Virus record (IMG/VR): IMGVR_UViG_3300036398_003487
Location: 91,989 to 155,988 of that record
DNA length: 64,000 bases
DNA from: a virus
Reading direction: 5' to 3' (one strand)
Shown here: piece by piece, positions 1 to 64,000 of the stretch
Position numbering within the stretch: the stretch's first letter is position 1
Layout of the letters: each line of letters begins with the position of its first letter
Made by a program: the position numbers and the translations under genes
The notes under the pieces: model-generated
Databases searched by the model: none
The model's input: only the letters and a program-made list of their open reading frames with translations
What the model was told of the DNA's origin: nothing

Positions 1-1
1 A

Positions 2-388
2 TTACCTTATCAAGGGTATTTTACATTAGGAACACAAAGTAGAGACCCTGAATTATTTGGTTTTGATTTTTACGGTATTAAACAAGATGAAAAAATACTT
101 AATACTGATGTTAGAAAAGTTGGTGTGATTATTAAAAAGGCATACACATCAAATCAAGTATTAACCCCTGTCACAGCATATTATAGAATATATGTTAACG
201 AGGGAACTACTGAGGTACAAGTTCAAGATTGGACTCAAATTAATAGAGCTTCTAATGAATACTATTTTATATTTGATACAAAAGATAAAATACCAAATGA
301 ATATAATGTTGATATTAAAGTACTAACATCAGGAGAAGTAGATACTTATAAAAAAACACTAACATTCCAAATAGTTAATAAGAAATGA
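2..388 (+). CDS. Partial CDS, C-terminal part of a probable structural protein
   Basis: The frame is open from base 2, so the 5' end lies outside the window. The visible 128 residues start LPYQGYFTLGTQSRDPELFG and continue without a convincing internal start; the in-frame GTG near 125 lies inside what looks like continuous protein. Composition is rich in beta-branched residues (YYRIYVNEGTTEV), as in phage tail or baseplate beta domains, but I recognise no named family. It overlaps the next gene by 4 nt (ATGA), so the two are probably co-transcribed. Confidence 0.7.
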   Translation, partial: LPYQGYFTLGTQSRDPELFGFDFYGIKQDEKILNTDVRKVGVIIKKAYTSNQVLTPVTAYYRIYVNEGTTEVQVQDWTQINRASNEYYFIFDTKDKIPNEYNVDIKVLTSGEVDTYKKTLTFQIVNKK

Positions 389-903
389 AAAAAGTAGTAT
401 TAAAAGAAAACGAATATATTAAATTATTAAAATTTGTATTATCTGAAGCTTTGTCACCAGGTGAAGATAAAATTGACATGATTTTAGATAAAATTAGTCA
501 ATCAGGAATGGAATCAATCACACCTGAAGAAAGAGAAACTCTTGAAAAATTTACTAAAGGTATTTCAATAGAAGATGAACCGTCATCTAAAGAAGATTTT
601 ATGACTAAAGCTGGTGGTTTTTGGTCTTTTGAATTCCCAGGTATGCCGTCATTTAAATTTAGATATGAGTCAACTGAAGATACTGAAGATGAAAAAATAC
701 ATACAGGATATCTAACAGTTGATGATAGTGATTACTATGGTGAAATTTATTGTGATACTGAGGGTAATTTTCAAACTTGTATGTTTGAAAATACAACTGA
801 AGGAACTAACGTATTTGAAGATTATGAAGGTTTAGAACACGATATTGAAGTGTTTTTAGATGTAGTCTGTAATGACCTAAAAGAAGATGATATGATTGCG
901 TAA
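385..903 (+). CDS. Acidic hypothetical protein with DUF6576-like N-terminal motif
   Basis: 172 residues. The N-terminus MKKVVLKENEYIKLLKFVL ends in LSEA, which fits the T4 prohead protease consensus (L/I)xE|A/S/G, so the first 20 or so residues may be a capsid-targeting segment. Residues 28-57 (ILDKIS..GMESITPEERETLEKF) resemble the short helical motif that ends many Bacteroidota rhomboid-type proteins (DUF6576-like). The rest is acidic and aromatic (FWSFEFPGMPSFKFRYES). The start overlaps the upstream stop by 4 nt. Function unknown; virion association is an inference from the N-terminus. Confidence 0.75.
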   Translation: MKKVVLKENEYIKLLKFVLSEALSPGEDKIDMILDKISQSGMESITPEERETLEKFTKGISIEDEPSSKEDFMTKAGGFWSFEFPGMPSFKFRYESTEDTEDEKIHTGYLTVDDSDYYGEIYCDTEGNFQTCMFENTTEGTNVFEDYEGLEHDIEVFLDVVCNDLKEDDMIA

Positions 904-904
904 T

Positions 905-1348
905 ATGAAAAATTTAAATAACATAATTAAAAAAGTTCTTAAAGAGGAAAATCAAAGATATATGTTTTTCTCTAACTTAGAACAAATGAAACGCCAATGT
1001 GAAATACTACTTGGTAAAGATAAACAAATGATTGAATCTATTTTAGATAATGGACACGATTGGGCTCAAGACCATATCGCTGAAGCTAAAAATAATATGG
1101 ACCAAGTATTTGATTTTATCATGAATGAAATTGAAGGTGATGATTTTAGTAGTGAGGACGCAGTTGATGTAATGTATGAAGGTCGTAAAAAAGCTGGTAC
1201 TAAATTATGTGCTCGTGGTGTTGCGTCTGCAAAATCAAAATATGACGTGTACCCAAGTGCTTATGCGAATGGCCATGCTGTTCAAGTATGTAAGGGCAAA
1301 ATCAAAGGTCTTGACGGAAAAAAACATTGTTCAGGTGCGTATTGTTAA
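905..1348 (+). CDS. Probable virion-associated protein with Cys-containing C-terminal motif
   Basis: 147 residues from the ATG at 905; a TTG at 896 is in frame but overlaps the previous gene. The N-terminus NLNNIIKKVLKEENQ has the IKKVLKE segment also seen at 1822 and 35960, ending in a possible LKE cleavage site. The C-terminal part (GTKLCARGVASAKSKYDVYP, then SAYANGHAVQVCKG) is a compact basic Cys motif that I know from many T4-like phage proteins of unknown role. Likely a packaged or structural protein; function not assigned. Confidence 0.75.
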   Translation: MKNLNNIIKKVLKEENQRYMFFSNLEQMKRQCEILLGKDKQMIESILDNGHDWAQDHIAEAKNNMDQVFDFIMNEIEGDDFSSEDAVDVMYEGRKKAGTKLCARGVASAKSKYDVYPSAYANGHAVQVCKGKIKGLDGKKHCSGAYC

Positions 1349-1357
1349 TTAAAAATT

Positions 1358-1387
1358 TTGAATTATTAAAAAATCATAGTATATTTG
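1358..1387 (+). promoter_or_regulatory. Bacteroidota-type promoter
   Basis: TTG at 1358-1360, 19 nt, then TATATTTG at 1380-1387. This matches the Bacteroidota housekeeping promoter (-33 TTG, -7 TAnnTTTG). It lies 19 nt before the ATG of the gene at 1407. Confidence 0.75.
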
Positions 1388-1406
1388 TAGTCAAATCATA
1401 AATGAA

Positions 1407-1811
1407 ATGACTATAATAAAAAAACTGTGGATTAAGTATCGTCTGTATTTACGTAAATTAGACCGAAAGGATACCGAATTTGACATCTATATGTCTAACG
1501 TGAGGAAATGTTCCACCATATGCCGTAAACTCATTCATTCGGAAGATTCTGAACTTATAATCGCTCCAATATCCGATAAAAAATATATCCGTAATGATAA
1601 ATTAGGTATTTTTGTTACAATGGATGGTGGACAAGTTACAATAACCAATCATACATACAGTTATTTTATTAAATTAAGTAAGATTCAATGGGAAAAATTG
1701 GTTATCTCATTCCGTAGAGAAATGGAATATAGAGCAATGGAGATTGAAAAAGAATTGGAAAGTCAAATTAATCATTCACTTGATAATATTTATAATAAAA
1801 TAAATTGTTAA
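1407..1811 (+). CDS. Hypothetical protein, 134 aa
   Basis: The frame starts at ATG 1407 just after a TAnnTTTG promoter; a nearby ATG at 1402 runs straight into TGA. The N-terminal 20 residues are very basic (KKLWIKYRLYLRKLDRK), the middle is beta-rich (LGIFVTMDGGQVTITNHTYSYF) and the C-terminus is a charged helix. No family recognised. It has its own promoter and is followed 10 nt later by the gene at 1822. Confidence 0.7.
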   Translation: MTIIKKLWIKYRLYLRKLDRKDTEFDIYMSNVRKCSTICRKLIHSEDSELIIAPISDKKYIRNDKLGIFVTMDGGQVTITNHTYSYFIKLSKIQWEKLVISFRREMEYRAMEIEKELESQINHSLDNIYNKINC

Positions 1812-1821
1812 TATTAGAATC

Positions 1822-2067
1822 ATGTCAAAGTTAGATATCCAAATTAAAAAAGTATTAAAAGAAATGTCAGAAGAACCAGAATACGGAAGACTTGATAGAG
1901 GTTTAGTTCAAGATGTTATTGATAGAATATTATCTGATGAAACAGGTGAATATAAAAATGCATTAAGAGAATTAAATTCTGAATATAATACAGGACAATA
2001 CTCAAGACCTGAAAGAACTTATGAGCCACCTAAACCAGGTATTAGAGTTAGCAAAAGTATTTATTAA
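1822..2067 (+). CDS. Small protein with IKKVLKE N-terminal segment
   Basis: 81 residues. The N-terminus SKLDIQIKKVLKEMSEE is related to those at 905 and 35960, with a possible prohead protease site after LKE. The body is charged and ends in a proline-rich tail (PERTYEPPKPG). It converges on the gene at 2064 with a 4-nt overlap. Function unknown; could be a packaged internal protein. Confidence 0.65.
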   Translation: MSKLDIQIKKVLKEMSEEPEYGRLDRGLVQDVIDRILSDETGEYKNALRELNSEYNTGQYSRPERTYEPPKPGIRVSKSIY

Positions 2068-3014
2068 TCTAAAGCTTTCCTGATTAAAGATATTAAGACC
2101 GATTCGTTGGTCTTTTTCTTTTTAGGTTTGTATGATGTCATAACAGGTTTTTGACCCTTACCTGTTTGAGTATCTTTTTTTTCAGCCTTTCTTTTTTGTT
2201 GACAAGCCGATTGTTTTTGTGAATCAGACATTTTAGCAGCAACTCCTACCGCTCTACATTTAGGATAACCCTTTGTATCACCCTCAGGTCTACCACATGG
2301 TGGATGTTTTCCATCTTTTTTACTACAGATATTAACCCAAGGCCCCTTAGGTTGTTTACTACCTTTTGGTTTTTTCTTTGTACCAAACCAAACTCCTAAA
2401 TCTTCTTTTATAGTATGAACATCGTGTGTTGGAATCTCATAACCACTATCTTTATGTTTTTCCCAAATACCGACAGTTTTTTTAATATTATTTTTAAGAT
2501 TTTTTTTCTTAGCTTTATTTGTTGTTTGATGGTTACTGTCATCAGTAAATGGTCCTAATTCTTGTTTTCTCCATTTTTTTAAACCTATTTCAATAGGACC
2601 TGAATACTCACCAGCACTTACAGAACTATTAGTACCCTCTTTTATTTTTTTATTATCAAAAACTTTTTTAAGTAGTTTTGTGTTAACAGGGTTATCATTC
2701 AAATTACTACCATCTTCATCATTCTGAATAGGATGTTTTTTGTCTGACTTTGAAATTGCGACCGACATTTCTTCTTTTCTTTTAATACCCTTAGTATCAA
2801 TATTACCATCAAGTGAATCAACATATACTTCAGCATTATCATAACCATTTAATTGTTCAGTAAAGGGCTCTAAAATATTCTTATCCCACAACTTTAATCC
2901 AGGTCTTAATGGGGCTCTATAACTACCCGCATCACCTGTCGAAGTAGATTCAACAATATATTCGTTATACTCTTTGAATTTTTTTAATATTTCTAATATA
3001 ACGTTACTTTTCAT
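2064..3014 (-). CDS. Probable processed virion protein with duplicated motif and Cys/Lys-rich tail
   Basis: 316 residues. Residues 16-50 carry YIVESTSTGDAGSYRAPLRP followed by GLKLWDKNILEPFT. A related copy near residue 130 reads SAGEYSGPIEIGLKKWRKQE then LGPFT. The ExTSTGxAGxY string resembles the segment following the prohead cleavage site in gp23-like proteins (compare EAASTADSGSF in the capsid gene at 3357). The C-terminal third is a basic Cys motif (PWVNICSKKDGKHPPCGRP, then CRAVGVAAKMSDSQKQSAC) that recurs in tailed-phage proteins and may bind metal or DNA. It stands alone on the minus strand between convergent and divergent neighbours. Confidence 0.7.
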   Translation of the reverse strand: MKSNVILEILKKFKEYNEYIVESTSTGDAGSYRAPLRPGLKLWDKNILEPFTEQLNGYDNAEVYVDSLDGNIDTKGIKRKEEMSVAISKSDKKHPIQNDEDGSNLNDNPVNTKLLKKVFDNKKIKEGTNSSVSAGEYSGPIEIGLKKWRKQELGPFTDDSNHQTTNKAKKKNLKNNIKKTVGIWEKHKDSGYEIPTHDVHTIKEDLGVWFGTKKKPKGSKQPKGPWVNICSKKDGKHPPCGRPEGDTKGYPKCRAVGVAAKMSDSQKQSACQQKRKAEKKDTQTGKGQKPVMTSYKPKKKKTNESVLISLIRKALD

Positions 3015-3055
3015 ATGGATTTTTTTTTACTATCTTTATATAAATATAACATACT

Positions 3056-3310
3056 ATGGAACATTTAGAAGAAGATAATTTAAATCAAGAAATAATAGAT
3101 AAGTTTAATTCTTTATCTTCACCAGAAAGTATTTTTGACACAATACAATTTAATTCTGAAAAAGATTTAAATAACTTTATAAATAATTTAAATGAAATTG
3201 AATCCAATCAATGTCTTATACAAGCAATTGTTGCGGCATATAAACGTGGTGCATTTACTTTATTGGAATCTGAAGTAATATCAAAATCCTTGAGAATTAT
3301 TAAAAAATAA
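3056..3310 (+). CDS. Hypothetical protein, 84 aa
   Basis: A short, acidic, mostly helical protein (EIIDKFNSLSSPESIFDTI) with no family I recognise. It is divergently oriented from the gene at 2064 and followed at once by a strong hairpin terminator. Start ATG 3056 sits in an AT-rich leader without Shine-Dalgarno. Confidence 0.6.
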   Translation: MEHLEEDNLNQEIIDKFNSLSSPESIFDTIQFNSEKDLNNFINNLNEIESNQCLIQAIVAAYKRGAFTLLESEVISKSLRIIKK

Positions 3311-3339
3311 AAAAGGTCAGATTTCTCTGACCTTTTTTT
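3309..3339. terminator. Bidirectional rho-independent terminator
   Basis: GGTCAG, a 6-nt loop and CTGACC, extended by flanking A and T runs to an 11-bp stem. It lies between the convergent gene at 3056 (+) and the capsid gene (-) and can serve both directions. Confidence 0.85.
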
Positions 3340-3356
3340 ATCTACATTAAGATAGA

Positions 3357-5207
3357 TTATCTTAATTCATTCAAATCGAATGTACGAACACCATCAACGA
3401 TGATACGTCCATAGAAACGGTTATTAACCATCTTCTTAGCGTAACGTGTCATAATACCCTTGATAGGAGTAAAGTTGAATGGGTTATACATTGTTGGAGT
3501 TAATTGTAATGGTACGTATGGAGCGTAGATATATCCAGTATCCAATAACGAAGTACCTTTGTGACCAATCAACACAGTGTTTGGTGGGAAGTATGGGTCA
3601 CGGTATACTTGGTAACGACCACTTAATGTACCAACTCTCTCGATACCCATGTTGAATTGGTCCTGCTCAGGAGCCGCGTTTGATACGTGGAAGTATTCCA
3701 AGTCATCAAAGATAGCACTGATTTCAGAAGATACAACAATCCAGTTAGCTCCACCTCTTAAAGTAGACTTATGGATTTGAGCTGAAATTTGGTTGATTGC
3801 AGTAATCAACGTTTGATTCCAGTCCTTTTGAGTGTAAGGAGTTGATTGGTTGTTCAGACGCTTCCATCCGTTGTAATCCCAACGTAATGTCCAAGCTGCA
3901 CCTTTACGTAAGTCACGTAAAATTTCACGGTCAATTTCAGCTGCCACTTGCTCAGATAATAAAGCTGTTAATTCAGCTTCAGCATCGATGTTGTGGAACG
4001 CTGCAACGTCTTGAGCAAGTTCTGGAGACCATTGTGCTCTTAACTTTCTTTCAGTTACAGAAACTGTTACTGATTGAAGGTCGAAAGAAACTTCACCAAT
4101 TTTGTCTTCAAATTCTAACTCTTGGTAACGCTTCCAATATGCAGTAACTGCAGTGTTAGTTGTAACACCCGTTAAAGTAGTTGTGAAAGTAGTTCCAGTG
4201 TAACCATCAGGAGTAGATGCTCCACAAGAGATACATGCTGGTGTTTGTAAATCAACTTCTAAGTAGATAACACCATCAGCACTACATACATCATAGAACG
4301 AACCTCCATTTCCAGGAGTCGCTCCACCTGGCCATGTTGTAGTTTTGTTAGTACCATATTCAACAATACCTTTACCGTATTTTTGTGTAACAACACGGAA
4401 TAAAAGTGGTGTAGAAGTAGTAACATTACCACCAGATGCGTTAATTCTTGCTGCTAATGCGGAAGTTGGTAATAAAGTTAAATCAGAAAGGAATGTTTCA
4501 GTATCCATTTCTTGTCCATCAGGGCCAATTAACTTACCGTCACCTACTGATGTGAAACCAGACATTACTAAAAGTAATTTTCTGTATTCACCTGAACCAT
4601 ATCCAGATACTACTAATGAACCGTTTGACCAAACTACTTGGTTAGTTGCACCAGTAACCCAATACCAACCACCTTTTGAATAATCAAAAAGACCTGATGG
4701 GTTTAAACCTGGTTCATTTCCTTCATAGAATAAATCATAAAGGTTCTTTGGATACGCAGTTGAATCAGTGTAACCAGCATTTGGGTCACCAGGATAGTTT
4801 CCAGGAGAACCTACAGGTGCTCTGTGTCCAGCTTCTCCTGAAGCTCCTTGTGTTGGAGTTGCTGCAGAATAACCTTGAATTTGAGGTACAAAGTAGAACA
4901 ATTTACCGATTGGTAAGTTCATAGCTTGTACAGATACGATTTCGTTAGCTAATAATTTAGAGAACACACGTCTGATGATAGGGAATACCACAGTTTCGAA
5001 TGAACCTGAATCAGCAGTTGAAGCCGCTTCGTTAATTAAGAATGATGCTTGGTTTTCATACAACTGAGCAACGTTTTCTTTTAGGTGGCCTCTAAGACCT
5101 TCAAGGAACCCTAATTTGTCCCATTTGTTTATAGTGTCTTCTTTGATAACTTTCAAGTGCTTAAGACCGATGTTACCTACTAATCCACTTTCTAATAATG
5201 CTCCCAT
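3357..5207 (-). CDS. gp23: Major capsid protein (T4 gp23-like)
   Basis: 616 residues; forms the hexameric shell of the head. The T4 gp23 hallmark is clear: an N-terminal helical delta region ends at FLINEAASTADSGSF, so the prohead protease should cut INE60|A61 (T4 cuts E65|A66). It is followed by a VFPIIRRVFSKLLANEIVSV segment equivalent to the conserved N-arm of gp23. A Gly/Ser/Thr-rich insertion domain lies near residues 130-360. The C-terminal part (LRAQWSPELAQDVAAFHNID, then EAELTALLSEQVAAEIDREIL) is the conserved capsid fold. Codon use is less AT-biased than the neighbours, as expected for a highly expressed gene. It follows the scaffold gene in T4 order. Confidence 0.95.
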   Translation of the reverse strand: MGALLESGLVGNIGLKHLKVIKEDTINKWDKLGFLEGLRGHLKENVAQLYENQASFLINEAASTADSGSFETVVFPIIRRVFSKLLANEIVSVQAMNLPIGKLFYFVPQIQGYSAATPTQGASGEAGHRAPVGSPGNYPGDPNAGYTDSTAYPKNLYDLFYEGNEPGLNPSGLFDYSKGGWYWVTGATNQVVWSNGSLVVSGYGSGEYRKLLLVMSGFTSVGDGKLIGPDGQEMDTETFLSDLTLLPTSALAARINASGGNVTTSTPLLFRVVTQKYGKGIVEYGTNKTTTWPGGATPGNGGSFYDVCSADGVIYLEVDLQTPACISCGASTPDGYTGTTFTTTLTGVTTNTAVTAYWKRYQELEFEDKIGEVSFDLQSVTVSVTERKLRAQWSPELAQDVAAFHNIDAEAELTALLSEQVAAEIDREILRDLRKGAAWTLRWDYNGWKRLNNQSTPYTQKDWNQTLITAINQISAQIHKSTLRGGANWIVVSSEISAIFDDLEYFHVSNAAPEQDQFNMGIERVGTLSGRYQVYRDPYFPPNTVLIGHKGTSLLDTGYIYAPYVPLQLTPTMYNPFNFTPIKGIMTRYAKKMVNNRFYGRIIVDGVRTFDLNELR

Positions 5208-5238
5208 TTTATTTTATAGGTTTTTTATTTTTTTAAGT

Positions 5239-6591
5239 TTATTTTATTATTTTTGACATAATGTCTTTCATTCTCAAGAATTGAGGATTTTCGTAAGTTT
5301 TTGATTCAATCAAATTCACAGCTGAACCTGATTGTGGAACTTTCTCCATCACTCTTTCGATTGATTCTGTCATCGGAGCTTTAGTGGTTGCACCACCTAA
5401 CTCGTCTTTTATTGTCTTATAAAGAGCTTTAGATTCTTTAAGAGTGTCTGCGGTGTCAAATCTTCTTAAAATGTTAATTTTTTCTTGCTTTGACGTAGAG
5501 TGTTCTGTGAACAATCTTGTAGCGTATGCCAAATTTGAATTAAACACAGCAACTTCGTTAAGTTTGTCTCTAAACATATTTAGAGCTTTTCTGTATTCTT
5601 CATTTTTAGACCTTAACATTTCAACTTCTTCCATAATTTCACGACTTTCAAACGTTAAGTTTCTGTTAGGTGTAATACCCTTTCTTAAACCACGTCCTTT
5701 TTTAGAACCAAATCCGTAAGTACGAGCAGCTTCTTTAGCTTCCTCTTTTGTTCCGAATCTTATAGGTCTCTTGTCTGTGTCCATTGAAGCTTCTTCTTTG
5801 AACTCAAATTTAGGTTTACCTGTTCCTTTTGTAGGATTTGCGTGAGCTTTCTTTTCGTTGAAACCACCTTGTGTTTTTTTGTAAGTAGATGCTGTTTTAG
5901 CGTTTCCTAACTTAACACCTTTACCAACCACTGCTTTAGTAGATTCAGTAAATATGTCTTCTTCAAGTTCATATTCTTCTTCCTCTTCAGCTTCTTCACT
6001 CATTTCAATTTCATAAACAATTTCATCTAATTCTTCTTCCATTTCTTCATATTCAAAACCTTCATACTCTTCTTCTTCAGATTCAGTTTGAATAAGGTAT
6101 TCATCTTCCTCATCTCTTAAATGAATAAAATCACCTTCTTTTTTAATTTCAAAACTGTCATCAGAGCTCATTTGTTTGAACGCTTTAAGAACATCTTCCA
6201 TTGAACTGTCAGTTAAATCAGTTACTTCAGTAGAATTAAATTCATCGTTACCACCCATATCAGATAAATCTGGCATGTCAAATTCTTCTTCAGAATCTTC
6301 GTCATCCTCAGTTCCAAATTCGAAATCTTCCTCATCAGACTCATCTTCATCAGACTCATCATCAAATTCTAATTCGTCTTCTTCTTCCTCAGAACCATCT
6401 TCAAATTCTAATTCGTCTTCAACTTCAAATTCATCTTCTTCTTCAGCCTCATTTTTCATAGACTCTTTTACTAATTCGCTAATTTCTTCTTTCATTGTAG
6501 AATGAAGTATTTCTTTTGCGTTTTCATTGATTGCTTCTTCCAAATTTTGTATTTGGATTAATGCTTCTTCAACTAAGTTTTTTTCTGCCAT
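5239..6591 (-). CDS. gp22: Prohead core scaffold protein (T4 gp22-like)
   Basis: 450 residues. The position between the protease and capsid genes, the extreme acidity of residues 45-215 (long Glu/Asp runs such as EEEDEFEVEDELEFEDGSEE) and the C-terminal helical region (EVEMLRSKNEEYRKALNMFR to the end) fit the internal scaffold around which the shell assembles. The C-terminal half resembles gp22 of T4-like phages (LNEVAVFNSNLAYATRLF, then TEHSTSKQEKINILRRFD). TFES, MTES and LIES sites could be cut by the prohead protease, as gp22 is degraded to peptides in T4. The acidic insert is longer than in T4 (269 aa). Confidence 0.88.
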   Translation of the reverse strand: MAEKNLVEEALIQIQNLEEAINENAKEILHSTMKEEISELVKESMKNEAEEEDEFEVEDELEFEDGSEEEEDELEFDDESDEDESDEEDFEFGTEDDEDSEEEFDMPDLSDMGGNDEFNSTEVTDLTDSSMEDVLKAFKQMSSDDSFEIKKEGDFIHLRDEEDEYLIQTESEEEEYEGFEYEEMEEELDEIVYEIEMSEEAEEEEEYELEEDIFTESTKAVVGKGVKLGNAKTASTYKKTQGGFNEKKAHANPTKGTGKPKFEFKEEASMDTDKRPIRFGTKEEAKEAARTYGFGSKKGRGLRKGITPNRNLTFESREIMEEVEMLRSKNEEYRKALNMFRDKLNEVAVFNSNLAYATRLFTEHSTSKQEKINILRRFDTADTLKESKALYKTIKDELGGATTKAPMTESIERVMEKVPQSGSAVNLIESKTYENPQFLRMKDIMSKIIK

Positions 6592-6660
6592 TGCGTAGTT
6601 ATTTTATTAAATAAATATGTAGATGTTTAGAAAAATTATTTTTTTTTGGTTTTTAAATAA

Positions 6661-6686
6661 AAAAAGGGGACTTTCGTCCCCTTTTA
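6661..6686 (-). terminator. Rho-independent terminator
   Basis: AAAAAGGGGAC, TTTC, GTCCCCTTTT forms a stem followed by a T-run on the minus strand. It separates the protease/DUF4494 genes from the scaffold-capsid pair. This could let scaffold and capsid levels be set independently, although no clear promoter is visible in 6592-6660. Confidence 0.75.
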
Positions 6687-6707
6687 AATTTTTTTTAAAC
6701 TTTGTAA

Positions 6708-6923
6708 TTACTCAAACACTTCGTCAATTTTACTTTCACTTACTGAAGTGATTCTCCAATCATAACTAAATGATTTGTAAGCTTCAGTAACTTTAGCTTC
6801 TACATCAGTAACAGAATAACCTTTTACAAGTTTTTCTTCTCTTACTTTTTTAATTTTTCCTGTGTTCTCATCTGGCAAATCATATTGAATTTTTGCCACA
6901 AAGTATTTTTCGTCCATTTCCAT
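6708..6923 (-). CDS. DUF4494-like small protein
   Basis: 71 residues: YFVAKIQYDLPDENTGKIKK, then KLVKGYSVTDVEAKVTEAYK. This matches my memory of the N-terminal core of the Bacteroidota DUF4494 family (an A-K-V-x-Y strand, then a V-T-D/E-A-E helix), though it is about half the usual length. Role unknown. It lies 6 nt after the prohead protease gene and is probably co-transcribed with it. Confidence 0.65.
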   Translation of the reverse strand: MEMDEKYFVAKIQYDLPDENTGKIKKVREEKLVKGYSVTDVEAKVTEAYKSFSYDWRITSVSESKIDEVFE

Positions 6924-6929
6924 AATTAT

Positions 6930-7649
6930 TTATTTTTTTAAATAATCGGAAAGTCTTCCCATTAAATCAAGCGATTTGTTAACTGTTCTTGCGGCTTTCA
7001 TTTCATTTTCTTCTTGTAGGTTCTCTTCAAACGCAAATCTTCCATCAGGTTCAGTAAATAAATAAGCTCCAGGTGTTGATGGTGAAGATACCAAGTCAAA
7101 ACAAATTAATTCAAAATCATCTTGAACTTCATTTTGGTCACCTACCTTTTTTAATGAACCTACCCCTCTTGATGATATACCTAACGTTACACCTAATCTT
7201 AATAGGTTTGCAGCTTGGTCACCCTTTGTTGATACAATACCTCTTTCATGAAACCCTGGTGAAGTCAGAAGTAATAGTTTACCTAATAGAACATTACCAT
7301 CCCACCACATCTCTGTAATCATGTGTGATACTCTATCTAAATCTATCAATGAAGACTCAGGGTGGTTAAGTTCAGATAAGGATGTTTTCTTACCTATATA
7401 ATTTTTAATATAGTTATCCGATTCTCTCTTTAGAATTCTTTCGGGATATATTCTACCATTTCTATTTGGTGTATTATATTTTTGTAGAACGGCATAAAAT
7501 TCAAATGGTTTTGAATAATCTTTAAAATCCCTACTTTCTTGTAAGAATGTTTGATTATGTTTTTCTGTTGGGGAAACATATCCCGCATCCATCTCAATTA
7601 AAATACCCTTTCCTGTCTCTCTTGGACCTAATATTTTATAATTTTGCAT
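6930..7649 (-). CDS. gp21: Prohead core protease (T4 gp21-like, peptidase family S77)
   Basis: 239 residues. The protease matures the head by cutting scaffold, capsid and core proteins after (L/I)xE. Candidate catalytic residues are visible: His96 in ELNHPE and Ser159/160 in LGISSRGVGS, with the conserved FYAVLQKYNTPNRNGRIYPE strand-turn near residues 51-70 typical of the family. It lies between the portal and scaffold genes, as in T4. An internal FLQESRDF may be an autocleavage site. Because many proteins in this window end their N-terminal segment with this consensus, this enzyme probably processes a large set of packaged proteins. Confidence 0.93.
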   Translation of the reverse strand: MQNYKILGPRETGKGILIEMDAGYVSPTEKHNQTFLQESRDFKDYSKPFEFYAVLQKYNTPNRNGRIYPERILKRESDNYIKNYIGKKTSLSELNHPESSLIDLDRVSHMITEMWWDGNVLLGKLLLLTSPGFHERGIVSTKGDQAANLLRLGVTLGISSRGVGSLKKVGDQNEVQDDFELICFDLVSSPSTPGAYLFTEPDGRFAFEENLQEENEMKAARTVNKSLDLMGRLSDYLKK

Positions 7650-7672
7650 TTTACCTTTTTATTAGATAAATA

Positions 7673-8137
7673 TTAAATACTTTCTAATTTATCGGTAGTA
7701 TTTAATTTATCCTTTTTGGTTAAATAAAATTTAAAATATTTTGAAGGTTTAAAACAATATTTTTCTATTTGTGATATTACGTTTTTTAATTCATTTTTTA
7801 ACTCTGTTGATTTAAATCCCATCTCTGTTTTAACAAAAAGAGTCATTTCTAAATTCATGAAAGACCGTTTTTTAATTGATATCCCACTTGTTCTTAAATC
7901 TAAATCAACAATAAATTTATCATTAAATAAATCTTTGTTAATTATATCACCGAGAGTTGTTTTTATATTTTTGTTGAGTATTGATACAGGTCGTACCCAA
8001 TCCATCTCTAAACCTTTTGGTTCAACCCAAGATTGGATGTTTAAGTAAATAGATTTTAAGTTTTTCGAATCCACAGTTCCATACGAACACTTTATTTGTT
8101 TGTAACCTTTGATTACGCAACTTTTTCCTTTTTTCAT
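7673..8137 (-). CDS. Hypothetical protein in the head operon
   Basis: 154 residues, basic (MKKGKSCVIKGYKQIKCSYG), beta-rich with LKSIYLNIQSWVEPKGLEMD. No family recognised. It lies 23 nt upstream of the prohead protease gene in the same direction. In T4 this region holds core genes, but this sequence does not look like gp67 or gp68. Function unknown. Confidence 0.65.
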   Translation of the reverse strand: MKKGKSCVIKGYKQIKCSYGTVDSKNLKSIYLNIQSWVEPKGLEMDWVRPVSILNKNIKTTLGDIINKDLFNDKFIVDLDLRTSGISIKKRSFMNLEMTLFVKTEMGFKSTELKNELKNVISQIEKYCFKPSKYFKFYLTKKDKLNTTDKLESI

Positions 8138-8207
8138 TTACAATTTTTTCATATCTTCGTTTATTTATACATTAATAATAACACACAAAAATATAGTTGT
8201 CAAAAAA

Positions 8208-8393
8208 ATGTTAATTATCCCTGTCAGAAATAACGAGGTGGAAAAAGCTTTAAAAATTTTTAAACAAAAAGTAGTTAAAACTCAACTTGTAAAAAAATTA
8301 CAGGAGGGAAAATACTACAAAAAAAAATCTGACACAAAACGTCAGATTTTAAAAAATGCAATTTATAAAAATTTAAAAAATACTGAATTATAA
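8208..8393 (+). CDS. rpsU: Phage-encoded ribosomal protein bS21
   Basis: 61 residues from ATG 8208. The start MLIIPVRNNEVEKALKIFKQ followed by KVVKTQLVKKLQEGKYYKKK has the length, charge and pattern of Bacteroidota bS21 (MLIIPVK...ALKRFKRKF..TG..). bS21 binds the small subunit near the 3' end of 16S rRNA; in Flavobacteriia the host protein helps hide the anti-Shine-Dalgarno. Phage bS21 copies are known from other large phages. It is the only plus-strand gene inside the head operon, and its 3' end overlaps the gene at 8388 by 6 nt. Its coding DNA contains the terminator of that opposite operon (8319-8350). Confidence 0.88.
   Translation: MLIIPVRNNEVEKALKIFKQKVVKTQLVKKLQEGKYYKKKSDTKRQILKNAIYKNLKNTEL
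8319..8350 (-). terminator. Terminator of the portal operon embedded in the bS21 coding sequence
   Basis: AAAATCTGAC (8324-8333), a 7-nt loop and GTCAGATTTT (8341-8350) make a perfect 10-bp stem. Read on the minus strand it is followed by nine T, an excellent intrinsic terminator for transcripts leaving the gene at 8388. On the plus strand the same bases encode residues 38-48 of bS21 (KKKSDTKRQIL). Confidence 0.8.
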
Positions 8394-9098
8394 ATTTTGA
8401 GTTAAGCTCAATAACTTAATATATTCTTTTTTAGATGGTTTAGAGTTTGTAACTCTTTCTTTTGTTTCAACTAAAACATTTTTAAGTTCTTCATCAGATT
8501 CTGAAATTAATATGTCAATTTTTTGAACCGCATTTTCTTTTAATTCGTCAAATTTACTTTTTAAATTTTCTTCTTTTGAAGTTAAAATTTCTTTAATTGA
8601 ATTTCTTTCCGATTCAGTTAAATTTTCTAAATATTTTTCAGCAGTTTTATTAGCAACTTTTAACATTGAACTAATTGGAACTTTGGGTGTTTTATTTTCA
8701 ACAATTGGTTTAGTTTTAGTTAAACTTTCAACAATTTTCTTTTTGGCAATTGATTTTTTTTCAGGTTTTATCAAATCACCATACAATAAATCATCAATAG
8801 TTTCGTATTTGTTTTCTAAAACAATATCTTTTGTCCAACTTTTAATAAATTTATTTGTTGATTCTGAAAGATTTAGATTTTTAAATTCTGAAACCATATC
8901 CTCAACCAAGTAATTGGAAGTTTCTTTATCTAAACCTTTGTTTTCATTTAGGTTGTCATAAATTGACATCATTTTAACAAAATCTTTATTTTTCAATAAT
9001 TTTTTGTTAAAAAGATACATATCAGTTTTAAGAGCATCATTTTTGAATGACTCTACCAACTTATTTTCTACTAGTGTTTTAATTATTCCGAATCTCAT
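8388..9098 (-). CDS. Hypothetical head/core protein downstream of portal
   Basis: 236 residues, Lys/Glu-rich and almost entirely helical. It contains several (L/I)xE-type sequences (LSES, LTES, ISES, VLVE) that the prohead protease could cut. It occupies the position of T4 gp67/gp68 (core proteins between portal and protease) but I cannot show homology. The start 25 nt after the portal stop suggests co-transcription; the operon ends at the hairpin inside bS21. Confidence 0.65.
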   Translation of the reverse strand: MRFGIIKTLVENKLVESFKNDALKTDMYLFNKKLLKNKDFVKMMSIYDNLNENKGLDKETSNYLVEDMVSEFKNLNLSESTNKFIKSWTKDIVLENKYETIDDLLYGDLIKPEKKSIAKKKIVESLTKTKPIVENKTPKVPISSMLKVANKTAEKYLENLTESERNSIKEILTSKEENLKSKFDELKENAVQKIDILISESDEELKNVLVETKERVTNSKPSKKEYIKLLSLTQNL

Positions 9099-9122
9099 TT
9101 TATAATAATTTAATTATAAATA

Positions 9123-10970
9123 TCAATCCTTTAATAGTTTATCCAACTGATTTCCAATTTCACCCAATGATTCTTGAACTCTACCTAAATCAATCAGTTC
9201 ATCTTCATTTAACATTCCACTATTTTCTAATAAAATATTAAGACCTGAATTACGTTTTTCTACATTTTCAGGAACTGTACCTGCTCCTTCTGCCGATGGT
9301 GGGGCAGGACTTTCAGATGGTGGTGCAGGACTTTCGGAACCACCTCCAAATCCTTCCATTCCTCCTAATCCTGATTCAGGTGGAGCACCTCCACCTTCTG
9401 ATGGAGTACCCGCTGGTTCACCTTCTTTTTTACCATATAATTTATCTAAATTATCAAATAAACCTGTGTGAGTAATAACTTCGGCAGTTTTCTTAAGTTC
9501 TTCACCAACAGCTCTTTCAATACGTTGTTGTTGTAAATCAAGTTTAATTTCTTCATCTGAAAATCCAAGAATATGTTTCTTAGCCCATGACATAGACACT
9601 GGTGCAATACCACTACCAGGGTCGGCAACTAAATCCTTATATAATAAAACTTTTTCTTTCCATACATCAATCTTCATTAAATCAGCTTGAGTTGATGGGT
9701 TTGTCAAACTTAATGTAAAGTTTGATATTTCATCTTCAAAACCTAAAATGAATAAATGTATGATTGCAATTTTATTTAATTCAGAAATCATATTTTTCTG
9801 AATTCTGTTAATAGTTCTTGCAAAACGAATATCTTGTAATGATAAGTTTTTACCATCACCAACAGTTTCTTCAAAACCTAAAAATGCTTTAGGAACACGA
9901 AGAGCCGTTAACAATTTCTTTTGGATATACTCAATATCGGCAATCTCTGATAAGTTCGCAGCTCCTGGTAATGTCTCAATAGGCATTGTTTGTGTAGTAT
10001 CTCTAACAGGAACAAAATAATCTTGGTCAACTGCCATCTGATTAAATCTCATATCAACATTACCCGTTTTTTGGTCAACTGTTTGACTTCTCTTAAACTT
10101 ATTAGCAAATCTTTGGATATACGGTTCAACATCGGCGTCATCCATGTTACCAACAAATACTTTGAATACACGTCTTTCAGGTGCTCTTGATGTTCTATAA
10201 ATTAACATAGCGTCTTCAGATAACAATAATTGTTTCCAAATACGACGAGCCTTCTCCAACATAGCGGTACCATAAGGTAATCTTCTATCATCACCTAATA
10301 ATCTAAAGTGAGCGATTTCCCAAGTATTAAATTCTAAATCTTTTTGTTTCCATTTAAACTTTAAATGTTTTTTTTCGGGATTAGTAGTTGAATCTGTTGA
10401 ATGTGAACCCATACTGGCTTCCAATCTTTCAATTTCAATAATTGGTAGTTGCATACATCCAACAACACCTTTTTCAGGGTCTAATTTTATGTAAACAAAA
10501 TTATCACCATACTTACATGTGTTTCTTGTCCACATTGGTAAGTTAGTATTAATATCTAAAGCATTATTAAACAAATCACCTAAAATTGATTTAATTCTTG
10601 ATGATTCAGAATAGATTTGTAACATATAACCATCCTGATTGATGGTTGTTGATTCTTCAGCATAAATGTCTAAAGCAGCACCAATTTCAGGAGTAAATTC
10701 CATTGACTCATAGTCATAGAATGATGATAATCTGGTTGGTTCATAAAAAACCGCTTGTGTGTATAGATTATTTTCAATTCTACCCCATTGGTTTGCTAAA
10801 TAATATGTTTGTTGTGCCTGAAGTTTTTCTCTTTCATACTCAGACTTAGAGGTTGTTTTTAATAATTCACTCTTATCATATTTGTACGTAGGATAATCCT
10901 GACCCAAAAGAGAATTGGGTCCAAATGTTTGGGATAACCGTTGCCATACCGTTAGTTTATTTTCACTCAT
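9123..10970 (-). CDS. gp20: Portal protein (T4 gp20-like)
   Basis: 615 residues. The dodecameric portal initiates head assembly and passes DNA. T4-type portal features are readable: RLSSFYDYESMEFTPEIGAA (residues about 80-99, compare MDxxPEIxxALDIYxDE), ALDIYAEESTT, the clip/stem region YRTSRAPERRVFKVFVGNM, and later NLSEIADIEYIQKKLLTALR followed by VPKAFLGFEE. The C-terminal 100 residues include a Gly/Pro/Ser-rich linker (GGGAPPESGLGGMEGFGGGS) and end in a helix. The gene follows terminase in T4 order, although the gp18/gp19 tail genes are not between them. Confidence 0.95.
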   Translation of the reverse strand: MSENKLTVWQRLSQTFGPNSLLGQDYPTYKYDKSELLKTTSKSEYEREKLQAQQTYYLANQWGRIENNLYTQAVFYEPTRLSSFYDYESMEFTPEIGAALDIYAEESTTINQDGYMLQIYSESSRIKSILGDLFNNALDINTNLPMWTRNTCKYGDNFVYIKLDPEKGVVGCMQLPIIEIERLEASMGSHSTDSTTNPEKKHLKFKWKQKDLEFNTWEIAHFRLLGDDRRLPYGTAMLEKARRIWKQLLLSEDAMLIYRTSRAPERRVFKVFVGNMDDADVEPYIQRFANKFKRSQTVDQKTGNVDMRFNQMAVDQDYFVPVRDTTQTMPIETLPGAANLSEIADIEYIQKKLLTALRVPKAFLGFEETVGDGKNLSLQDIRFARTINRIQKNMISELNKIAIIHLFILGFEDEISNFTLSLTNPSTQADLMKIDVWKEKVLLYKDLVADPGSGIAPVSMSWAKKHILGFSDEEIKLDLQQQRIERAVGEELKKTAEVITHTGLFDNLDKLYGKKEGEPAGTPSEGGGAPPESGLGGMEGFGGGSESPAPPSESPAPPSAEGAGTVPENVEKRNSGLNILLENSGMLNEDELIDLGRVQESLGEIGNQLDKLLKD

Positions 10971-11028
10971 ACTAAAATATAAATACTTTTAAATTAAATT
11001 AAAGTTTAATCAAAATATGATACATAGG

Positions 11029-11202
11029 TTATGGAGTTGTCGGAGGATTTTCCGATGAAGAAATAGTACCAGTAGTTTCATTTGGTTTAATTTGTATTTT
11101 ATCACCATTTTGTATGATTGCAGTTAAAATACCAAGACCTGGAACAATCATTCTTGTACCAGCATTATATGTATTAGATTTTTGCCTTTTTAAAAAACCC
11201 AT
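11029..11202 (-). CDS. Small hypothetical protein between terminase and portal
   Basis: 57 residues from ATG at 11202, 4 nt after the terminase stop; a longer reading with a start inside the terminase gene is less likely. Sequence MGFLKRQKSNTYNAGTRMIV, then PGLGILTAIIQNGDKIQIKP, with a Thr/Ser/Pro tail. It is a compact beta-type protein in the head operon with no recognised family. Confidence 0.6.
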   Translation of the reverse strand: MGFLKRQKSNTYNAGTRMIVPGLGILTAIIQNGDKIQIKPNETTGTISSSENPPTTP

Positions 11203-11206
11203 AATT

Positions 11207-12952
11207 TTATCTTCTTCCTCCGAATAACCATAAATAGTTTTCGTAGTCGCTTTTTGTAGCTTCTCGTTTAAAGTTTTCCTGATGTTGTGGGATAACCGGT
11301 TCCATAAATTGTTTTCTGTTATACTCATTTGTATTAACAGTCCACGAATCAATCATCGCTTTTGTCTGATTTGTAACCTTATTAAGTGATGTAAATGATG
11401 ATTCACCGACATAAAGAGCCATTGCCACAGACATAATCAAGTCATCATGTTGTCCCTTTTGGTGGTCAGGTCTCCCATTCATATAAATGAATGTATTCAT
11501 TTCGTTTAATAACCTACTTGAATTTATTCTAAATCCATGCCTTAAATATTCTTCAAACGTCGCAATAATTTGAACTCTTTTAGCGTTAAAATTAATTCCT
11601 GGTATTTTTTCTGTGGCCTTTGGGTCATATTTCCATTTATTTGAAACGTCAACACCATCAACATACATATTTCTATAACCCAACTCTCTTAATCTTAAAG
11701 ATGTTGTAACACCCATACCGCCTGTAATATCAATAACAATAAATGCGTTATACATATTACCCCACTTATAACATATTTCAGCCAAAGTGTCAGGAGGAAG
11801 TTTACCAACATATTCTGCCACTTGCTCTCTCGTATCAAAATCCACAATTTGGAATGTTGAGAAATCCTCACTATCTCCACGAGATACGTCAACACCCATG
11901 ATATATTTTTTACCCATCTCAGGTTCTTTCCAAATCCAAAGTCCACCACCCATCATTTTTGTAGGAGGTTCCTTAACCATATTAACTCTTAAATTTTCCA
12001 ATAAATCAGAATCAAATACGTTATCACCCGAACCAAGAAACGCACATTCCAATTCCTGATTAACCTTACGTTTATCGTATTTAAGTTTCTTAACCATTGA
12101 CTCATACCAAGAAGAACTTGGTTTATATCCCTGAGCAATTAGTTGTCTTATATCATCAAAGTTTTTTTCTTTATTGTTATAGTCAATAATTTCAACATTT
12201 GGATAGTCATTACGATTTAAATAATAATGAATAATATCTTTTACATTGATTAATGATAAATCTTTAGCGTATCTTGGGTCTTTCCACCAAACCATTTCGG
12301 AAACTTTAAATTCATTCATTCCCTTTAGTGCTTGGTCGTAAATTTCATAGTAAATTGCATCATATCCATTTGGTGTTGATACAACTATTACCTTACCACC
12401 TGTGGATAAGGACGCCATACAAGCCGCCCAAAAATCACCATCTGCTTCAATGTATGCGGCTTCGTCAAATATTAATATTGTTGGTGTGTAACCACGAAGA
12501 GCATCCTTAGATGTTGCAACCGCTTTAACTTCACATCCGTTTGTTAATTTAAAATGTCTTTGTGAGTTTTTTTCAGATGAAAATCCAACACCAACCCAGC
12601 TAGGCCACTGGTCAGTAAATCCTCTAATCTTATTTGCTACCTCAACCGCAGTATCCAACTTATTCGCAATAATCAAAACTTTTTCAGGACTATTCTTTTT
12701 AGCAAAAACAAGTTTTTTTGATGACCATGCGGCAGTTACTGTAGATACACCAGCTTGTCTGTACTTTAATGCGATATTTTCATTGTAATTTTCGTAATCC
12801 TCAACTAAACTAACTTGGTCAGGGAATAACTCTAACGGGACATACTTTGAAACAGTGTTGTCATATGTCTGTAAATAAGTTTTAAGGGCGTATGGTGTTG
12901 ATTTCATACACTTGGCATACTCCATTAAAACGGCTTCTTTAGATAAACTCAT
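11207..12952 (-). CDS. gp17: Terminase large subunit (T4 gp17-like)
   Basis: 581 residues; the DNA-packaging ATPase and headful nuclease. Walker A-like KYRQAGVST at residues 63-71 and Walker B with catalytic Glu IFDEAA at 161-166 define the ATPase. The RNase H-type nuclease begins with GVDVSRGDSED (353-363), continues with FIVIDITGGMG and ends with HDDLIMSVAMAL, supplying the acidic metal ligands. KYRQAG in place of the canonical GKT loop matches the T4 gp17 class (SRQLGKT/KARQLG). It is the first gene of the minus-strand packaging/portal operon; no small terminase subunit is recognisable nearby. Confidence 0.96.
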   Translation of the reverse strand: MSLSKEAVLMEYAKCMKSTPYALKTYLQTYDNTVSKYVPLELFPDQVSLVEDYENYNENIALKYRQAGVSTVTAAWSSKKLVFAKKNSPEKVLIIANKLDTAVEVANKIRGFTDQWPSWVGVGFSSEKNSQRHFKLTNGCEVKAVATSKDALRGYTPTILIFDEAAYIEADGDFWAACMASLSTGGKVIVVSTPNGYDAIYYEIYDQALKGMNEFKVSEMVWWKDPRYAKDLSLINVKDIIHYYLNRNDYPNVEIIDYNNKEKNFDDIRQLIAQGYKPSSSWYESMVKKLKYDKRKVNQELECAFLGSGDNVFDSDLLENLRVNMVKEPPTKMMGGGLWIWKEPEMGKKYIMGVDVSRGDSEDFSTFQIVDFDTREQVAEYVGKLPPDTLAEICYKWGNMYNAFIVIDITGGMGVTTSLRLRELGYRNMYVDGVDVSNKWKYDPKATEKIPGINFNAKRVQIIATFEEYLRHGFRINSSRLLNEMNTFIYMNGRPDHQKGQHDDLIMSVAMALYVGESSFTSLNKVTNQTKAMIDSWTVNTNEYNRKQFMEPVIPQHQENFKREATKSDYENYLWLFGGRR

Positions 12953-12984
12953 ATACTATAAATATAAAATTTATATTAAAATAG

Positions 12985-13010
12985 AAAACCCTTCATCTCT
13001 GAAGGGTTTT
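12985..13010 (-). terminator. Rho-independent terminator
   Basis: AAAACCCTTCA, TCTC, TGAAGGGTTTT is an 11-bp perfect stem between the gene at 13018 and the terminase gene. It would end transcription coming from the 13-17 kb genes before terminase. Confidence 0.8.
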
Positions 13011-13017
13011 AAAGTTT

Positions 13018-14340
13018 TTAGTTGATACCTAATCCTTTTAAGAAGTCATCAAAATCCTCATCATCATCATCATCATCATCGTCGTCGTCGTCATCATCCT
13101 CATATTTTTTTATAGTATCTTCATACTCATATCCTTTTAGTTCTTCAACAATTTCATCAACCATATCTTTCACCATTTTCTTTCCTTTTGGTGAACCTGA
13201 TAAAATTTCACGAGCCATTGCAAAAAATTCGTTTGGAGTAAGTTCGGCAAACTTAACAAGGAAATACTGTTGTAAGTTTCTCTTATCGTCATCAAATAAC
13301 TCATCAGGATAAGACTCACGGAACTTTTGCCAAATAACTGGACCTAATCTCATATCCCAAATTTCACCAACAACAGTATCTTGTGAGTTAATTACTGCCT
13401 CTTGTCTTGTCTTATCTTTTGGTAATCCGTATGTACCAGCAATTTCCATAACACCTTTAGCAAGTTCATGAATAAGAATTGGTAAGTTAACACCACGAGC
13501 CTTTACTGTCGGTGGGTCAGTCTTAGCATCTAACTCAGACATACCATATGTTGATTCTCCACCACCCGCCATACCTTGAACCATTGAGTCGGGCATTAAC
13601 CAATAAAGTGAATCGGCAAATGACATAAACACACCATACAAATTTAATAACCTTGGGTTAATGGCATTTAATTCTCTGTTTAACAATTCAAACATATAAG
13701 AAGATTGTTTAGCAGCTCCTTGGATAAGTGAGTTAATAAATCGTCTTTTAGCCTTTTCTAAGTCAAATTTTTCAAATGAGTCCATGAAATCTTCAAGTTG
13801 TTCTTGTTCTTCTTCAGAACCAAACATATTTTCAATTTCTTCTTCACTTGGTTCTTCACCTTTAGGAGATAACTTACTTGAGTCAATATCATTTGGTTGA
13901 ACCAACTTTACATCATATTGTAACGCTCCTTCAGGAATTGCAAATTCTTTTTGAACAACCTCAATCGCAAGTTCTTCCAAGTATTCTCTGTTTTCAGATT
14001 CTATCTGAGCAATCTCTTGCATAGCATTCATTACCATCATTTGAAGTTGCATCATAGCATTTTGTGATGTAACATCTTGAAGGCCAGTATATCTTTTTAA
14101 TCTGTTGATAACCTCTTTAAATCTCTGTGATGCAATAAGTTGCTCAAAGTTAGATGGTTTATCCGGTCCTTCAGGTGTAATTTCAGGAAATGCTTTACTA
14201 CCTGAATGAGGAGTTTCACCTTTTTCAAATTTAGATTGAATATCAGGAGCCATTCTTTCAGGTCCTTCGTATCCGATAGGTGCCTCATTAATTCGACTAA
14301 CCAATCTTTTTACTAATTGTTCTTTTTTCATCTTACTCAC
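13018..14340 (-). CDS. Large virion-type protein with prohead cleavage motif and poly-Asp tail
   Basis: 440 residues. The N-terminus KKEQLVKRLVSRINEAPIGY contains INE|A, identical to the inferred capsid cleavage site. The middle is helical with long amphipathic stretches (NAMMQLQMMVMNAMQEIAQI); residues about 300-390 read like a folded conserved domain (VNLPILIHELAKGVMEIAGT, then RLGPVIWQKFRESYPDELFD). Near the C-terminus is a run of 13 Asp followed by EDFDD, encoded by GAT/GAC repeats at about 13062-13100. Probably a core or internal head protein encoded next to the packaging genes. Homologues exist in Bacteroidota phages as I recall, but I cannot name a function. Confidence 0.75.
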   Translation of the reverse strand: MSKMKKEQLVKRLVSRINEAPIGYEGPERMAPDIQSKFEKGETPHSGSKAFPEITPEGPDKPSNFEQLIASQRFKEVINRLKRYTGLQDVTSQNAMMQLQMMVMNAMQEIAQIESENREYLEELAIEVVQKEFAIPEGALQYDVKLVQPNDIDSSKLSPKGEEPSEEEIENMFGSEEEQEQLEDFMDSFEKFDLEKAKRRFINSLIQGAAKQSSYMFELLNRELNAINPRLLNLYGVFMSFADSLYWLMPDSMVQGMAGGGESTYGMSELDAKTDPPTVKARGVNLPILIHELAKGVMEIAGTYGLPKDKTRQEAVINSQDTVVGEIWDMRLGPVIWQKFRESYPDELFDDDKRNLQQYFLVKFAELTPNEFFAMAREILSGSPKGKKMVKDMVDEIVEELKGYEYEDTIKKYEDDDDDDDDDDDDDEDFDDFLKGLGIN

Positions 14341-15226
14341 CTTTTAATTTAATATTCATTTTACCAAAACTTAAATAATCAGGTAATTTACCTTTTGGTC
14401 TTGGGTCTGTGTTAGGAGCTGGTTGAAAAGGGTTTTTTCTAGGGTTTGTTGTTGTTCTTTCCTTTTCCTTAGTTTTTTCTTTTTCCTTAGTTCCCGAACC
14501 TTTTGGTTTTGGGTCAGTGTTAGGTGCCGGTTGAAAAGGATTCTTTCTTGTAGGAGTAGTTGTTTTTTCCTTTTCTTTAGTTTTTTCTTTTGTTTTTGAT
14601 TCCAAAATACTTTTAATCAAATCTTTTTTAGTCATAGTTGGTCTTAAATTTTCTTCAATGATTTCTCTCATTTTTCGTTCCAAAATTACTTCATATGGAT
14701 TTTTACCTTCTTTTAATGACTTTTTGACATCAAGAACACATCTTTCAAATTTCTTATCTTCACCTTTAGTGTAATCATCTTTCTTCTTACCTTCCAAACC
14801 TAATGATGATGTACAGATAGCCCAAGGATTTTTTTCAACTTTCTTTTTTCTTTTTTTCTTACCTTCAGTCATTTCACCTTCAGCGGTAGAAATTTTTAAA
14901 ACTCCGTTTTCCACTTTAGCTGTTGACGGTTTATTAGGGTCATTTGATTTTGGAATTACAGTTCCTTTATTTTGAATGTCCGATAAAGGTATATTTGTGG
15001 TTGTTGTTACATCTTTAGTTTGAGTAATTGCTTCTTTAGCTTCAGTTTTTTTACCACCTGAAAACATTCTTCCAATAGGTTTATCCATTTTACCATAACC
15101 AACAAATCCATGGGCATTAACCATAGATTCATATAAGGTATTAATTTGTTTTGGAGATTGTTTACTTAAATTTTCTTTAGTAAAACCTATCTCAACTAAT
15201 TTTTGAATTTGTCTTTTTATTTCCAT
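14333..15226 (-). CDS. Basic low-complexity protein with duplicated C-terminal module
   Basis: 297 residues from the ATG at 15226; an upstream in-frame ATG at 15253 would overlap the previous gene more deeply. It is Lys/Thr/Glu-rich. The C-terminus contains two near-identical copies of KNPFQPAPNTDPxPKG separated by Lys/Glu/Thr-rich linkers, ending PDYLSFGKMNIKLKG. The middle has a Cys pair (NPWAICTSSLGLEGKKKDDY, later FERCVLDVKKSL). It overlaps the genes on both sides (8 nt and 35 nt), indicating a tight operon. Probably a DNA- or protein-binding internal virion protein; no function assigned. Confidence 0.65.
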   Translation of the reverse strand: MEIKRQIQKLVEIGFTKENLSKQSPKQINTLYESMVNAHGFVGYGKMDKPIGRMFSGGKKTEAKEAITQTKDVTTTTNIPLSDIQNKGTVIPKSNDPNKPSTAKVENGVLKISTAEGEMTEGKKKRKKKVEKNPWAICTSSLGLEGKKKDDYTKGEDKKFERCVLDVKKSLKEGKNPYEVILERKMREIIEENLRPTMTKKDLIKSILESKTKEKTKEKEKTTTPTRKNPFQPAPNTDPKPKGSGTKEKEKTKEKERTTTNPRKNPFQPAPNTDPRPKGKLPDYLSFGKMNIKLKGE

Positions 15227-15611
15227 CTTCTTCAAACTCTTTATAAAATTCAAGGATTATATCCTTTTCATATAATTTATCTTTTACTTGTTGTTCAGTC
15301 ATTCCAAAGTGAAAAACTAATCTTTCATCTTTGTCACTATCGTTTTCCCAAGCTAAAGCTACCACATTGTCTATTGCATCTTTCATACAAAAAAAATCGG
15401 AGTTTTGAATGAGCTCCATATCTATTCCGTCTCTATTCAATACTCCTACTTTTTTAATTTCTTCAGTATCAGGTGGTGTTGGGTTTCCATTAGCTGGAAC
15501 TGTGTCCCAATCATCACCAAATACTTCAGTTGTTTGTGAGAAAATAAACTCGTAAGTTTTGTTTCCCCTATAATTAGCTCCTAATCCGTTAACAAAAACT
15601 AAATAACTCAT
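15192..15611 (-). CDS. Hypothetical conserved phage-type protein, 139 aa
   Basis: Reads MSYLVFVNGLGANYRGNKTY, EFIFSQTTEVFGDDWDTVPA, then an acidic alpha/beta region. I recall similar short proteins with VFGxDWDxxPA beside head genes of other T4-like phages, but no function is established. It overlaps the next gene by 4 nt and the gene at 14333 by about 35 nt, so it sits in the middle of a translationally coupled operon. Confidence 0.7.
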   Translation of the reverse strand: MSYLVFVNGLGANYRGNKTYEFIFSQTTEVFGDDWDTVPANGNPTPPDTEEIKKVGVLNRDGIDMELIQNSDFFCMKDAIDNVVALAWENDSDKDERLVFHFGMTEQQVKDKLYEKDIILEFYKEFEEDGNKKTNSKIS

Positions 15612-16885
15612 AGGATATTACCTTGTGGGGACACCTTAAGTTGCTTGTCTTTATTTTCAAATACTAAATTACCTTTATTAGTTTTACCTACAAAAGTTAC
15701 AAATGGGAAATTGTTAACAATCTTTTTTGATATTTCAGCTTGAGCTTCAGTTAAAGATAATCTTTCAATTTCTTTGTTGTATTTAATTTTTCTTGATTCT
15801 GAAATAACTTTTTGTTCTTTTTTCTTTTCTTTAACAAATTTCTTTTCATTTTCATTAATTACAACATAACTTTTAAGAACTTTTTCAATTGTTGACTCCC
15901 CAAAAATTTTATCTAAGCTAGCAGTAACAAAATCCTCCTCTTTAAATTCCATTTCGTCCATCCATCCTTCAGCCATTTCACCCTCAGGTTCAGGCATTGG
16001 TTCTTCTTCCGAAGACATATCAGGTTCTTCACTTGACATTTCATCTTCAGATGAACCCATATCTTCCATTCCGTAATCGGATTCTTCCTCACCTTCAAAT
16101 CTAGATAAAATTTCTTCTTTATCTTCTTCATCCAATGAATTTAAATCTAAAGAAGATAATATTGAATTAATAACATATTTTACATCTTTACTTGATAACT
16201 CATCTTCACCTGAATAATCTCTAATTTTTTGAGCCAACTTTCCAGTTAACTTTTGGATAGATTTAAATGTTACAGGTTCACCTTCCCCACCTTCTGATGG
16301 TAATTCACCCATATCTTCCATACCTGTTGGTTCTTCCATACCTGTTGGTTCTTCCATACCCATTTCATCACCTTCAGGTGCAACTGGTAAATCACCACCC
16401 ATGTCTGAACCCATAGATGGGTCAGCAGGTGCAGGAGTTTCCTCAGGAGCAGGTGCCGGTGGAGGTAAATCTGAAGGTGCTTCAGTTGGGGCTTCCATTT
16501 CAGGTTTTGGTGTTTTTAACATGTATTTCTTATCTTCAGTAAATAAAGAAATTCCTTCACTAATACCATTAACTCTATTAATTTCACCAGCCATTAAATT
16601 TAATTTTCTCATAGCTGCAGAGTATGAAGAAAAATGTTTTCTATTCTTCATATGGTCAATATAATCTGAAGTAGATTCATTGATTTGTTTTTTAATGATA
16701 TAACCCAATCTTTCTTTTACAATTTCATAGGTGTTACCATCAGCTAATGTTACTCTGTAATCAACTGAAGATGTTTCATTAATTGAATTTGGTATATTCT
16801 CGTTATAACGAGCTATTTCCATAATTCTTTGGATTTTATCCATACCTTGTAGTTTCTCACTACCAATTGGTTTTAGTTTGCTCAT
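15608..16885 (-). CDS. Acidic Pro/Met-rich structural-type protein
   Basis: 425 residues. The N-terminal third is helical with sites that fit prohead protease cleavage (SINETSS, KKQINESTSD). Residues about 130-205 are a proline/acid linker with a short tandem repeat (MEEPTG twice, then MED). An acidic Ser/Glu region follows and the C-terminus is a small folded domain (ISKKIVNNFPFVTFVGKTNK, then GNLVFENKDKQLKV). It lies in the operon leading to the 13-kb gene. Likely a core or scaffold-related protein; family not known to me. Confidence 0.7.
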   Translation of the reverse strand: MSKLKPIGSEKLQGMDKIQRIMEIARYNENIPNSINETSSVDYRVTLADGNTYEIVKERLGYIIKKQINESTSDYIDHMKNRKHFSSYSAAMRKLNLMAGEINRVNGISEGISLFTEDKKYMLKTPKPEMEAPTEAPSDLPPPAPAPEETPAPADPSMGSDMGGDLPVAPEGDEMGMEEPTGMEEPTGMEDMGELPSEGGEGEPVTFKSIQKLTGKLAQKIRDYSGEDELSSKDVKYVINSILSSLDLNSLDEEDKEEILSRFEGEEESDYGMEDMGSSEDEMSSEEPDMSSEEEPMPEPEGEMAEGWMDEMEFKEEDFVTASLDKIFGESTIEKVLKSYVVINENEKKFVKEKKKEQKVISESRKIKYNKEIERLSLTEAQAEISKKIVNNFPFVTFVGKTNKGNLVFENKDKQLKVSPQGNIL

Positions 16886-16891
16886 AATTTT

Positions 16892-17080
16892 TTAACTATT
16901 TAATCCGTTAAAACCGCCTATTGTTACGGCGTTTAGTTGTATTACAGTATCTCCTGAAATTGTTCCACCACCATAAGTTGGGTGTGGTTGTAATGTTGAT
17001 GTACAAGTATTACAATTAGTTCCACCTGTAGTGTTGTTAATAACCACATAAGTATATGTTCCAGAAGAATACTGCGCCAT
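16892..17080 (-). CDS. Small Gly/Thr-rich protein
   Basis: 62 residues, MAQYSSGTYTYVVINNTTGG, then TNCNTCTSTLQPHP. It is low in charge, rich in Thr/Gly/Asn, with a CxxC; the composition resembles short beta-structured virion decoration pieces. It lies 6 nt upstream of the gene at 15608 in the same direction. Function unknown. Confidence 0.6.
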   Translation of the reverse strand: MAQYSSGTYTYVVINNTTGGTNCNTCTSTLQPHPTYGGGTISGDTVIQLNAVTIGGFNGLNS

Positions 17081-17112
17081 AATTTAAGTTTTCTTAATAA
17101 ATATACAGAAAT

Positions 17113-17874
17113 TTAAGATTTTTTTAGATTAAGTAAAAAATCTATCTTTTGTTCCATTAGTGATAATTCTTTATCGACCAATTTATTCTCTAAATTAAAT
17201 AGTTTTTCCAAATAATCACTTCTTCTTAAGTACTTAAAGACCAAATTTTCATATGAATATTCACCATCTTTTTTAAGACCTGAACTCCTATATTTTTTAA
17301 GTTTTTCTTTAAATTTTTTAATATATTCTCTTGCTTCATCAATATCTTTCTCTGATGCGTTATCAACCACAGTGTCAATCTGTGTTTTCCAATGATTAAT
17401 TTTTGACTTTAATAATTTAGTGTCTATCTTAACTTCTTCTTTTTCAGGTTTCATATCCCATTCATCATATAGAACTGAATAAACACCTGAACTAAAATGT
17501 GCTTCAGATGCGTTTTGAACATATAGTTCAACTTCATACCCAAAAATTTTAATATCGTGATTGGTATTGAAAATAGTTTTTTTAACTTTAAATAATTCTT
17601 CGTAAAGTGATAACTCAGTGTCAGAAAATTGAATGAAATCACAAACGACGTGTAAATCAATATCAGAATACTCCGACCAATTGTAGTTTGCTAAAGAACC
17701 TGTGAAAATAACATCCTCAATTAATAAAGGAACACCAATAAAATCAATAAATTCATTTGCAGTGTAAAGTAATTTTTCTCTTACTTCTTTACGCAACTTC
17801 ATGTTCTCATCCCAAATTTTTGAGTTAAGTTCATCTTTAGAAAAAAAACTTTGAATTATATTATTATCTTTCAC
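17113..17874 (-). CDS. Nucleotidyltransferase-fold protein
   Basis: 253 residues. Residues 57-79 read FTGSLANYNWSEYSDIDLHV, the GS-x(9-11)-DxD signature of the polymerase-beta-like nucleotidyltransferase fold, with DIDLHV supplying two metal-binding Asp. A third acidic residue is probable in YEVELYVQ. The C-terminal half is a helical Lys/Glu region ending in a coiled coil. Comparable proteins occur near head genes of other T4-like phages. The substrate cannot be read from sequence: a tRNA, an antibiotic-like small molecule or a protein are all possible. Confidence 0.75.
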   Translation of the reverse strand: MKDNNIIQSFFSKDELNSKIWDENMKLRKEVREKLLYTANEFIDFIGVPLLIEDVIFTGSLANYNWSEYSDIDLHVVCDFIQFSDTELSLYEELFKVKKTIFNTNHDIKIFGYEVELYVQNASEAHFSSGVYSVLYDEWDMKPEKEEVKIDTKLLKSKINHWKTQIDTVVDNASEKDIDEAREYIKKFKEKLKKYRSSGLKKDGEYSYENLVFKYLRRSDYLEKLFNLENKLVDKELSLMEQKIDFLLNLKKS

Positions 17875-17894
17875 AAATAATAAATATCAACTAA

Positions 17895-18137
17895 TTACAA
17901 TCTTTTATATTTGTAAGCCTTTGCAATGTTTTTATTGAAAAAACTTCCTTGTGATTCTGCCATTCTAAATCTTGTATAAACTTCATGAGGTACCTCCTCA
18001 TATTCATACTGAGCGCCGGTTTTAAAATCAACAATTAGTTTTTTACTCTCTGTGTTGAAATCTGTTTTAGTAATGTTTGATGATTCAATTTCACAAATAA
18101 TATTTGTTCCACTGATTGTTTCTTTTGTGATTGCCAT
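17895..18137 (-). CDS. KTSC domain protein
   Basis: 80 residues. The stretch LIVDFKTGAQYEYEEVPHEV, then AESQGSFFNKNIAKAYKYKR, matches the KTSC domain pattern (F.sG..Y.Y..VP...y..l..A.S.G.yfn..Ik..Y.y.rl). KTSC occurs alone in many phages and fused to lysyl-tRNA synthetase in bacteria; its biochemical role is unsettled. It lies 20 nt upstream of the nucleotidyltransferase gene and is probably co-transcribed with it. Confidence 0.85.
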   Translation of the reverse strand: MAITKETISGTNIICEIESSNITKTDFNTESKKLIVDFKTGAQYEYEEVPHEVYTRFRMAESQGSFFNKNIAKAYKYKRL

Positions 18138-18169
18138 AACTTTTTTTTTAATGATAAATAATTTTGAAT

Positions 18170-18177
18170 TACATTTG
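18170..18177 (+). promoter_or_regulatory. -7 box of a Bacteroidota-type promoter for the Clp gene
   Basis: TACATTTG 49 nt before the inferred ATG at 18226. A T-rich stretch stands in place of a clear -33 TTG, so the match is partial. Confidence 0.5.
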
Positions 18178-18225
18178 TAGTTGAATTTAAGAACAAATTC
18201 ATTTAATTTTAATAAAAACTATTTT

Positions 18226-20289
18226 ATGACAGATTCAGTTGAAGAAGGTGGGAAACTACCAAAAAAAGCAGAGGTTAACTCAAGTACACCTGTTTTAGAC
18301 AATTTTAGTCGTGACCTTATTAAACTTGCCGAAGAAGGTAAGTTAGACCCCGTTGTCGGTAGAGAAGACGAAATATTACGTATTGCTCAAATCCTTTCAA
18401 GAAGAAAGAAAAACAACCCAATTATCATCGGTGAACCTGGTTGTGGTAAGACGGCAATTGTTGAGGGATTGGCAATGAAGATTTTTGAAGGTGATTGTCC
18501 AAGAAACTTGGTTGACAAACGTATTCTTTCATTAGAGATGAATTCAGTTGTTGCCGGAACAAAGTATCGTGGTCAATTTGAGGAACGATTAAAGGTTATC
18601 TTGGAAGAAATTCAAGCAACCCCAAATGTTATTCTATTCATTGATGAAATCCATACCATTGTCGGAGCAGGTAACGCCTCAGGTTCCATGGACGCATCCA
18701 ATATCTTAAAACCAGCATTATCAAGAGGTGAAATACAATGTATTGGAGCTACAACATTAGATGAGTATAAAAAACAAATTGAAAAGGACGGAGCGTTGGA
18801 TAGACGTTTTCAAAAAGTAATTGTTAGTTCATCAACAAAAGAAGAAACATTACAAATCCTTAAAAATGTTAAAGACAGATACGAAAATTATCACAAAGTA
18901 AATTATACCGATAATATTCTACAAATCTGTGTTGACTTAGCGGAGCGATATATCACGGACAGAGAGTTCCCTGACAAAGCGTTTGACATCTTAGATGAAG
19001 TCGGAGCAAGAGCTCAGGTGGATGTAAAAAATCCTGAAATAATTGATGAATTAAAACGTCAGGCGTTAGAGATTAAACAACAAAAATTACTTGTTGTTAA
19101 AAAACAGAATTACGAAGAAGCCGCTAACTTAAGAGATAAAGAAAAGAAAGTTTTATCACAACTTGATATTGAAAAGAAAAAGTTTGAACAAACTCTTTTG
19201 GATAATAGAAAAACAATTTCTGAAGAATTGGTTTACGAGGTAGTGTCAACAATGACAAAAATACCTTTAACAAAACTTAATTTAGATGATAAAATTGCTC
19301 TTATTAATTTAGAGGAAGAGTTAAATAAATCAGTCATTGGACAAAAAGAAGCGGTTACAAAGATTGCGAAATCTATTCGTAGAAATAGATTAGGTATCAA
19401 AGACCCAAATAAACCAATTGGTTCATTTATATTCTTAGGTTCAACAGGTGTTGGTAAGACATTATTGGCAAAAGAATTGGCAAGACAAATCTTTGGTAGT
19501 GATGAAAATCTTATCCGAGTTGATATGTCTGAATATCAAGATAAACATACCGTATCTCGTTTGATTGGTTCACCTCCAGGTTATGTAGGATATGATGAAG
19601 GTGGTCAACTTACAGAACAAGTTAAAACCAAACCATACTCTGTGGTATTATTTGACGAGGTTGAGAAGGCTCACAAAGATATATTCTCGGCATTACTTCA
19701 ATTGTTGGATGAAGGTTACATGACAGATAGTTTTGGAAGAAAAATCAATTTCAAGAACTGTTTAATTATTATGACTTCAAATCTTGGGGTGAAAAAGATG
19801 CAAGAATTTGGAGCAGGTGTTGGGTTTAGTAAAACTAATAATGTTTATGCTAATGAAGAACTTAAAAAAACAATGTTAAACAAAGAATTGAAGAACCACT
19901 TCGCACCTGAATTTATCAATCGTTTGGATGAGGTAATTGTATTCAATACACTTCAAAATGACGATATTCAAAAGATTGTTTTGGTTGAAGTTAACAAATT
20001 GAAATCTCGTTTGTCAAAATTGGGATATAACATTAACTTCGGTCAGTCAGTAATTGACTTTGTTTCAAAAGTTGGATTTGATGATGTTTACGGAGCACGT
20101 CCTTTGAAAAGAGCGATTCAAGAAAAGATTGAAGACTACATTTCAGATGAAGTATTACGTGAAAAAATTGTAATGTATAAGTCCTACAATATTGAAATCA
20201 ATGAGGAGGAAGTGTCAATATCAGAAGTTGAAGCCCAACCTGATGAAACACCAAAAGTGAAAAGACCAAGAAAGAAAAAGGGGGAATAA
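18226..20289 (+). CDS. clpC-like: ClpC/ClpA-type AAA+ unfoldase lacking the N-domain
   Basis: 687 residues from ATG 18226; a TTG 45 nt upstream would precede it but sits at the promoter. Two AAA+ modules are complete: Walker A1 GEPGCGKTA (69-77) with FIDEIH, and Walker A2 GSTGVGKTL with [13 protein letters not shown] pore loop and [10 protein letters not shown] short UVR-like helix pair ([15 protein letters not shown], about 293-307) replaces the long ClpB coiled coil. Residues 532-534 are VGF at the position of the ClpP-docking loop (VGF in Bacillus ClpC), so it should feed host ClpP. The usual double Clp_N adaptor domain (about 150 residues) is absent; only about 25 residues precede D1. It is followed by a terminator and, on the other strand, by a peptidase gene and tmRNA. 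Confidence 0.93.
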
Positions 20290-20303
20290 ACCCCCTTTTT
20301 TTT
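20280..20303. terminator. Rho-independent terminator overlapping the Clp stop codon
   Basis: GGGGG, AATAAA, CCCCC then eight T. The stop codon TAA lies in the loop. The A-run before the stem allows termination in both directions between convergent genes. Confidence 0.85.
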
Positions 20304-20307
20304 ATAA

Positions 20308-21126
20308 TTAAAAATTAAAAACTTGTGAACTGTGTATGAATTGGTATTTCTGTTTACCGAGTTCTTCGATTAGTTTTTTACCTGTATTCATACCGGCAAA
20401 AACTTCATGGACAACAACATATTCGTTTGGTGTGTGATAGTTGTGATATCCGATTGAAAAGTTGATACAAGAGAAGTCAAACTTTTTACGAAGTTGCCAA
20501 ACATCTGTGTAAGGGTGTTGCATATATTTTGGTTCAGATAACATACCTTCAGAAAGAACTTTTTTAGCCTTTGTTTCAAATTCAGAATCCGTTTCAAATA
20601 CTTTAACACCATAACAATATTCTGTTACCATGTAGTCGTCAGGAGCGTCAAATTGAATTGCGTAACCTACATTACTAAAAAAACCCCTGTCAGCTTCTTT
20701 TGAACCCAAACAACCAACTTCTTCAGATACAAATAAAGCAACTTTAATTACATCAAAGACTTCCAATAACTGAAGACAGGCAAACACTCCACACTTATCA
20801 TCACCACCAATACCTGTCGGGTTACCCAAATCGTTATATGCTTTAAGTGATAAACTTGGATTACCTTTTGAGTCTTTAAGTTGTTCTTCATGGATATTGA
20901 TTGTGTCAATGTTATGAACCGTATCAGTATGTGCAACAATACAAGGGTAAAATTCACCCTCGTTTATTTCACCCTTTGTGACATAAACATTTCCAAAGTC
21001 ATCAACTTTAAAATTATGTTTTTTTTCGGTTAAATATTTAACCAAAAATTCAATCATTAAATCTTCTTTAAATGATTTTGTAGGTATTGACAATACCTTT
21101 TTTAAAAAATCAACATTTTCTATCAT
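20308..21126 (-). CDS. M20/peptidase-T-like zinc aminopeptidase
   Basis: 272 residues. Metal and catalytic motifs of the M20/M28/M42 fold are visible in order: IVAHTDTVH (first His/Asp), GIGGDDKCGVFACL (bridging Asp), FVSEEVGCLGS (catalytic Glu pair), QFDAPD (Asp), and a C-terminal YHTPNEYV (last His). Such enzymes release amino acids from short peptides, as peptidase T does with tripeptides. It is shorter than PepT (about 410 aa) and lacks an obvious lid/dimerisation insert. Its position beside a ClpC-like unfoldase and tmRNA suggests it recycles peptides from ClpP; this is inference. Confidence 0.85.
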   Translation of the reverse strand: MIENVDFLKKVLSIPTKSFKEDLMIEFLVKYLTEKKHNFKVDDFGNVYVTKGEINEGEFYPCIVAHTDTVHNIDTINIHEEQLKDSKGNPSLSLKAYNDLGNPTGIGGDDKCGVFACLQLLEVFDVIKVALFVSEEVGCLGSKEADRGFFSNVGYAIQFDAPDDYMVTEYCYGVKVFETDSEFETKAKKVLSEGMLSEPKYMQHPYTDVWQLRKKFDFSCINFSIGYHNYHTPNEYVVVHEVFAGMNTGKKLIEELGKQKYQFIHSSQVFNF

Positions 21127-21153
21127 AGCTCATAAAGATAAGCTATTTTTTTA

Positions 21154-22233
21154 TTAAAACAATTCAGGATGATATAAAAAATTTAAGAAAGTATCATAAT
21201 CAATTTTAACGGTTTGGTTAAATTCATTTTTACTATGATTACTATATGTAATGAGTATTTTTCCGTCATCAACATCTTGAATTATGAATTTGTTTGGTGT
21301 CTTTTCACCAAATGTTTTTTGTGAAGGAAATTCATACCATCTATTAAATTCACCATACTTTAACTTTGATAGTTTTTCAAGTGTTTCAGAGTTTTTACGA
21401 TAAGAATCAATATTATCACTATTTTCAATTTTTTCCATGATTTTATCAAGATTCCAAGTTACACTTCTGTTAAAACCTTCATCATCATAATTTTGACTAT
21501 CAAAATAAGCATAATAATCTTCATATAAATCTTCATCAAACTGTATTCCCAATTGGTCAATACTTGTTTTTAACATATCTGAAAGTTTAGCGTCTTTGTC
21601 TTCACCAGACTTATCCCAAGTATTTAAAAGAATTGATACAGTTGTCATGTAGAGATTAGTACATTTTTTCTCAAAGATATTTAAAGGAAGTAAAGCGTTA
21701 CATAATTTAGATATAACATATTGTCTTAATCCTTTAACCAAGGCTTCATCATATTCACTTGAATAATCGTAAATAATACTATCTATCTCATTTGAAAATT
21801 CATTTTTTAACCACTTACAAATTTCAATAACTTTATCGTTATGATTTCTTAAATCCTCAACGGAAAGACTAGGTCTTAATATTTTTACTATTTGTTTAAC
21901 CCTATCTAAATTCTCATCATTGAAATAGTGTAGTAAATAACCCTCATCCCAATCATAATCCATGGAATAATCATCAACAAAAACATTACCTCCATAATAC
22001 CCCCCTTGGAAAGCAACTCTAATTAAATAACCGTTATTAGTTTCATCATTATTTCTAGTGAAAAGGTCAACATAATCATCACTATCAAACGTTAAATAAA
22101 CCAAAGACTTACCAAGATTTTTTTCATTTATTCTTGTAATACGTAAAATATCCTCATCGTCTTCGTACCTAACAAAATTTGCAGTAACTAAATCTTCCGT
22201 AAAATCTTTTAATGCCTGATAAAGTTGACTCAT
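21154..22233 (-). CDS. Hypothetical acidic protein, 359 aa
   Basis: Starts MSQLYQALKDFTEDLVTANF. It is rich in Asp, Tyr and Asn (YYGGNVFVDDYSMDYDWDEG) with an alpha-helical middle. No family recognised. It lies 27 nt upstream of the peptidase gene, same direction, so it may belong to the same transcription unit; it starts about 76 nt from the divergent tmRNA. Confidence 0.65.
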   Translation of the reverse strand: MSQLYQALKDFTEDLVTANFVRYEDDEDILRITRINEKNLGKSLVYLTFDSDDYVDLFTRNNDETNNGYLIRVAFQGGYYGGNVFVDDYSMDYDWDEGYLLHYFNDENLDRVKQIVKILRPSLSVEDLRNHNDKVIEICKWLKNEFSNEIDSIIYDYSSEYDEALVKGLRQYVISKLCNALLPLNIFEKKCTNLYMTTVSILLNTWDKSGEDKDAKLSDMLKTSIDQLGIQFDEDLYEDYYAYFDSQNYDDEGFNRSVTWNLDKIMEKIENSDNIDSYRKNSETLEKLSKLKYGEFNRWYEFPSQKTFGEKTPNKFIIQDVDDGKILITYSNHSKNEFNQTVKIDYDTFLNFLYHPELF

Positions 22234-22255
22234 TAAACTTTTTTTTAATAAATAC

Positions 22256-22286
22256 TTGGTAAAAGAAGAATATATTTATATCTTTG
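22256..22286 (+). promoter_or_regulatory. Bacteroidota-type promoter of the tmRNA gene
   Basis: TTG at 22256-22258, exactly 20 nt, then TATCTTTG at 22279-22286; the mature tmRNA begins 22 nt further on at 22309. Confidence 0.8.
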
Positions 22287-22308
22287 TGATATAGTTCTTT
22301 GAGTATAT

Positions 22309-22703
22309 GGGGATGTTTTTGGATTTGACAGGTATGAATCTGTCATAAAACGCACGTCGGGGCTAAACTAACCCTGTAAAACTGGTTTAAAACACAAACG
22401 GCAACACAATTGCAAAACTTTCTACACTCGGTTTAATCCGTACTGAAGAAGTAACTGTAGCCTAATCTAAGATTAGTATACAACGGGGTCGGTGAGCATA
22501 TAACCTTGCAACAGAAGCTTGTACCGTGGTGTGGTTTCTATCCGAAAAGGAACAAAGTGGAGGATTAGTTCTCAGTAAACCGAACCACTATAAAATAAGG
22601 GAATTGTGAAGTTTCGGATTGTTTAGAAAAACAATGACCTAAACGTGTAGTGTTTTATGGTCGACATATTTGGACCGGGGTTCGAATCCCCGCATCTCCA
22701 CCA
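22309..22703 (+). ncRNA. ssrA: tmRNA (ssrA) with unusual 21-residue tag
   Basis: The 5' GGGGATG pairs with 3' CATCTCC (22693-22699) to form the acceptor stem, followed by discriminator A and an encoded CCA. GGATTTGACAGG near the 5' end and GGTTCGAATCCCC near the 3' end are standard tmRNA D- and T-arm elements. The best tag frame runs 22400-22462 and stops at TAA 22463, inside a stem-loop CTAATC-TAA-GATTAG. It encodes 21 residues, starting GNTIAKLS and ending EEVTVA. Starting with Gly fits Bacteroidota tags, but the C-terminal VTVA differs from the usual ALAA. An alternative frame from 22401 gives ATQLQNFLHSV. No smpB gene is visible in the window. Confidence 0.92.
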
Positions 22704-22706
22704 ATT

Positions 22707-22734
22707 AAAAAGGGACTTTTTAGTCCCTTTTTTT
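22707..22734. terminator. Terminator between tmRNA and the peptidoglycan hydrolase gene
   Basis: AAAAAGGGACT, TTTT, AGTCCCTTTTTTT directly follows the tmRNA CCA; it serves the tmRNA and, read backwards, the convergent gene at 22733. Confidence 0.85.
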
Positions 22735-24421
22735 ATTTAATCATTTTTGATTTAATTTTTTGAATATCTTCTAAAATATTTTTTTTCTTTTGTTCAGATT
22801 CAAATTGAGGTAATAAATCACCAATTTTATCTAAGATATCATCAACACTATATCCAAAAATTTCAAATCCGTCACCAGTATCTTTAACATCTTTTTTATC
22901 TTGGATTTTTGACACTAACTCTTTTTGACTTTCTTTATCTCCGGGTTTAGCGTCTACAAAAGTTCCTAACCCAACATAGTCTAAAAATTTTTCTAGTTTA
23001 TTTGGTTCTTTAGTATTATTTTTTTCAGTTTCAATATCACCACCCCTATTATCAAACATAGAATAGTCATAATCAGATTCACTATTACCCCAATTTTTTA
23101 AAATAAATTGTTTTATTGTTTGACCTTCAGTTTTTGCTTTATGTCCCGGATTTATTTCACCATGGCCGTAAATCCTATCAGGACTATACCCCAAAGATTT
23201 AACCAATTTAAGTGCAGAAACCGCCTGTACAGGTAAAATGTCATCATCATTCATACCAACAACTTCAACACCTTCAGTGTTAGAATTATTAATTCCTTTT
23301 GGAGCCGATGGGAAATCACTTGAATTTAAAATATGAGCCCCTCTACTTCCATCAGGTAATGTTCGAACAATAGACCCATCTCTTTCTATAACCCATTGAA
23401 CACCTAATCCACCTTTTCTACTATTAAGAATGCCAACAACTTTTTCAGCATCACCCCTACCAGCAGTATGATGGATAACAAAAAAATTTCTTGATTTAAG
23501 TTTTTCATTTTTCCTTCCATAAGTTGACATCCCTGAAATATCGCTAATCTGAAGAGTTTCTAAAATATTTTTTTTCTTTTGTTCAGATTCAAATTGAGGT
23601 ATAATACTTTTTACGTTATCTAATATATCGTCTAATTTATATCCAAATATTTCAAAACCTTCATCATTATCTTTCACATCATCATCTGAAAAAAGTTCTT
23701 TTGCCTTATCCACCAGTCCTTTTTGACTTTCTTTATTACCTGCCGTCGCGTCACTCAATTCACCTAACCCAACATAATCTAAAAACTTATCAAGTTTAGA
23801 CGGTTCTTTTTTATCGATAATTTCATTATTTGGAACTTCAGGAAATTCAAAACTATCTAAACTTGATACATTTATTGAATTACAAAACTTTGGTGTAAAT
23901 CTACTTTCATCTCTCCCATTCTCTGACCAAGATAGGTGAAAATGATTACCTGTTGAATTTCTTGTTCCGTGTCTGTATTCATCAATAAATGTAAATCCTG
24001 GAATACTTTTTCTTGCGGCACATAGTAACGTTGAAATTTTATCCAATATTTCATTATCGGTTTCTTTGATGTCACCTTGTTCATTTTTCCAAAAAACTAC
24101 GTCATTAGCGTTGCCTTTATTATGTCTACTGGTACCTGATATTCTTCGATGAAAACTATCCCTACCCGAACCAAATTGTATGTTTAAATCAGGCATTTCT
24201 TTTTTAAACGCTGAACCTATTTTTTGTAATATACTAGAAAACTCAGGTGTAATATCACCAACTTCATCTAATGTTGGTTTAACTTTATACCCTAAACTTT
24301 GTAAATGAGCTCTAGCGTTTTTAGCGTTAAAAAAAGTTGATTTATCAATCGCATCCTCAAATATATATTCTAACTTACGTAGTTCTTTTAATGATTGTTC
24401 GTGTAATTGTTTTTTATTCAT
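22733..24421 (-). CDS. Two-domain peptidoglycan hydrolase (M15-like peptidase plus amidase_2)
   Basis: 562 residues. The N-terminal domain (about 60-185) has a Zn-peptidase pattern of the M15/DD-carboxypeptidase type: SRHNKGNANDVVFW and, later, GNHFHLSW. The second domain (about 310-445) is an N-acetylmuramoyl-L-alanine amidase_2: NFFVIHHTAGRGDAEKVVGI, GVQWVIERDGSIVRTLPDGS, TEGVEVVG and IYGHGEINPGHKAKTEGQ supply the Zn ligands and catalytic residues. After each domain comes a copy of a 90-residue module (xEPxKLxKFLDYVGLG, GFEIFGYxxDDIL, LPQFESEQKKKNILE), at about 207-290 and 478-555. There is no signal peptide, so it is either a virion hydrolase or a holin-dependent endolysin. It ends at the shared tmRNA terminator. 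Confidence 0.85.
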   Translation of the reverse strand: MNKKQLHEQSLKELRKLEYIFEDAIDKSTFFNAKNARAHLQSLGYKVKPTLDEVGDITPEFSSILQKIGSAFKKEMPDLNIQFGSGRDSFHRRISGTSRHNKGNANDVVFWKNEQGDIKETDNEILDKISTLLCAARKSIPGFTFIDEYRHGTRNSTGNHFHLSWSENGRDESRFTPKFCNSINVSSLDSFEFPEVPNNEIIDKKEPSKLDKFLDYVGLGELSDATAGNKESQKGLVDKAKELFSDDDVKDNDEGFEIFGYKLDDILDNVKSIIPQFESEQKKKNILETLQISDISGMSTYGRKNEKLKSRNFFVIHHTAGRGDAEKVVGILNSRKGGLGVQWVIERDGSIVRTLPDGSRGAHILNSSDFPSAPKGINNSNTEGVEVVGMNDDDILPVQAVSALKLVKSLGYSPDRIYGHGEINPGHKAKTEGQTIKQFILKNWGNSESDYDYSMFDNRGGDIETEKNNTKEPNKLEKFLDYVGLGTFVDAKPGDKESQKELVSKIQDKKDVKDTGDGFEIFGYSVDDILDKIGDLLPQFESEQKKKNILEDIQKIKSKMIK

Positions 24422-24448
24422 TATAAAAATGGTATATTTATAAATATT

Positions 24449-25216
24449 ATGGAAAACAATAAATTAATTCAAATCGCGAAAAAGCTATCTTTATCCATTA
24501 AAGATACAAATGTTACACAAATATCAAGAAAATTAAATGACCGTAAAGGCCCGTATAAACAAATGATGTCCGTGTTAGAAGGATGGGATTTTGTTAAATT
24601 GGTATTTTTAATCAATGCCATTAATAATGGTGAAAAAGAATTTGAATCAATATTATGGAAAGTAGATAATGAAAGATTTACCTATGCAATTGCTAATGTA
24701 TTTGATACTGAAGTTCAGGAAAGCTGTGATTACTGTGGTGGTGATGGTGAAATTAGTTGCAGTGAATGTGATGGTTCAGGTGAAGTAGAATGTTCTGATT
24801 GTGGTGGTGAAGGTGAAGACGACGAAGGTGAAACATGTTCAAATTGTGATGGTGGTGGTAAAAGTGAATGTGATTCCTGTGGGGGTAGAGGTACTGAAGA
24901 TTGTTATGACTGTGGTGGTACAGGTGAACAACAAAAAAGCGACGCTTACGAATTAAAATTAGACTTTTATTTTAGTATTAATGAAGAATTAAAATCAGAA
25001 ATTAGTAAACTTAACAGATATGACAAAATTGACTCTGACACAATCACAGATTATGAAGATACAAATGAAACTATATTAGTATACGCATCACCGATGGCAA
25101 TAGAAGTTGAGACAAATGAAGAATTAGAATATAATACCGAATATTTTTATGAAATAGATACTGCTGGATGGGTTGGTAATACGGCTAGTAGCCCAAACTT
25201 TGATTTAGATTATTAA
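24449..25216 (+). CDS. DnaJ-type zinc-finger (CxxCxGxG) protein without J-domain
   Basis: 255 residues from ATG 24449. Residues 92-157 hold six tandem CxxCxGxG-like units (CDYCGGDGE, CSECDGSGE, CSDCGGEGE, CSNCDGGGK, CDSCGGRGT, CDYCGGTGE-like), the zinc-binding cysteine-rich module of DnaJ with two more units than DnaJ. No HPD J-domain is present. The N-terminal helical part (IAKKLSLSIKDTNVTQISRK) and a C-terminal acidic beta region flank it. A role in binding unfolded protein or in a phage-specific chaperone complex is possible. It diverges from the hydrolase gene and overlaps the next gene by 4 nt tail-to-tail. Confidence 0.8.
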   Translation: MENNKLIQIAKKLSLSIKDTNVTQISRKLNDRKGPYKQMMSVLEGWDFVKLVFLINAINNGEKEFESILWKVDNERFTYAIANVFDTEVQESCDYCGGDGEISCSECDGSGEVECSDCGGEGEDDEGETCSNCDGGGKSECDSCGGRGTEDCYDCGGTGEQQKSDAYELKLDFYFSINEELKSEISKLNRYDKIDSDTITDYEDTNETILVYASPMAIEVETNEELEYNTEYFYEIDTAGWVGNTASSPNFDLDY

Positions 25217-25830
25217 ATTAAAAAGTTTCTAACCGACTGAGTGTCTTTTTTGAAGTCCTCTCTGAAATTCTTTGTAAACTCCTCATTTTCACAGTATACC
25301 TCAACATGTTCACTGAATACCCAATCCATACAAAGAAGAGCAATTAAATGGTTTTCTCTGTCCATAATTGGTAATGAAACCATAGATTGTGTTCCAAACT
25401 TTTTAATTAAAGCTCTTGTTGCAATATCAGGGATAAGTTCACAATCGTGAATAAATAATCCGTCCTCCATAGTTTGTTTAATCAACCAATTATAGTGACT
25501 TACAAACACATTTTGTATTTTTTCAGTTATTCTTTCAAGTCCATCAGAACATCTTTCATATGTTACAGACGCTTTCTGCATCGCTGATGATGTGTAAAAA
25601 TTTCCACCATTATGAAACTGAATGACATATATTCTATCTGCGTTATATTTTCTTCTGATTTCTCTTAAAGTAGAGTGAACAATTTCATCTGTTTCAATTT
25701 GTTGAGAAAGTTTGTTTCTTGAGTTTTGTTTCGCTCTTTTTTCCTTCATCATATTGAAGAAACCCGCAGTTATTAATGCTATAACAATTGATGTGACTGA
25801 GGTAATAATTGTTGGTAATAGTTCCTTCAC
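25213..25830 (-). CDS. Membrane-anchored GAF-like protein
   Basis: 205 residues. An N-terminal transmembrane helix (LLPTIITSVTSIVIALITAG) is followed by a Lys-rich cytoplasmic turn and a GAF-like domain of about 150 residues containing RIYVIQFHNGGNFYTSSAMQ and SMVSLPIMDRENHLIALLCM. Similar proteins are common in phages of aquatic bacteria. One could imagine ligand-sensing control of lysis or a holin-like role, but nothing in the sequence proves it. It has no visible promoter; a tRNA terminator lies upstream. Confidence 0.7.
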   Translation of the reverse strand: MKELLPTIITSVTSIVIALITAGFFNMMKEKRAKQNSRNKLSQQIETDEIVHSTLREIRRKYNADRIYVIQFHNGGNFYTSSAMQKASVTYERCSDGLERITEKIQNVFVSHYNWLIKQTMEDGLFIHDCELIPDIATRALIKKFGTQSMVSLPIMDRENHLIALLCMDWVFSEHVEVYCENEEFTKNFREDFKKDTQSVRNFLI

Positions 25831-25882
25831 CTGTTCTTTCTTTAAAAATTTATTTAACTGATTTATAAATAGTTTAAAAAAT

Positions 25883-25909
25883 AAAAAAGGGTTTAAATAA
25901 CCCTTTTTT
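25883..25909 (-). terminator. Terminator of the tRNA operon
   Basis: AAAAAAGGGTT, TAAA, AACCCTTTTTT lies 6 nt beyond the 3' end of the tRNA on the minus strand. Confidence 0.85.
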
Positions 25910-25914
25910 TAATG

Positions 25915-25991
25915 TGGTACCCCCGAAGGGATTCGAACCCCTGACCCACAGATTAGAAATCTGTTGCTCTATCCTACTGAGCTACGAAGGC
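25915..25991 (-). tRNA. tRNA-Arg (anticodon TCT)
   Basis: 77 nt including an encoded CCA. Acceptor GCCTTCG pairs with CGGGGGT (several G-U pairs). The anticodon arm is ACAGA-TTTCTAA-TCTGT with anticodon TCT, and the T-arm reads AGGGGTTCGAATCCCTT. It decodes AGA, the dominant Arg codon of this AT-rich genome, which suggests codon supplementation. It lies at the end of a short minus-strand operon with two small genes and is followed by a terminator. Confidence 0.95.
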
Positions 25992-26030
25992 AATTATTTG
26001 TCACAAATATAGACAAAATTTGGGACAACA

Positions 26031-26204
26031 TCAAATTTTCTTGACAACGTATCTGTAACCTGAGTCAGAATTCAATTGAAGAATTGATTTAAATTCTTCA
26101 GCTTTATTCTCATCATCAAATTCTAAAATTTCATCCTGAGAATTTAAAATAATAACAGGTAATTCTTTCTTATCTACCTTAATATACTTAACAATACAAT
26201 ACAT
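26031..26204 (-). CDS. Small hypothetical protein, 57 aa
   Basis: Reads MYCIVKYIKVDKKELPVIIL, then NSQDEILEFDDENKAEEFKS and ends YRYVVKKI. It is a plausible small alpha/beta fold, resembling small Bacteroidota proteins with a strand - NSxxEILEF - helix - YxVKKI order. The start lies 2 nt after the stop of the gene at 26207 and the tRNA follows 39 nt later, so the three are probably one operon. Confidence 0.75.
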   Translation of the reverse strand: MYCIVKYIKVDKKELPVIILNSQDEILEFDDENKAEEFKSILQLNSDSGYRYVVKKI

Positions 26205-26206
26205 AA

Positions 26207-26458
26207 TTAATAACCAAAATGTGTTCCACTATAATTATCCCATTCGTCATCAAACGAAAATTTTACTTTATCATATTTTTCAATAATAATAGATGATTTT
26301 TCTTCAATAAAGTTTGGGTTTGAAATAAACTCTTTCCATGTGTAAAAATCATGTAAACTTTCTAATACCTCCAAAGGAACTAATATAAGTTTATCATGTG
26401 TTAATCCTTTAACATCATCTCTATATTTTTCTGATATTTGTATTTTGTTTTCCGACAT
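26207..26458 (-). CDS. Hypothetical protein, 83 aa
   Basis: MSENKIQISEKYRDDVKGLT, mostly helical, with a C-terminal FDDEWDNYSGTHFGY. No family recognised. First gene of the tRNA-Arg operon. Confidence 0.65.
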   Translation of the reverse strand: MSENKIQISEKYRDDVKGLTHDKLILVPLEVLESLHDFYTWKEFISNPNFIEEKSSIIIEKYDKVKFSFDDEWDNYSGTHFGY

Positions 26459-26497
26459 AACAATTTAAGTATAATAATACTTATTGCAAAATTCAAT

Positions 26498-26528
26498 TTG
26501 TCTTAATAAATTTTTATTAATATATTTG
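26498..26528 (+). promoter_or_regulatory. Bacteroidota-type promoter giving a leaderless or near-leaderless HNH mRNA
   Basis: TTG at 26498-26500, exactly 20 nt, then TATATTTG at 26521-26528. The ATG of the HNH gene starts 5 nt after the box, at or next to the expected transcription start. Confidence 0.85.
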
Positions 26529-26533
26529 TCATT

Positions 26534-27022
26534 ATGAGTGGAATATTGGTGCTTAATTCAGATTACAGTCCATTAAATGTTACATCGTTTAATCGTGGAT
26601 TTAATTTAGTATATAAAGGAAAAGCAGAGATTGTTAAATCATCTGACGAGCCAGTTGTATGTGGTATCGTAAAACTCGTTAGACCCGTTATTATTAGACT
26701 TTTAAACTACGTTTCAATCACTCGTAGACGAATTCGTGTTAATCGTCACAGAATCATGAAACGTGACCACAACGCTTGTGTTTATTGTGGTAGTAAAAAA
26801 GACCTCACAATAGACCATATCGTTCCTAAATCAAAAGGTGGTGGTAATACATGGGATAACCTAGTTACGTGTTGTATAACGTGTAATTCGAAGAAAGGAG
26901 ACAAGTTATTGAGTGAGACTAATATGAAGTTAATGAAAAAACCCACAGAACCTACTATATTTTCGGATTCTGTGGGTCAATCTTTACAAAAAGTTTGGAT
27001 TGATTTTCAAAAAAGTTTTTAG
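26534..27022 (+). CDS. HNH endonuclease of the Bacteroidota RRxR-HNH type
   Basis: 162 residues. The N-terminal 80 residues (VLNSDYSPLNVTSFNRGFNL) match the region preceding HNH in a family common in Bacteroidota. The HNH core is CVYCGSKKDLTIDHIVPKSK, then GGGNTWDNLVTCCITCNSKK, with two Zn-binding CxxC pairs and the catalytic DH. T4-like phages often carry HNH nucleases for packaging, homing or host DNA degradation; which applies is not visible. It has its own strong promoter and overlaps the convergent gene at 27019 by 4 nt. Confidence 0.9.
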   Translation: MSGILVLNSDYSPLNVTSFNRGFNLVYKGKAEIVKSSDEPVVCGIVKLVRPVIIRLLNYVSITRRRIRVNRHRIMKRDHNACVYCGSKKDLTIDHIVPKSKGGGNTWDNLVTCCITCNSKKGDKLLSETNMKLMKKPTEPTIFSDSVGQSLQKVWIDFQKSF

Positions 27023-28911
27023 ATGTCTTTTATGATTGAACTTTTTAATTTTTGTTCTAAAGACTTAATATCATCTTTAACGCCTTCGATATAATCGTGA
27101 AGATGTTGTCTAACACCTTGTTTGATTTGTTTATCGTCAAATTTAATTGATTGGGATACAATACCTTTTAATCCCGTTTGTTCACCATTATTTGTTTGTG
27201 AAGATGTTTCAATTGCTTTTGATATTGCCTCAGGGACATCATATTCATTTCTAAACATATCTTTAGCAGATACTTTATCTAATTCTGATTTAATACTTTT
27301 ACCAAGTTCAGACGATGGTGAAACTTCCAATTTGCCTAAGATATATTCTATTGCTCTGTTTTTAAATTCAGATTCTTTTCCTTGAAAAACAACGTCAAAT
27401 GATTTTTCAAATTCTGCATTGGTTGCTTCATTGATATTATTATTTCTAAATTTAGTTAACGTATCGAAGAATTTTCTATAATTTTGTTTGTTAAACTGTT
27501 CTGATAGGGTACTCAAAGATTTTTCATTCTTCTTTGATTTTAATTTGTTTTGAATAGTTTCTTTAATCATTTTACCTTCCTGAAATACTTTTAATTTAGT
27601 TTTCACTCTACTTTCTAAATCCGTTTTTAACCAATTTGAATTTTTTGAATTACACATTTGAATAGCCCTTTGAACTGTTTCACTTCTATCTGAAGATGAT
27701 TTTAAAGCATTTCTTAAATTAACACATAAATTTCTGTTAGCACCTGCCGATAAAATTACTTCAGCACTTGAGTCCGCAGGTGTATCTGAAAGTCTAACGT
27801 TTTTAGTTCGTCCTTCTTCACTTCTACCACCTGAAACATATGGTGTAACTTCTTCACCACTATCCTTTAAAAACTTAGTAAATAAATCACTCTTCCTATC
27901 AACACGAGTAAGTTCGTCTCTCATCCAAACTTTATGTAACGACAATAATCTAACAATTGGATGCTGGTAAATTTGATGTTCTCCACTATCTTCATCCATC
28001 CAAACATCATTATCCCAGTCAATATCATTGGCATCAAAACCACAAAAATCAGATGGTACTAAATTACCATACCAACCTTTTTCACCTGACCATTCGATAA
28101 ATTCTTTAGCCTTTTGATTTAATTTATCAACTCCTTCTCTTTTATATTTTTTTTCAAATAAATTACCTAAAGTCCAAGGCTCGCATTTTCTTTTTTCTGA
28201 TTCAATTTGTTTTTCAAACCCAACATCAAGACCTTCACCAGTTTTTAACCAATTTTCGTTTTCATCTTTAATTTGTTTACCTAACGCTTGTAAAGCTGAG
28301 TTAGGTGAATTAAGTAAAAATTGAATAAACTCATTACCATATTCTTCCCAAGCGATTTTAATAGAATCAGCATCGTCTTGGATATTTGAAATAATATCTC
28401 TAATATTTTTTTGTTTGAAAAAACCAACACGAAAACTTTTTAACCATTTTCTGAATTTATTTGACCTATCAATAGTATTAATTGGAAATTCAACTTTTTT
28501 AGATAATTCAGTTTGTTGTTGTGGTGATAATTTTAAAAAATCTCCTTTGTTATCCTTCCAAGCCAGTTTTATACAATTATTTTTAAATGACATACCTTTT
28601 TTATTTTCAAGTTTGTCACTACCACATTTAAAATCCGGGCGATTTACTGACATCCAAGCTCTAAAAGCATCACCTTGAGCTTGGTCTTTTGGGTGGTCTA
28701 ATGTTACATCAACCTTACCACTTTTTTCAGGAGTATCCTTTTTAGGTAATTCTTTTGTACTATCACCTTTTTTAGGTAATTCTTTTGTACTATCACCTTT
28801 TTTAGGCAATTCTTTTGTACCATCACCTTTTTTAGGTAATTCTTTTGTACCATCACCTTTTTTAGGTAATTCTTTTTCAATTAAAAGAGTATTTTTATTC
28901 ATATATTCCAT
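27019..28911 (-). CDS. Large probable virion protein with KELPKKGDGT repeats and FRxW domain
   Basis: 630 residues starting at the ATG that overlaps the upstream stop (TGATG). The N-terminus TLLIEKELPKKG contains LIE, a possible prohead protease site. About five copies of a 10-residue unit ELPKKGDGTK (30-bp repeats) follow. Residues about 75-130 hold an FRxW domain (GDAFRAWMSVNRPDFKCGSD) also present in the gene at 30322 (GDAFREWFNNSYPKLAQKNQ). The remainder is charged and helical, ending in coiled coils (DDIKSLEQKLKSSI). The three genes 27019-32556 form a coupled operon and look like internal or ejected virion proteins; no enzyme motif is visible. Confidence 0.7.
   Translation of the reverse strand: MEYMNKNTLLIEKELPKKGDGTKELPKKGDGTKELPKKGDSTKELPKKGDSTKELPKKDTPEKSGKVDVTLDHPKDQAQGDAFRAWMSVNRPDFKCGSDKLENKKGMSFKNNCIKLAWKDNKGDFLKLSPQQQTELSKKVEFPINTIDRSNKFRKWLKSFRVGFFKQKNIRDIISNIQDDADSIKIAWEEYGNEFIQFLLNSPNSALQALGKQIKDENENWLKTGEGLDVGFEKQIESEKRKCEPWTLGNLFEKKYKREGVDKLNQKAKEFIEWSGEKGWYGNLVPSDFCGFDANDIDWDNDVWMDEDSGEHQIYQHPIVRLLSLHKVWMRDELTRVDRKSDLFTKFLKDSGEEVTPYVSGGRSEEGRTKNVRLSDTPADSSAEVILSAGANRNLCVNLRNALKSSSDRSETVQRAIQMCNSKNSNWLKTDLESRVKTKLKVFQEGKMIKETIQNKLKSKKNEKSLSTLSEQFNKQNYRKFFDTLTKFRNNNINEATNAEFEKSFDVVFQGKESEFKNRAIEYILGKLEVSPSSELGKSIKSELDKVSAKDMFRNEYDVPEAISKAIETSSQTNNGEQTGLKGIVSQSIKFDDKQIKQGVRQHLHDYIEGVKDDIKSLEQKLKSSIIKDI
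28737..28880. repeat. 30-bp tandem repeat in coding sequence
   Basis: About five copies of a 30-bp unit (plus-strand form contains ACCATCACCTTTTTTAGG). Copies are almost identical and differ at single positions (ACCATC or ACTATC; GGTAAT or GGCAAT). They encode ELPKKGDGTK/ELPKKGDSTK. Confidence 0.9.
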
Positions 28912-30296
28912 CAATATGACATTTCATATGTTTCACCATTTAAAACTAATTGAACTTTACTATCACTAATAACTTTAACAGAAGTAAAATCGGATATGTC
29001 ATACCCATAATCAGTTTTAATTTTATCTATAATTTTAGTGTCGGTTGAAGTATTAATATCTCTAGGATATGTTGTTGGTATTATTTCATCTTCCTCAGTT
29101 TTTTTAGGTTCACCTTCAACTACTGACCAATATTCATTCTCTCCTTGTGTTACTTTTTTAATAATATTTTTTGTATTATCCATAAATGTAATAGTTAAAA
29201 CATCATTATCAAATAATAAACTTTTGATATTTTTTTTAATGTTTGGGTCACTACCTGCAGAACCGGCATAATTTGCAATAATAAAATTTTGTAAATTTTT
29301 AGGTAAATCACTAAATGATTCTTTATAAGTTTCTTTCCATACATCTTTGTTTGAACCATATCTAAGCCTATCCCAGTTATACCAAACACCACCACCTAAT
29401 AATGCAAGTCCTAATACTACTAACGCACCTTTCTTCCAACCTGATAAACCTTTCTTTAATTCGTCAACAGAGTCACCGGCCATACCCTCAAGTTCTTTCT
29501 TACCTTGTCTAAAAATTTTCATTCTTTCTAAGAATGATTTTTCATCACCACTTAACTCAATCATATAGTTAACCATTTCTTTTTGTGTTACACCAGCATT
29601 AATTATATCATCCTCAATTAGTTTTAAATCGGACATAGGAATTGGTTTTTTACCTAATTTTTTGGCTTGTAGTTCGTATAATTTATACATATTTTCAACC
29701 GAAGGAGTTGTAATTGATTTAGTTTTAAGTGAAGTTAATTCAGATGCTAATCTTTCTTTTAGATATTTTTTCATTTGTACTCCTAAATCAGTTGCGTCAA
29801 TTAACTGATTTTGTAATTTCACATATTCCGTATATTTTTCAGGAGACATTCTACTAATATATTTATCATAAGTTAACCCTGGTTGAATTTCAGAATATGA
29901 ACCATCAGCCCTTTTTGTAAATCTATTAATGATTTGATTTAAATCAGGATTTGATTTTATAAAAGTAGTTTCTACCAAATTTTTAATTCTATCATCATTA
30001 CTTCTTATTAATGACGCTAACAATTTATCTTCTAATGTTGGTGACAGAGTTCCGGCTTTTAATTTTTGTAAGTTTTTAGCGAAAATTACGCTATCATCAC
30101 CTAAAGCGGTTTTGAGTGTTTTTTCTAATGAAGGTATTTCTTTTTTTTCAAGTGACGTAAAAAGTTCGTCTGATGATTTATTAAAAAGTTTAGATAAATC
30201 GTCAATAAAAGATGAAGGTATTTTACCTTCAATCAACAACGGCAAACCACTAATTTCTCTAAATCTATTAATTTCTGATAAAATTTCTTTTTTCAT
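28911..30296 (-). CDS. Probable virion protein with membrane segment and prohead-type N-terminus
   Basis: 461 residues. The N-terminus KKEILSEINRFREISGLPLL-IEGK contains LSE and LIE|G, matching the prohead cleavage consensus. The EINRFREISGLPL form is another version of the targeting-like segments in this window. One strong transmembrane helix (ALVVLGLALLGGGVWY) lies near residues 290-306, flanked by helical regions. The C-terminal 90 residues read as a small beta domain (LTITFMDNTKNIIKKVTQGE). It overlaps the next gene by 1 nt. A membrane-inserting ejected protein is a reasonable but unproven idea. Confidence 0.7.
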   Translation of the reverse strand: MKKEILSEINRFREISGLPLLIEGKIPSSFIDDLSKLFNKSSDELFTSLEKKEIPSLEKTLKTALGDDSVIFAKNLQKLKAGTLSPTLEDKLLASLIRSNDDRIKNLVETTFIKSNPDLNQIINRFTKRADGSYSEIQPGLTYDKYISRMSPEKYTEYVKLQNQLIDATDLGVQMKKYLKERLASELTSLKTKSITTPSVENMYKLYELQAKKLGKKPIPMSDLKLIEDDIINAGVTQKEMVNYMIELSGDEKSFLERMKIFRQGKKELEGMAGDSVDELKKGLSGWKKGALVVLGLALLGGGVWYNWDRLRYGSNKDVWKETYKESFSDLPKNLQNFIIANYAGSAGSDPNIKKNIKSLLFDNDVLTITFMDNTKNIIKKVTQGENEYWSVVEGEPKKTEEDEIIPTTYPRDINTSTDTKIIDKIKTDYGYDISDFTSVKVISDSKVQLVLNGETYEMSY

Positions 30297-30321
30297 TTTT
30301 TCTTTTTTTTATAAATATGTG

Positions 30322-32556
30322 TTAATTTGTAATTGGTTCATCAGAAATTTGTATTTCGTCTTCTAAATTTAAACTCTTTAAAAATTCTTCATCTAATTTT
30401 CTTAAATTTTCATTAAGTTTTTTCATTTCGTTTTCAACGTCAACTCCTTTTTTCCCACCCGAAATTACCTCATTAATAGCCTTTTTACATTCTATACCAA
30501 GACTACCTGATTCAAATTTTGTTTTAATTTGATTCATTGTTTGACTATCTAAAGAACTTAAAGTTTGTAAAATTTTATTTTGTTCTGTTTCATCAAAATA
30601 CGAAAGGGCTAACTCCCAAAGTTTTTGTTCTTCTTCATTAATATTTTTACCTATTTTTTGACTAAAAATATCATTAATTTTTTTAACCAAAAATGTAACA
30701 GCAGGTGTTCCATAAACTAAAATATTAATTAAAGGATTAGATATTTTTCTAGCTATTGGTGCTTTAGCAGTTTTCTTAATACCATCCACCACATCTTTAC
30801 TCGCCTTTTGAACAACGTCTTTATATTCTTCAGTACCAAGTTCTTTAATAACTCGTTGCTCTTGGGGTGTCATATTTTTTAACAAGTTATCAACTTGTGT
30901 TTTGGTTGAATTAGTAGGTAAAGATTTTAATTTTGATTCGACAGATTTGATGACTTCATCACCAAATTTTGCAGATTTTAATGCCGCCTTAACCGGACCT
31001 GATGCCATTAATAAAGGTAAAAAGACATACGCCAAGTCCATTTTAATTGCATCATTATCTTGAGCATCAACACTTTTCTTTAAAGAATATAAATTAAGAG
31101 CAGTATCGGCCGCTAACTCAAGAAATATTGTTGCCGAAGGTCCTAAACCTAAACCACCTGATAATATTGCAATCGCAACCATACCACCCAACTGTATATA
31201 TAATCCGTATTCATTCCAAAACGCGCTTTCACAAGGTATTTTTGTTGAATCCCATTTCGCCATAAAAGATTGTCCTTTAGAATTTCTATAATATTTCCCA
31301 ACAATTCTACCATTTTTATTTTTTTTGGTTCCATTCATTATTTCTTCGAAGAATGACACGACAGCCTCTTCGTCACAATTTTGAAGAGCGTAATCAATTG
31401 CTTCTTTAGTAAATAACTTATTAATTAATTCATTACTATATGCTTTATCTATTGTTTCTTTTTTATTTTTTTCTTCATATAAAACAATTAGTTCATCAAA
31501 AACCTCATCTTTAGTTTTTCCTTGTATATAAACTTTTATTTTTGTATTAGGTTCTGTCCAATAATTAAATTCATAACCCCCATAATCACCTGTTGTTTTA
31601 TTATATTGTGTTAATGGTAATTCGGTTGGGAATTTTGAAAAATCAAAAATTTCAGCGTATTCTTTTTCTTGAATTTGTGACATTTCTCTTCTATGTTTTT
31701 CTTGATTTATAAACTTAGAAGCATCTGATTGTGGTTTATCTCGTTGAGCCGTTATATCAACTTTTGGTATTTTTGACTTAGGGTTATATCCACTTAAATC
31801 GGCGGTTAAATCTTTGTAAACATCATAAACTTTTTTACCTTTAAACATACCCTCGTTAAAAGTTGCATTTGCTGCTTTATTAATATAGGAATTACAAAAC
31901 GCCCCACTTCTTTCTAATTGATTTTTTTGTGCTAATTTTGGGTAAGAGTTATTAAACCATTCTCTAAACGCATCACCCTCTGTTTTATTTTTAAAAATAC
32001 ATCCCGAAGCAACTGCCCTTTGTTCTGTTTTATTTTGTTGAGCACCTGTTTTTTGTTTTTGAAGTTCATCTAACAATTGACCTGATGTTTTTCCAAATAA
32101 ATTTTGCATTTGAAAAGGGAATGCGGGTATTAATGTTGACTGAGGACCTGTTGGTTTAATACCGGCGTTTAATCCTTTAGATTTTCTATTCTCGTAATTT
32201 TTAAGAGATTTTACGTAAATATCATTTTCCAAAACTATAGACGCCGGAGTAGGATTTGGTTTATTGAATCCTTGTAAACCAAAATCAGGGCTTATTGCTC
32301 CATACCCTGCGTCTGAAAATCCTTTTTGAATTTTCATTAAATCAGGTAAAGTAGTCGCCCTTAATCCATTTAAATAAGTTTCCCATTCAGGTCCTGAAAG
32401 TGTATTATTTTTAGATAATTTTAAACCTTGTTGTAAAATAGTCGGCCAAGTGTATTGTTCAGTTATTAACTGAGTATTTTCATTCAGTGTCTTTGACGAG
32501 TCGTAATTCATCATTAACAATACTCTTTCTAATATTTCTTTTTGATTACTATTCAT
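30322..32556 (-). CDS. Large probable virion/ejection protein with hydrophobic region
   Basis: 744 residues from the ATG overlapping the previous stop (TAATG). The N-terminus EILERVLLMMNYDSSKTLNE, then NTQLITEQ, ends in two possible prohead cleavage sites (LNE, ITE). It contains an FRxW domain (GDAFREWFNNSYPKLAQKNQ) shared with the gene at 27019. A hydrophobic helical region (IQLGGMVAIAILSGGLGLGP, about residues 465-490) and further apolar helices suggest interaction with membranes. The C-terminus is a long Glu/Lys coiled coil. Composition and size resemble internal head or tape-like ejected proteins, but no enzyme motif is evident. Confidence 0.7.
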   Translation of the reverse strand: MNSNQKEILERVLLMMNYDSSKTLNENTQLITEQYTWPTILQQGLKLSKNNTLSGPEWETYLNGLRATTLPDLMKIQKGFSDAGYGAISPDFGLQGFNKPNPTPASIVLENDIYVKSLKNYENRKSKGLNAGIKPTGPQSTLIPAFPFQMQNLFGKTSGQLLDELQKQKTGAQQNKTEQRAVASGCIFKNKTEGDAFREWFNNSYPKLAQKNQLERSGAFCNSYINKAANATFNEGMFKGKKVYDVYKDLTADLSGYNPKSKIPKVDITAQRDKPQSDASKFINQEKHRREMSQIQEKEYAEIFDFSKFPTELPLTQYNKTTGDYGGYEFNYWTEPNTKIKVYIQGKTKDEVFDELIVLYEEKNKKETIDKAYSNELINKLFTKEAIDYALQNCDEEAVVSFFEEIMNGTKKNKNGRIVGKYYRNSKGQSFMAKWDSTKIPCESAFWNEYGLYIQLGGMVAIAILSGGLGLGPSATIFLELAADTALNLYSLKKSVDAQDNDAIKMDLAYVFLPLLMASGPVKAALKSAKFGDEVIKSVESKLKSLPTNSTKTQVDNLLKNMTPQEQRVIKELGTEEYKDVVQKASKDVVDGIKKTAKAPIARKISNPLINILVYGTPAVTFLVKKINDIFSQKIGKNINEEEQKLWELALSYFDETEQNKILQTLSSLDSQTMNQIKTKFESGSLGIECKKAINEVISGGKKGVDVENEMKKLNENLRKLDEEFLKSLNLEDEIQISDEPITN

Positions 32557-32816
32557 TACCAAATTTGATTTGCGGTACCTCGTTTAACACCCGAATCCCA
32601 TTTTTCACCTTTCTTACCTAACATATTAGCCTTACCTCTGACAGTCGCATATAATTCATTCCAATTACTGCCTCTTTTATTCGTGTTAGATGTTCCACCT
32701 CCAGCAGCAGGAGCTGCTGCGTCTTGCTCACCTAATTCGTCTTTACTACCTTTTTTTCCATTATCAGTAGTTAATTTTTTAAGCAATGAAATTATGTAAT
32801 CAACGTCGTGTATCAT
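32556..32816 (-). CDS. Small protein, first gene of the virion-type operon
   Basis: 86 residues: an N-terminal helix (VDYIISLLKKLTTDNGKKG), an Ala/Gly linker (AAAPAAGGGTSN), and a C-terminal basic Trp motif (NWNELYATVRGKANMLGKKG, then EKWDSGVKRGTANQIW). I recall similar W-x-SG-x-RG-x-AN tails in proteins of related phages. The stop overlaps the start of the 744-residue gene (TAATG), indicating coupling. Confidence 0.7.
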   Translation of the reverse strand: MIHDVDYIISLLKKLTTDNGKKGSKDELGEQDAAAPAAGGGTSNTNKRGSNWNELYATVRGKANMLGKKGEKWDSGVKRGTANQIW

Positions 32817-32858
32817 TATTACATAAATATAAGTTAACCAATAAAAAAAGTGGAGTTA

Positions 32859-33194
32859 TTAGAATAAAAACGAAGGTGGTACTTTCTTTGGATTTGAACT
32901 ATAGTATTCTTCCATAAATGATGTCAGTTCATCAGTATCAATTTCATATTCCTTTTCATCTGACGCTTCTTCATCAATTATAAGTTCGTCAGTATCTTCT
33001 TCATATATAATTGGGAAATCACTTGATTCGTAATCATAGTTTTCCAAAATGAAAAAACCGGACTTTTCAATAAAGTCCAGTTCAAATTCATGTTCTCTTA
33101 TTTCATCATCACCATCTTCCTCTAATCTAAAACTAACCTGTAGTATTTCAGATTTTGGATTATAGTAATAATCAACTATTTCTTTGATGTTCAT
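32859..33194 (-). CDS. Acidic hypothetical protein, 111 aa
   Basis: MNIKEIVDYYYNPKSEILQV, then strongly acidic (about one third Asp/Glu), with an aromatic-rich middle (SGFFILENYDYESSDFPIIY). Predominantly beta-type; could be a DNA mimic given its charge, but there is no homology to show it. It lies one nucleotide after the gene at 33196. Confidence 0.65.
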   Translation of the reverse strand: MNIKEIVDYYYNPKSEILQVSFRLEEDGDDEIREHEFELDFIEKSGFFILENYDYESSDFPIIYEEDTDELIIDEEASDEKEYEIDTDELTSFMEEYYSSNPKKVPPSFLF

Positions 33195-33195
33195 T

Positions 33196-33657
33196 TTACA
33201 AAAGTCTCTTAAACCAATTTAATGATTCACTGATATCTTCTTTAACTAACGGAGCTTTTGATTTTAGTTTGATACTTTCCTCAATTTCTTCCATAGAATA
33301 TCCTTTAGTTCCACACTCACATGTTTCACCTTCTTTCATTTCACCACATTGTTCACATTGTTCTCCCTCTTTCATAGATGAACACTGTTCACACATTTCA
33401 CCTTCATATAAACCATTACATTGTTCACAAACTTTTTTAAGTTTTCTATTAACTTCTTTGTTCGTATATTCTTTAACTTCACCCATATTAGATACTGTAA
33501 TTCCTTTTTCATCTAACGCCAAATTTTCTACATTAAGTATCTGTTCTTTTGGTGTGTTAAATCCACGAGTAACATATCCATCATATTGACTTTTGTGTTT
33601 ATCTTGTATTGATTCTTTTTCTTCTTTAGTAATATTCAAAAAAAATGCGTTTCTCAT
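33196..33657 (-). CDS. Protein with four tandem zinc-ribbon half-sites
   Basis: 153 residues. Residues 77-120 contain four closely spaced CxxC or CxC units (CEQCNGLYEGEMCEQCSSMK, then CEQCGEMKEGETCECG) separated by an MKEGE-type linker, i.e. tandem zinc-knuckle repeats. The N-terminal part (NITKEEKESIQDKHKSQYDG) and C-terminal SLNWFKRLL are similar to other short phage proteins I have seen. Metal binding is likely; partner and function unknown. Shares its operon with the gene at 32859. Confidence 0.7.
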   Translation of the reverse strand: MRNAFFLNITKEEKESIQDKHKSQYDGYVTRGFNTPKEQILNVENLALDEKGITVSNMGEVKEYTNKEVNRKLKKVCEQCNGLYEGEMCEQCSSMKEGEQCEQCGEMKEGETCECGTKGYSMEEIEESIKLKSKAPLVKEDISESLNWFKRLL

Positions 33658-33686
33658 ATATAATTGTTTTCTAGATAAATATATGG

Positions 33687-33717
33687 TTGATTGAATAATA
33701 TTAATTTATTATATTTT
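33687..33717 (+). promoter_or_regulatory. Bacteroidota-type promoter (TTTT variant), near-leaderless
   Basis: TTG at 33687-33689, exactly 20 nt, then TATATTTT at 33710-33717. The ATG of the epimerase gene begins 4 nt later. Confidence 0.65.
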
Positions 33718-33721
33718 ACAC

Positions 33722-34231
33722 ATGGAAAAACCTTACCAACTATTACAACCAGTTTTTAAAGACCATCGTGGGTCTTTCACCCCAATTAAACTTTCTGACA
33801 AGTGGGTTCAATCAAATATTAGTATAAACGACGATATATTTGTATTTCGTGGATTACATTATCAAGATGAACCAATGGCTCAAACCAAATTAGTTTCCGT
33901 TATTCAAGGAAAGATTATTGATTTTGTTATTAACTTGGATAAAGACAGTGAGAACTTTGGTAAACTTGAAACATTTGTTTTGACCTCAGGTGAATCGGTA
34001 TATGTTCCAAAAGGTTACGCTCACGGATTTTTAACACTTCAAAGTGGGACAATAGTTAACTACTTGGTTGATAATGATTATTCTAAAGAACACGAAGGAT
34101 GTATTCAATGGGATACAATAGAAGAAGTGAAAGACATTATCACCAAATACATGAGAGGATTTAACTTTAAAATTAGGATTAGTGATAAAGACACAGAAGG
34201 AATCACATTAGAAGACTACAAAAACAAATGA
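33722..34231 (+). CDS. rmlC: dTDP-4-dehydrorhamnose 3,5-epimerase-like protein
   Basis: 169 residues, a cupin close to RmlC length (about 180). Key motifs: DHRGSFTPIKLSDKW, FRGLHYQ with the catalytic His46, TKLVSVIQGKIIDFVINLDK, and VYVPKGYAHGFLTLQSGT. RmlC makes the epimerised dTDP-sugar that becomes dTDP-L-rhamnose. The phage may use it to alter host surface sugars or glycosylate its own virion; no rmlA, rmlB or rmlD is visible here. Transcribed from its own promoter, with a 4-nt overlap with the next gene. Confidence 0.88.
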   Translation: MEKPYQLLQPVFKDHRGSFTPIKLSDKWVQSNISINDDIFVFRGLHYQDEPMAQTKLVSVIQGKIIDFVINLDKDSENFGKLETFVLTSGESVYVPKGYAHGFLTLQSGTIVNYLVDNDYSKEHEGCIQWDTIEEVKDIITKYMRGFNFKIRISDKDTEGITLEDYKNK

Positions 34232-34464
34232 CAAAAGAAGAAGTAGAAGAATTAGCCGAAGGCGCAATTCTATTAGACGGATTTGATGAATGTATTACAG
34301 GTGTTGTTGAAGAGTTTGGTAATGGTATAAGAATACTTTATTCACGTGATAAAATACTTGAGTCATTACAAAAAGACATGTCTTATGAAGACGCTTTAGA
34401 ATATTACTACTACAACATTGTTGGTGGACACTTCGGTGAAAGAAATCCTTTGTTTTTACTTTAG
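34228..34464 (+). CDS. Conserved phage-type protein, 78 aa
   Basis: MTKEEVEELAEGAILLDGFD, ECITGVVEEFGNGIRILYSR, DKILESLQKDMSYEDALEYY, ending in GGHFGERNPLFLL. The pattern DGxDxxIxGV..YxxxxILexL...m..EA.e.y..NI.g...G is one I know from many T4-like and other phages as a conserved hypothetical. Function unknown. It overlaps rmlC by 4 nt. Confidence 0.75.
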   Translation: MTKEEVEELAEGAILLDGFDECITGVVEEFGNGIRILYSRDKILESLQKDMSYEDALEYYYYNIVGGHFGERNPLFLL

Positions 34465-35063
34465 AAGTAATTTGCGTAAAATGAAATAATTTTTGGTGCG
34501 TATCTTCTTAAAGCAGAATTAATGTTTTCAACTGTCACTTCTTTATTTTCATCTTCAAGTATACTGATTACTCCGTTTACCATTTCACCTTGAGCCTTAT
34601 CGGCCATATCAACTAATTCATCAAAGGCTTCGTTAGTATCACTATACTTGTGTTCATGAGCCAATCTTTCTTTACCCATATAAAGATATGGAGCCGCCGA
34701 AAACATATTAACAACACTAGCCTCTCTTAATTTATTTAGATATCTTTTTATAAACAACATGTTGAAATGTTTTACTAACATCGCATGTTGTGTTAAATCA
34801 GTTGATTTATTTTCCTGTATATTTTTTTTCATTTTTCGTTCTCTCATTTCATCAAACTCAGATTCATACATCCATTTATCTTCATCCAATAAATAAAGAC
34901 TTGACCCATTGTCCCATTTAACAACATACTGAACAAATCCAGGTCCTTTTTGTACTCCTTTAACAGTTCCTCTATCACCAAACGATAGTTGAGGTTCACC
35001 TAAGAGTTCAATAATAACAATTCTATCATCAGGTTTAAGTTCAGGATTTAATTTCTTACTCAT
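34461..35063 (-). CDS. Protein with DUF4314-like N-terminal domain
   Basis: 200 residues from the ATG at 35063; a longer in-frame reading starts in the divergent promoter region. Residues 12-60 (DDRIVIIELLGEPQLSFGDR, GTVKGVQKGPGFVQYVVKWD, NGSSLYLL) match the small SH3-like DUF4314 pattern. The C-terminal 130 residues are helical and unrelated to anything I know. Overlaps the gene at 34228 tail-to-tail by 4 nt. Confidence 0.7.
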   Translation of the reverse strand: MSKKLNPELKPDDRIVIIELLGEPQLSFGDRGTVKGVQKGPGFVQYVVKWDNGSSLYLLDEDKWMYESEFDEMRERKMKKNIQENKSTDLTQHAMLVKHFNMLFIKRYLNKLREASVVNMFSAAPYLYMGKERLAHEHKYSDTNEAFDELVDMADKAQGEMVNGVISILEDENKEVTVENINSALRRYAPKIISFYANYF

Positions 35064-35078
35064 ATATTTATAAATATA

Positions 35079-35699
35079 ATGAAATATATAATTAAAGAAT
35101 CTCAAAAGCAAATTATCCTTGAAGCAATAAATGATAGGATTAAAGAAGTTCAAGAAGATGGTGTTGAACTAACTAAAAAGATTGTTGAAGACACGAAAAC
35201 TCATGTTTCAATAAACTTAAAGATGATGCTCACATGGGGTGCGGCAATCGGAGGGTTTATGGGTCCAATCATGCAATGGTTAAATGGACAAGTACCTGAG
35301 TTAACAGAAAAAGATTCATCATTGATTGCAGCCGGTATTGCGTCAGTAATATTCTTTCAAGAAAGAAATTTTACCAAATCAATTATTGAAAAAATTAAAG
35401 AAGACGGACTTGAAGGTCCATTTAAATTGGGAGCAATTAAAGCCAATCAACTTAAAACTGTTTTAGCAGGTTTTTTAAAGAGTTTGAATTTATCAGCATT
35501 CAGTGTGACAAATATGTTAAGTTACGCATTCTTGGTTCCAATCATACCAATGATATATGATGCAGTTTCTGAGGGTATATGGGATATGAAAGATACTGAA
35601 ATGTTAGTTAAATCATTATCAGCATTTGGATTAATAACAATTTCAGGTAATTTCTTAAAACGACTTATGGATTTAATCGTTGATAGGATTACTAAATAA
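35079..35699 (+). CDS. Membrane protein with MKYIIKES N-terminus
   Basis: 206 residues. The first 20 residues (MKYIIKESQKQIILEAINDR) are a variant of the MKYxITES segment found in at least ten genes here. Three or four hydrophobic helices follow (MMLTWGAAIGGFMGPIMQWL; SLIAAGIASVIFF; NMLSYAFLVPIIPMIYDAV; SLSAFGLITISGNFL). It could be a virion-delivered membrane protein or a holin-type protein; the sequence alone does not decide. It diverges from the gene at 34461 with 15 nt between starts and overlaps the cupin gene tail-to-tail. Confidence 0.7.
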   Translation: MKYIIKESQKQIILEAINDRIKEVQEDGVELTKKIVEDTKTHVSINLKMMLTWGAAIGGFMGPIMQWLNGQVPELTEKDSSLIAAGIASVIFFQERNFTKSIIEKIKEDGLEGPFKLGAIKANQLKTVLAGFLKSLNLSAFSVTNMLSYAFLVPIIPMIYDAVSEGIWDMKDTEMLVKSLSAFGLITISGNFLKRLMDLIVDRITK

Positions 35700-35958
35700 A
35701 ATCAATCTTTAATTCCAAATCAGACGTTCCTCTGAATATTCTGTGATAAGTTCCTTCAGGAATTAATAATACTTGTCCTTCAGTTAACTCTATAGGTAGT
35801 TGATTATCCATTTGAAATTTCCATCCATTACCCTGAACAACTTCAATCAATCTATCTTCTCTATCACGATGCCATTGTAGTTCACCACTATCAACATCGG
35901 ATTTAAAAACTCTAATTTTTGAAGTTTCTGTTAATTTTCTATCTTTATACGGTTTCAT
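35692..35958 (-). CDS. Small cupin
   Basis: 88 residues from ATG 35958. Cupin core: ELQWHRDREDRLIEVVQGNG and LPIELTEGQVLLIPEGTYHR, with the His residues typical of metal binding in both cupin motifs. Single-domain cupins of this type are frequent in large phages, where substrate and role are unknown. It starts 2 nt before the end-to-start junction with the gene at 35960. Confidence 0.8.
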   Translation of the reverse strand: MKPYKDRKLTETSKIRVFKSDVDSGELQWHRDREDRLIEVVQGNGWKFQMDNQLPIELTEGQVLLIPEGTYHRIFRGTSDLELKIDFI

Positions 35959-35959
35959 A

Positions 35960-36559
35960 TTACCAAAATCCTGTATAAGTTTTACCACCCCACAAATAAC
36001 CAAAACGGTTTAAACGACATGCCCAATATCCGGCAGTTAATCTATCTTTTTTCTTAGAACACTGATGTCTTGCGGCAAATGATTTACGAGCTTTAGGGTT
36101 AGATACCTTAGCAGTTAAACCACCATGAACATCACCAAATGAAATCTTCTTAACTCTACCTGTTGACGGGTTCTTTACATAAACAACATATTTCTTTCCA
36201 CCACCACTATTTCTTCTTGGTTTACCAAGTTCAACTTTCTTTCCATTATGTTCAGCTTCAGAAATAAATGATTCTTCCATCGGAGTATCCAAGAAAACAA
36301 CTCTACCACTTGATAAAGTTACTTGTTTTCCAAAGTCAGATTCAACAAGTTCAACATCGTCTTCACTTAATTCTACCATTCCTTCAAAATATAACTCACG
36401 ACCTTCATTAATAACATTAAAGAACTCTTCTGAACCAAATCTGAAGATGTTATCGTTTAGTGGTATATCATTTGTCACATGATAATTAAGATGTTCTGAA
36501 ATAAGTGGTTTCTCCACTGATTCTGTAAGAACTTTTTTGATAAGTTTTTTGATATTCAT
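35960..36559 (-). CDS. Conserved T4-like virion-type protein with IKKVLTES N-terminus
   Basis: 199 residues. The N-terminus NIKKLIKKVLTESVEKPLIS has LTE|S, a prohead protease consensus site. The C-terminal 90 residues (YVVYVKNPSTGRVKKISFGD, then ARKSFAARHQCSKKKDRLTA and YWACRLNRFGYLWGG) match a conserved module of T4-like phages with an ARxxFxxRHxC...YWxCRxW pattern, known to me only as a structural-type protein. The combination supports packaging in the head. Overlaps the gene at 36556 by 4 nt. Confidence 0.78.
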   Translation of the reverse strand: MNIKKLIKKVLTESVEKPLISEHLNYHVTNDIPLNDNIFRFGSEEFFNVINEGRELYFEGMVELSEDDVELVESDFGKQVTLSSGRVVFLDTPMEESFISEAEHNGKKVELGKPRRNSGGGKKYVVYVKNPSTGRVKKISFGDVHGGLTAKVSNPKARKSFAARHQCSKKKDRLTAGYWACRLNRFGYLWGGKTYTGFW

Positions 36560-36759
36560 TTTTTACTTCGTAATAAGAAATACAACCCAAATAACAATGC
36601 TGAAATACAGTAAAAAATTCCTGTGGTAATCCAATAAGAACTTGTGTAGTCTAAAATTGCTTTGAACATTATGTCGAATCCTAGTGGGTTGAAAAACATT
36701 GCGAGCATAAGGCAATAGGTGGCAACATTTTCCTTTAGAATTCGTTTCATTTTTGTCAT
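36556..36759 (-). CDS. Small two-helix membrane protein
   Basis: 67 residues: MTKMKRILKENVATYCLMLA, then two hydrophobic helices (LMLAMFFNPLGFDIMF; YWITTGIFYCISALLFGLYF) and a basic tail LLRSKK. It has LKE near the N-terminus. It could be a holin or a simple inner-membrane protein. First gene of the three-gene operon ending in the cupin. Confidence 0.65.
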   Translation of the reverse strand: MTKMKRILKENVATYCLMLAMFFNPLGFDIMFKAILDYTSSYWITTGIFYCISALLFGLYFLLRSKK

Positions 36760-36817
36760 TATCCATTAATGTGGGTTTAAAGTTTATGAACAAGGTTCAC
36801 TTTATTTATAAATATAT

Positions 36818-36847
36818 TTGTGTGGAGGAATATTTTGTATATATTTG
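36818..36847 (+). promoter_or_regulatory. Bacteroidota-type promoter
   Basis: TTG at 36818-36820, 19 nt, TATATTTG at 36840-36847, 26 nt before the ATG at 36874. The TTG itself lies in a second TATATTTG (36813-36820), which may be an overlapping promoter. Confidence 0.75.
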
Positions 36848-36873
36848 TATTAATAATTAAATAATCAAGTCCT

Positions 36874-37413
36874 ATGAAAAACTTATTTCTTTCAGTATGT
36901 TTCATTACAATGTCTGTTCTTGGTTTTTCTCAATCACAATTACCAAGTCACATCAATTTGAAAGAAATTCAAAAAGAATTTATGATTCTTTATTACAAAA
37001 GATGTGATAGTTTGGGTCATAAAATATCTGAAGATAATTCTTTACTTTGTCTAACTGAATGTCAGTTAAATTATCTTAAAGATTTTGACGACGTTTCACA
37101 TAAACAAGAAGTAGGTTCTAAATTTTATTCATTAACCGATAGATATACTTTCTTTTACCCTAAAATGGCGGAAGAATCAAATTCTAATACTGATTTGGGT
37201 GAAGTAATTTCTTTAATAGGAACAGGAAAAACTTTACACAAACAAAATAATAAAGAACTTGCAAGAAGATTATTTAACGCTTTTATGAAATCAGACTCAC
37301 ATAGAAAAATTATGGATGAAAAAAAACTAACAAAAGTTAATTTCCAAGTTGGGGTAAATAAATTCAATTCAGTCTATATTGTTGGTATTCTTTCAAATAA
37401 AACTTTAAAATAA
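36874..37413 (+). CDS. Secreted CAP-superfamily-like protein
   Basis: 179 residues with a signal peptide (MKNLFLSVCFITMSVLGFSQ, cleavage after GFSQ is likely), typical of Bacteroidota exported proteins. The C-terminal MKSDSHRKIMDEKKLTKVNF, QVGVNKFNSVYIVGIL resembles the end of CAP/SCP domains (S.xHr.il......GvGv...yy...). The first CAP His is less clear. Exported phage proteins of this sort could act on the host envelope or superinfecting phage; speculative. Own promoter and own terminator make it an independent unit, possibly an accessory gene. Confidence 0.7.
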   Translation: MKNLFLSVCFITMSVLGFSQSQLPSHINLKEIQKEFMILYYKRCDSLGHKISEDNSLLCLTECQLNYLKDFDDVSHKQEVGSKFYSLTDRYTFFYPKMAEESNSNTDLGEVISLIGTGKTLHKQNNKELARRLFNAFMKSDSHRKIMDEKKLTKVNFQVGVNKFNSVYIVGILSNKTLK

Positions 37414-37414
37414 T

Positions 37415-37441
37415 AAAAAAAGGAGTTAAACTCCTTTTTTT
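37415..37441 (+). terminator. Rho-independent terminator
   Basis: AAAAAAGGAGT, TTAA, ACTCCTTTTTTT directly after the stop of the secreted protein gene. Confidence 0.85.
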
Positions 37442-37470
37442 ATTGTTAATTATATTTTTATACCAATTGT

Positions 37471-38871
37471 TTATTTAGAAAAATATCTATCCGAGTAATT
37501 TCTTCCACGTCTTTTATCTTTCTTCATTTCTCTTTTTATTTTGTCTGCAGATTTTTTAAGACATTTTTTACTAGGGTCTTCTTGAACAGAATGATGTTTA
37601 TTTACTCTTTGATATTCTTTATTTTTATGATTTTTTTTCTTTTTTCTATCAAATTTTCTACGTCCTGTAATAATTGAAAATTTCCATCTATATAAAACCG
37701 CCCAATATTTTTGACCTTTACTTTCTATTTTGTCAGGGGCGATTTTTTCACCCTCCAAAGTATCTGGTACATTAGGTTTTTCGTCACCGTAATAAAGTTC
37801 AACATCAACTGTTGGTCTTACATATCTATATTTTTCATAAGCCTTAGCACCACCTTTATCGGCAGGTTCAGGAGTTCCAAATTGATTTCTTTTACCTTCG
37901 TATGTTGCCTTATCTTTTGGGGCCATATTACGTGTATCTACAAAATTATCAAAATTATAATCAACACCTTTAGGTAAAAAAGTATATCCAACAGGTGGAT
38001 TTGGTCCAGATGTACCATCACCATTTTGTCCTTTAGCATTTATTGTTGTAGTACGTGTACCTGTACACCAATTACCACCTAATTTTCCGTAGGCATTCAT
38101 TAACAAATATTCAACAGTCTTAGCCCTTGCCTCGGATAATTGAAGAAAACTCATATCTTTTGCTCCCCCTTGATTTCTAAATCTACTAGCACTTGACTCT
38201 ATATACATACGTTGTATACATATTCCCGCATTAGGATAAGTTTGTCTAATTTTAGCTAAAGCTGTTTTGTATGGTTCAATAAAAGTTGCCATAAATTCAT
38301 CTATTCCAGGTTGTTTTAATGCCGAGCTATTATTATCAAAGAAATCTTGCTGGACAATTTCCGATGGAATTGTAACAACATCCACTTCCCCAGGTGTTTC
38401 ATCATCTTCAGGTGGTGTTGTCATAGATGGGTCTGTAAGTTCAAATGCCGTTTTATTTGTCCCCAATCTACAGTATTTGTATGCATCACTCCCTGATTTA
38501 GATATAACTGCGTTAATAATATCCGCAGCATAATACATGTCATCTATTTTTATTTTTTCCCATAAATCAATCTGTGATTGGCCAACAAGAATGTTTTTTA
38601 CATATCCATTATCTCTTTCCTGAAAATTTACTAATGAGTTAACCTTAATCCTCAAATCATTGAACTTTGTATTATCTTCAGTCGCCTGACCTTCAGATTT
38701 AAATGCTTCATATTGTTTTGAATAACTACTCTGACCCTGGGTGCGCTCACCTTGGGTGAGTTTAGTCTGTGATTTAGTTATAAATCTTTTTCTATCAGGT
38801 GTTTGTTCACTAATAACTTTTTTTATAATATCAACTAAATCATTTTCAGTTAGTTTAACTATTTTTGTCAT
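37471..38871 (-). CDS. OmpA-like domain protein with capsid-targeting-like N-terminus
   Basis: 466 residues. The N-terminus MTKIVKLTENDLVDIIKKVI-SEQ belongs to the MKKxVRLTES family, with LTE and ISE cleavage-type sites. Residues about 220-265 (RMYIESSASRFRNQGGAKDM, then SFLQLSEARAKTVEYLL) resemble the OmpA C-terminal peptidoglycan-binding motif (I.g.aS......n..LS..RA..v...L). The last 70 residues are extremely Lys/Arg-rich (GRRKFDRKKKKNHKNKEYQR), which would suit DNA packing in a capsid. A packaged protein that binds cell wall after ejection is an inference. Confidence 0.75.
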   Translation of the reverse strand: MTKIVKLTENDLVDIIKKVISEQTPDRKRFITKSQTKLTQGERTQGQSSYSKQYEAFKSEGQATEDNTKFNDLRIKVNSLVNFQERDNGYVKNILVGQSQIDLWEKIKIDDMYYAADIINAVISKSGSDAYKYCRLGTNKTAFELTDPSMTTPPEDDETPGEVDVVTIPSEIVQQDFFDNNSSALKQPGIDEFMATFIEPYKTALAKIRQTYPNAGICIQRMYIESSASRFRNQGGAKDMSFLQLSEARAKTVEYLLMNAYGKLGGNWCTGTRTTTINAKGQNGDGTSGPNPPVGYTFLPKGVDYNFDNFVDTRNMAPKDKATYEGKRNQFGTPEPADKGGAKAYEKYRYVRPTVDVELYYGDEKPNVPDTLEGEKIAPDKIESKGQKYWAVLYRWKFSIITGRRKFDRKKKKNHKNKEYQRVNKHHSVQEDPSKKCLKKSADKIKREMKKDKRRGRNYSDRYFSK

Positions 38872-38943
38872 AATAAAATATTTTATTAATAAATAGACGA
38901 AATTTTAAAAAAATTATATACTTATTGCTAAATAAATGAAATA

Positions 38944-39075
38944 ATGGCAGCTAAAGCAACAGGTTCAACGAAGTTATCATTCGGAGTTAAGAAATCAGGT
39001 AAATCATCAAAGAAATTTACATCCAATAAAACAAGTAAGAATTACAAAAAACCTTATAAAGGTCAAGGAAGATAA
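38944..39075 (+). CDS. Tiny basic protein, 43 aa
   Basis: MAAKATGSTKLSFGVKKSGK, then SSKKFTSNKTSKNYKKPYKG-QGR: 30 percent Lys/Arg and no acidic residue. The start is preceded by an AT-rich leader; the stop is one base before the next ATG, supporting a real coupled gene. It could be a DNA- or RNA-binding peptide or an internal head peptide. Confidence 0.65.
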   Translation: MAAKATGSTKLSFGVKKSGKSSKKFTSNKTSKNYKKPYKGQGR

Positions 39076-39076
39076 A

Positions 39077-39391
39077 ATGAAAGAATACATTAAAAAACAA
39101 ATCGGAAACATTAAACAGTTTTCATTTGCCGAGATGACTTCCAATAGTTCAGGAAAGACATCAGGAAGTGGAACGGCGGGTCTTTACATCGTGTTTATCG
39201 GAGGTTTGACATTCCTTGTTGGTTGTGTTGATAAAATGTTTTTAAACAACGATATTGACGTTGTAACACAATCAGTAGTCCTTGTTGGAATCGGAGCAAG
39301 TCTTTTAGGTTATAGAAAATCAAAAGATAATTCTGAAGAACTTAAGGTAGAAGAAGTACAAGAAACTACTGAAGAAGAAATTAACGGTTAA
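39077..39391 (+). CDS. Small two-helix membrane protein, holin candidate
   Basis: 104 residues. A polar N-terminal segment (FSFAEMTSNSSGKTSGSGTA) is followed by two transmembrane helices (LYIVFIGGLTFLVGCVDKMF; SVVLVGIGASLLGY) with a short polar loop, and an acidic C-terminus (EELKVEEVQETTEEE). Size and topology suit a holin, but there is no adjacent endolysin gene and no family match, so this is tentative. Confidence 0.65.
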   Translation: MKEYIKKQIGNIKQFSFAEMTSNSSGKTSGSGTAGLYIVFIGGLTFLVGCVDKMFLNNDIDVVTQSVVLVGIGASLLGYRKSKDNSEELKVEEVQETTEEEING

Positions 39392-39984
39392 TTCCACCAA
39401 CGTTCAATATTCTCACTCAAGATTTTAAAAAGTAACTTTCTTGCCCTTTCGTGATTGTATCTTCCGATATTCAAGGCAATTCTTGATTTAACTTCGTATG
39501 AAGTTAAATCCTCGTTGTCTATTTTAAAAATATGATATTTTTTATCAGTAACAATTTTCTTATAAACCAATGGATATTTTTTGAAAAAGTCATTTAAGTT
39601 TTCTTTTTTCAAACGTGTCTCCATATAATATCCATCCAATACATCTTCAATATCATCACCTGTCGGAACAAAGAAAAAATCTTTATCCTCGTAGTCCATA
39701 TATTCCATTACATAAAACTCTTCTTGAACTTTTTCCATCAGTTTAACACACAACATCATTCTTTTAGCGTCAAGGTCTGAATTAGTGTGAAAACCTTTTT
39801 CTTTAATGTACTTAGCTTGTTTTTCTAACTTGAACTTGAATACTTCAAAAATGTAATGGTCGTCCCAATCTCTATCTTTCCAAATAACAGGAAACCATTT
39901 AATCAAATTACCAACAGAGGTGAAAAAACCTCTTACCTTATAACCAATTTTAGACCAATAAAGTTCTTTTATTTTTTCAATCAT
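39388..39984 (-). CDS. Conserved phage-type hypothetical protein
   Basis: 198 residues. WFPVIWKDRDWDDHYIFEVF, KFKLEKQAKYIKEKGFHTNS, DLDAKRMMLCVKLMEKVQEE. The WxDRDxDxxYlxxxLexKLxrm...f.......a...A.rlrlc.kLleri pattern is a widespread phage protein of unknown function. It overlaps genes on both sides by 4 nt. Confidence 0.75.
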   Translation of the reverse strand: MIEKIKELYWSKIGYKVRGFFTSVGNLIKWFPVIWKDRDWDDHYIFEVFKFKLEKQAKYIKEKGFHTNSDLDAKRMMLCVKLMEKVQEEFYVMEYMDYEDKDFFFVPTGDDIEDVLDGYYMETRLKKENLNDFFKKYPLVYKKIVTDKKYHIFKIDNEDLTSYEVKSRIALNIGRYNHERARKLLFKILSENIERWWN

Positions 39985-40187
39985 AATTCAAGAATTGTTT
40001 TCTTACTAATTAAACTTTTCTTTAAGGAAACAATACTACATTCAAAGTCCAAAGAATATTGTGTTAATTCTTCAGAATTTTCATACTTTTTAACATAAAA
40101 ATCAATCAGATTTTCGGCAGATTGAATTTGTCCAAAGTGGGTAATCGAACCAATTACCTTACGTATCCATTGAAAGTCCCTATCCAT
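39981..40187 (-). CDS. Hypothetical protein, 68 aa, with leaderless-type start
   Basis: MDRDFQWIRKVIGSITHFGQ, then a helix with IDFYVKKYENSEEL. I chose the ATG at 40187 because it lies 4 nt after a TATATTTG promoter box; an upstream in-frame ATG at 40202 lies within the promoter. The sequence resembles a small helical phage protein (W.....I.s....q...a..li..F). Overlaps the next gene by 4 nt. Confidence 0.7.
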   Translation of the reverse strand: MDRDFQWIRKVIGSITHFGQIQSAENLIDFYVKKYENSEELTQYSLDFECSIVSLKKSLISKKTILEL

Positions 40188-40191
40188 AGGA

Positions 40192-40222
40192 CAAATATAC
40201 ATAATCTTTTTTAATTATACAA
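40192..40222 (-). promoter_or_regulatory. Bacteroidota-type promoter, near-leaderless
   Basis: On the minus strand, TTG (40222-40220), exactly 20 nt, TATATTTG (40199-40192), then 4 nt to the ATG. The -33 element lies inside the 3' end of the gene at 40211. Confidence 0.8.
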
Positions 40223-40594
40223 TAACGCAGTTAATTGCGGATTACTTTTTTCGTACATACGAATCATGATACCTGCTTCAGTATTCGCATAATTCTCTTG
40301 AGATTGGGTGTTAAACCCTTGCAACTTGATATTTCTTTGACGAGCAAACTCGTGAACCCACTCGTGAGCAATAGTTCTTAAAATGTCAATTAACATTCTT
40401 CCACCCGCAAGAACTTTAATTCTACCAAGTATTTCACTTCCTGTAGTCATTTTACCAAAACGTTCACCAAGAAGTTGGATATCAACGTCTTTCTTAAGTG
40501 GAGAGTTTTTTTGGCAAAATCTCAAGAAGTCCTGAATAACATTTATCTGTTCAGAACCAAGTCCACTAGATTTATCATATAAATTTACTTTCAT
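40211..40594 (-). CDS. HExxH metalloprotease-like protein
   Basis: 127 residues. DILRTIAHEWVHEFARQRNI contains HEWVH, a zincin HExxH motif, and ENYANTEAGIMIRMYEK about 25 residues later offers the third ligand (Glu). This arrangement fits the small SprT/peptidase-like proteins seen in T4-like phages. Substrate unknown; another HExxH protein, unrelated in the rest of its sequence, lies at 58572. Confidence 0.8.
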   Translation of the reverse strand: MKVNLYDKSSGLGSEQINVIQDFLRFCQKNSPLKKDVDIQLLGERFGKMTTGSEILGRIKVLAGGRMLIDILRTIAHEWVHEFARQRNIKLQGFNTQSQENYANTEAGIMIRMYEKSNPQLTALLYN

Positions 40595-40635
40595 CTTAAC
40601 AATAAATATCTTATATTTCTTTTGTATATATAATT

Positions 40636-40905
40636 ATGAAAAAGAGTTTTTTTGAAAAAGTCCTAAATAAAACAAACAAACAAGACATTGACCAATGGTT
40701 TGGTGAAAATTCTGAAATCAAAGTTACGGAATTTTCTCATTCAATTAGTCAGAAAAAAAACATTTTATCAGTAAAATTATACCCATCAAATTATGAATAC
40801 GCTATCGAACTTTTTCCAGAAGGCCTGGAAATTCTTGTCCTACATACTATCAAAAGTCTTTCACTTCCTGAGGATTATATATTAACAACATCTATAGAAC
40901 ACTAA
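40636..40905 (+). CDS. Hypothetical protein, 89 aa
   Basis: MKKSFFEKVLNKTNKQDIDQ, then a beta-rich portion (NILSVKLYPSNYEYAIELFP). No family recognised. First of a plus-strand run; the HNH gene follows 3 nt later. Confidence 0.6.
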   Translation: MKKSFFEKVLNKTNKQDIDQWFGENSEIKVTEFSHSISQKKNILSVKLYPSNYEYAIELFPEGLEILVLHTIKSLSLPEDYILTTSIEH

Positions 40906-40908
40906 ATT

Positions 40909-41496
40909 ATGAATACAAAAGTTTGCAGTAAATGTAAAATTGATAAAGAAATTTGCGAATTTAGAAAATGTTCAAAAATGAAGTGCGGATTTCAGTCTGA
41001 ATGTAAAATGTGTGCAAAAATAAGTTACAATTTAAATAGAGAAAAAAATTTATTAAATAAAAAAATATACACTGAAAAAAACAAAGATAAAAAATCAGAA
41101 TACGACAAACACTATAGATTAAAAAATAGACTTAAAAAAAATGAATATCTCCGAAATTACAGAAGAATGAAGAGGTTGAATGACCCAACATTTAGAATTG
41201 TTGAAAGTGTAAGAAGTAGAATTAAAATTTTTTTAAAAACAAATAATATTCAAAAGTTTAATAAAACATTTTATATTGTTGGCTGTAAACCTGAAGAATT
41301 AAGAAAATTTTTAGAAAGTAAATTTACCGATAATATGAGTTGGGATAATTACGGAAAATGGCACATTGACCATATTATCCCATTATCATCAGCCAAAACT
41401 GAACAGGATATATTAAAACTTTGTCATTATACTAACTTACAACCTTTATGGGCAAAAGATAATATTATAAAATCTAATAAAATTATAAAAACTTAA
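40909..41496 (+). CDS. Free-standing HNH homing-type endonuclease
   Basis: 195 residues. The N-terminus has the CxxC..F pair typical of homing HNH genes (KVCSKCKIDKEICEFRKCSK, then CKMCAKISYNLNREK). The catalytic core is NMSWDNYGKWHIDHIIPLSS, AKTEQDILKLCHYTNLQPLW. Such genes cut a site in related genomes and spread into it. The gene is even richer in A and Lys/Asn codons than its surroundings and sits between two small genes with 3-4 nt spacing, so insertion next to its target is plausible. Confidence 0.92.
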   Translation: MNTKVCSKCKIDKEICEFRKCSKMKCGFQSECKMCAKISYNLNREKNLLNKKIYTEKNKDKKSEYDKHYRLKNRLKKNEYLRNYRRMKRLNDPTFRIVESVRSRIKIFLKTNNIQKFNKTFYIVGCKPEELRKFLESKFTDNMSWDNYGKWHIDHIIPLSSAKTEQDILKLCHYTNLQPLWAKDNIIKSNKIIKT

Positions 41497-41500
41497 AATT

Positions 41501-41854
41501 ATGCCACATCCAATCGTACATGCAAAATCATCAGCAAAAAAATTCGGAGGAAAATGGGAAGATTATATTGAAATTCATGAATGGTTTGATAATACGAAAT
41601 CATGGTATGGACATTCATTACACAGAATATGGAGACATCACTCTGAAGGTATATTTGAAATGGAACAACGTTTTGGTGCCGAATTTAAAAATAGTGATGG
41701 GAAAACTGTATACACCCGTTATGTCGGTGAACAACATGTAATGGAAGATTGTAACGGATATATTCCATCGGCAAAAGAATGGGTGTTAGCATTAGAAAAT
41801 AAACAAAGACCTTTATGGATGATTAAAACCATGAAGTTAGAAATTGATGATTGA
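41501..41854 (+). CDS. DUF6915-like conserved protein
   Basis: 117 residues. MPHPIVHAKSSAKKFGGKWE, DYIEIHEWFDNTKSWYGHSL, then HRIWRHHSEGIFEMEQRFG. This matches the DUF6915 pattern (m.HP..HA.SSvkkfGG...DY..IH.WfD.sK.......HR..lHh..Gif..e..FG). Function unknown, widespread in phages. Multiple conserved His suggest metal binding. Overlaps or abuts genes on both sides. Confidence 0.8.
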   Translation: MPHPIVHAKSSAKKFGGKWEDYIEIHEWFDNTKSWYGHSLHRIWRHHSEGIFEMEQRFGAEFKNSDGKTVYTRYVGEQHVMEDCNGYIPSAKEWVLALENKQRPLWMIKTMKLEIDD

Positions 41855-41865
41855 TATTTATTGTT

Positions 41866-42561
41866 ATGGAAGAATTATTTAACAACCCGGAAATTATAAA
41901 AAAATTTAAACTTTTACATTATATCTTATTAAGTAATGGTGTTACTCGTATCAGTAATGACTTTTATGTTGATTATGATGGAAATGTTGATTATCACTTT
42001 TCACCTTGGACTAATAAAGGTGGTGCTTATGATATTATCCCTAATAAATTATTTGATTTTTTAGATAATTTTTTTGATTCTATAAAAGATGAAGTTTTAG
42101 ATTCATTAGAAGGTGATGGTGATTCTAGAGCAACGGTATCATGTGAGTATTTAACAACAGATAAAACTTTTACAATTGAAGAAGATATTCAAACTATGGG
42201 TTATGAATCATCTTACCAAGAGTTTGAAATTGACGAAAAAGAATTACTTGAAGATATGGTTCAGTGGAAACAAGAAGGTAAACTTAAAATTACAGTTGAT
42301 TTTAGCGGTGGTGGTGATTCAGGTTATATTGACGATTTTGGATATTACAATGATGGTATCGACAAACATGATTTATCCGCAGTTTGGGAAACCAAGTTAT
42401 ATGATATTTTGGAAAAAAATCATGGTGGATGGGAAATAAATGAAGGTTCTGAGGGAACGTTCATAATTGATAATGAAAACCAAATTATAGAATTAGATTT
42501 TCGTATGAATACTGAAGAATCTTCAACAGGTTACGAATTTAAACACCAATTTGAGTTTTAA
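41866..42561 (+). CDS. Hypothetical acidic protein, 231 aa
   Basis: Start at ATG 41866 (MEELFNNPEIIKKFKLLHYI); an in-frame start at 41851 is within the previous gene. The middle contains ITVDFSGGGDSGYIDDFGYY, an arrangement I recall in unannotated proteins of T4-like phages. It is acidic and beta-rich. It overlaps the next convergent gene by 4 nt. Confidence 0.65.
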   Translation: MEELFNNPEIIKKFKLLHYILLSNGVTRISNDFYVDYDGNVDYHFSPWTNKGGAYDIIPNKLFDFLDNFFDSIKDEVLDSLEGDGDSRATVSCEYLTTDKTFTIEEDIQTMGYESSYQEFEIDEKELLEDMVQWKQEGKLKITVDFSGGGDSGYIDDFGYYNDGIDKHDLSAVWETKLYDILEKNHGGWEINEGSEGTFIIDNENQIIELDFRMNTEESSTGYEFKHQFEF

Positions 42562-42875
42562 TAAACCTGAATAGTTCTTTGTGGTCTGTCGTCACCAAAG
42601 TCAGGACAGAAATAAGTATTATTACCATCGTGGTAAATTGTTCCACCAATTCCATTAGGAATTTTGTGTTTTTCATGGAATTTTTCATCCAAATCTATTT
42701 GGTGATTTCCATCATGAATCAAAAAACATAAATTTTCAAAACCACACTTATATTGTTGGTCTTTGTTCTTATGTCTCATGAACTCATCAAAAGACATTAC
42801 GTATCTTGCGTCTTCGTTAAGGTATCTTTTAACTATAAATTCTAATTGGTTTTCTGTAATAATAAACTTTTTCAT
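42558..42875 (-). CDS. Small protein with MKKFIITEN N-terminus
   Basis: 105 residues. The N-terminus MKKFIITENQLEFIVKRYLN-ED is intermediate between the MKKxVRLTES and MKYxITES groups and ends in LNE, another possible cleavage site. This supports the view that both groups are one signal family. The body contains two Cys (YKCGFENLCFLIHDG) and several His. Function unknown. Confidence 0.7.
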   Translation of the reverse strand: MKKFIITENQLEFIVKRYLNEDARYVMSFDEFMRHKNKDQQYKCGFENLCFLIHDGNHQIDLDEKFHEKHKIPNGIGGTIYHDGNNTYFCPDFGDDRPQRTIQVY

Positions 42876-42890
42876 ATTGTATAAATATAT

Positions 42891-44657
42891 CTATGCTTGG
42901 TTATATGTAGTATAATCACCCTTTGAATATAAACTATACTCATGTTTTCTTCTCTTTATTAATTCACCATCTTTCCATCCAGTTGTAAAGTGTTTTTCTA
43001 TTTCCGGATTTCTGTTTGGGTTGGGGTTAATTTGTATTGCTTTCTTTAAATCTGATTTTGCGTAACCACCAAAATTATATTTTAATGAACACAAGGCATC
43101 AAATTGATGTTGTGTCAATTTATTATGCCCACCACCATAAGATAAAATTTCAGGTTCTACTATATTTTTAACATAGTTATTAACTTTTTTTGAGGCTTCC
43201 GGTTCAGTTATTGTGTCGCCAGGTCTTACAGGTCTACCATTAATTTTTATTTGACCATACCCGATAGTCAAAATACCGTTTGTGTCTTTATACGGTTCAG
43301 AACGAAATCCTTCTTGTTTTTTAATGTAGTCAATAGCCCTTGTTGAACATCTTGTTGCGTAACTATCGCTTGAATTTGATGACTTTTTATCTAAAGATTT
43401 TTTAGCAGTCTCAAGTCCAGATTTAATTGTTTTATTTATATCACTAACAACACCTCCCGAATCTGGTTTCATTTGGTCTTTTGGTTGTCCCATAGAAGAC
43501 CATTTATCCATAAAATTCGGTTCTTCTTTTTTATCATCAGAACCAAAATATTTATTATAGAAATCCATAGTCGATGTCTGTTCATTAATATTTGGTTTTA
43601 AAACAGTCATAGCTTCAGGAAAATCTTTATTCAAAACGTCCTCATCTTTATTTGTATAAGGAATATTTTGTAAAACATATCTAATTGAATTTAAACCTGA
43701 AATTTTCTTATCATTTGAATCCAAAACAACCCAAGGATGGTTAACTGTTGATGTCTTATCAAAAAGTTTTTGTTTATACTCTGTAAACTTCTCCCACACA
43801 TCTTGCATCTTCTCATCATTCTCAGAATACTTCCAATATTTTAATGGGGACTTTTGTCTAAAATCAAATCTCTTGGCTTGAGTTTCTTTATCTATTGAGA
43901 ACCAAAGTTTAAATAGATAATCACCGTCAACAACTAATGACTCCTCAAAGTCCTGAACATTATCCATAAAGTCTTCATACTCTTCTGAAGAACCGTAACC
44001 CATTACAGGTTCCACTAAACCTCTATTATACCAACTTCTATCAAAGAAGTTTATCTTACCTCTTTCAATTTGATTACTGTATCTATCCCACCAGTTCTTT
44101 CTTTCGTCAGGTGTTGGAATACCGAGAGCAATTACTTTATAATATCTTGGATTTAAGTTTTCAGTAAACTTCTTAATTGTTGAACCTTTACCCGCCGAGT
44201 CTCTTCCCTCAAAAACAATAATAACAGTTTTACCTGTTTGTTTTAACCATTCTTGTAATTTTAAAAGTTCAACCTGTAAGAAAAATATTTCTTTCTTGTA
44301 AATGTCTTTATTTAAAATTGATGGTTCCTCTTCAGGACTAACAACTTCTTTTTTAGTTTTTCTTTTTTCTAATGACTTAGTTAGTTGTTTAAAAAATTCA
44401 AAAACATTAATATCCTTATTACCTTTTAATTTCAAAGTTTTTAATATACCTCTTGTAAGTAATCCAAAATCAACTAAACCTTCTTTTGAAAAACCGTCAA
44501 TTTTATTAATAAATTTTTGGATTTGAGCACTATAAACTTTGTTGTCTTTTAAAACCGCAACAAGAGATTTAACCTCAGGGCTATACTTTGGTTTTTCAGA
44601 TTCTGTCAAACCCATATTATTTTTTATCTTACTAACTTCAGTTAATAAATTCCTCAT
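42891..44657 (-). CDS. Polyphosphate kinase 2 - lysozyme fusion
   Basis: 588 residues with two enzymes in one frame. Residues about 115-330 are PPK2 (polyphosphate:nucleotide phosphotransferase): Walker A FEGRDSAGKGST (149-160), then NPRYYKVIALGIPTPDER, Walker B-like INFFDRSWYNR (202-212), and SPLKYWKYSENDEKMQDVWE. Residues about 435-580 are a T4-type lysozyme (GH24): KKQEGFRSEPYKDTNGILTI-GYG with Glu449, Asp458 and Thr464 in the positions of T4 E11, D20 and T26. The N-terminus MRNLLTEVSKIKNNMGLTES has LTE sites, and NINEQTS (about 356-362) between the domains gives a further INE site that could separate the enzymes. It is probably packaged in the virion. Confidence 0.9.
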   Translation of the reverse strand: MRNLLTEVSKIKNNMGLTESEKPKYSPEVKSLVAVLKDNKVYSAQIQKFINKIDGFSKEGLVDFGLLTRGILKTLKLKGNKDINVFEFFKQLTKSLEKRKTKKEVVSPEEEPSILNKDIYKKEIFFLQVELLKLQEWLKQTGKTVIIVFEGRDSAGKGSTIKKFTENLNPRYYKVIALGIPTPDERKNWWDRYSNQIERGKINFFDRSWYNRGLVEPVMGYGSSEEYEDFMDNVQDFEESLVVDGDYLFKLWFSIDKETQAKRFDFRQKSPLKYWKYSENDEKMQDVWEKFTEYKQKLFDKTSTVNHPWVVLDSNDKKISGLNSIRYVLQNIPYTNKDEDVLNKDFPEAMTVLKPNINEQTSTMDFYNKYFGSDDKKEEPNFMDKWSSMGQPKDQMKPDSGGVVSDINKTIKSGLETAKKSLDKKSSNSSDSYATRCSTRAIDYIKKQEGFRSEPYKDTNGILTIGYGQIKINGRPVRPGDTITEPEASKKVNNYVKNIVEPEILSYGGGHNKLTQHQFDALCSLKYNFGGYAKSDLKKAIQINPNPNRNPEIEKHFTTGWKDGELIKRRKHEYSLYSKGDYTTYNQA

Positions 44658-44705
44658 ACTAATAAATACTTTTTAATAAGTATTTTGTAAATTAATATAA
44701 ACCAC

Positions 44706-44733
44706 AAATCCCCTCATTTGAGGGGATTTTTTT
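44706..44733. terminator. Rho-independent terminator
   Basis: AAATCCCCTC, ATTT, GAGGGGATTTTTTT between the gene at 44732 and the PPK2 gene. The T-run is better on the plus strand, but it would act mainly on minus-strand transcripts of the small membrane protein. Confidence 0.7.
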
Positions 44734-44896
44734 ATTCTTTAATCTCTTTCATCAACTTACCCCACAACACTGTCTGTAATAGGATAAGACCAACACTTAA
44801 AACAAATACAGGCAATGATGGTGAGTTAATCATTAATACAACTGATAATACAAGAGCGAACATTGCTGAAGTCAATTTTAGTTTTAAGTTTTTCAT
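44732..44896 (-). CDS. Small two-helix membrane protein, 54 aa
   Basis: MKNLKLKLTSAMFALVLSVV, LMINSPSLPVFVLSVGLILL, ending LMKEIKE. Two transmembrane helices separated by NSPSLP. It has its own TAnnTTTG promoter and is isolated between terminators, which marks it as a separately expressed gene. Function unknown. Confidence 0.75.
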   Translation of the reverse strand: MKNLKLKLTSAMFALVLSVVLMINSPSLPVFVLSVGLILLQTVLWGKLMKEIKE

Positions 44897-44921
44897 AGTA
44901 GTGTTGGTGTTAATTGTTTTA

Positions 44922-44929
44922 CAAATATA
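44922..44929 (-). promoter_or_regulatory. -7 promoter box
   Basis: TATATTTG on the minus strand, 25 nt upstream of the ATG at 44896; no TTG at the expected -33 distance, where the terminator hairpin of the next gene lies. Confidence 0.55.
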
Positions 44930-44933
44930 AGCA

Positions 44934-44959
44934 AAAAAACTCCCGATTGGGAGTTTTTT
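44934..44959 (-). terminator. Rho-independent terminator
   Basis: AAAAAACTCCC, GATT, GGGAGTTTTTT after the stop of the gene at 44978 on the minus strand. Confidence 0.85.
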
Positions 44960-44977
44960 ATTATTTTTTTTTAAAAA

Positions 44978-45394
44978 TTAACGTCTTCTAATGTGTCTTC
45001 TGATACTCTCAGCCATTGGGTCTCTTGGTTCCTCGTCTTCCATATCCATATCCATACTATCAACATCAGAATCCATTTCTTCACCTGAATTCATTTTATT
45101 ACTTTCGTAATCTCGGATAATAGACTTAAGTTCCATTGCTTCTTCTTCTTTACCTTCAGTATTTCTTAATTGACCGTAAAGTTCCTTAAGATAATCCCAT
45201 CCTGCAATACCTAAAAGAGCAATAGTTGTTCCAACCATTGTCGCAATTGCCCCACCAGTACTCATTGCTTCGGGATTAAAGAAGTTTTCAACATCTTCAT
45301 TAACTCTGTTTCTTTTATTTCTTTTTGTTTCGTTAACTACTGTTTTAATTAATCTAGTTAATTCTGATTCTGATAATCTTACTACTTTTTTCAT
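44978..45394 (-). CDS. MKKxVRL-family protein with one membrane segment
   Basis: 138 residues. The N-terminus MKKVVRLSESELTRLIKTVV-NE is a member of the repeated targeting-like segment (LSE|S, VNE|T). A hydrophobic helix (GGAIATMVGTTIALLGIAGW) follows at about residues 47-66, then an acidic Met/Asp region (DSDVDSMDMDMEDEEP) and an Arg-rich end (SIRRHIRRR). Function unknown. Confidence 0.75.
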   Translation of the reverse strand: MKKVVRLSESELTRLIKTVVNETKRNKRNRVNEDVENFFNPEAMSTGGAIATMVGTTIALLGIAGWDYLKELYGQLRNTEGKEEEAMELKSIIRDYESNKMNSGEEMDSDVDSMDMDMEDEEPRDPMAESIRRHIRRR

Positions 45395-45419
45395 TTTTTT
45401 ATTTTTTTATTTTTTTATT

Positions 45420-45992
45420 TTATCTTGGAGCACCTCTATATGATGTGTTCGGTTTAATTGGTACTACATAATCAGGAGTTCCTTTATAAGTACAAAACGG
45501 TCTTGATGTAATTACTTTTGCTAAATCGTTATTTAGATAATCTTCTTTAATACCACCTTTTCTTTGGAAAGGTTGATTAATTTCCCCTAATCCTTTTTCA
45601 AATGCTGAGTTACAATTCCATCTGAATTTAATAGGTTCACTACGTCTTTTTACATTCAAAAAAGTACCTGTATAACCATCAACTCCCGCACCTGTCGAAA
45701 TATCTTGAACTGTAAATTCAACTGTTGGTAAATTATTAATTGTTGTTATTCCAACTTCTTTTATTTTATAGTTTTCAGAAGTTCTTTTACCCTTAAAAAT
45801 TCCGCTTTCACCTGTGTATTTGTTTAAACCATAAGCATTAAACATAAGAACTTCAGAACCTGTAAGACCTGATACTTCCTTACGAAATTGGTCAGGTGTT
45901 TTTGCAGTTAAATCATCGTTTTCTTTTATAACTTTTTTAATTAAATTAATAAGTTCATTTTCTGTTAATCTAATAACTTTTTCTTTTTTCAT
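45420..45992 (-). CDS. MKKxVRL-family protein, 190 aa
   Basis: The N-terminus KEKVIRLTENELINLIKKVI-KEN is a targeting-like segment. The body is a beta-rich domain (EVGITTINNLPTVEFTVQDI, TGTFLNVKRRSEPIKFRWNC) with Cys at about 125 and 167, possibly a jelly-roll or lipocalin-like fold. Likely packaged; function unknown. A 25-nt T-rich gap separates it from the next gene. Confidence 0.72.
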   Translation of the reverse strand: MKKEKVIRLTENELINLIKKVIKENDDLTAKTPDQFRKEVSGLTGSEVLMFNAYGLNKYTGESGIFKGKRTSENYKIKEVGITTINNLPTVEFTVQDISTGAGVDGYTGTFLNVKRRSEPIKFRWNCNSAFEKGLGEINQPFQRKGGIKEDYLNNDLAKVITSRPFCTYKGTPDYVVPIKPNTSYRGAPR

Positions 45993-46076
45993 AAAAAATT
46001 CTTTTTTATCTATATAAATACAAAGAAAATTAACTTTTACACTTTTTTATATCAAAAAAAAATAATATAATTGTAT

Positions 46077-46502
46077 ATGAGTAAAATTAAAAACGGTGAT
46101 AATGTATCTGTTCATTATACAGGTAAATTAGAAGATGGTACAGTATTCGACACATCTTTAGCTGAGGGTAGAGAACCTCTTACAGTAACATTAGGTCAAG
46201 GACAATTAATTCCAGGTTTTGAAAACGGATTAATTGATATGACCGCTGGCGAAATGAAAACAATTGAAATTGAGCCAGAAAACGCTTACGGAGATATTAA
46301 TCCTCAACTTGTTAGTGAAGTGTTACTAAACCAAGTCCCTGAAGGTGTTAAAGCTGGGGATATGTTACAAGGACAAAACCAATTTGGTCCAGTAAACGTT
46401 GTGGTTACAGAAATTAAAGAAAGTACTGTTGTATTGGACATGAACCATCCATTAGCAGGTAAGAAACTTATCTTTGATTTAGAAGTTGTATCGGTAAACT
46501 AA
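46077..46502 (+). CDS. FKBP-type peptidyl-prolyl cis-trans isomerase (SlyD-like)
   Basis: 141 residues from ATG 46077. FKBP core: VSVHYTGKLEDGTVFDTSLA, LGQGQLIPGFENGLIDMTAG, and EPENAYGDINPQLVSEV, with Tyr, Asp and Phe active-site residues. The flap insertion (about residues 70-120) matches the SlyD/FKBP-IF domain, and MNHPLAGKKLIFDLEVVSV closes the fold; no His-rich metal tail is present. It would assist folding of phage or host proteins. Own promoter-like TATAATTG just upstream and a terminator after it make it a monocistronic unit. Rare in phages as far as I know. Confidence 0.93.
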   Translation: MSKIKNGDNVSVHYTGKLEDGTVFDTSLAEGREPLTVTLGQGQLIPGFENGLIDMTAGEMKTIEIEPENAYGDINPQLVSEVLLNQVPEGVKAGDMLQGQNQFGPVNVVVTEIKESTVVLDMNHPLAGKKLIFDLEVVSVN

Positions 46503-46528
46503 TACAATTTCATTTATTTTTCAAAATG

Positions 46529-46552
46529 TCCCACGTCTTGTGGGATTTTTTG
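46529..46552 (+). terminator. Rho-independent terminator
   Basis: TCCCAC, GTCTT, GTGGGA followed by six T, 27 nt after the FKBP stop. Confidence 0.8.
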
Positions 46553-46566
46553 TTTACATTAGCATT

Positions 46567-47115
46567 ATGAATATCTTCTTTTTGGATTGGGATACAAAAA
46601 AATGTGCAGAATACCATTGTGATAAACACGTGGTTAAGATGATACTTGAGACTGCACAACTATTATGTGGAGCCCACCATGTAACCCACCAAGTACCCAC
46701 CAAGTACCGACCAAGTACCGACCAAGTACCGTATAAGTTATCACATAAAAACCACCCCTGTTCAATATGGGTCAGAGAGTCATTATCAAACTATCTTTAT
46801 CTTTGTGACTTAGGAGTTGAATTATGTAAAGAATACACTTATAGATACGGAAAACGTCATAAATCTCAAGATGTTATTGAGTGGTGTATCACAAATAAGT
46901 TAAACATTTGTGATAAAGGTTTTACAGAACCTCCAAAAGCAATGCCCGATGAGTATAAAGTAAAAGACGTTATAGAATCATATAGAAACTACTATAACGG
47001 AGCTAAAAAAGATTTTGCTAAATGGAAAAATAGAGATACACCTGAATGGTTTATCCATTCATCAATTGTTGCATCTGAGCAACCAATTGTCCCTGTTGCA
47101 TCTGAAGTGTTCTAA
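46567..47115 (+). CDS. Conserved T4-like phage protein with internal 11-bp repeats
   Basis: 182 residues from ATG 46567 (MNIFFLDWDTKKCAEYHCDK, HVVKMILETAQLLCGAHHV); the in-frame start at 46540 is within the terminator T-run. The N-terminus NIFxLDxDpkkaAexhcDKHvvKMilEtaQlL is strongly conserved in many phages, with conserved Cys/His that could bind metal; function is unknown. Residues 41-54 are encoded by four 11-bp repeats (46685-46728) read in successive frames (HQVPTKYRPSTDQV). Its 3' end overlaps the gene at 47051 by 65 bp on the opposite strand. Confidence 0.8.
   Translation: MNIFFLDWDTKKCAEYHCDKHVVKMILETAQLLCGAHHVTHQVPTKYRPSTDQVPYKLSHKNHPCSIWVRESLSNYLYLCDLGVELCKEYTYRYGKRHKSQDVIEWCITNKLNICDKGFTEPPKAMPDEYKVKDVIESYRNYYNGAKKDFAKWKNRDTPEWFIHSSIVASEQPIVPVASEVF
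46685..46728 (+). repeat. 11-bp tandem repeat inside a conserved gene
   Basis: Four copies of CC(C/G)ACCAAGTA. Because 11 is not a multiple of 3, each copy is read in a different frame, and gain or loss of a copy shifts the downstream reading frame. Confidence 0.9.
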
Positions 47116-47239
47116 TTCTACCCATTTGTTCATTGTTGAGTTCGAAATCCTCAGATTTAATTTCATTAATTTTGTTATCCAAACGGGTGTGTTGCATTAG
47201 TAAGTTACTATACAATTGTGATTTTTCTTCTTGTGTCAT
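47051..47239 (-). CDS. Small coiled-coil protein, 62 aa
   Basis: MTQEEKSQLYSNLLMQHTRL, DNKINEIKSEDFELNNEQMG, RIRTLQMQQGQLVAQMQQLM. The heptad pattern and the FELNxEQxxrIrxLqxqqxxLvxqmqxLm string look like small helical phage proteins. It overlaps the 3' end of the gene at 46567 by 65 bp in antisense, unusually long for this compact genome, but the composition argues that it is real. Confidence 0.65.
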   Translation of the reverse strand: MTQEEKSQLYSNLLMQHTRLDNKINEIKSEDFELNNEQMGRIRTLQMQQGQLVAQMQQLMNG

Positions 47240-47270
47240 AAAATAAAAATAAAAATAAATTTAAAAAAAT

Positions 47271-47293
47271 AAACCCCTTTTTATAAGGGGTTT
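47271..47293 (-). terminator. Rho-independent terminator
   Basis: AAACCCCTT, TTTAT, AAGGGGTTT followed on the minus strand by a T-rich run, after the stop at 47298. Confidence 0.75.
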
Positions 47294-47297
47294 AAAA

Positions 47298-47453
47298 TTA
47301 CTTGTTTGACCAATTAAAGTTCAATACAGTGAAAGAAACTTTTTTTGATGACCAATCCAATTCAATTGATAGAATTATAAATGCTAAGACTTTAACAGTA
47401 ATGTTGATTTCGTCAATTTCCTGTAATTTTAACCAAAGGTTGTTGAATTTCAT
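47298..47453 (-). CDS. Small protein, 51 aa
   Basis: MKFNNLWLKLQEIDEINITV, KVLAFIILSIELDWSSKKVS, ends FTVLNFNWSNK. A helix-strand-strand type small protein with hydrophobic centre. It follows a small acidic gene and ends at a terminator. Function unknown. Confidence 0.65.
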   Translation of the reverse strand: MKFNNLWLKLQEIDEINITVKVLAFIILSIELDWSSKKVSFTVLNFNWSNK

Positions 47454-47484
47454 AATAGTAAGTTTTTATACTATATAAATATAG

Positions 47485-47583
47485 TTAACTTCCACAATAA
47501 TCATCACATTCGTCTAACAATTCTCCATCATCATAAACTTCTTGGTCGTAATAGTCTTCATCAGGTAAATTGTTTAATGTCAT
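47485..47583 (-). CDS. Tiny acidic protein, 32 aa
   Basis: MTLNNLPDEDYYDQEVYDDG, ends ELLDECDDYCGS: eleven acidic residues and no basic residue. Its ATG is preceded by a clean AT-rich leader containing CTATATTTG (minus strand, 47608-47616). Size and charge suggest a small inhibitor or DNA-mimic-like peptide, but this is only a guess. Confidence 0.5.
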   Translation of the reverse strand: MTLNNLPDEDYYDQEVYDDGELLDECDDYCGS

Positions 47584-47607
47584 ATTGTTTTTATTTTAGA
47601 TTACAAA

Positions 47608-47616
47608 TATAGTAAA
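47608..47616 (-). promoter_or_regulatory. -7 box of a Bacteroidota-type promoter
   Basis: CTATATTTG on the minus strand 24 nt upstream of the 32-codon gene. It marks a separate transcription unit for the two tiny genes ending at 47298. Confidence 0.6.
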
Positions 47617-47637
47617 AAAATTCAATTAATGGTTCAT

Positions 47638-47985
47638 TTACCAATCAATTTTAGGTCCAAATTCCCTTTCGTCAATAATATCGTTTATGTATAATTCAAT
47701 ATTGGGTAACAAATCTTCTATCCTATATTGAATTTCCCCCCTGATATTATCAAAATCATCTCTTAACTGAGTTCTGTAAATATTAATGAGAACTTTTATC
47801 TTACCTGACATTACAACATCAACAACCTCAATCTTATCAACAGATTCAACTTCGTGTAATTCATCCATCTCACCCATTCCCCACTCTTCAGACTCTTCTC
47901 TTAAACTATCTAATTTAGAATTAATTAATCCTTGAATTAAATTTTTTGTTTTTTCTAATTGTTTTTGGTCTATGATATATTTCAT
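47638..47985 (-). CDS. MKYII-family protein, 115 aa
   Basis: MKYIIDQKQLEKTKNLIQGL is a divergent member of the MKYxITES group in which the T-E-S residues are replaced. The body is helical and acidic, with a beta strand (VDKIEVVDVVMSGKIKVLIN) and ends in DDIIDEREFGPKIDW. It occupies the last position of the 48-50 kb minus-strand run. Function unknown. Confidence 0.65.
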   Translation of the reverse strand: MKYIIDQKQLEKTKNLIQGLINSKLDSLREESEEWGMGEMDELHEVESVDKIEVVDVVMSGKIKVLINIYRTQLRDDFDNIRGEIQYRIEDLLPNIELYINDIIDEREFGPKIDW

Positions 47986-47997
47986 CATCAGATATTT

Positions 47998-48699
47998 TTA
48001 TCTTCCAGAATCAGTTAAAAATTTAACACCGTCAAATATATTACAATTTTTTAATTTTACAAAACCACCCGGACATGTTTCTTTGGTTCCTTTAGGTACC
48101 AATTTCCATGTTCCACTATAATTCCCATTCCTTGCAACCGCACGATACGTTCCATTAATATTAAGGTGGAATATTGTATTTATAGTTTTACTCTCTCCAA
48201 CGTATGTTTTACCATTTTTGTCTGCTGAGTCTATTTTGAAGTTACGGTTTTTTAGTTCTTCACCAACATTTTTAGTATTACTTTGTGTGAAATTTGGGTC
48301 ACTGCTATGAGGTCTTTTTTGTTCGTTAACAGGGTTTGATGGTAAAGGTAAAGGTATTTTAAAAATTTGTTGTAACATGAATAGTATAGAATAACCCATA
48401 AGTGCTTTCCCAATACTTTTTGTGTTTATTTTTTTATTTTTGTTTTTATCATTTTTAAAAAATTTTATTAATTTTTGTATCCATTTTGGTTTTGGGTTTC
48501 TGTTACTAAGTTCCATGAAATATTGTTTAATTTCAGATTCAGTTTTAGTTGCAAAGAAATTTTCAATTACAGGGCCAAGTTGGTCATCATGAGTTGTCTC
48601 AATTTTAAGTTCAAAAGTTGATTTTTCATCACTTTCATTAATAACTCTTTTAACAATGTTAATTAAGTCTGATTCAGTTAGTCTTATTACTTTTTTCAT
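47998..48699 (-). CDS. MKKxVRLTES-family protein, 233 aa
   Basis: Start at ATG 48699 (MKKVIRLTESDLINIVKRVI-NES). After the targeting-like segment comes a charged helical region, one hydrophobic helix (ALMGYSILFMLQQIFKIPLP) and a C-terminal lipocalin-like stretch (GTYRAVARNGNYSGTWKLVP) ending in IFDGVKFLTDSGR. It may be a two-part packaged protein with a membrane anchor. The start overlaps the end region of the gene at 48713 by none; the spacing is 13 nt. Confidence 0.72.
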   Translation of the reverse strand: MKKVIRLTESDLINIVKRVINESDEKSTFELKIETTHDDQLGPVIENFFATKTESEIKQYFMELSNRNPKPKWIQKLIKFFKNDKNKNKKINTKSIGKALMGYSILFMLQQIFKIPLPLPSNPVNEQKRPHSSDPNFTQSNTKNVGEELKNRNFKIDSADKNGKTYVGESKTINTIFHLNINGTYRAVARNGNYSGTWKLVPKGTKETCPGGFVKLKNCNIFDGVKFLTDSGR

Positions 48700-48712
48700 A
48701 CTAATAAATATA

Positions 48713-49417
48713 TCAAGATACAATAATGTTCACATCAACATATTGCCAGTCTCTGTTTATCATTGTTTTATATTGACTCAAATTTTCTATAATACAATCC
48801 CATACAGGGTTTTCAAACAATTCATCATTATCATACTTTATGTCATAAACCAAGTGAACCATTTCATCATAGTTTTTCATAAAATGATGAACCTTTCTAA
48901 CAAGGTCATCAACAAATATTTTTTCAATTTCAAAAGTGATGTCTATTCTAAAAGATTCACTACTTTCCCAATACATTTCAAAGTTATCATCAACAATATA
49001 TTTTCCATATATTGTATATATTATGCTGTTATTATCTCTGTATTTTATCTCAACGGTATCTGTATTTAAACATTTCCTTAATTTTTTTTCATTTTCTTTA
49101 GGAATATAAAACTCTCCTTTATTGAAATCATTTAATACTATAAGTGATGGACGTTGATATGATTTAATTGATACATTGGCAAAATTTCCAACAGTATCTA
49201 ATTCATCATCAAGTAAAGAGCTGAGTGCATTGTATGAAAACGGAATGTTATTTGGATTTTTTATCTTTAAGATTGGAACTGTAACCATTTCATTATACAA
49301 AGGAACTTTAGTATATTCATCATCATGATAAATTATTAATCCGTGAATCTCTTTTGACTTAAAATAAACGGACATTACTTTAGAAAACGCCTTGTATTTG
49401 GAAGGTAAATTACTCAT
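48713..49417 (-). CDS. Hypothetical protein, 234 aa
   Basis: MSNLPSKYKAFSKVMSVYFK, then a beta-rich protein (GLIIYHDDEYTKVPLYNEMV) with EFYIPKENEKKLRKCLN and a final NRDWQYVDVNIIVS. No family recognised; lacks the targeting-like N-terminus of its neighbours. It starts 3 nt after the stop of the gene at 49421. Confidence 0.65.
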   Translation of the reverse strand: MSNLPSKYKAFSKVMSVYFKSKEIHGLIIYHDDEYTKVPLYNEMVTVPILKIKNPNNIPFSYNALSSLLDDELDTVGNFANVSIKSYQRPSLIVLNDFNKGEFYIPKENEKKLRKCLNTDTVEIKYRDNNSIIYTIYGKYIVDDNFEMYWESSESFRIDITFEIEKIFVDDLVRKVHHFMKNYDEMVHLVYDIKYDNDELFENPVWDCIIENLSQYKTMINRDWQYVDVNIIVS

Positions 49418-49420
49418 ATA

Positions 49421-49930
49421 TTATATTTCGTATTCGTCAGGAATTATTTCTTCAACGTCTTCTTCTGTTGTATTAATCACTCGTTTCATATCTCTCCAAT
49501 CAATACCATTGATTGATAGAATATGTACCATTGTCATACCTGAATTAAGTTTTTTATCACTAAGTAATGCCCATTCATCCGCAGTATCATCCTCATACAT
49601 TTTCAAATAATTATATAAGATTGCAATATCAACTTCATCAGTAACTTCAGGTATTATTACATCAACATAAACGTCATACATTTCTCCAAAGTAGTCATCT
49701 GCCTCTTCAACAGCTTTTATTTGAACAGGAAGTCGGTACCTTTTGGACAAATCGTCAAGATAGAACTCAATATTACCTCCTAACTTTGAATCAACTAATG
49801 CTTTTAGATATGGATATTGGGAAACTTTTTGGATAAATTGTCCCAAACCACCGAAAAACTTGGCAATATCCAAAACAGACCCCCCCTTATCGATTAAACC
49901 AATTACTTTTTGTGAAAAATTATCAGACAT
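49421..49930 (-). CDS. Hypothetical protein, 169 aa
   Basis: Start at ATG 49930 (MSDNFSQKVIGLIDKGGSVL). A helix with DIAKFFGGLGQFIQKVSQYP is followed by an acidic alpha/beta region (MYDVYVDVIIPEVTDEVDIA) and a highly acidic end (TTEEDVEEIIPDEYEI). No family recognised. Translation is probably coupled with the gene at 48713. Confidence 0.65.
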   Translation of the reverse strand: MSDNFSQKVIGLIDKGGSVLDIAKFFGGLGQFIQKVSQYPYLKALVDSKLGGNIEFYLDDLSKRYRLPVQIKAVEEADDYFGEMYDVYVDVIIPEVTDEVDIAILYNYLKMYEDDTADEWALLSDKKLNSGMTMVHILSINGIDWRDMKRVINTTEEDVEEIIPDEYEI

Positions 49931-49952
49931 ATAAGATAAATACATTACAAAA

Positions 49953-49980
49953 CAAAAAACCCCACTCAGATGAATGGAGT
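49953..49980 (-). terminator. Rho-independent terminator
   Basis: On the minus strand ACTCCATTCA, TC, TGAGTGGGGT (10-bp stem with G-U pairs) followed by six T, after the gene at 49991. Confidence 0.65.
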
Positions 49981-49990
49981 TAATATTTGA

Positions 49991-50608
49991 TTATAATAAA
50001 TCAATGACGGGTTTTGCAAATTCCTTAACAATTCGTTTTGAATTAATTTGAAGTAAATCAAACGACTCAAGAGCAAATGGACGACCACCAACCTTTGTCA
50101 TAAACTCAGATTCAATTCCAGGTTTAAAATTTCCAACAGGTATTGTCTCACCATATCCAGGAAAATCAGAATTGTTTGTACCGAACAAATAATTTACATC
50201 ACCACCTTTCTCTAAAATTAAAACACTATCTTGACAGAACATCTCACCAAGTTTTTTTATCTTATCAGTAAAAGATGGGTCGTTAGGAAGATTAACAACA
50301 AAATAACTATCCTCACTAACTTCAATTTGATTGTCAGACAAAAAGTTCTCAATGTAAGTTCCCTTAACATTTGTTACACCATACCCCAAAGAAATAAGAG
50401 TTGATTTCAAATGTTTATTACGAGATTTATTATCTCTAATATTAAGTTTTTTTCCGTCCTCATTATCAATACAATTTATAAGAGAACTTCTAAACGCAGT
50501 AATAATTGAACAATCATGTTTTTGAATAAATGAATGTACACGGTTTAAAGATGACTCATTCAGTACATTACCAAATTTGTTTATCATTTCTCTCATTTGT
50601 TTACTCAT
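49991..50608 (-). CDS. DUF3293-like conserved phage protein
   Basis: 205 residues from ATG 50608. HSFIQKHDCSIITAFRSSLI, then NKSRNKHLKSTLISLGYGVT, NVKGTYIENFLSDNQIEVSE, DSYFVVNLPND and KLGEMFCQDSVLILEKGGDV, ending GGRPFALESFDLLQIN. This is a common phage family of unknown function with a hydrophobic core, comparable to DUF3293 (s.ItAyR.......N..R..eL...L...Gy.......G.y......v.E.S..v). The N-terminal NVLNESSLN contains LNE|S. Confidence 0.72.
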   Translation of the reverse strand: MSKQMREMINKFGNVLNESSLNRVHSFIQKHDCSIITAFRSSLINCIDNEDGKKLNIRDNKSRNKHLKSTLISLGYGVTNVKGTYIENFLSDNQIEVSEDSYFVVNLPNDPSFTDKIKKLGEMFCQDSVLILEKGGDVNYLFGTNNSDFPGYGETIPVGNFKPGIESEFMTKVGGRPFALESFDLLQINSKRIVKEFAKPVIDLL

Positions 50609-50629
50609 AATAATAAATATTAACAAAAA

Positions 50630-51130
50630 TTATTCTTCGTCAAGATATCTACCAAGATTAACAGGTTCCACAAATGTCCCCTCAAGTTCGGACATTTCTT
50701 GTCTATACTCATCTAAAGTTTCAACTGAATAGATGGGAGCAAATAATGGACGACGATTAAATGGGACATTATCTCGGTTTTCCCATTCTTCCAATTCTTT
50801 TTCAATATTAGGAATTTGTCGTTTTACATATGAATATTTGTACCACTTCTCGTAGTCCTCACGTGTGGGAACAAATTTAACGTCACCATAGTTATAAATA
50901 TTCAAATCAGGGTTGTTTGTATAAACATTAAGAATACCCTCATCACCATCATACTGATTACATAACTCCTGAAGAGTATATGGGTTTGTTATACCTTTAT
51001 CTTCCCAACTTCTTCCATAGGAATGAACTTTACAGATATAAAAATATCCGTCTTCAAAAGAATAAATTTGATTACTAATCTTGTCTTTCAATTCAACAAG
51101 TTGTTCGATTGTGTAATTAGATAAATCCAT
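50630..51130 (-). CDS. Hypothetical protein, 166 aa
   Basis: MDLSNYTIEQLVELKDKISN, then a Tyr-rich alpha/beta body with VKFVPTREDYEKWYKYSYVK and an acidic end. Helical N-terminus followed by a possible zinc-free small fold. No family recognised. It lies 8 nt downstream of the nuclease-like gene at 51139. Confidence 0.65.
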   Translation of the reverse strand: MDLSNYTIEQLVELKDKISNQIYSFEDGYFYICKVHSYGRSWEDKGITNPYTLQELCNQYDGDEGILNVYTNNPDLNIYNYGDVKFVPTREDYEKWYKYSYVKRQIPNIEKELEEWENRDNVPFNRRPLFAPIYSVETLDEYRQEMSELEGTFVEPVNLGRYLDEE

Positions 51131-51138
51131 ATAAAAAA

Positions 51139-51687
51139 TTATTTTAAAGTATCAATAAACTTTTTTAAATCAGAGAATGATGTACCTGATAATTTGTTTT
51201 TCTTTTTAAACATTTTATGTACCTCTCCATTCTTCTTAACTGTTGCTCGTAAAGAAACCTTATCGTTATTAAGGTTAGATTCCTTGGTTCCGTTCATAGC
51301 GGTTGTCTTAATTTTATCTAAAACTTTTTTATTTAATACAAAAAACTCAGGAATAAAATCATTTTCACAATCAATGAAACATAAAATATAAAAATCAAAA
51401 TTTTGCCATTGTCTTAAGTGAGTTAAATGATAAGAATTTTTCTTATCAAGAAACGTACATTTCATTTCAGCAAAAAATTTACCAAAAAAAGCATCACCTC
51501 TATCCAAAGATGCAGAAATAGATAATATACCTAATTCTTTAATTAATTTAGCCTGAATTTTACCACCGTATGAACAAGGATTCAAATTAATATAACAATA
51601 ACATAAAAAATCAATTAAGTCTAATCCAAAATCAACGTCTTTATTGTCAATGTATTTTTGTTTTGCTAATTTAAGAAAATTTAACAT
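51139..51687 (-). CDS. PD-(D/E)xK nuclease-like protein
   Basis: 182 residues. Residues 58-77 read SASLDRGDAFFGKFFAEMKC: an Asp followed 8 residues later by ExK (EMK), with hydrophobic strands (FDFYILCFIDCENDFIPEFF) after it, the order expected for a restriction-endonuclease-fold core. A QWQNFDFY segment and a Lys-rich tail could bind DNA. It may be a restriction-type enzyme or an enzyme acting on host DNA; no methyltransferase is next to it. It has its own promoter (51716-51723). Confidence 0.6.
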   Translation of the reverse strand: MLNFLKLAKQKYIDNKDVDFGLDLIDFLCYCYINLNPCSYGGKIQAKLIKELGILSISASLDRGDAFFGKFFAEMKCTFLDKKNSYHLTHLRQWQNFDFYILCFIDCENDFIPEFFVLNKKVLDKIKTTAMNGTKESNLNNDKVSLRATVKKNGEVHKMFKKKNKLSGTSFSDLKKFIDTLK

Positions 51688-51715
51688 AGTAGAGTAGGGG
51701 TTTAATGTTGAACGA

Positions 51716-51723
51716 CAAAGATA
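51716..51723 (-). promoter_or_regulatory. -7 promoter box of the nuclease-like gene
   Basis: TATCTTTG on the minus strand, 28 nt before the ATG at 51687; no good TTG at -33, where the upstream coding sequence ends. Confidence 0.6.
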
Positions 51724-51731
51724 AATAAAAA

Positions 51732-52115
51732 TTATAGTATTTCCAAATTAATTCCAAGTAATTCACATATATTCATAACATGTCTTACTTTAACTTCAGT
51801 AGAACTATACCCACTAATATAAAAGTTATCATTAATTTTTTGTGATTGTTTTAATACCAAGTCATTGTTAGAAAGATAATATTCATGTATACATTCTTTA
51901 AACATTTCAAAAGGATGAATCTTAGAAATATCAGAAATAAATGATACGTAATTCTTGGTTGTAATAGTACTATCGTAATTTTTACCTAATACTTTAAATT
52001 TAAAAATGGTTTTAGAATTCTTTTTCTTTTTTGGAAACTTTTCGTCATATAGTTTATTAACTATATCAAAAAGCTCATCAGGACATGTTTCAATAAGTTG
52101 TTGTAATTTTTCCAT
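51732..52115 (-). CDS. Hypothetical protein with operator-like upstream region, 127 aa
   Basis: MEKLQQLIETCPDELFDIVN, then basic KFPKKKKNSKTIFKFKVLGK and a helical C-terminus (STEVKVRHVMNICELLGINL). No family recognised and no clear helix-turn-helix. Two inverted repeats lie directly upstream, and the gene precedes a nuclease-like gene that has its own promoter, an arrangement that recalls autoregulated control genes; this is inference. Confidence 0.6.
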   Translation of the reverse strand: MEKLQQLIETCPDELFDIVNKLYDEKFPKKKKNSKTIFKFKVLGKNYDSTITTKNYVSFISDISKIHPFEMFKECIHEYYLSNNDLVLKQSQKINDNFYISGYSSTEVKVRHVMNICELLGINLEIL

Positions 52116-52175
52116 AGTATTATATTTTTTATAATAATACTAATAATGATTTTACTAGTCAAATATTCTAGTAAA
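52116..52175 (-). promoter_or_regulatory. Two inverted repeats upstream of the gene at 51732 (operator candidates)
   Basis: AGTATTAT (52116-52123) with ATAATACT (52134-52141), and TTTACTAG (52151-52158) with CTAGTAAA (52168-52175). Both arms are perfect. The first is centred about 13 nt upstream of the ATG, at the place of the promoter/leader. Confidence 0.6.
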
Positions 52176-52178
52176 ATA

Positions 52179-52490
52179 CTAAAACTGCATGTTAATTCTC
52201 TTAATCTCTATTCCAAACTTATCTTTATAATATTTCTCAATACCTTCACCAACTGAATTTCCAAATAAAACACGCATCTTTTCAAAAAAAGAATAATCAA
52301 TCCATAATGTCCCGTGATTATTTCTGTGGGCAATTCTTACAGGGTGACCATCACTATCAACGTCTTTCCTACTAAAGAAATGAATATACCCATCATCTTT
52401 GTCAATGTTCATTTCAACATCACCATAGGTAGCCTCCATGTACCTCTTAATAACCTCATTTAACTTACTCTCGGTAATAATATATTTCAT
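52179..52490 (-). CDS. MKYIITES-family protein, 103 aa
   Basis: N-terminus MKYIITESKLNEVIKRYMEA with ITE|S. The body is a small alpha/beta domain (DVEMNIDKDDGYIHFFSRKD, then RIAHRNNHGTLWIDYSFFEK) and a final helix EGIEKYYKDKFGIEIKRI. Same architecture as the paralogues at 60879-63744: targeting-like segment, beta strands, a helix with an (I/W)xxxxxxxFxI end. Function unknown. Confidence 0.7.
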   Translation of the reverse strand: MKYIITESKLNEVIKRYMEATYGDVEMNIDKDDGYIHFFSRKDVDSDGHPVRIAHRNNHGTLWIDYSFFEKMRVLFGNSVGEGIEKYYKDKFGIEIKRINMQF

Positions 52491-52505
52491 ATTACAATAA
52501 ATATT

Positions 52506-52817
52506 TTATATAAAAATAACATCCCACACCGCAGTGGAATCTCCGTTCTTATCTTTAGGGAATAATAATTTAAACATAGTGTCAATATTATCATCAATCT
52601 CTGTACCCTCGTCATAAGCGTGATAACTACGACCACCTGTATTTAGTATAATTTGATATACAGGATATGTCTTATCTTTAACTTTCCAATTTTTTGTTTC
52701 TATCGAGACATCACCATTAAACCATTCGTATTTAGATAATAGGTTCTCAAGATATTCTTTAAAGAAATTAACTTTCCTCATTTGTAAATTCTGAGACTCG
52801 GTGATAATGTATTTCAT
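52506..52817 (-). CDS. MKYIITES-family protein, 103 aa
   Basis: N-terminus MKYIITESQNLQMRKVNFFK with ITE|S, then ENLLSKYEWFNGDVSIETKN, and a beta-rich body with SYHAYDEGTEIDDNI. Begins with the same upstream junction (TTATTGTAATATG-type AT-rich spacer) as its neighbours and is 15 nt from the gene at 52179. Function unknown. Confidence 0.68.
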   Translation of the reverse strand: MKYIITESQNLQMRKVNFFKEYLENLLSKYEWFNGDVSIETKNWKVKDKTYPVYQIILNTGGRSYHAYDEGTEIDDNIDTMFKLLFPKDKNGDSTAVWDVIFI

Positions 52818-52830
52818 ATTCTACCTAATA

Positions 52831-53538
52831 TTATTTAGCCCTTTTCACCCTTTTTTCAGGAGGTCTTACAAATTTAATATTATTTGTTTCTTCCCAATCC
52901 TCAATAAATTGTCTTGCAACTGTTTCAGGAATTCGTTTATCCATTAAATGTTCAATTGCGTCTTGAATTAATGTGTTTCTTGGGTCATCAAAATTTTTCA
53001 ATTCAGAATCAACCAATTTAGCCATTCTTGAATCTTTTAATTTTTTAGGTAGTGGTTTAGTACCAATCTTATGTGGTATTCTTGTTAATAAGTTTGTTCC
53101 TACTAATGCTGCGGTAATTATACCAGCAACCATTGCGCTATCAATGTCTTGGTGTTGTGGATTCAAGGTATTAATAGTAACTGCTCCTGTCATAAGAGAC
53201 AATACTGTAGTTGCAAATCGTGTGATTATTTTTGTAAGCTCAAGTTTATTTTTTTCAGCTTCGGTATCAACAGTGATACCCCTTCTAGAAAACCCTATTG
53301 ATTCACTAACCGTATCACCTTCAATAACACTATCAACAACATCTTCAGCAACGTCTTTAAATTCATCTTCCCCAATAGAGTTGTATAGTTTCCCAAGAGT
53401 TAACAAATCTTCTTTTGATATGTTATTAAGAATTATATTGGTTACCTCGTCAGTTATTTGTTGTTCCTCGTTTTCACGAATAATACGTTTAACAATTCTT
53501 GTCAAATCAGATTCTGTTAATTTTACAATCTTTTTCAT
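52831..53538 (-). CDS. MKKxVRLTES-family membrane protein, 235 aa
   Basis: N-terminus MKKIVKLTESDLTRIVKRII-REN. Helical acidic region to residue 75, then ISESIGFSRRGI (ISE/SES sites) and two hydrophobic helices (ITRFATTVLSLMTGAVTINT; AMVAGIITAALVGTNLL). The C-terminus is basic and ends KRVKRAK. Probably packaged and membrane-interacting after delivery; inference. Confidence 0.74.
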   Translation of the reverse strand: MKKIVKLTESDLTRIVKRIIRENEEQQITDEVTNIILNNISKEDLLTLGKLYNSIGEDEFKDVAEDVVDSVIEGDTVSESIGFSRRGITVDTEAEKNKLELTKIITRFATTVLSLMTGAVTINTLNPQHQDIDSAMVAGIITAALVGTNLLTRIPHKIGTKPLPKKLKDSRMAKLVDSELKNFDDPRNTLIQDAIEHLMDKRIPETVARQFIEDWEETNNIKFVRPPEKRVKRAK

Positions 53539-53553
53539 ATTACAATAAATACT

Positions 53554-54210
53554 TTAGAAATCACTACCAGCTCCACCACCTCCGAAACTACCTCCACCAA
53601 ATCCCCCAAAACCATTATTGTTGGTGTAATCATCATCATCAAAATCATAATAAACTCCATAACGGGGAATTGGTTCGTCTTCTTTCTTCTTATGTGGTGA
53701 AACACGAGATAAATTAATTTGAGCTTTTTCCAACTCCATATGTAATTTTTTGTCGGTTTCAAATATATTTTTACATAACCCGACAAACTTCTGAAACAGA
53801 GGGTTATTTTCATCCATAAAACCCATATCACCATAACCCTTTGTATGTTTTGGAATCTGAACAATAACATCAGAAGATGGAATACGACCAACATCCATAT
53901 TTTTTCTAACATTAAACACAACAACACTTGCAGTTGTCTTGATACCATCAATGACTATCTCACCCTTAGAATAAATTACAAGGTTTACATCCTTTTGATG
54001 TGTTCTACGAGCATCTGTACTAAAATCACCAGAATCAATAGAATCAACAACAAACTCAAACAACTTCAGTTTTCTATCATCCGTTAACTTTAAAGGTTTA
54101 AAGAATAACATCTTCTGCTTCAATTTATCTGAGAACGACTGTTCTTCTTCTATAACTCTTTTAACTATTTTAACCAAATCTGATTCAGTTAATCTTACAA
54201 TCTTTTTCAT
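53554..54210 (-). CDS. MKKxVRLTES-family protein with Gly-rich tail
   Basis: 218 residues from ATG 54210 (MKKIVRLTESDLVKIVKRVI-EEE). The central domain is TPM-like or alpha/beta (KLFEFVVDSIDSGDFSTDAR, ASVVVFNVRKNMDVGRIPSS). The end is very Gly-rich (GFGGFGGGSFGGGGAGSDF), similar to tails of the TPM-type membrane-associated proteins. Function unknown; probably packaged. Confidence 0.72.
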   Translation of the reverse strand: MKKIVRLTESDLVKIVKRVIEEEQSFSDKLKQKMLFFKPLKLTDDRKLKLFEFVVDSIDSGDFSTDARRTHQKDVNLVIYSKGEIVIDGIKTTASVVVFNVRKNMDVGRIPSSDVIVQIPKHTKGYGDMGFMDENNPLFQKFVGLCKNIFETDKKLHMELEKAQINLSRVSPHKKKEDEPIPRYGVYYDFDDDDYTNNNGFGGFGGGSFGGGGAGSDF

Positions 54211-54231
54211 ATTACAATAAATATATACCAA

Positions 54232-54258
54232 ATAAAAAACCCCTCACATGGAGGGGTT
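54232..54258 (-). terminator. Rho-independent terminator
   Basis: CCCCTC, ACAT, GAGGGG hairpin; on the minus strand followed by six T. It lies between the genes at 54277 and 54210, so these adjacent cassettes are separate transcription units. Confidence 0.75.
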
Positions 54259-54276
54259 GTATAATTTAATTTTGTT

Positions 54277-54849
54277 TTACATATCATTCCAACGTTTGGG
54301 ATTAAACCATCCAAGATGTCTACCGGTATCCTCAAAACTTTGACGATTATTATCATCATAATCTTCTTCCTCCTCATCTTCTTCACCAACAATAGCATAG
54401 TTCAATTCGTCAAGAACAGAATACTTATCAATCTCATCGTCATTAGCATTTAAAAAGATATCACGACCAAGATACTTAACCAATGGTATACCCTCTTCAA
54501 CATAAGCATTATATAACTCAATAATATCACTTGGTGATGCCGATTCACCTCCAAATTCCATTCTAACTCCCTTGAAACCTTTAGATATGAAAATATCCTT
54601 TTCTTCATGTCTATTTTCATTAACTTTACGTTTTGGTTTATCTTTATTATCCATATCTCTAACAATAGAAAATACATCCTCAAGTTTAGATAACGCTTCT
54701 TTCTTATCTTCATCATTAATTGAATTTCTCAACGAATGTAATAATGTATATAAATCTTTTCCTTTTTCTTTTGGAGAAGACTCTTCTTTAACAACTCTTT
54801 TAACTATTTTAACCAAATCTGATTCAGTTAATCTTACAACTTTTTTCAT
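54277..54849 (-). CDS. MKKxVRLTES-family protein, 190 aa
   Basis: N-terminus MKKVVRLTESDLVKIVKRVV-KEE, identical over 15 residues to the gene at 53554 apart from conservative changes. The body is helical and acidic (KALSKLEDVFSIVRDMDNKD), with VRMEFGGESASPSDIIELYN and an acidic EDEEEEDYDDNN stretch before the end DTGRHLGWFNPKRWNDM. Function unknown. Confidence 0.72.
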   Translation of the reverse strand: MKKVVRLTESDLVKIVKRVVKEESSPKEKGKDLYTLLHSLRNSINDEDKKEALSKLEDVFSIVRDMDNKDKPKRKVNENRHEEKDIFISKGFKGVRMEFGGESASPSDIIELYNAYVEEGIPLVKYLGRDIFLNANDDEIDKYSVLDELNYAIVGEEDEEEEDYDDNNRQSFEDTGRHLGWFNPKRWNDM

Positions 54850-54874
54850 AATATATAATGTTTACTATAAATAC

Positions 54875-55072
54875 TTAAATTTTATTTTTTAATGATTCTT
54901 TCCAACCAAAATAAAAACCTACACCAACAATTATATTCATTCCAAAAGACGCAATAACCTCATAAATGTCGTTATAAATATTAAGTGATAGATGGACATG
55001 ACCAACAACCCAAAATGGAATAGATAGATTCTCAGCAATCCATATGATAAGATATTTTAAAAATTCTTTCAT
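54875..55072 (-). CDS. Small membrane protein, 65 aa
   Basis: MKEFLKYLIIWIAENLSIPF, WVVGHVHLSLNIYNDIYEVI, ASFGMNIIVGVGFYFGW. Two hydrophobic helices with a His between them and a Lys-rich end. It lacks the targeting-like N-terminus. It lies upstream of the gene at 54277 by 25 nt. Confidence 0.65.
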   Translation of the reverse strand: MKEFLKYLIIWIAENLSIPFWVVGHVHLSLNIYNDIYEVIASFGMNIIVGVGFYFGWKESLKNKI

Positions 55073-55087
55073 ATAAATAAGTATCTA

Positions 55088-55127
55088 AAAACAAAAAAGG
55101 GGGTAGGGGGAATTGGAACAACGGAAA
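55088..55127. repeat. Direct repeat copy 1: G-rich intergenic element
   Basis: AAAAAAGGGGGTAGGGGG followed by AATTGGAACAACG and an A-rich tract. A second, closely similar copy lies at 55909-55945. Both sit just beyond stop codons on the minus strand, so the complementary strand reads CCCCCTACCCCCTTTTTT; no strong stem is present. Confidence 0.75.
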
Positions 55128-55132
55128 AAAAA

Positions 55133-55525
55133 TTATTTTTTCTTTTTGAATTTTTTTCTATATGTAATTGTATCTTCACTTTCATGATGTTTCATATCAA
55201 AATCAATACAATCAATATCTTCACCAATAATATCAGAAAAATATTTAATGAGTATTTTTGAGAATATCTTCTTCCTAAAAATCGGAACAAAGTCTGTTAT
55301 CTTTAATATAGTAACCTCATATATTACAAGTTCATATTCACATCCCTTATCGATATTAGGACTTTTTTTTGTGTTAATATAAGCAACTTCCTCACCATCA
55401 ACAGTAATATCATAAGTCAAATAACCCCCACCTTCATCTTTGTTAAATTTAACATCCTTAAAAAATGCATCAATTAACTTATAGACAAGTTTAGAATATT
55501 GTTCCTTTGTGATTTTGTATTTCAT
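55133..55525 (-). CDS. MKYxIT-family protein, 130 aa
   Basis: Start at ATG 55525 (MKYKITKEQYSKLVYKLIDA). The E of the ITES motif is displaced (ITKEQ). The body is beta-rich (GGYLTYDITVDGEEVAYINT) with VIYEVTILKITDFVPIFRKK, and a Lys-rich end. It starts one nucleotide after the stop of the gene at 55527. Function unknown. Confidence 0.66.
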   Translation of the reverse strand: MKYKITKEQYSKLVYKLIDAFFKDVKFNKDEGGGYLTYDITVDGEEVAYINTKKSPNIDKGCEYELVIYEVTILKITDFVPIFRKKIFSKILIKYFSDIIGEDIDCIDFDMKHHESEDTITYRKKFKKKK

Positions 55526-55526
55526 A

Positions 55527-55886
55527 TTATTTTCTTTTAAGGTTAGTATATCCTTTATCAATATAATTCTTCAAATAAGTTTCAACCTTATCTGTAAAAA
55601 ATTCAATAACCATTTTTGGTGGCATAAATTGAAATTCACCCCTACGTTCAAGGTGTGGAAAACGACCATCAGGTATTAACCGATTAAATAGGGAATCATA
55701 TTTAAAAATAAAATCATACCCATTATTATATCCGAATATTTTCCCGTCTTTATAAAAATATACCGTCGCAGTTATACTATCACGTCCATTATCACTCATA
55801 TACGAAATATAAAATGTGATATTAAGTTTTTTAAGAGTTTTTGAAATTAACTCGGAAGATTGGTTTTCAGTTATAACGTATTTCAT
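55527..55886 (-). CDS. MKYxITEN-family protein, 119 aa
   Basis: N-terminus MKYVITENQSSELISKTLKK with ITE|N. The body has ITATVYFYKDGKIFGYNNGY and ends in a helix with VIEFFTDKVETYLKNYIDKG. Shares the conserved upstream junction TATTTATTGTAATATG with the genes at 52179, 52831 and 53554. Confidence 0.68.
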   Translation of the reverse strand: MKYVITENQSSELISKTLKKLNITFYISYMSDNGRDSITATVYFYKDGKIFGYNNGYDFIFKYDSLFNRLIPDGRFPHLERRGEFQFMPPKMVIEFFTDKVETYLKNYIDKGYTNLKRK

Positions 55887-55908
55887 ATTACAATAAATAC
55901 ATCAAAAC

Positions 55909-55945
55909 AAAAAAGGGGGTAGGGGGGATTGAACAACAAAGAAAA
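55909..55945. repeat. Direct repeat copy 2: G-rich intergenic element
   Basis: AAAAAAGGGGGTAGGGGG then GATTGAACAACAAAG, corresponding to copy 1 at 55088-55127 with few changes. It lies between the genes at 55949 and 55886 on the minus strand. Confidence 0.75.
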
Positions 55946-55948
55946 AAA

Positions 55949-56449
55949 TTATTTTTTCCCAAAGATATTCATAAACTCTTTTTCGTAATCACGTCTCTCA
56001 ACCTTAACGGTGTTTACCTGAAACTTAACAAACTTAACATCAGTATATATCATAGGAAATGACATGTTGATTTTATCACCCAACTTCTCAGGAGATAATA
56101 CCTCACTTGAATCCCAATTGTATCTAACATCAACATATACCAAATACGTTGGAGTAGATTCAAAACTATCAACAGTATATGTAAATTTAGTTTCAAACTT
56201 ATTAATAACAATTGAATTAATACCAGGTAAACTCTTCTTAAGAACCTTGAATAATAATTCAGGAAAAACAAATTCACCATCCTTATTATACGTTCTGTTG
56301 TTCATTGAAGAAACACGATAATCATTATCAATATACGGATTAACAGTCATTCCACCATTAGTTATAGTATAATTACCATAATCCCTTGTTAACAAAACAT
56401 TATCTCCTAAAATATTCATCATACCAATATTCTCTTCTTCAGGTTCCAT
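55949..56449 (-). CDS. Hypothetical protein, 166 aa
   Basis: MEPEEENIGMMNILGDNVLL, then beta-rich (RDYGNYTITNGGMTVNPYID) with ELLFKVLKKSLPGINSIVIN and a KEFMNIFGKK end. No family recognised. It has a good promoter (56464-56494). Confidence 0.65.
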   Translation of the reverse strand: MEPEEENIGMMNILGDNVLLTRDYGNYTITNGGMTVNPYIDNDYRVSSMNNRTYNKDGEFVFPELLFKVLKKSLPGINSIVINKFETKFTYTVDSFESTPTYLVYVDVRYNWDSSEVLSPEKLGDKINMSFPMIYTDVKFVKFQVNTVKVERRDYEKEFMNIFGKK

Positions 56450-56463
56450 ATATATTTTTTTTA

Positions 56464-56494
56464 CAAAGATAAAACAATAATACTAATTTACCAA
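56464..56494 (-). promoter_or_regulatory. Bacteroidota-type promoter
   Basis: On the minus strand, TTG (56494-56492), exactly 20 nt, TATCTTTG (56471-56464), then 14 nt to the ATG at 56449. Confidence 0.8.
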
Positions 56495-56540
56495 AATTTA
56501 TTTTTTACATATATCAATAATAAGAAAAAAAAATGAAATA

Positions 56541-56567
56541 AAAAACCCCTTGAATAAATCAAAGGGG
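56541..56567 (-). terminator. Rho-independent terminator
   Basis: CCCCTTTGA, TTTAT, TCAAGGGG followed by TTTTTT on the minus strand, after the gene at 56597. Confidence 0.8.
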
Positions 56568-56596
56568 TCGGTCCAACAATACTATCATTGGAGAGG

Positions 56597-56938
56597 TTAA
56601 TTTTTCATCTTCTTATACTTAGAATATCCTTTCTTAATTTTTTCATTAAATTCAGGTGTCTCCATTAATGAAAATAATTCCTCCACTTTCTCTCGTGGTA
56701 AGTCATAATCCATTTCATAAGCCATACACCCCAAAGTTGTCCAAACAATCTCCTCCTTATATTCATCGTAATCTTCCGCATCATAATCATTAGGTTTTAA
56801 CCCAGGTATTACCTGACCAAGAATCTTATCTATAAATTTTATCATATTACGACTAAAAGATTTTTTCTTATCTTCATTAATCACACGTTTAACAATATTA
56901 GTTAAATCAGATTCCGTAAGTGTTACAATCTTTTTCAT
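56597..56938 (-). CDS. MKKxVTLTES-family protein, 113 aa
   Basis: N-terminus MKKIVTLTESDLTNIVKRVI-NED. The body is helical (FSRNMIKFIDKILGQVIPGL), then acidic (NDYDAEDYDEYKEEIVWTTL) and ends GYSKYKKMKN. First cassette of the 47-57 kb minus-strand run. Function unknown; probably packaged. Confidence 0.7.
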   Translation of the reverse strand: MKKIVTLTESDLTNIVKRVINEDKKKSFSRNMIKFIDKILGQVIPGLKPNDYDAEDYDEYKEEIVWTTLGCMAYEMDYDLPREKVEELFSLMETPEFNEKIKKGYSKYKKMKN

Positions 56939-56939
56939 A

Positions 56940-57184
56940 TTTTATAAATACCAATTTTCCAAAAAATTTCCCAAAATTTATTTTTTACATATAGGGAACA
57001 TTTTAAAACAAAGGGTCGCTTTTCTAAAAAAATTTTCCAGGATTTTTTCGAGGGGATTATCCCCCCTATATGACCAAAAAACCCCCTATATAAGGGGGGA
57101 TACGGGAGGGGGGACCCCATAGGTAGGGGTATAGGAGGGGGTAGTAGGGGGTGTTGATAACTTTTAATAAGTATCCCCTCCCCT
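56940..57184. other. Non-coding G/C-tract region
   Basis: No convincing gene. It contains runs of five or six G or C (CCCCCCTATATGACC, then GGGGGGATACGGGAGGGGGG and GGGGTATAGGAGGGGG), partly symmetric, several able to form G-quadruplex or hairpin structures. A 61-codon frame at 56935-57120 is the translation of these tracts and looks spurious. It could be a structured regulatory region or an origin; nothing further is visible. Confidence 0.5.
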
Positions 57185-57283
57185 TTACATTAGGTCACAT
57201 CCTTTTACCACTGCTACTATGGTAACCATTAGTAGACAGTATAGGATGATTGCCTGATTGGGTGTGATGGTAAATCGTTTCAT
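57185..57283 (-). CDS. Tiny membrane protein, 32 aa
   Basis: MKRFTITPNQAIILYCLLMV, TIVAVVKGCDLM. One transmembrane helix with a basic N-terminus. Its ATG lies one base after the stop of the lipoprotein gene at 57285, so both are likely co-translated. A lysis-related pair is conceivable but not demonstrated. Confidence 0.6.
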   Translation of the reverse strand: MKRFTITPNQAIILYCLLMVTIVAVVKGCDLM

Positions 57284-57284
57284 C

Positions 57285-57473
57285 TTATCGTCTGTGTTTC
57301 TTAGGGGTACACTGATGTTGTAGTTGGTTCTTCCCTTTGTTCACACGTTTAGTTTGTTTGTACATCTTCTGTTGTGTGTTAGAATGTTTCTTGTAGTTGT
57401 ACCCATGTTGTGGGGTAGAACAAGATGTTAGTATAACGACTAACATGATTAGGGGTAGTATGTATTTCTTCAT
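57285..57473 (-). CDS. Small basic lipoprotein
   Basis: 62 residues from ATG 57473. MKKYILPLIMLVVILTSCST: a signal peptide ending in lipobox LTSC, then a Lys/Gln/His-rich chain (HGYNYKKHSNTQQKMYKQTK, RVNKGKNQLQHQCTP). Comparable small lipoproteins act as outer-membrane spanin subunits in tailed phages, but the partner is not evident; the 32-residue membrane protein next to it is shorter than usual i-spanins. Confidence 0.75.
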   Translation of the reverse strand: MKKYILPLIMLVVILTSCSTPQHGYNYKKHSNTQQKMYKQTKRVNKGKNQLQHQCTPKKHRR

Positions 57474-57486
57474 AATGTATAGACTA

Positions 57487-57494
57487 CAAATATA
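57487..57494 (-). promoter_or_regulatory. -7 promoter box of the lipoprotein gene
   Basis: TATATTTG on the minus strand, 13 nt before the ATG at 57473. Confidence 0.7.
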
Positions 57495-57518
57495 GTTCAA
57501 AGGTTTTATATATACAAA

Positions 57519-57821
57519 TTATTTCTTAGATAAATCAAGTAGTATGATTGGTAGTCTATCTTTATCAACATATGATAACACATCATCGTAGTCAGATAGT
57601 TTAATCCAATCACCTTGGTCACCCCACCAAGCGGCTACTTCAAAGGTATCCACTCCATCACCACGTAACATATTCATCCCACCGACAATAGATTGAAGAC
57701 CACCACCGACAATAGATACTGTGATATTGTTGGGGAGTGTAAGTAAACCTTGTACCGCACCCTTTACCACACCGTGGGGTTTGAAGTCAAAGTCTTTAAT
57801 GGTATATATCTTCTGTCTCAT
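57519..57821 (-). CDS. Hypothetical protein, 100 aa
   Basis: MRQKIYTIKDFDFKPHGVVK, then a Gly/Val-rich stretch (NITVSIVGGGLQSIVGGMNM) and FEVAAWWGDQGDWIKLSDYD, ending IILLDLSKK. No family recognised. Codon use is less AT-biased than genes before 56 kb. The ATG lies 5 nt after a TACCTTTG box (57827-57834 on the minus strand), a near-leaderless start. Confidence 0.65.
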   Translation of the reverse strand: MRQKIYTIKDFDFKPHGVVKGAVQGLLTLPNNITVSIVGGGLQSIVGGMNMLRGDGVDTFEVAAWWGDQGDWIKLSDYDDVLSYVDKDRLPIILLDLSKK

Positions 57822-57834
57822 TACTACAAAGGTA

Positions 57835-58147
57835 GGGATTTATTATGTGATAATATATTTGTTTATTTAAAAAATCCGCCGTAACTTAGCTTGGTGCCTT
57901 ATATATTTTTTTTTATAAGAAGAGCGTCAACACAAAGATACGGCGAAGAAAGTTAATATCCTAATTTTTTATTAATTATTTTCGTTGTAACTTAGCCCCG
58001 TAAGTGTACCTTATAACGATAAGGGGATAAAGGGCTGGCACGGTTAATGCTTGGAGTGTATACTCCACCCTGCTTTTAAAAAAAAAGAAGATTTTTTTTG
58101 TGGGGGAAGAAAATTGTTGTATATTTGTAGAACAATAAACAACCACT
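57835..58147. other. Non-coding interval with repeated GTAACTTAGC element
   Basis: No gene. Two copies of a (T/C)GTAACTTAGC element followed 10-16 nt later by CCTTATA occur near 57880-57905 and 57984-58015. Some GC-rich strings (GATAAGGGGATAAAGGGCTGG) suggest RNA structure. A promoter for the next gene occupies 58098-58127. Could encode a small structured RNA. Confidence 0.45.
58098..58127 (+). promoter_or_regulatory. Bacteroidota-type promoter
   Basis: TTG at 58098-58100, 19 nt, TATATTTG at 58120-58127, 20 nt before the ATG at 58148. Confidence 0.8.
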
Positions 58148-58570
58148 ATGAAAATCACCCAAGACAAACTATCAACCAAATTGTTAATGAGATTCATCAA
58201 GAAGCAGAACCTTGTTGTTATGACTGACACATGGAACCACTTCGGTGAGGTGTCGGTTCGTATTGTATCTGTGGGTGAGACAGACAAGTGGAATTGGAAC
58301 ACCAATTCTTATGGTCGTGTGATTAACATAGAGGTAACCCTAAAGAGAGAAGGTCACCGTTACGCCGAGTCATCAATCCCAAGTGTTAACTCTTGGCGTA
58401 GTCATCACAGAGCAAGTTACTTCAAGAGCAGAAAGTGGTCAGCTAACAACGGAGCACAGAAACTTATCAACAACACAATCATCCCAACCTTCTTCAAAGC
58501 TGCCTCTATCCCATTACCAAGACACAATGACGAAATCATCGGGAACATCACCTACAAATTCATCGACTAA
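58148..58570 (+). CDS. Hypothetical protein, 140 aa
   Basis: MKITQDKLSTKLLMRFIKKQ, NLVVMTDTWNHFGEVSVRIV, then a basic Ser/His-rich part (SWRSHHRASYFKSRKWSANN) and PLPRHNDEIIGNITYKFID. It is C-rich in third positions compared with the head genes, suggesting different origin or strong expression. No family recognised. The next gene starts 1 nt later. Confidence 0.68.
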   Translation: MKITQDKLSTKLLMRFIKKQNLVVMTDTWNHFGEVSVRIVSVGETDKWNWNTNSYGRVINIEVTLKREGHRYAESSIPSVNSWRSHHRASYFKSRKWSANNGAQKLINNTIIPTFFKAASIPLPRHNDEIIGNITYKFID

Positions 58571-58571
58571 T

Positions 58572-58958
58572 ATGAAACTCAAAGATAGATTAGATACATA
58601 CACAACCACCGAACTTCGTAAGATGGGGTTACAACTTATAACCATAGTTAGAAAGACACTCGGTCATGGAAACAAACCATCCCCGAAACTGAAAATTAGA
58701 AACGGGTTAACAAATCTCTATGGTCAATACGATTATGAAGCATTAGTTATTAACCCATCCACATGTGATACTGTTGATAAGTTTGTAAAAACAATCATAC
58801 ACGAATACACCCACCACATACAAAGGGGTATCAAACGTAACTACGCATCATCACAATCAAAACATGGTTATTGGAACTGCCCCTTTGAAGTGGAAGCTCG
58901 GGGGAATGAAACAAAGTACAAGAGTATTGTATGGAAACAGTTTAAACAAATCCCTTAA
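58572..58958 (+). CDS. HExxH metallopeptidase-like protein
   Basis: 128 residues from ATG 58572 (MKLKDRLDTYTTTELRKMGL); a longer frame overlaps the previous gene and is a shadow. KFVKTIIHEYTHHIQRGIKR contains HEYTH, and CPFEVEARGNETKYKS supplies the downstream Glu of the SprT/ImmA-type zincin arrangement (HExxH...E..A). The substrate is unknown; phage homologues may act on host regulators or virion proteins. Confidence 0.78.
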   Translation: MKLKDRLDTYTTTELRKMGLQLITIVRKTLGHGNKPSPKLKIRNGLTNLYGQYDYEALVINPSTCDTVDKFVKTIIHEYTHHIQRGIKRNYASSQSKHGYWNCPFEVEARGNETKYKSIVWKQFKQIP

Positions 58959-59238
58959 CATGGTTGTCCAAAATACGTATCGGATTTTCCTGACCCTTGA
59001 ATAACTCCATGAACTCAGGGGTCAGTGAATACAATGTCAGTATCTTCATGTCCCCTTGGTATGTAGATGATGCTTTCCTATACTCCATCTTACCCACCTT
59101 TTCCCCATTATAATATAGGGTCACAGCAACAACATCCCGTAAAGGGTCAGTTACAACCCTTAAATTTTTCAGTATGTCAGGTATGGAAATGGGGTTAGAC
59201 ATATCGTCAGGGGGAATTGTTGATAAATTATTATTCAT
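58942..59238 (-). CDS. Hypothetical protein, 98 aa
   Basis: MNNNLSTIPPDDMSNPISIP, DILKNLRVVTDPLRDVVAVT, LYYNGEKVGKMEYRKASSTY. A small beta-type domain (KVGKMEYRK...TLYSLTPEFMELF). No family recognised. It overlaps the convergent peptidase-like gene by 17 bp. Confidence 0.65.
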   Translation of the reverse strand: MNNNLSTIPPDDMSNPISIPDILKNLRVVTDPLRDVVAVTLYYNGEKVGKMEYRKASSTYQGDMKILTLYSLTPEFMELFKGQENPIRILDNHVKGFV

Positions 59239-60053
59239 TTTTTCTTGATTTTGTCAAAATGTCAGGGGAGCGTCAGATAAGGGATAATCCCCTTGACGGG
59301 TTTTAGACATATTAACAACTATAAATATAGTGTATATTATGTATATTGTCCATAGGTAAATGTTCCCACTTTTTACCACTGACGTATATGTGAGAGGGGT
59401 TTTTGGTTATATGAAAAGTGAAAAAAGTGGTCCTCCTGATAGTGTGAGAAGGGTTTTTTTAACTATATACATTTTCCAGCTAAAAATAGGATGTAACAAT
59501 AAAGTGGCGTGGACAGACTTTAGTTGTTTAAATCCTTCAACGAAAAGTGTATTTTATAGTGTCTTCAAGGGGGTTTTTAAGATTTCCCCTTACCATATAG
59601 ACACATGATATGGACAATTATAGTGGTGGTAAAAAGTGGGACATAATGTGTTATATAAGGGATAACCCTGTAGGGTTATGTTCCCTATAAAGAACATTGT
59701 CCCTTTCACATTCCACCATATATTTTATACCCTAACAGGTATACTAATATCATCTTATATACCCTTTAGGGTATTTCATTATCCCGATGGGGTACAATAC
59801 CATTAACAGTAATATGTTATGTCCCTTCATAGTATGTGTCTTTCATTATGGGGGATTATTATAGATTAGTGTTGTACGTTAATTATAGATTCATACAATA
59901 GGGGAAATTAGGAAGTTCTTGACCTGATGAAATTAGGAAGTAAACAAATGAATGAACCCATTAGTGTAATGACCCGAAGGGGAATGGAACGACACGATAG
60001 TGGAATGGGGGAATGAGTTTGTTTAGTTCATAATTTCTTACTATATTTGCTCT
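59239..60053. other. 815-bp non-coding region with inverted and direct repeats
   Basis: No convincing gene. Two motifs recur in inverted orientation: ATTGTCCATA (59345-59354) against TATGGACAAT (59609-59618), and TGTTCCCACTTTTTACCACT (59361-59380) against AGTGGTGGTAAAAAGTGGGA at 59622-59641. A direct repeat GTGAGA(G/A)GGGTTTTT occurs near 59390 and 59444, and GAAATTAGGAAGT twice near 59904-59942. Short symmetric strings such as ACCCTGTAGGGTT and ACCCTTTAGGGT also appear. This could be a replication origin or a recombination region. A promoter begins at 60019. Confidence 0.55.
60019..60049 (+). promoter_or_regulatory. Bacteroidota-type promoter, near-leaderless
   Basis: TTG at 60019-60021, exactly 20 nt, TATATTTG at 60042-60049; the ATG of the array gene starts 4 nt later. 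Confidence 0.8.
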
Positions 60054-60848
60054 ATGGTTATTACAGATAGATTAAAACAACTTATTTTTAAACACCTATA
60101 TAAAGAGTTGGGTGATTGTGAGATTATTCCTTATAATGGGTCTATATGGTTTATTAATAGGGATAATAAATACTGGTACTTTGAACTTGATGAGTCAGGT
60201 ACTTTATGGTGGAGATACGATTTTTTTAATTCGTTTTTTCAAATATTCTCCATGAGTTTGGATGATTTTTGTCCTGTTCTATCTTCTTGGGTGGAAGAGG
60301 TCTTAAATCATAAGGTATCCACAACCTTCATTCCACTTCCAATTACAACGGACAAGGTGGAAGAGGTCTTAAATCATAAGGTATCTACAACCGTGACAGG
60401 TAGCGGTGTTGAAAGCATGATGGTGGAAGATGTATTAAATCATAAGGTATCCACAACGTGCGATGTTAAAGTTCGTGTTCCTTGGAAGGTGGAAGAGGTA
60501 TTGAATAGTAAGGTATCCACAACTAATACTCACAATGCTCATATCCGAACACGGGTGGAAGATGTATTAAGTCATAATGTTAAGGTGTCTACAACTACCA
60601 TTCTCAAATACCCCGAACATTCATTGGTGGAAGAAGTATTAAATCATAAGGTATCTACAACCGATTCACTTGATTACGTTGGAAAAATTGAGGTAGAAGA
60701 GGTATTAAATCATAAGGTATCAACATTGGAAGCATATTCTGGACCCTTCACAAGAGGGGTGGAAGAGGTATTAAATCATAAGGAATGTACAACGGATGTA
60801 GAAATGTCTGTTATGAACTATGTGATGGAACAGGTCTTAAATCAATAA
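60054..60848 (+). CDS. Repeat-array protein: constant 12-residue and hypervariable 10-residue blocks
   Basis: 264 residues. Residues 1-79 are homologous to the paralogues that follow (MVITDRLKQLIFKHLY against YLITESQLDRVIFRYL; IWFINRDNKYWYFELD against IYFVNSEDDKYAQIRY), but ITE is ITD, losing the cleavage Glu. From residue 80 the chain is an array of WVEEVLNHKVSTT-type blocks: eight full copies and a final VMEQVLNQ. Each pair is separated by ten residues that share no similarity (for example FIPLPITTDK, VTGSGVESMM, CDVKVRVPWK). The constant block is the counterpart of the C-terminal WVENTLQMRVTYT of the gene at 60879. A strong near-leaderless promoter drives it. Function unknown; a binding or decoy protein with variable loops is one idea. 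Confidence 0.85.
   Translation: MVITDRLKQLIFKHLYKELGDCEIIPYNGSIWFINRDNKYWYFELDESGTLWWRYDFFNSFFQIFSMSLDDFCPVLSSWVEEVLNHKVSTTFIPLPITTDKVEEVLNHKVSTTVTGSGVESMMVEDVLNHKVSTTCDVKVRVPWKVEEVLNSKVSTTNTHNAHIRTRVEDVLSHNVKVSTTTILKYPEHSLVEEVLNHKVSTTDSLDYVGKIEVEEVLNHKVSTLEAYSGPFTRGVEEVLNHKECTTDVEMSVMNYVMEQVLNQ
60291..60848 (+). repeat. CRISPR-like array: 35-bp repeats, eight 31-nt variable segments
   Basis: Repeats start at 60291, 60357, 60423, 60489, 60555, 60627, 60693 and 60759 with a degenerate ninth at 60825. They read GTGGAAGAGGT(A/C)TTAAATC then ATAAGGTATCCACAAC; ends GTGGA/TCCAC are inverted. The fifth repeat has a 6-nt in-frame insertion. All eight intervening segments are exactly 31 nt (60326-60356 through 60794-60824), mutually unrelated, with about 43 percent G+C by my count, higher than the surrounding genes. 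The period of 66 nt is 22 codons. Changes among repeats are mostly synonymous (GTC/GTA, TTA/TTG, GTA/GTG, TCC/TCT). No cas genes are nearby. Confidence 0.93.
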
Positions 60849-60878
60849 TAGTTATTATCTTTATGATATTTATATGTA

Positions 60879-61208
60879 ATGAAATATCTTATCACAGAAT
60901 CACAATTAGACAGAGTAATCTTTAGATATTTGGATATTAAGAACTTTATTCAGATTAAAAGAGGAAACGCAATATACTTTGTTAATTCGGAAGATGATAA
61001 ATATGCCCAAATCAGATATGATAGAAACGATGGTTGGTGTTATATACGCCATGGATTAATTTACGAAATTTCTTCTTTCTTTTCTTTGGACATATATGAT
61101 TCTAAGGAAGTTATCGGTAGATGGGTTGAAAATACTCTACAAATGAGGGTTACTTATACCCGTTTGGTCTTTCACGATGTGAACAATTTGTTTAAAATAC
61201 CTAACTAA
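60879..61208 (+). CDS. MKYLITES-family paralogue, 109 aa
   Basis: MKYLITESQLDRVIFRYLDI, KNFIQIKRGNAIYFVNSEDD, then CYIRHGLIYEISSFFSLDIY, DSKEVIGRWVENTLQMRVTY. The four paralogues at 60879, 62729, 63056 and 63391 share this plan: ITE|S segment, a two-strand body and a C-terminal WVxxTLxxxV motif that corresponds to the repeat of the array gene. Function unknown. The gene overlaps the phosphoesterase gene by 8 bp. Confidence 0.72.
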   Translation: MKYLITESQLDRVIFRYLDIKNFIQIKRGNAIYFVNSEDDKYAQIRYDRNDGWCYIRHGLIYEISSFFSLDIYDSKEVIGRWVENTLQMRVTYTRLVFHDVNNLFKIPN

Positions 61209-61917
61209 TAGTAATAATCTTCCACTCCCCGTTATAATCTTCTACAAGACATGTAGAGTTCTCACAAAAGTCTCCTGAGTTCATATAGTCATTCTCTATC
61301 TTCGGGTGATGAATATGTCCACACACCGCAACATCATATCCCTTTTGTTTTGTTAGACCTTTCGCGTTTTGTTCAAAATCAGATACAAAGTTAATTGCCC
61401 CTTTTACTGATTGTTTTATTGTGTTTGCCAATGAATGATATGGTAAGTTAAACCACTTTCTTATTTTGTTATATAGAGTATTAAACTTAATGACAATATC
61501 ATATGACCATCCACCGATTACTGCTAACCACCTCGCTTCCATTATAACGAAATCCAATACATCCCCGTGAAAACAAAAATACTTTCTTCCGTCAATACCA
61601 TTATGTATATACTTTCTTACAATCCTAATGTTGTTTAATTTAAATGGAATAAAATCTTTTAGGAAGTCATCGTGGTTTCCTCTTATATAAATTACCTTTG
61701 TATTCTTCTCAGACATCTTCATGAACTTCCTGAATATCTTGGTACAATCCTTCGTCCATTTACCATTACCTTTAAGAGCCCAACCATCTATAATATCACC
61801 GTTCAGTATTAGTTTTTCTGTTGTGTTATTATCCAAGAAACTTATTATCTTATCTGTCTGTGATTGTCTTGCTCCTAAGTGTAAATCACTCATGATTATT
61901 GTTTTCCAATTATTCAT
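61201..61917 (-). CDS. LpxH-like metallophosphoesterase
   Basis: 238 residues. Calcineurin-type metal motifs are complete: MSDLHLGARQSQ, LILNGDIIDGWAL, VIYIRGNHDDFL, FCFHGDVLD and VCGHIHHPKI. The overall order and length match Bacteroidota UDP-2,3-diacylglucosamine pyrophosphatase relatives (LpxH), which act in lipid A synthesis, but related enzymes have other substrates. It overlaps the glycosyltransferase gene by 4 nt. The pair looks like host envelope genes acquired by the phage; it could alter lipopolysaccharide to block superinfection. Confidence 0.9.
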   Translation of the reverse strand: MNNWKTIIMSDLHLGARQSQTDKIISFLDNNTTEKLILNGDIIDGWALKGNGKWTKDCTKIFRKFMKMSEKNTKVIYIRGNHDDFLKDFIPFKLNNIRIVRKYIHNGIDGRKYFCFHGDVLDFVIMEARWLAVIGGWSYDIVIKFNTLYNKIRKWFNLPYHSLANTIKQSVKGAINFVSDFEQNAKGLTKQKGYDVAVCGHIHHPKIENDYMNSGDFCENSTCLVEDYNGEWKIITIS

Positions 61918-62621
61918 TCCCAGTATCCTTTATCATCCTCAAAATGATTTTTATTGTTTCTGTTGAAGAATGAACTAACCATAAGTTTTAACATATACCA
62001 CACCCCTTTCTGTTTGAACCTTCTTGGACTTGTGAATACCGTCGTATTCATGATATAAAACTTGCTTGGTTTAACTTGTTTGGAGAATAGATAATCCTCG
62101 GCAACTCTTGCGTTTTCATCAAACCCACCGATTGTATCATATACTTCTTTCTTTACCATCATGAACCCACCAAGACAAAATGGCGTGATTGGTTTAAATA
62201 CCTTTTGTATTGTATCAAACAATCTGAATATACTATTATACTCACCTGTCGTTGACCTTACCTTACATGTAATCAAATCTGTATTATGTAATAAGAACTC
62301 CCATATACAATTGTTTAATATGTTGAAATCCAATAAGAATATGTCAGCATCCAAAAATAAAACATAAGGTGTTTCCACATTCTCAGCCCCCTTATTTCTT
62401 GCAACAGACGGAAGTCCTCCTGAAATAATCTGTAGATTAAAATAATCTGTTCTCCTATTTTCCAAAGAATAGGATGTATAATCATCATCCGATGAATCAC
62501 AAACAATAACTCTAACATCTTGTATTCCCTTTTGAAAGTTTAATAAGGACAACGTTTGTTCTATTATCTTGCCCTCGTTCTTACAAGGGATTACTATGGT
62601 TAAAAACTTTGATAAATCCAT
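61914..62621 (-). CDS. Glycosyltransferase family 2
   Basis: 235 residues from ATG 62621 (MDLSKFLTIVIPCKNEGKII). GT-A fold features: IVIPCKNEGKIIEQTLSLL, VIVCDSSDDDYT, SVARNKGAENVETPYVLFLD-AD with the DAD-type metal site, and a C-terminal GGFDENARVAEDYLFSKQVK. The C-terminal portion contains a possible amphipathic or membrane-attached helix (VWYMLKLMVSSFFNR). The sugar and acceptor cannot be deduced. Together with the LpxH-like gene it forms a two-gene minus-strand cassette inside a plus-strand paralogue cluster. Confidence 0.9.
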   Translation of the reverse strand: MDLSKFLTIVIPCKNEGKIIEQTLSLLNFQKGIQDVRVIVCDSSDDDYTSYSLENRRTDYFNLQIISGGLPSVARNKGAENVETPYVLFLDADIFLLDFNILNNCIWEFLLHNTDLITCKVRSTTGEYNSIFRLFDTIQKVFKPITPFCLGGFMMVKKEVYDTIGGFDENARVAEDYLFSKQVKPSKFYIMNTTVFTSPRRFKQKGVWYMLKLMVSSFFNRNNKNHFEDDKGYWE

Positions 62622-62708
62622 AATAATAAGTATTAAAAACAACCTCAAACCATATTATCATATTCTTATTAAATTATTAACCCAATATGTATTGTTCAGT
62701 TTTATGTG

Positions 62709-62716
62709 TATCTTTG
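62709..62716 (+). promoter_or_regulatory. -7 promoter box for the paralogue cluster
   Basis: TATCTTTG, 12 nt before the ATG at 62729; the upstream TTG is at only 14 nt, so the -33 element is not convincing. Confidence 0.6.
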
Positions 62717-62728
62717 TATTTATATATA

Positions 62729-63043
62729 ATGAAATACCTTATAACAGAATCTAAATTAAATCAGGTAATCTTTAAGTACTTGGATAATCAGGATTTTATT
62801 CAGATTGAGAAAAATGGTGGTGTATACTTTATTAATTCAGAAGGTGACGAATACGCTCAAATTAAATCTAGTATAACTAATGAATGGTGTTATATATCCA
62901 CTAAATTAATTGATGAGATTTCTTCTTTATTTTCTTTACATTATTTAGATTCAAAAGAAGTTATTGGTAGTTGGGTTAGTGATACTCTCCAAATAAAGAT
63001 TTCTTACACCCTACCCACTGAACGATTGAGAGCACCTAACTAA
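62729..63043 (+). CDS. MKYLITES-family paralogue, 104 aa
   Basis: Start at ATG 62729; an in-frame ATG 42 nt upstream lies in the promoter region. MKYLITESKLNQVIFKYLDN, QDFIQIEKNGGVYFINSEGD, then WCYISTKLIDEISSLFSLHY and IGSWVSDTLQIKISYTLP. About 50 percent identical to the gene at 60879 by eye. Twelve nucleotides separate it from the next copy. Confidence 0.72.
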   Translation: MKYLITESKLNQVIFKYLDNQDFIQIEKNGGVYFINSEGDEYAQIKSSITNEWCYISTKLIDEISSLFSLHYLDSKEVIGSWVSDTLQIKISYTLPTERLRAPN

Positions 63044-63055
63044 TACTTATATATA

Positions 63056-63391
63056 ATGAAATACCTTATCACCGAATCACAATTAGATAGAGCAATCTTT
63101 ATTTACTTGAACCATCAAGATTTTATTCAAATTAAAATAGGTCTTTTAGTATACTTCGTTAACTCTGAAGATGATGAATATGCTCAAATCAAAAATGGTA
63201 ATTTTGGTTGCGTAATAAGTCCCGAATTAATCAAGAACATCTCATCGTTATTTTCTTTGGACAAATCTGATTCTGAATCGGCTATTGGTAGGTGGGTTGG
63301 GAATACCCTACAAATGAAAGTTACAAATACCACCAAGGCTGGTTTGATGACCCAGTCTTGGTTGAAAATACCTAAGAATATTTATATATAA
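63056..63391 (+). CDS. MKYLITES-family paralogue, 111 aa
   Basis: MKYLITESQLDRAIFIYLNH, QDFIQIKIGLLVYFVNSEDD, then CVISPELIKNISSLFSLDKS, IGRWVGNTLQMKVTNTTKAG. Same plan as neighbours. The stop TAA and the next ATG share one base (TAATG), so the copies are translationally coupled. Confidence 0.72.
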   Translation: MKYLITESQLDRAIFIYLNHQDFIQIKIGLLVYFVNSEDDEYAQIKNGNFGCVISPELIKNISSLFSLDKSDSESAIGRWVGNTLQMKVTNTTKAGLMTQSWLKIPKNIYI

Positions 63392-63744
63392 TGAAATACC
63401 TTATCACCGAATCAAAATTAGAGAAAGTAATCTTTAAGTATCTTGATATTCAGGACTTTGTGATGTATGACAACAAGAAGAAATTCAGCAATTATATATA
63501 TTTCTTAAACAGTGAGTCAGATAGGGAATCACAGATTAGTGTTTATACTAATAACGCTTTTGGTGAAGTTAGGAATTGGGTGTTTGTAAATTCTGATTTG
63601 ACTGATAAATTATCTACCTTCTTCTCCATTGATAAATCGGATTGTTTGGATATAATCAAAGCATGGGTTAATAATACTTTGGGTATTAGTGATAGTACGG
63701 TTTGGGATGGTCCATATGATTACAGATTAATGGTTAACGAATAA
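63391..63744 (+). CDS. MKYLITES-family paralogue, 117 aa
   Basis: MKYLITESKLEKVIFKYLDI, QDFVMYDNKKKFSNYIYFLN, then VNSDLTDKLSTFFSIDKSDC and IKAWVNNTLGISDSTVWDGP. More divergent body but the same N-terminus and the WVNNTL motif. The stop overlaps the next ATG (TAATG). Confidence 0.72.
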   Translation: MKYLITESKLEKVIFKYLDIQDFVMYDNKKKFSNYIYFLNSESDRESQISVYTNNAFGEVRNWVFVNSDLTDKLSTFFSIDKSDCLDIIKAWVNNTLGISDSTVWDGPYDYRLMVNE

Positions 63745-64000
63745 TGAAATACTTAATTACAGAATCACAGTTAGAAGCATTTTTACTTAGGAGGTTTACA
63801 ATGGATGAATTGGAATCACTTAGGGATGATTATAACTACATTATGGATGAAGAAGATTTTGAAGATTCCGCCGACAGAGATGACTACGCTTATGAATTAA
63901 TTGAAAAGTTCGTTGATAGACATAGAGGTGAAGAGTTTTTTCAATATGATGATGATACTGAATTCTATAATAAACGTTCCGAATATATTAGAGCGTTACT
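63744..64000 (+). CDS. MKYLITES-family gene, partial
   Basis: Open to the end of the window. MKYLITESQLEAFLLRRFTM, DELESLRDDYNYIMDEEDFE, then DDYAYELIEKFVDRHRGEEF. The N-terminal segment is the same (ITE|S) but the body is an acidic helical domain unlike the other paralogues, so the leader-like segment has been joined to a different cargo. Confidence 0.72.
   Translation, partial: MKYLITESQLEAFLLRRFTMDELESLRDDYNYIMDEEDFEDSADRDDYAYELIEKFVDRHRGEEFFQYDDDTEFYNKRSEYIRAL

Follow-up and report, generated by a model that had tools for sequence, protein, structure and literature searches.

How does an array with the geometry of a CRISPR locus come to lie within the open reading frame of a phage protein? 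The question is raised by a gene in the window, a stretch of 64,000 nucleotides (positions 91989-155988) that forms the terminal part of a 155,988-bp IMG/VR virus record. The first ~79 residues of this 264-aa ORF constitute a separate domain, and its C-terminal part is the array, with the following components:

60054-60848, forward strand: array-bearing gene, 264 aa, made up of a ~79-aa N-terminal domain, eight complete repeat-plus-segment units and a final, truncated repeat
60054-60289, forward: N-terminal domain; predicted helix, four strands and two helices (AF2 pLDDT about 73-87)
60290-60325, forward: repeat 1 (36 bp), leader-proximal
60326-60355, forward: segment 1, 30 nt, FIPLPITTD[K]; common to L007 and L010
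60356-60391, forward: repeat 2
60392-60421, forward: segment 2, VTGSGVESM[M]
60422-60457, forward: repeat 3
60458-60487, forward: segment 3, CDVKVRVPW[K]; common to six phages
60488-60523, forward: repeat 4
60524-60553, forward: segment 4, NTHNAHIRT[R]
60554-60595, forward: repeat 5, 42 bp with a 6-nt in-frame insertion; variant also in L007, L009, L010 and L013
60596-60625, forward: segment 5, TILKYPEHS[L]
60626-60661, forward: repeat 6
60662-60691, forward: segment 6, DSLDYVGKI[E]
60692-60727, forward: repeat 7, degenerate, ending ACATT
60728-60757, forward: segment 7, EAYSGPFTR[G]
60758-60793, forward: repeat 8, degenerate
60794-60823, forward: segment 8, DVEMSVMNY[V], the oldest; terminal also in the more divergent L022 and L024
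60825-60848, forward: truncated terminal repeat, MEQVLNQ and stop

The repeats and mutually unrelated segments that the initial annotation described are both found in this ORF, with boundaries that differ from the 35-bp repeats and 31-nt segments read there: the base preceding the 35-mer is G in 134 of the 142 distinct segments of the window and its relatives, and the unit is therefore a 36-bp repeat (GGTGGAAGAGGTnTTAAATCATAAGGTATCnACAAC) with a 30-nt segment, giving a period of 66. The constancy ascribed to the unit holds for the segments, all eight of which measure 30 nt, but not for the repeats, as the insertion in repeat 5 creates a 72-nt unit. Likewise, segment G+C is 40.8% rather than the ~43% first given, and it does exceed the background as claimed (30.9% for the whole window). 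The window segments resemble each other no more than shuffles do (best pair 13/30, a value reached by 55% of shuffles), whereas five matches to the repeat with at most three mismatches were found against 0.00 expected from shuffles. An independent assembly, L006, carries the window array with 100% identity, and of the other arrays one is found unchanged in two assemblies and another in three; the array is therefore not an assembly artefact. Upstream of the gene lies a long stretch with no assigned gene (59240-60050), in which short G/C runs and possible palindromes are visible by eye.

Two scans of IMG/VR viral contigs recovered 48 non-identical arrays of two to nine units in related phages, whose genomes often hold two to four of them in tandem. 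Across these 48 arrays, 219 units measure exactly 66 nt and five more represent the 72-nt variant, with most other unit lengths sitting near the 3' end, and the segments fall into 142 distinct, mutually unrelated clusters. Near-identical direct repeats with unique spacers of constant length, the defining geometry of a CRISPR array, are thus observed over 219 units and 142 segments, and the homology over the whole unit length that typifies ordinary tandem repeats is absent from the segments. A degenerate pattern of the repeat DNA, searched across all of IMG/VR, matches solely contigs with these array genes; copies of the repeat or array were not found among INPHARED phages, nor was the gene in the bacterial genomes searched. 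The carriers form a family of tailed phages whose hosts are probably Bacteroidota. One member, L015, has a third tandem paralogue (6629-7261) whose repeats are strongly degenerate and which looks like an array in decay.

These arrays gain 30-nt segments in a polar fashion. Among the 21 arrays that have segments in common with others, array-unique segments occupy the first position in 14 and the last in none (0/21; permutation p<5e-5); their share is 29% over the next two thirds after the first position and 2/19 near the end. Pairs of shared segments are never inverted (0/253), and no segment is present twice in one array. Concomitantly, mismatch to the array consensus is 1.15 among repeats of the first half but 3.74 among those of the second (p=5e-6). 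The arrays thus display both the leader-polarised acquisition and the distal decay that are characteristic of CRISPR arrays. Repeats of one array resemble each other, while different arrays have different versions (HKVSTT, SKVSTT, CKVNTT, CKVETT), the pattern that would result from copying the leader-proximal repeat at every insertion. The constant 12-residue scaffolds with swappable 10-residue blocks proposed in the initial annotation, as well as its suggestion of segment acquisition, agree well with this picture: whole 30-nt segments are gained and lost as units among relatives, and new ones appear at the 5' end with the shared order kept. Neither homology among the segments, which would mean tandem duplication, nor slow drift is seen, shared segments being near-identical between phages and the others wholly absent.

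The N-terminal domain occupies the position where a CRISPR leader would be. It is homologous (hhalign E=4.6e-9) to single-domain neighbours of the MKYLITESQL type, and the window holds several such paralogues:

60879-61208, forward strand: single-domain paralogue without array; its C-terminal WVENTLQMRVTYT is the counterpart of the repeat
62687-63744, forward: three further single-domain paralogues (ORFs 62687-63043, 63056-63391 and 63391-63744)

The last element of the MKYLITESQL-type neighbours, GRWVENTLQMRVTYT, is the counterpart of the array repeat WVEEVLNHKVSTT. Judging from this sequence correspondence, the repeat probably descends from the C-terminal helix-strand of a paralogous family of phage proteins. 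AF2 modelled the array region with low confidence (about 50), and that part was left uninterpreted. Pfam and PHROGs hold no family for the array gene and Rfam gave nothing above threshold, while the fold search returned no PDB fold and, from BFVD, unnamed phage homologues only. More broadly, many otherwise different small proteins start with a MKYLITESQL-like or a MKK(I/V)V(R/K)LTES(D/E)LTRIVKRV-like motif, which look like a shared sorting or processing tag:

44978-45394, 45420-45992, 52179-52490, 52506-52817, 52831-53538: small proteins of the window with either N-terminal motif
53554-54231, 54277-54849, 60879-61208, 62687-63998: further small proteins with either motif

Elsewhere in the window, the phage carries a tmRNA gene (22309-22703, forward strand; tag AKLSTLGLIRTEEVTVA) and a tRNA-Arg gene (25915-25991, reverse strand), and an ORF on the reverse strand (42891-44657) resembles, by eye, a fusion of a polyphosphate kinase 2-like with a lysozyme-like domain.

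Where, then, do the segments come from? Their G+C content is 40% against 30.5% for the genome. When 81 segments were searched against 301 Flavobacteriaceae genomes, eight, all from related phages, matched conserved Flavobacteriaceae genes on both strands and in several frames. In the sense orientation, TFGG corresponds to the rsmH motif TFGGGGHSKE in 13/301 genomes (seven read, all rsmH; best 27/30), AGKA to secA, and RRRR and DPRK to topA and cysD, each by a single- or two-genome match. The antisense matches are QDSL to rplM (five genomes, three read), TLIS to an aldehyde dehydrogenase, VNPG to an MFS permease and TPIT to an RND-type permease (seven genomes, one read). Two of the four sense segments are in frame, and residue agreement in the source frame is 8-10 of 9-10; the matches, at 25-27/30, are to relatives of the host and not to the exact donor. 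A reversed control (37/43 set-A segments) gave 8 hits in 8 genomes with a best E of 0.014, against 16 and 35 hits for the two real segment sets, the control having been built for the first set only. As with CRISPR spacers, these eight segments of related phages are pieces of other DNA, and a bacterial chromosomal origin is very probable for them on the strength of the sequence matches; we extend it to all segments with moderate confidence. The window's own eight segments gave nothing convincing against the Flavobacteriaceae genomes, and for them a host origin is suggested by analogy. The flanks of the eight traced sources, as seen in the relatives' genomes, have no common motif, TFGG alone showing NNNNNTAAA in 4/7 relatives.

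Several other matches and sources were considered. Matches L204, L205 and L200 were judged to be due to chance. An origin from the phage itself found no excess of matches over shuffles in the 156-kb contig and its relatives, and the 81 segments gave just isolated 21-22-nt chance matches against INPHARED; five segments searched exactly in IMG/VR each occur solely in their own arrays. No plasmid matches were found for 52 segments, about a third of the total. An in-frame coding origin had been suggested by codon-phase composition, for which a plasmid of 47% G+C served poorly as a model, and was dropped because the traced sources are found on either strand and in several frames.

Taken together, we consider it likely that 30-bp host pieces are captured by a CRISPR-adaptation-like process at the leader-repeat junction, with duplication of the repeat, inside a protein-coding gene. 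The landing site would be the 3' part of a small coding phage gene, where the junction reads TTGG/GTGGAAGAGG...ACAAC (the slash separating leader and repeat). In each event, a 30-bp piece of host chromosome would enter beside the conserved upstream domain, which serves as leader, and the 36-bp repeat would be duplicated. As 36 and 30 sum to 66, which is divisible by three, a piece that lacks a stop leaves the frame open, and selection would retain only phages that captured such a piece. Old units would decay at the 3' end, and recombination between repeats would remove internal ones. The predicted product has an unchanging N-terminal domain and, after it, a series of 22-residue units, each a constant 12-aa scaffold with a 10-aa block encoded by host DNA.

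Cas1-Cas2-type integration has this signature: pieces fixed at 30 bp, a duplicated 36-bp repeat and extension at a single end. Neither Cas1 (14 phage records) nor a reverse transcriptase (30 phage records) was found in these incomplete records, and the phage arrays in this respect depart from CRISPR loci with their associated cas genes. Nor does a neighbouring integrase gene accompany all 31 compared loci, the array family being the sole family that they have in common. We therefore infer, with moderate confidence, that the enzyme is the host Cas1-Cas2, of the II-C/VI-B type, using host DNA freed during infection. Breakdown of host DNA is a feature of T4-like phages and would supply fragments to the integrating enzyme.

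The closest parallel is with the II-C/VI-B CRISPR systems of Bacteroidota (PMC8092290), which share the 36-bp repeat and 30-bp segment with a period of 66, polar growth at the leader with a degenerate distal end, and GTTGT at the leader-distal repeat end; capture of host chromosomal DNA, as in the phage arrays, has been reported for VI-B in F. columnare (PMC8092290). A II-C array of Flavobacterium sp. ACAM 123 (L188) has 36-bp repeats at a period of 66, and 33/44 first repeats of the phage arrays end in ACAAC, i.e., GTTGT on the other strand. In contrast to these systems, the phage array lies inside a translated ORF with no cas genes found alongside, and beyond the GTTGT end its repeat resembles II-C repeats poorly. 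A further parallel is off-target Cas1-Cas2 integration, which creates new CRISPR loci when spacers are inserted at a repeat-like site away from a CRISPR locus; the phage site is also such a site but, unlike those, is established across many lineages and kept in frame. Off-target integration of this kind is cited in PMC9456107 and PMC11788318.

Two layers of selection bear on what the array is for. At the protein level, none of the 142 segments has an in-frame stop, whereas a random segment would be stop-free in 62-73% of cases (0.73 measured; 0.62 estimated), so that the chance of all 142 being so is 1e-20 to 1e-30. Distinct repeat-like sites lie in the open frame in 224/225 cases; the sole one out of frame (L067, position 559) is found in a truncated tail just past the array-end stop codon. 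Differences between copies of shared segments comprise 19 nonsynonymous to 17 synonymous codons against an expected 3.06:1 (p=0.003, with variants of one segment not fully independent), and shared segments, which evolve as slowly as the repeats, look purified at the protein level. The coding selection suspected in the initial annotation is thus borne out by both the stop count and the codon ratio, and, unlike a non-coding CRISPR array, this one is an open reading frame under selection. The open frame and the purified segments speak for a repeat protein that is in use. At the DNA level, the repeat employs GTG in 21/21, GAG in 19/19 and AAG in 18/18 instances, as against phage-wide usages of 8%, 18% and 19%. 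In the first repeat of 22 arrays, the codons for V1 (GTG), E2 (GAA), E3 (GAG), N6 (AAT), K8 (AAG) and T11 (ACA) are invariant, while those for V4, L5, V9 and T12 vary; single-codon columns make up 6/11 testable columns in the repeat versus 2/38 in the leader (p=7e-4). The invariance of rare synonymous codons implies that particular repeat bases are constrained as DNA.

This constraint beyond codon preference, along with the host derivation of the traced segments and the several arrays per genome, would also suit a decoy for host CRISPR adaptation, wherein the phage repeat absorbs prespacers and the encoded protein need only be harmless. We regard a decoy as unlikely, since a frame that is open right up to its end, along with purified segments, points to a protein of some importance, and a search of 396 Bacteroidota genomes for a host CRISPR with a near-identical repeat found none close to the phage repeat.

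The geometry, the polarity, the leader-distal GTTGT and a weak hairpin in the window repeat are consistent with a virus-borne CRISPR array that acts as guide RNA (e.g., with host Cas13b or Cas9), its reading frame being incidental. Virus-borne mini-CRISPR arrays do exist; they are non-coding, with one or two spacers mostly against related viruses, and have host-like repeats and leaders (PMC6858448). The phage arrays resemble them as viral arrays without cas genes, with spacer turnover and presumed use of the host adaptation machinery, but have 2-9 units, are coding and carry traced segments from bacterial chromosomal genes. Given the purifying selection at the protein level, a guide-RNA role is less likely, and it becomes quite improbable with the stop-free segments and in-frame repeats, the capture of both strands of host genes, and the match of traced segments to the host lineage and not to competing phages. 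Another kind of interspaced phage repeats, the TIGR arrays, encodes short dual-spacer guide RNAs used with Nop-domain Tas proteins (PMC12385481); the phage arrays have 30-nt single segments instead, and no match over the cut-off to a Nop-domain Tas protein was found in 18 records.

Recombination also contributes: internal unit losses occur, and array-unique segments are found at some middle positions as well, a sign of replacement by recombination. One might dispense with an integrase altogether and invoke homologous recombination between the repeats of phages or paralogues, which offer 36 bp of homology and could account for the replaced middle positions of L016 versus L018, together with rare illegitimate entry of host DNA. 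We hold this as a sole explanation to be very improbable: it accounts neither for the exact 30 nt nor for the 5' bias of array-unique segments, the array-unique first segments are absent from all other arrays of the set, and by eye the flanks of traced sources have no obvious microhomology to repeat ends. Diversity-generating retroelements, too, diversify the C-terminal part of a phage protein, by means of a reverse transcriptase and adenine-specific point mutations. The phage arrays differ in that whole segments are replaced, a reverse transcriptase was not seen in the 30 records, and no template-like copy was found in the phage genome or its relatives.

Finally, an ordinary tandem-repeat protein, i.e., an ancient 22-aa duplication with diverged linkers, conserved or gene-converted scaffolds and present-day loss and shuffling, would sit well with the derivation of the repeat from a paralogue's C-terminal element, the internal losses and the modest array lengths, but is scarcely credible, as linkers drifting as slowly as the repeats could not have erased homology between neighbours, the two paralogous arrays of L026 have the terminal segment alone in common, as does L065 with L066, segments match host housekeeping genes, and their length is fixed at 30 nt.

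The arrangement of CRISPR-like capture within a coding gene is real and recurrent and, as far as we have searched, undescribed in the literature. The protein might display many peptides or, alternatively, be a by-product of action as a spacer sink. On balance, we lean towards a reading in which CRISPR-type integration serves as a protein-writing device of the phage: a host-supplied or other integrase would keep adding host fragments in frame, yielding ever-changing multi-peptide viral proteins that preserve a record of host DNA. In CRISPR systems, captured DNA becomes an RNA guide; here, it appears to become protein sequence, with the phage apparently benefiting. If true, this would represent a second use of CRISPR-like adaptation and a natural case of new coding sequence arising from out-of-frame fragments of host genes. 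It would also provide a readable record of the hosts infected by a phage lineage, which would help link uncultured phages to their hosts.
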